Shown: positions 1-6,302 of the stretch, one piece after another
Position numbering within the stretch: position 1 is the first letter of the stretch
Layout of the letters: each line of letters opens with the position of its first letter
DNA from: Oscillospiraceae bacterium
Lineage (GTDB): Bacteria; Bacillota_A; Clostridia; Oscillospirales; Ruminococcaceae
Length of the DNA stretch: 6,302 nt
Reading direction: 5' to 3'
Assembly: GCA_017414145.1 (NCBI GenBank)
Contig: JAFPQL010000009.1
Location: forward strand, 1 to 6,302
Notes under the pieces: model-generated
Told to the model about the DNA's origin: nothing
Databases searched by the model: none
What the model saw: the letters and a program-made list of their open reading frames with translations, nothing else
Position numbers and translations under genes: made by a program

Positions 1-450
1 CGAGAGCGCCGTGCCCCACTGACCCGCGCCCGTCTCGGTCGTCACGCCGCGCAGTCCCTGCTTCTTCGCGTAATACGCCTGTGCGATTGCGGAATTGAGC
101 TTGTGGCTGCCCGAAGTGTTGTTTCCTTCAAACTTGTAATAGATCTTTGCCGGCGTGCCGAGCTTCTTCTCCAGACAGTAGGCGCGCACGAGCGGGGACG
201 GACGGTACATCTTGTAGAAGCTGCGGATCTCCTCCGGAATCGGGATATACGGGTCGGTGTCATTCAGCTCCTGCTCGGCCAGCTCGCGGCAGAACACCGC
301 CGAAAGCTCATCGAGGGAAGCGGGCTTTAAGGTCTGCGGGTTGAGCAGCGGTGCGGGCTTGACCTTCATGTCGGCGCGGAGATTGTACCATGCGGTGGGC
401 ATCTCCGACTCTTCGAGATAGATCTTGTACGGGATTTCCTTGCTTGCCAT
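1..450 (-). CDS. trpB: Tryptophan synthase beta chain, TrpB2 type (N-terminal 150 residues; 3' end off window)
   Basis: This is a PLP-dependent tryptophan synthase beta subunit, which condenses indole with L-serine to give L-tryptophan in the cytoplasm. The visible part starts MASKEIPYKIYLEE. It contains RPSPLVRA (residues 83-90, the substrate-domain motif), GSHKLNSA (114-121) with the PLP Schiff-base lysine at K117, and ETGAGQWG (139-146) with the catalytic glutamate at E139. The Trp in QWG, where classical TrpB1 has QHG, and the long N-terminal extension point to the TrpB2 subfamily. Full-length TrpB2 is about 450 residues, so roughly two thirds lies beyond base 1. The ATG at 450 is preceded by AAAGGAG at good spacing. 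A Trp-specific T-box leader lies directly upstream. No trpA or other trp gene is visible on this side, and what follows downstream is unknown. TrpB2 enzymes often act without TrpA, so indole salvage is possible (inference). Confidence 0.93.
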   Translation of the reverse strand, partial: MASKEIPYKIYLEESEMPTAWYNLRADMKVKPAPLLNPQTLKPASLDELSAVFCRELAEQELNDTDPYIPIPEEIRSFYKMYRPSPLVRAYCLEKKLGTPAKIYYKFEGNNTSGSHKLNSAIAQAYYAKKQGLRGVTTETGAGQWGTALS

Positions 451-495
451 CTGAAAACACTCCTTTTTTCAAAACTGTGGGCGGTGCCAGAGGGG

Positions 496-545
496 ACAAA
501 CAGAAATCGCCCGCCCCTGACAAAATCGTACAGTCAAGGACGAGC
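496..545 (-). terminator. Intrinsic terminator of the T-box
   Basis: GCTCGTCCTTGAC (545-533) pairs over 13 positions, including G-U pairs, with GTCAGGGGCGGGC (521-509) across an 11-nt loop. The U-rich tail GATTTCTGTTTGT (508-496) follows. The 5' arm overlaps the antiterminator pairing (GCTCG and CCTT), so the two structures exclude each other, as expected for a transcriptional T-box. Confidence 0.85.
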
Positions 546-770
546 GGTGCTCGCGGTGCCACCTTGATTCACCCGCTTTGCCGAGACCGGCAGCAGATGC
601 ACTTTTCCGAGATACTTCCATATCTCCGGCGTCTGACGCGCGCCGACTGCGTCGCAGCTTTGACTGCGCCCTCCGCGGGCCATTGGGTGATCTCGTTTCC
701 GCCCGGCTCTCAGCCTGCCCGGACTCTCTGTGGGGCATAATCACCTTTTCTCTCCGCATCAACGGTTTCC
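496..770 (-). ncRNA. T-box riboswitch (tRNA-Trp responsive) leader of trpB
   Basis: This untranslated leader senses uncharged tRNA-Trp and permits transcription of trpB when tryptophan is short. The T-box core AGGTGGCACCGCG lies at 564-552 and starts the antiterminator, where CGAGC-acc-GCTCG and AAGG/CCTT pair. In Stem I, GCGG (757-754) pairs with CCGC (678-675) and GGTGAT (745-740) pairs with ATCACC (691-686). The loop between these helices on the 3' side holds TGG at 682-680, the right place for the specifier, which reads Trp and matches the gene controlled. The distal part of Stem I has TCCG/CGGA and GGCT/AGCC. A Stem III-like hairpin, GAGATA-tggaag-TATCTC, lies further down. The terminator is listed separately. 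The transcript start near 770 is inferred from the promoter. Confidence 0.92.
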
Positions 771-776
771 AATGCC

Positions 777-805
777 ATTATAGCACGGGGGCCGCGATTT
801 GTCAA
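777..805 (-). promoter_or_regulatory. Sigma-A promoter of T-box/trpB
   Basis: A perfect -35 TTGACA (805-800) and a perfect -10 TATAAT (782-777) are separated by 17 bp. Transcription should start near 770, just before Stem I of the T-box. The consensus match suggests strong constitutive initiation, with control left to the T-box. Confidence 0.9.
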
Positions 806-894
806 GAGGGGGACGCAAAAAAAACGCCTTGTGAAGAAATTTTGAAGAAACGCTGAAAGCTCATGAAGAATGGCTGAATTTTGCCGAAAACCGC

Positions 895-923
895 TTGCAT
901 CTGCCGATGCGGCATGATATAAT
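895..923 (+). promoter_or_regulatory. Sigma-A promoter of the membrane protein gene
   Basis: A -35 TTGCAT (895-900) lies 17 bp from a perfect -10 TATAAT (918-923). The TG at 915-916 makes it an extended -10 (TGaTATAAT). Transcription should start near 930. It is divergent from the trpB promoter; the stretch between the two -35 boxes (806-894) shows only A-rich, GAAGAA-like sequence and no clear operator. Confidence 0.8.
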
Positions 924-940
924 GCGGACAAGGGAAGACG

Positions 941-959
941 CGGTGCGGTATCCGCACCG
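941..959 (+). promoter_or_regulatory. Perfect hairpin in the 5' UTR of the membrane protein gene
   Basis: CGGTGCGG (941-948) and CCGCACCG (952-959) form an 8-bp, nearly all-GC hairpin with a 3-nt loop. It lies about 10 nt after the predicted transcript start and about 11 nt before the ribosome binding site. No T-run follows, so it is not a terminator. It may stabilise the 5' end of the mRNA (inference). Confidence 0.6.
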
Positions 960-990
960 GACATCAGACAGGAAAGGAGGCTGAACGCAT

Positions 991-1527
991 ATGCGGCAGA
1001 AGAAGCTGCTGACGGGCTTTGCGCTCGCGGGCGTCTGCGGGCTGTTCACCGGAATCTTCTCAAGGCACGGCTGCACCGTGATGCCGGCGGGCCCTGTCAG
1101 CAATCTGTTCTACGCCTTCGGGCTCATCAGCACGGGGCTGCTGCTCTGGACGGTACTCTTTCTGACCGTGACCTTATTTGCGCGGAACGGGCTGCACGCT
1201 TCGCTGCTGACGCTCTGTCTGTTCGTGCCGGCACTGACGGCGGCGCCGGGTTCGATCGGGTTCCGCTTCTGGATGCTGCTGCCCGTCACGGCGCTTTCGT
1301 GGGTGCTGCGGATTCAACGCCACAGGACAGCCGCACGGTTTCTGGCCGCTGCCGCCGGCGCGGGGGCATATCTCTCGGACATCCGGCTGATCCGCGGCAA
1401 CATCCGGGCGGAACTGGCGTGCATCGTGCTGCTGATCGTGCTGTGTACGCTGCTTTACAGCGCCGGACTTGTCAGTCAGCGGGAGCGGGAGCCGGCGGTG
1501 GAATTCCGCTACCGGAATCAGATATAA
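991..1527 (+). CDS. Hypothetical polytopic membrane protein, 178 aa
   Basis: I do not recognise this family. The start ATG at 991 is preceded by GGAAAGGAGG (971-980), a very strong ribosome binding site 10 nt away, and by an extended -10 promoter, so the gene is well supported. By eye it has about five or six hydrophobic segments: residues about 6-23, 38-63, 69-86, 93-108, 115-128 and 141-163. The N terminus (MRQKK) is basic and the C-terminal tail is charged (QREREPAVEFRYRNQI), suggesting an integral cytoplasmic-membrane protein with a cytosolic tail. No catalytic or transport motif is visible. It stands alone on the plus strand, divergent from trpB and convergent with the alcohol dehydrogenase. 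The context does not indicate a function. Confidence 0.8.
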   Translation: MRQKKLLTGFALAGVCGLFTGIFSRHGCTVMPAGPVSNLFYAFGLISTGLLLWTVLFLTVTLFARNGLHASLLTLCLFVPALTAAPGSIGFRFWMLLPVTALSWVLRIQRHRTAARFLAAAAGAGAYLSDIRLIRGNIRAELACIVLLIVLCTLLYSAGLVSQREREPAVEFRYRNQI

Positions 1528-1560
1528 CACAGAACAAAAGAATCCGATAAACAAAGCAAG

Positions 1561-1592
1561 GCGCTGCCGGCGGAAGCTCTCCGCGGCGGCGC
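1561..1592. terminator. Strong GC hairpin between convergent genes (possible terminator)
   Basis: GCGCTGCCGGCGGA (1561-1574) pairs with TCCGCGGCGGCGC (1580-1592) over 13 bp with one bulged G and a 5-nt loop. On the plus strand it is followed by only three T, so it would be a weak terminator for the membrane protein gene. On the minus strand it is followed by CCTTGCTTTGTTT, which could make it a backup terminator for the SDR-ADH operon. Confidence 0.5.
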
Positions 1593-1618
1593 TTTGCCGC
1601 GTCCTGCCGCAACAGGGC

Positions 1619-1654
1619 AAAAAAAAGAACCGGCAGGGCAGTCCAGACCGGTTC
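1619..1654 (-). terminator. Intrinsic terminator of the SDR-ADH operon
   Basis: On the minus strand GAACCGG (1654-1648) pairs with CCGGTTC (1633-1627) across a 14-nt loop and is followed immediately by eight T (1626-1619). It lies about 75 nt past the ADH stop codon. A second perfect hairpin without a T-run, GATGCCGT / ACGGCATC (1688-1709), sits between the stop codon and this terminator. Confidence 0.8.
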
Positions 1655-1687
1655 AACGGAAAAAAAGGGAGACCTATTCCCGCAGCA

Positions 1688-1709
1688 GATGCCGTGGTTG
1701 GACGGCATC
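1688..1709. other. Hairpin in the 3' UTR of the ADH gene
   Basis: GATGCCGT (1688-1695) and ACGGCATC (1702-1709) form an 8-bp stem with a 6-nt loop. The stem can be extended by GC/GC past one mismatch. No T-run follows on either strand. It may protect the 3' end of the operon mRNA (inference). Confidence 0.45.
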
Positions 1710-1726
1710 CGCAGAGAAAGGGTGAA

Positions 1727-2908
1727 TTAAACCGCGGCGTGTGCCGCAATGCGGTAGATTTCCGCGACATCCGCAGCGGACAGATGCACAAAGCCGCCTG
1801 TCCTGCCGTCCCCGATGCCGAATTTCTCCACCAGCTTCGGAATGTCCGCTTCGTCAGCGCCCAGCTCCGCAAAATTGACCGGCATCCCGATGCCGTGCAG
1901 GAACTGCCGGAACCGGAAAATGCCCTCGCGTGCAGTCGCTTCGGGATTTGCAAAATTCATCTCACAGCCCCAGACGCGCACCGCCGCCTGTGCAAAGCGC
2001 ATCACATCATGTCCGCAGACAAATTCCATCCACGCCGGCATGATGACCGCAAGACCCGCACCGTGAGCGCAGTCGTAGAGCGCGGAAAGCTCGTGCTCGA
2101 TGCCGTGGCTGTTCCAGTCCTGCTCTCTGCCGACGCCGACGATGTTCGTGTGCGCGACCGTCCCCGCCCACATGATGTTGGCGCGGGCGTCGTAATTGTC
2201 CGGCTGCGCGATGACACGCGGCGTCTCCGCAATCATCGTCTTCAGCACAGCCTCACAGAGCCGGTCGGTGATGCCGACCTCTGTTGTATTCGTAAAGTAG
2301 CGTTCAAAGACATGGGCCATGATGTCCGTCGCGCCGCACGCCGTCTGATAGGGCGGGAGTGTGCAGGTCAGCGCCGGGTTCATCACGGAGAACCGCGGGC
2401 GGATCAGGTCGGAGCCTGCGCCGCGTTTCAGCCCGTCCGATTCCTTTGTGATGACGGAATCGCCGGAGCCCTCGCTGCCCGCTGCGGCAATCGTCAGGAC
2501 GGTGCCGACCGGAAGCGCCGCGGCAGGTGCCGCCTTGCCGGCGTAAAAGTCCCAGAAATCGCCGTCATACGGCACGCCCATTGCAATCGCCTTGGACGAA
2601 TCAATCACGGAGCCGCCGCCGACTGCGAGGATGAAATCCAACCCCTCGCGCCGTGCGAGCGCAATGCCCTCATAGACCAGCGTGTCCCGCGGGTTCGGCT
2701 TGACGCCGCCCAGCTCGGTGAACGCGATGCCCGCCGCTGTCAGGGAGGCCCTGACGCGGTCCAGCAGGCCGCTCCTGACGGCAGAGCCGCCGCCGTAATG
2801 CAGCAGCACCTTGCTGCCGCCGTGCTTTTTCACATAGCTGCCCGTCTCGCACTCGGTATCTCTGCCGAACACAAACTCCGTCGGGCTGTAAAACTGAAAA
2901 TTATTCAT
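1727..2908 (-). CDS. Iron-containing alcohol dehydrogenase, YqhD/BDH type, 393 aa
   Basis: This is a group III metal-dependent alcohol dehydrogenase, a cytoplasmic NAD(P)H-dependent enzyme that interconverts aldehydes and alcohols. HYGGGSAVRSG (37-47) is the nucleotide-binding loop typical of the YqhD/butanol dehydrogenase branch, and AVGGGSVIDSSKAIA (95-109) is the second glycine-rich cofactor motif. The metal ligands are visible: D195 and H199 in ATDIMAH, and H268 and H282 in NSHGIEHELSALYDCAHG. The length is normal for the family (about 385-395). The start ATG at 2908 has AAAGGAG 9 nt upstream, inside the end of the SDR gene. The two reading frames overlap by 8 bp, which suggests translational coupling. 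The YqhD branch usually prefers NADPH and takes a broad range of aldehydes; the real substrate here is unknown. Confidence 0.93.
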   Translation of the reverse strand: MNNFQFYSPTEFVFGRDTECETGSYVKKHGGSKVLLHYGGGSAVRSGLLDRVRASLTAAGIAFTELGGVKPNPRDTLVYEGIALARREGLDFILAVGGGSVIDSSKAIAMGVPYDGDFWDFYAGKAAPAAALPVGTVLTIAAAGSEGSGDSVITKESDGLKRGAGSDLIRPRFSVMNPALTCTLPPYQTACGATDIMAHVFERYFTNTTEVGITDRLCEAVLKTMIAETPRVIAQPDNYDARANIMWAGTVAHTNIVGVGREQDWNSHGIEHELSALYDCAHGAGLAVIMPAWMEFVCGHDVMRFAQAAVRVWGCEMNFANPEATAREGIFRFRQFLHGIGMPVNFAELGADEADIPKLVEKFGIGDGRTGGFVHLSAADVAEIYRIAAHAAV

Positions 2909-3926
2909 GTGACAGCGCTCCTTTCATCTGCTCCCGCGCCGCGATGACGCGGTCGCACCAGATGTCGAACTCCGGATCGGGAATCTGAAGCTCCGGATGT
3001 GCCAGCAGATGCCGCACCGCCGCCCGGATGCCCTGATCGGCACGGATTTTTGCGGCAAAGCCCGGCACGGCAGCCTTGATTTTGCTGTTGTCAAAGTGAA
3101 CGGAATACGCCTTGTCCCCCAGCAGACTGCCCGTAAAATCGTAATCGCTGACCGCCGCCAGAAGCTCCGACGGCAGATGCACTGCGTGCAGCGGCACACC
3201 GAGCGTGTCCGCGATGCACTGATAAATCTGATTCCATGTCACGCGCTCGTCGGAGGTGATGTGATACGCCTGTCCGACCGCGTGGAGATTGCCGGTCAGT
3301 CCGGCATATGCCGCCGCGAAATCGCTGCTGTGCGTGATTGTCCAGTGTGTGGTGCCGTCTCCGTGGATGATGACCGGTTTGCCGTCCATGATCCGGCGGA
3401 TGACCTGCCAGCAGCCCATTTTGCCGTGGACGGCGAGCGGCACCGACCGTTCGTCATAGGTATGGCTCGGACGGATGACCGTCACGGGGAAGCCCGTTTC
3501 GCGGTACTGCCGCATCAGATATTCCTCGCAGGCAATTTTGTCGCGGGAATACTGCCAGAAGGGATTATTGAGCGGCGTGCTCTCAGTGATGACGGCATCG
3601 GCGGGCGGCTTCTGATAGGCAGAGGCCGAGCTGATATAGAGGTACTGTGCCGTGCGTCCGGAAAAGAGCCGCACATCCCGCTGCACCTGCTCCGGCGTAA
3701 AGCCGATGAATTCACCGACCGCATCAAAGGTCATGCCGGCAAGGGACGCTGCCGTCCCCGCTTCGTCGGAGATATCCCCTTTGAGCACCGTCACGCCTGC
3801 GGGCAGCTCTGCGCTGCGGGTTCCGCGGTTGAGCAGAATCACCTCATGTCCCTCTGCCGCCAGACGGCGGGTCACCGCCATGCTGATCGTGCCTGTGCCG
3901 CCGATCAGCAGAATGCGCAGTGCCAT
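2901..3926 (-). CDS. NAD-dependent epimerase/dehydratase family protein (extended SDR), 341 aa
   Basis: This is a Rossmann-fold short-chain dehydrogenase/reductase of the extended, sugar-nucleotide-epimerase-like class, cytoplasmic. LLIGGTGTISMAVTRRL (6-22) is the N-terminal NAD(P)-binding glycine motif. SSASAY (99-104) supplies the catalytic Ser region and YSRDK (126-130) is the YxxxK catalytic pair. VIRPSHTYDER (150-160) is the conserved substrate-side segment. I chose the ATG at 3926 because AAAGGAAG lies 8 nt upstream of it; a GTG at 3935 would overlap that site and add only MVC. The gene ends at TAA 2903-2901, overlapping the ADH start. It is first in a two-gene operon behind an attenuator-like leader and an AraC-type regulator. 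The substrate is unknown; sugar or polyol metabolism is a guess from the family and neighbours. Confidence 0.9.
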   Translation of the reverse strand: MALRILLIGGTGTISMAVTRRLAAEGHEVILLNRGTRSAELPAGVTVLKGDISDEAGTAASLAGMTFDAVGEFIGFTPEQVQRDVRLFSGRTAQYLYISSASAYQKPPADAVITESTPLNNPFWQYSRDKIACEEYLMRQYRETGFPVTVIRPSHTYDERSVPLAVHGKMGCWQVIRRIMDGKPVIIHGDGTTHWTITHSSDFAAAYAGLTGNLHAVGQAYHITSDERVTWNQIYQCIADTLGVPLHAVHLPSELLAAVSDYDFTGSLLGDKAYSVHFDNSKIKAAVPGFAAKIRADQGIRAAVRHLLAHPELQIPDPEFDIWCDRVIAAREQMKGALSHE

Positions 3927-3972
3927 GCAGACCACTTCCTTTCGTGCCGGATGCGCGGGGAATCAGATAATG

Positions 3973-4024
3973 AAAAAGCCGCATCTGTCCGGAGATGCGT
4001 TCCCTCTCAACGACACATCTCCGG
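3973..4024 (-). promoter_or_regulatory. Attenuator: mutually exclusive antiterminator and terminator before the SDR gene
   Basis: Terminator: CGCATCT (3999-3993) pairs with AGATGCG (3986-3980) across CCGGAC, followed after GC by TTTTT (3977-3973). Alternative: CCGGAGATGTG (4024-4014) pairs over 11 positions, with one G-U pair, with CGCATCTCCGG (3999-3989), which uses up the terminator's 5' arm. Both helices cannot form at once, the usual logic of a transcription attenuator or riboswitch. I looked for T-box, TPP, FMN, cobalamin, SAM, lysine, glycine, ZTP, fluoride and M-box core motifs and found none, so the signal is unknown. The structure ends about 45 nt before the SDR start. Confidence 0.65.
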
Positions 4025-4066
4025 CAGGCGGTCTCCGTTTGGGGCAGCGGCAGCCGCATCACCCTC

Positions 4067-4135
4067 TCATCCATGCGGTGCCGGAAAGAAAAAGGCAAAC
4101 TGACGGCGGGGCACTTTGCGTTTCTGCCGAAACAT
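4067..4135 (-). CDS. Possible leader peptide, 22 aa, in the SDR-ADH leader
   Basis: An ATG at 4135 opens a 22-codon frame ending in TGA at 4069-4067, entirely inside the operon leader and upstream of the attenuator. The peptide is basic at first (MFRQKRK) and then carries a Phe-rich FAFFFP stretch encoded at 4099-4082. A cluster of one amino acid in a leader peptide would fit ribosome-stalling attenuation. Against this, the site before the ATG is only GGAG, very close (about 3 nt) and weak. The Phe codons also coincide with the U-tract of a terminator-like hairpin (4119-4085), which would give Phe codons by chance. No Phe-related function is evident in the operon. I report it as a candidate only. 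Confidence 0.25.
   Translation of the reverse strand: MFRQKRKVPRRQFAFFFPAPHG
4085..4119 (-). terminator. First terminator-like hairpin in the SDR-ADH leader
   Basis: GCAAA-g-TG (4119-4112) pairs with CA-g-TTTGC (4102-4095), interrupted by one G-G mismatch, and is followed by CTTTTTCTTT (4094-4085). With the downstream attenuator this would make two tandem termination points in one leader. The stem is short, so efficiency is doubtful. Confidence 0.35.
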
Positions 4136-4178
4136 ATTCTCCGGCTGCTGCCGGCGATGTCCCGCCCTTTCTGAACTT

Positions 4179-4207
4179 ATTATAGCACAGTGCGCGGGAA
4201 AAAAACA
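4179..4207 (-). promoter_or_regulatory. Promoter of the SDR-ADH operon, good -10 with poor -35
   Basis: A perfect -10 TATAAT lies at 4184-4179. At 17 bp the -35 position (4207-4202) reads TGTTTT, a poor match to TTGACA. The predicted start near 4172 gives a leader of about 245 nt. A weak -35 overlapped by an inverted repeat is typical of promoters that need an activator, fitting the AraC-type gene upstream (inference). Confidence 0.65.
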
Positions 4208-4242
4208 TAGGATATATTCGCATCTTTTTAACCTATCCTATG
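4206..4242. promoter_or_regulatory. AT-rich inverted repeat: candidate AraC-type operator and/or regulator-gene terminator
   Basis: CATAGGATA (4206-4214) and TATCCTATG (4234-4242) are a perfect 9-bp inverted repeat with a 19-bp spacer. The arms are 28 bp apart centre to centre, placing them at about -38 and -66 relative to the predicted operon start, as for an activator overlapping the -35. On the minus strand the second arm is followed by seven T (4205-4199), so the same sequence could also terminate transcription from the AraC-type gene, though a stem with three G-C pairs is weak. Both roles may apply. Confidence 0.55.
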
Positions 4243-4269
4243 ATTTCAGAGTGCCGCACCGAAGAACAG

Positions 4270-4420
4270 CGCCTCATTCCGAACGCCTGACGCATCATTT
4301 CGCATTCAAATTCAGAGGCGAGATCCAGCTGTGCCATGATTCCCCCCGCGGCGGGCTTTAGGAGTTGGATGCCGGCACTGCCGGCCCGCATTCCGATCTC
4401 CCGACGCATCATTTCGCATT
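4270..4420 (+). repeat. Diverged member of the composite intergenic repeat family, downstream of the AraC-type gene
   Basis: This segment shares blocks with the repeat array at 5283-6302. TTCAGAGGCGA and AGCTGTGCCATGATT (around 4310-4341), CCCGCGGCGGGCTTTAG (4345-4361) and the hairpin GCCGGC-act-GCCGGC (4371-4385) correspond in order to blocks at 6163-6237. Instead of the GATC-rich palindrome it is bounded by an 18-bp direct repeat, GACGCATCATTTCGCATT, at 4289-4306 and 4403-4420, each preceded by CATTCCGA. The second copy ends in the stop codon of the AraC-type gene. It fills most of the regulator-SDR intergenic region. Confidence 0.7.
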
Positions 4421-5193
4421 TAATCCTGCACGCCCCGCCCGCGGCGGCGCCATTGCTGCGGCGAAAGTCCCATCTGCTTCTTGAACTGGCGCGAGAAATG
4501 CACCCCGCTGGAGTAGCCGCAGGCGTAGGCAATTTCCTCGACGGTCATTGCGGGATTGCTGAGATACTGCTGCGCGGACTCCATGCGGCTCTGGATGACA
4601 TCACCCATGCAGGTGACGCCGAACGCCTTTTTATAGAGCGCGTGCAGGTACGGCATACTGATATTGAGCATCCCCGCCATATATCTGAGCGTCCAGTTCC
4701 GCTGTGGCTGCGCGTAGATCTGGCGGCGCAGATCCAGCAGCTCACGGTAATGCGGGATGCCGGCGGGGTCGGTGCTGCGCTCCGCAAAGACCTCGGAGAG
4801 CATGGCACGGATCAGCAGTGCCGTCGTCTGGGCATTGCCGCCGCGGTAATAGCAGTCGGCAAGGAGCTGGAAATACTGCGGCAGATCGACCTCGTCGCCG
4901 AATGTGATCAGCGTGTTGAACCGGATTGCAGTCTCGGAATCCAGCGGCTCGGTACAGTCAAAGAGCATCCAGTCGTTGACATAGTCGCCGCCCGCCGCAC
5001 CGTAATGCAGCGGCGTATTCCGGTCGTAGAGGATGAATGTGCCCGGCTCGACGGTCTGGACAGTCTCCCCGATGCGAAAGATCGCCGGCGTTTTGACATA
5101 GAGCATCAGATATGCCTCAAAGCCCTGCGGCAGATCAAAGACAAAGCCCGCATCGTGCCGGCAGGAGCAGCCCATTCTCTGAATTTCAAACAT
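4420..5193 (-). CDS. AraC-family transcriptional regulator, 257 aa
   Basis: This is a DNA-binding regulator. The N-terminal part, about residues 15-100, resembles the beta-rich AraC ligand-binding (cupin-like) domain (for example GTFILYDRNTPLHY, 51-64). The C-terminal part, about 157-250, holds the two AraC helix-turn-helix motifs: WTLRYMAGMLNISMPYLHAL (167-186) and VEEIAYACGYSSGVHFSRQF (218-237), followed by MGLSPQQWRR (241-250). GYSSGVHFSRQFKKQMGLS is the family signature. The length is normal. The ATG at 5193 follows a purine-rich site (AAAGGGGAAAGGG). The stop codon TAA lies at the edge of a repeat element. The most likely target is the co-directional SDR-ADH operon downstream, whose promoter has a weak -35 and an inverted repeat. 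The effector is unknown. Confidence 0.93.
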   Translation of the reverse strand: MFEIQRMGCSCRHDAGFVFDLPQGFEAYLMLYVKTPAIFRIGETVQTVEPGTFILYDRNTPLHYGAAGGDYVNDWMLFDCTEPLDSETAIRFNTLITFGDEVDLPQYFQLLADCYYRGGNAQTTALLIRAMLSEVFAERSTDPAGIPHYRELLDLRRQIYAQPQRNWTLRYMAGMLNISMPYLHALYKKAFGVTCMGDVIQSRMESAQQYLSNPAMTVEEIAYACGYSSGVHFSRQFKKQMGLSPQQWRRRGRGVQD

Positions 5194-5248
5194 TCCCTTT
5201 CCCCTTTCGCGCAGCCGGTCAGTCGGGTGCGTATTTTTCTCTATCTAT

Positions 5249-5277
5249 TATATAACAGTTTTTTGCGGAAATGTCAA
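5249..5277 (-). promoter_or_regulatory. Sigma-A promoter of the AraC-type gene
   Basis: A -35 TTGACA (5277-5272) is followed at 17 bp by TATATA (5254-5249) with TG in the extended position (TGtTATATA, from 5257). A perfect TATAAT also lies at 5252-5247 with 19-bp spacing, so either register may serve. Transcription should start near 5242, giving a leader of about 49 nt with no notable structure. The repeat array begins within about 6 bp upstream of the -35. Confidence 0.8.
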
Positions 5278-5282
5278 GAGGA

Positions 5283-5350
5283 TGCGGGAGATTTCAGCGG
5301 AATCATGGTACAGCCGGACTGCGCCCATGAATGCGAATGCGGAATGAAAT
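5283..5350 (+). repeat. Partial spacer module at the left end of the repeat array
   Basis: This stretch contains GCGGAATCATGGTACAGCCG and GACTGCGCC (about 5297-5325), matching the spacer block at 5416-5447 and, in reverse complement, 4313-4341 and 6170-6199. It is followed by CATGAATGCGAATGCGGAAT. It joins directly to palindrome A. Its left edge lies next to the promoter of the AraC-type gene. Confidence 0.6.
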
Positions 5351-5402
5351 GTCAGGTGATCAATTTTCCTAATATGATCATCTGATCATCTGATCACCTG
5401 AC
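5351..5402 (+). repeat. Palindromic repeat copy A (52 bp)
   Basis: It starts GTCAGGTGATCA and ends TGATCACCTGAC, a perfect 12-bp inverted terminal repeat. The interior is ATTTTCCTAAT followed by two TGATCATC units. It differs from the other copies by AATATG where they have AATGTG. It contains four GATC sites. Hairpin GGGG-agt-CCCC starts at the next base. Confidence 0.9.
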
Positions 5403-5474
5403 GGGGAGTCCCCGCAGGCGAAATCAGGGCACAGCCGGACTTCGCCTCTGAAATAGAATGAGGAGTTATTCTGC
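5403..5474 (+). repeat. Structured spacer module between copies A and B (72 bp)
   Basis: Three stem-loops follow one another: GGGG-AGT-CCCC (5403-5413), closed by C5402-G5414; AGGCGAA (5416-5422) with TTCGCCT (5441-5447) around an 18-nt loop containing ACAGCCGGAC; and AGAAT-gaggagtt-ATTCT (5456-5473). The same order occurs in the other spacers with changed but still paired stems. It lacks the GCCCG-ccg-CGGGC block found in the B-C and D-E spacers. Confidence 0.75.
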
Positions 5475-5518
5475 GTCAGGTGATCAATTTTCCTAATGTG
5501 ATCATCTGATCACCTGAC
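5475..5518 (+). repeat. Palindromic repeat copy B (44 bp)
   Basis: It has the same 12-bp ends as copy A but only one TGATCATC unit instead of two, so it is exactly 8 bp shorter. It contains three GATC sites. It is preceded by GAATGAGGAGTTATTCTGC, as is copy C. Confidence 0.9.
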
Positions 5519-5614
5519 GGGCAGTGCCCGCTGCCAATTCCTAAAGCCCGCCGCGGGCGGAATCGGGGACACTGCCGGACTTCGCCCCCGAAATAGAATG
5601 AGGAGTTATTCTGC
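5519..5614 (+). repeat. Structured spacer module between copies B and C (96 bp)
   Basis: Hairpin GGGC-AGT-GCCC (5519-5529), closed by C5518-G5530, matches the position of GGGG-AGT-CCCC in the A-B spacer with a swapped base pair. GCCCG-CCG-CGGGC (5546-5558) follows and overlaps the alternative helix GGGCGGA / TTCGCCC (5555-5561 with 5581-5587), the counterpart of AGGCGAA / TTCGCCT. The spacer ends in the same GAATGAGGAGTTATTCTGC as the A-B spacer. Confidence 0.75.
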
Positions 5615-5666
5615 GTCAGGTGATCAATTTTCCTAATGTGATCATCTGATCATCTGATCATCTGAC
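5615..5666 (+). repeat. Palindromic repeat copy C (52 bp)
   Basis: It begins GTCAGGTGATCAATTTTCC and carries three consecutive TGATCATC units, the last replacing the usual TGATCACC, so the right arm ends TGATCATCTGAC with one mismatch to the left arm. It contains four GATC sites. It is the last forward copy and lies 61 bp beyond the 3' end of the zinc-ribbon gene. Confidence 0.9.
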
Positions 5667-5727
5667 GGTTGTTCTCTGCCGCATTCCTGACTTTGCTTTG
5701 TGTTTGCAGGCAGCGTGCGCTCAGTCA

Positions 5728-5955
5728 TCAGCGGCCGGCATCTGCTTTGCCGCTGACATCTATCACAATCTTTTTGCAGTCCGGACAGAAAAACACCGGA
5801 CAGGCGTGCGGGGAGATGAGATTCTCCGTGATGATGAAATCGGCTCCGGCTGCGATCGGGAAGGGAAATTTTTTCTTCTGATCGGAGGAAACAATCCGTT
5901 CCTTGCTTTGCAGCCATCCGGATTGCATTTCGTGCTGACAGTACGGACATTTCAT
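5728..5955 (-). CDS. Small zinc-ribbon protein, DUF6487/PF20097-like, 75 aa
   Basis: This small protein starts MKCPYCQHEM and has two CPxC knuckles: C3-P-Y-C6 near the N terminus and C57-P-D-C60 near the C terminus. Together they form a likely four-cysteine zinc site; C52 is an extra cysteine. The layout (CPYC..M..G.. then ..FFCPDCKKIVID) resembles the PF20097/DUF6487 family of about 75-80 residue proteins of unknown function. I recognise this from memory and have not searched. The start ATG at 5955 follows AAAGGAG with 7-nt spacing, so it is a real translated gene. I see no convincing promoter upstream and no classical terminator downstream. The gene is enclosed by repeat copy C on one side and the oppositely oriented copy D on the other. 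No function can be given. Confidence 0.82.
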   Translation of the reverse strand: MKCPYCQHEMQSGWLQSKERIVSSDQKKKFPFPIAAGADFIITENLISPHACPVFFCPDCKKIVIDVSGKADAGR

Positions 5956-6061
5956 GGCGAGGCTCCTTTCATGGGTCAGAAAACCGTTTCGATTCTTGGA
6001 TGTTTTGGCAGATTGTTCTGTCGTGGGAAAGTACGATTGTTTTTTGATTTCACCCGCAGTG

Positions 6062-6113
6062 GTCAGGTGATCAGATGATCAGATGATCACATTAGGAAAA
6101 TTGATCACCTGAC
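6062..6113 (-). repeat. Palindromic repeat copy D (52 bp, reverse orientation)
   Basis: Read on the minus strand it starts GTCAGGTGATCAATTTTCC and carries two TGATCATC units, ending TGATCACCTGAC. It matches copy A except for the AATGTG variant. It contains four GATC sites. It lies about 107 bp upstream of the zinc-ribbon start codon. Confidence 0.9.
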
Positions 6114-6237
6114 AAGGAACAACTCCTCATTCCTCGTTTCTAACTGCTAACTTTGCACTCGTATTCAGAGGTGAATTGCGGCTGTGTCATGTTTTCGCCC
6201 GCGGCGGGCTTTAGATCAATGCCGGCGTGGGCTCCCC
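6114..6237 (-). repeat. Structured spacer module between copies D and E (124 bp)
   Basis: On the plus strand the blocks appear in reverse order compared with 5403-5614. GGAA..AACTCCTC..TTCC (6116-6132) matches AGAAT..ATTCT. GGTGAA (6170-6175) pairs with TTCGCC (6194-6199) around a loop containing GGCTGTG. GCCCG-CGG-CGGGC (6197-6209) and TTTAG follow, then GGGCTCCCC next to copy E, a degenerate form of the GGGG-act-CCCC hairpin. An extra stretch with CTAACTGCTAACT (6140-6152) is found only here. Confidence 0.7.
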
Positions 6238-6289
6238 GTCAGGTGATCAGATGATCAGATGATCACATTAGGAAAATTGATCACCTGAC
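6238..6289 (-). repeat. Palindromic repeat copy E (52 bp, reverse orientation)
   Basis: It is identical to copy D by eye, with two TGATCATC units and four GATC sites. It is followed by GCAGAATAACTCC (6290-6302), the reverse complement of the block that precedes copies B and C. The array therefore continues past the right edge of the window. Confidence 0.9.
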
Positions 6290-6302
6290 GCAGAATAACT
6301 CC

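What the first reader, a model, noticed from the sequence alone, without database searches (positions are those of the whole stretch)
5283..6302. Composite structured intergenic repeat family: GATC-rich palindromes alternating with related hairpin spacers
Seen directly: five palindromes (A 5351-5402, B 5475-5518, C 5615-5666, D 6062-6113, E 6238-6289) share 12-bp ends GTCAGGTGATCA / TGATCACCTGAC and an ATTTTCCTAAT interior. The spacers are also related in fixed block order, and a diverged relative without the palindrome lies at 4270-4420. No transposase or cas gene is present. The modularity suggests a non-autonomous element resembling BIME/MITE families that spreads with an unlinked enzyme. 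I cannot match it to a named family.
Basis: partly seen in the sequence, partly recalled or inferred. Interest (0 to 1): 0.8.

Follow-up and report, generated by a model that had tools for sequence, protein, structure and literature searches.

The report
Mosaic hairpin repeats in rumen Ruminococcus
Between the genes of an uncultured gut bacterium related to Ruminococcus lies a patchwork of short hairpin-forming repeats; a diverged, scattered form occurs in a sister species, so it looks like a new family of small dispersed repeats whose way of spreading is not known.

Summary
In detail: five near-identical palindromes (19 of the window's 20 TGATCA sites) alternate with related spacers, far beyond chance. 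The window is a 6302-base contig of an uncultured Ruminococcus relative; no whole genome is held for it. Homology to the closest relative found, L001, stops at base 5282, where the array begins, and the palindrome-less relative (about 4247-4442) is also missing there. Of 30 genomes of that genus only G049 carries the palindrome: six copies on three contigs, with two compensatory pair changes at the stem base. Spacer modules are wider: a GC-palindrome block matches 14 of 30 genomes and a GAACAACTCC heptad module occurs 115 times in G036. No Rfam, phage or plasmid match. Best reading: REP-like repeats in a NIME-like mosaic, copied as modules and amplified locally. The mover is unknown: Y1 (TnpA_REP-type) genes are in 3 of 30 genomes and IS110-type genes above cut-off in 7 of 30; G049 and G036 have neither. 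A new family of a known kind; moderate interest.

The parts
5283..5350 (+). Spacer before A; carries the AATCATGG..CAGCCGGACT..GAA core only
   Evidence: Begins exactly where homology to L001 ends at 5282; alignment
5351..5402 (+). Palindrome A, 52 nt, 12-bp ends
5403..5474 (+). Spacer A-B, 72 nt: short GC palindrome, core block, purine-rich tract; lacks CTAAAGCCCGCC
5475..5518 (+). Palindrome B, 44 nt, one TGATCATC unit fewer
5519..5614 (+). Spacer B-C, 96 nt: GC palindrome, CTAAAGCCCGCC block, core block, purine-rich tract
   Evidence: matches in 14 of 30 genus genomes, nearly all to parts of its first 45 nt
5615..5666 (+). Palindrome C, 52 nt, one G-T pair in the stem
5731..5955 (-). DUF6487 gene (75 aa) between the two oppositely oriented arrays
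   Evidence: PF20097, E 1.2e-16; relatives in 8 of 30 genus genomes
6062..6113 (-). Palindrome D, inverted relative to A-C
6114..6237 (-). Spacer E-D, 124 nt; includes the heptad module GAACAACTCCTCATTCCT at 6117-6134
   Evidence: module pattern found in 3 of 30 genus genomes
6238..6289 (-). Palindrome E, inverted relative to A-C; contig ends 13 nt later inside the next unit
4247..4442 (-). Diverged relative without palindrome; contains a 38-nt direct repeat 114 nt apart; holds the stop codon of the AraC-type gene
   Evidence: 31 nt in the same place in L001

Best explanation
A composite array of non-autonomous, hairpin-forming intergenic repeats: a new REP-like family laid out like the neisserial intergenic mosaic elements. 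Shown: near-identical palindromes alternate with related spacer modules; the array and the palindrome-less relative have no counterpart at the same places in the closest relative found; the palindrome has dispersed, diverged copies in one sister genome; its pairing is kept while two stem pairs change; spacer modules occur apart from the palindrome in other genomes of the genus. Inferred: modules or short runs of modules are copied into intergenic DNA through a single-stranded hairpin by an enzyme acting in trans that has not been identified. They are then multiplied in place by tandem duplication and by recombination between copies, which would also explain the opposed arrays round the DUF6487 gene and the unit-number change in B. 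The array most likely has no fixed function in the cell.
For: Array and statistics. Homology to L001 ends at 5282 and is interrupted at 4247-4442. BLAST of array and relative against the first 80 fetched loci: no hit at E 1e-3. G049: seven matches = six palindromes plus one sub-piece, on C67, C92, C95, near SufBD, SpoIID and aminotransferase genes; the same two-palindrome unit on C67 and C92. Covariation 0.147 against 0.082 in shuffles, 0 of 500 as high; slid structures at most 0.034. Modules elsewhere: 14 of 30, 115 + 10 + 1 copies in 3 of 30.
Against: Copy number in the own genome is unknown. No enzyme found; only Y1 and IS110 families were searched. L001 is another species, so gain here and loss there are not separated. 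Covariation rests on two pairs and two groups of sequences: the counts of pairs with a double change and of further pair types are not above shuffles (442 and 498 of 500 reach them), and the outermost pair is unpaired in 4 of 9 copies. Only one of 30 genus genomes has the palindrome.
Confidence: 0.6

Rival explanations
1. Miniature elements (MITEs) of an ordinary DDE or other transposase encoded elsewhere in the genome, with the 12-bp palindrome ends as its recognition ends.
For: 12-bp inverted ends, small size, non-coding, dispersed in G049.
Against: No target-site duplication by eye round A-E or the G049 copies; the ends differ between the two species; other transposase families were not searched.
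Confidence: 0.12
2. RNA elements at transcript ends: the palindromes act as terminators or mRNA stabilisers and are kept for that.
For: Stable RNA hairpins (-19.3 to -22.6 kcal/mol in the window copies folded); in G049 the nearest Pfam-named genes have the palindrome on their 3' side.
Against: No terminator-like site at the palindromes and counts at shuffle level (1 found, mean 1.2). In the window, A-C lie upstream of the AraC-type gene and D-E upstream of DUF6487. Multiplication in tandem is not explained.
Confidence: 0.12
3. Operators: clustered TGATCA boxes bound by a regulator or DNA methylase and multiplied near the genes it controls.
For: Three or four TGATCA boxes per copy at 8-bp steps, kept in G049.
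Against: G049 copies lie beside unrelated genes; stem letters outside the boxes change in pairs, which a double-strand box does not require. No regulator was looked for.
Confidence: 0.1
4. Misassembly: the opposed arrays round DUF6487 were put together wrongly from one repeat.
For: The contig ends inside a repeat unit at 6302; contig of metagenomic type with no genome held.
Against: The copies differ from each other and the family occurs in another held genome. Only order and orientation could be wrong.
Confidence: 0.03

Closest known systems
Neisserial intergenic mosaic elements, dRS3 + RS (PMC3898611, passages read)
   Same: Short palindromes alternate with 30-160 bp repeat blocks in intergenic arrays of 200 bp and more
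   Different: Palindrome is 44-52 nt with GATC boxes, not ATTCCC(N8)GGGAAT; host is a clostridium; no phage integrase link tested
REP/BIME with TnpA_REP (RAYT) (PMC8266576, passages)
   Same: Intergenic palindromes of about 20-50 nt, clustered, some pairs in opposite orientation
   Different: No GTAG tag; no Y1 transposase found in G049
CGTC-tagged REPs (PMC3733652, abstract, passages, section 15)
   Same: No dedicated transposase known; window copies are preceded so that the left end reads CGTC (B, C, E) or TGTC (A, D)
   Different: GTC is inside the stem here, stem 12 bp instead of 8-9, no 4-5 nt loop; the left end is not kept in most G049 copies
Heptameric repeats of cyanobacteria and xanthomonads (PMC4692102, passages)
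   Same: 7-nt period, intergenic, many loci (heptad module in G036)
   Different: Unit near CACTCCT after a fixed GAACAACTCC start; different phylum

Membership tests
REP/BIME mobilised by RAYT | Palindrome preceded by a conserved GTAG tetranucleotide | tested here: not met
   None of A-E or the seven G049 contexts shows GTAG next to the stem
REP/BIME mobilised by RAYT | TnpA_REP (Y1) gene in the genome | tested here: not met
   PF01797 in 3 of 30 genus genomes, not in G049; own genome not held, and draft genomes can miss genes
REP/BIME mobilised by RAYT | Many intergenic copies per genome | tested here: inconclusive
   5 in the window, 6 in G049; draft assemblies; own genome not held
CGTC-tagged REP | Unpaired CGTC at one end, stem 8-9 bp, loop 4-5 nt | tested here: not met
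   GTC is paired, stem 12 bp, inner region 20-28 nt with its own hairpins
NIME | Palindromes alternating with 30-160 bp repeat blocks in intergenic arrays | tested here: met
   Spacers of 72, 96 and 124 nt, aligned blocks
NIME | dRS3 palindrome ATTCCC(N8)GGGAAT | tested here: not met
   The palindromes read GTCAGGTGATCA..TGATCACCTGAC
MITE | Terminal inverted repeats with target-site duplication | tested here: not met
   12-bp inverted ends present; no flanking duplication seen by eye
MITE | Cognate transposase with the same ends | not tested
   Only Y1 and IS110 families were searched
CRISPR | Unrelated spacers of near-constant length next to cas genes | tested here: not met
   Spacers are related and of unequal length; none of six ORFs is Cas
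Rfam families | Match at or above gathering score | tested here: not met
   in the array only E 0.46 and 0.97 hits far below gathering

The most novel reading that the evidence does not exclude
The genus carries a shared construction kit of intergenic modules (GATC Y-hairpin, GC palindrome with CTAAAG tail, GAACAACTCC heptad tract) that spread and recombine at recurring junctions by a process that uses neither TnpA_REP nor an IS110 recombinase, possibly a single-strand, replication-borne copying mechanism.
Probability: 0.2. Interest if true: 0.65.

Novelty: new member of a known kind. Interest (0 to 1): 0.4.

Why it matters
REP-like repeats are best documented in proteobacteria, and a mover is established only for the GTAG class. 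A clostridial family with exchangeable modules, in genomes (G049, G036) where neither TnpA_REP nor IS110 genes were found, gives a natural test of whether such repeats can spread by another route. It also suggests that assemblies of rumen Ruminococcus relatives may break at these arrays, as this contig does.

Tried and rejected
Rfam: nothing at gathering score in the window; at a loose threshold the array gave two chance-level hits, E 0.46 (over palindrome D) and 0.97. Phage and plasmid records: no match. Viral contigs, two patterns: none. Core pattern GGTGATCAATTTTCCTAATNTGATCA in genome contigs (GTDB release 220 species genomes): none. The array's 321-base part in 29 genomes reached through loci: 2 of 29 matched, spacer only. 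Pattern GGTGATCAN{10,40}TGATCACC: 13 of 396 family genomes, 14 places; the listed sequences lack the ATTTTCCTAAT core, so I take them as unrelated. The reversed-pattern control gave 0, which does not by itself support 'chance'; G049 was not among the genomes listed. DUF6487 as passenger: relatives in 8 of 30 genomes; their surroundings were not examined. Promoter and terminator scan: shuffle level. PADLOC for two window ORFs: none. A regular expression for the GC module was too narrow; its counts are not used. Heptad pattern in 148 family genomes: only G036, the centre itself. Literature (open-licence library only): searches returned no paper; two and one, seen as listings only and off the subject by title; one search gave 71 papers, of which I saw 8 titles, none on such repeats by title or abstract start. 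Not run: structure prediction, covariance models, transposase families other than Y1 and IS110.

Full report
What the window is. The protein cluster of its own alcohol dehydrogenase has 6302 as its longest contig, so the window is a whole contig; no whole genome is held for it. Six ORFs were tested with Pfam: a PALP enzyme (trpB-like, name recalled), an ORF of 178 aa without match, an iron-containing alcohol dehydrogenase, an NAD epimerase, an AraC-type regulator and a 75-aa DUF6487 protein. The best relatives by the dehydrogenase are uncultured Oscillospiraceae/Ruminococcus; L001 (genome G001, yak rumen) has 89% amino-acid identity.

The observation. A to C run one way, D and E the other, on either side of DUF6487. 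Four of five have perfect 12-bp ends; C has one change; B lacks one 8-nt unit. Perfect 12-bp inverted repeats of this spacing occur 0.015 times per shuffled window on average (200 shuffles); six overlapping hits are seen, in four palindromes. TGATCA occurs 20 times against 1.0 expected, 19 in the palindromes. Folded as DNA, A, B, D and E beat all 200 shuffles and 4 of 200 match C; A, C, D and E form a 12-bp stem with two small inner hairpins (Y shape), B one inner hairpin. With RNA parameters the same stem forms in A, B, C and both strands of D (-19.3 to -22.6 kcal/mol), but only one inner hairpin at most is predicted, so the Y shape is a DNA-model result.

The spacers. The stretch before A, the spacers A-B, B-C, E-D and the relative at 4264-4440 align with one block order: short GC palindrome, CTAAAGCCCGCCGCGGGCG, a core like AATCATGGCACAGCCGGACTTCGCCTCTGAA, and a purine-rich tract starting GAATG. 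The CTAAAG block is missing from A-B and before A. Spacers A-B and B-C fold modestly better than shuffles (6 and 4 of 200 as good); E-D does not (134 of 200). Recent local duplication is plain: 95% over 91 nt between the B and C units, 99% over 67 nt between C and inverted E.

Missing counterparts. Against L001, homology upstream of the AraC-type gene runs to window 5282 and stops where the array begins. L001 has other ORFs next to this gene (they look like ylxM and ffh, names recalled, not searched), not DUF6487. Window 4247-4442 faces 31 nt in L001; the stop codon of the window's AraC-type gene, at 4420-4422, lies in this extra DNA. BLAST of the array and the relative against the first 80 fetched loci gave no hit at E 1e-3. 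These are comparisons between species, so gain here and loss there are not separated.

Relatives of the palindrome. Of 30 genomes of the genus (G001 included), one, G049, matches. A search with the G049 version hits only G049 again: seven matches, one a sub-piece, so six palindromes, one of them short, on contigs C67, C92 and C95. A further partial copy on C95 was seen by eye. Four neighbouring ORFs were tested: SufBD, SpoIID, class I/II aminotransferase, and one without match. The C92 copy abuts the SpoIID gene. The same two-palindrome unit, with spacers differing at 2 of 16 positions, stands on C67 and C92. A broader pattern in 396 family genomes matched 13, with unrelated-looking sequences.

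Kept structure. On nine copies (A, C, D, E and five of G049; B and the short and partial G049 copies left out because they lack units) two of the 12 outer pairs change on both sides between the species while pairing holds: 96.7% of cells paired (1 of 500 shuffles as high), covariation 0.147 against 0.082 (0 of 500), slid structures at most 0.034. Against: the number of pairs with a double change (2; 442 of 500 shuffles reach it) and of further pair types (3; 498 of 500) is not raised, the sequences fall in two related groups, and the outermost pair fails in 4 of 9. It supports copying or selection by structure but does not prove it.

The modules are wider than the palindrome. The B-C spacer matches 14 of 30 genus genomes at E 0.01, nearly all to parts of its first 45 nt (candidates scored were capped in some genomes). 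The heptad module GAACAAYTCCTCAYTYCT occurs 115 times in G036, 10 in G049, once in G044, and not in the other 27; the reversed control gave 0. In 350 kb of G036 chosen for hits, 55 copies begin tracts with a 7-nt period; 16 of 55 overlap an ORF of at least 120 aa although such ORFs cover 86% of the DNA, and there is no clear preference for gene orientation. In 148 family genomes only G036 itself matched. The window array is thus one mosaic among several kinds in this genus, made of parts that also occur apart.

The mover. Y1 genes are in 3 of 30 genomes, G053, G038 and G050; G053 also has five spacer-block matches, the other two none. None was found in G049, G036, G032, G054, G003 or G037. IS110-type genes match in 11 of 30 genomes, 7 above cut-off; none in G049, G036, G032, G054, but present in G003 and G031, which carry the spacer block. 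Controls rang in 5 and 4 of 14 named genomes. Draft genomes can miss genes and other enzyme classes were not searched.

Comparison. The layout is closest to the neisserial mosaic elements (PMC3898611, passages). As palindromes they are REP-like but fail the GTAG/RAYT definition (PMC8266576, passages) and the CGTC definition (PMC3733652, abstract, passages, section 15); that paper also mentions REP-like families without tags. The heptads recall heptameric repeats of cyanobacteria and xanthomonads (PMC4692102, passages). Nothing on such repeats in Ruminococcus turned up in the searches made, in a library that lacks most subscription journals.

Verdict. Observation confirmed. Interpretation partly supported: a real, composite, hairpin-forming repeat family, not found in the databases searched, of a known kind, with dispersal shown in a sister species and the mover unidentified.

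Noticed in passing
window 533-771, - strand: T-box leader (RF00230), 75.8 bits, E 1.1e-16, below the gathering score of 93, upstream of the PALP (trpB-like) gene.
   Followed up: partly
window about 4164-4246: Stretch conserved in L001, L017, L002 and L003, with an inverted repeat CATAGGATA/TATCCTATG at 4206-4242 (read by eye); no Rfam match. Operator or terminator not decided.
   Followed up: partly
G036, loci L204-L223: At least 115 heptad-repeat tracts begin with GAACAACTCCTCACT; STRR-like repeats in a Ruminococcus relative.
   Followed up: partly
L162 1-141: Another dispersed intergenic repeat of about 141 bp, many copies in G049, G001, G035 and others.
   Followed up: no
L086 (G003:C29 about 36067-36617): Tandem array of GCGGGCAGTGCCCGC-type palindromes, matches spaced 145 and 31 nt in turn, a 176-nt period.
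   Followed up: no
window 5283-5670 and 6062-6302: G+C is 0.51 and 0.47 against 0.58 for the window.
   Followed up: no
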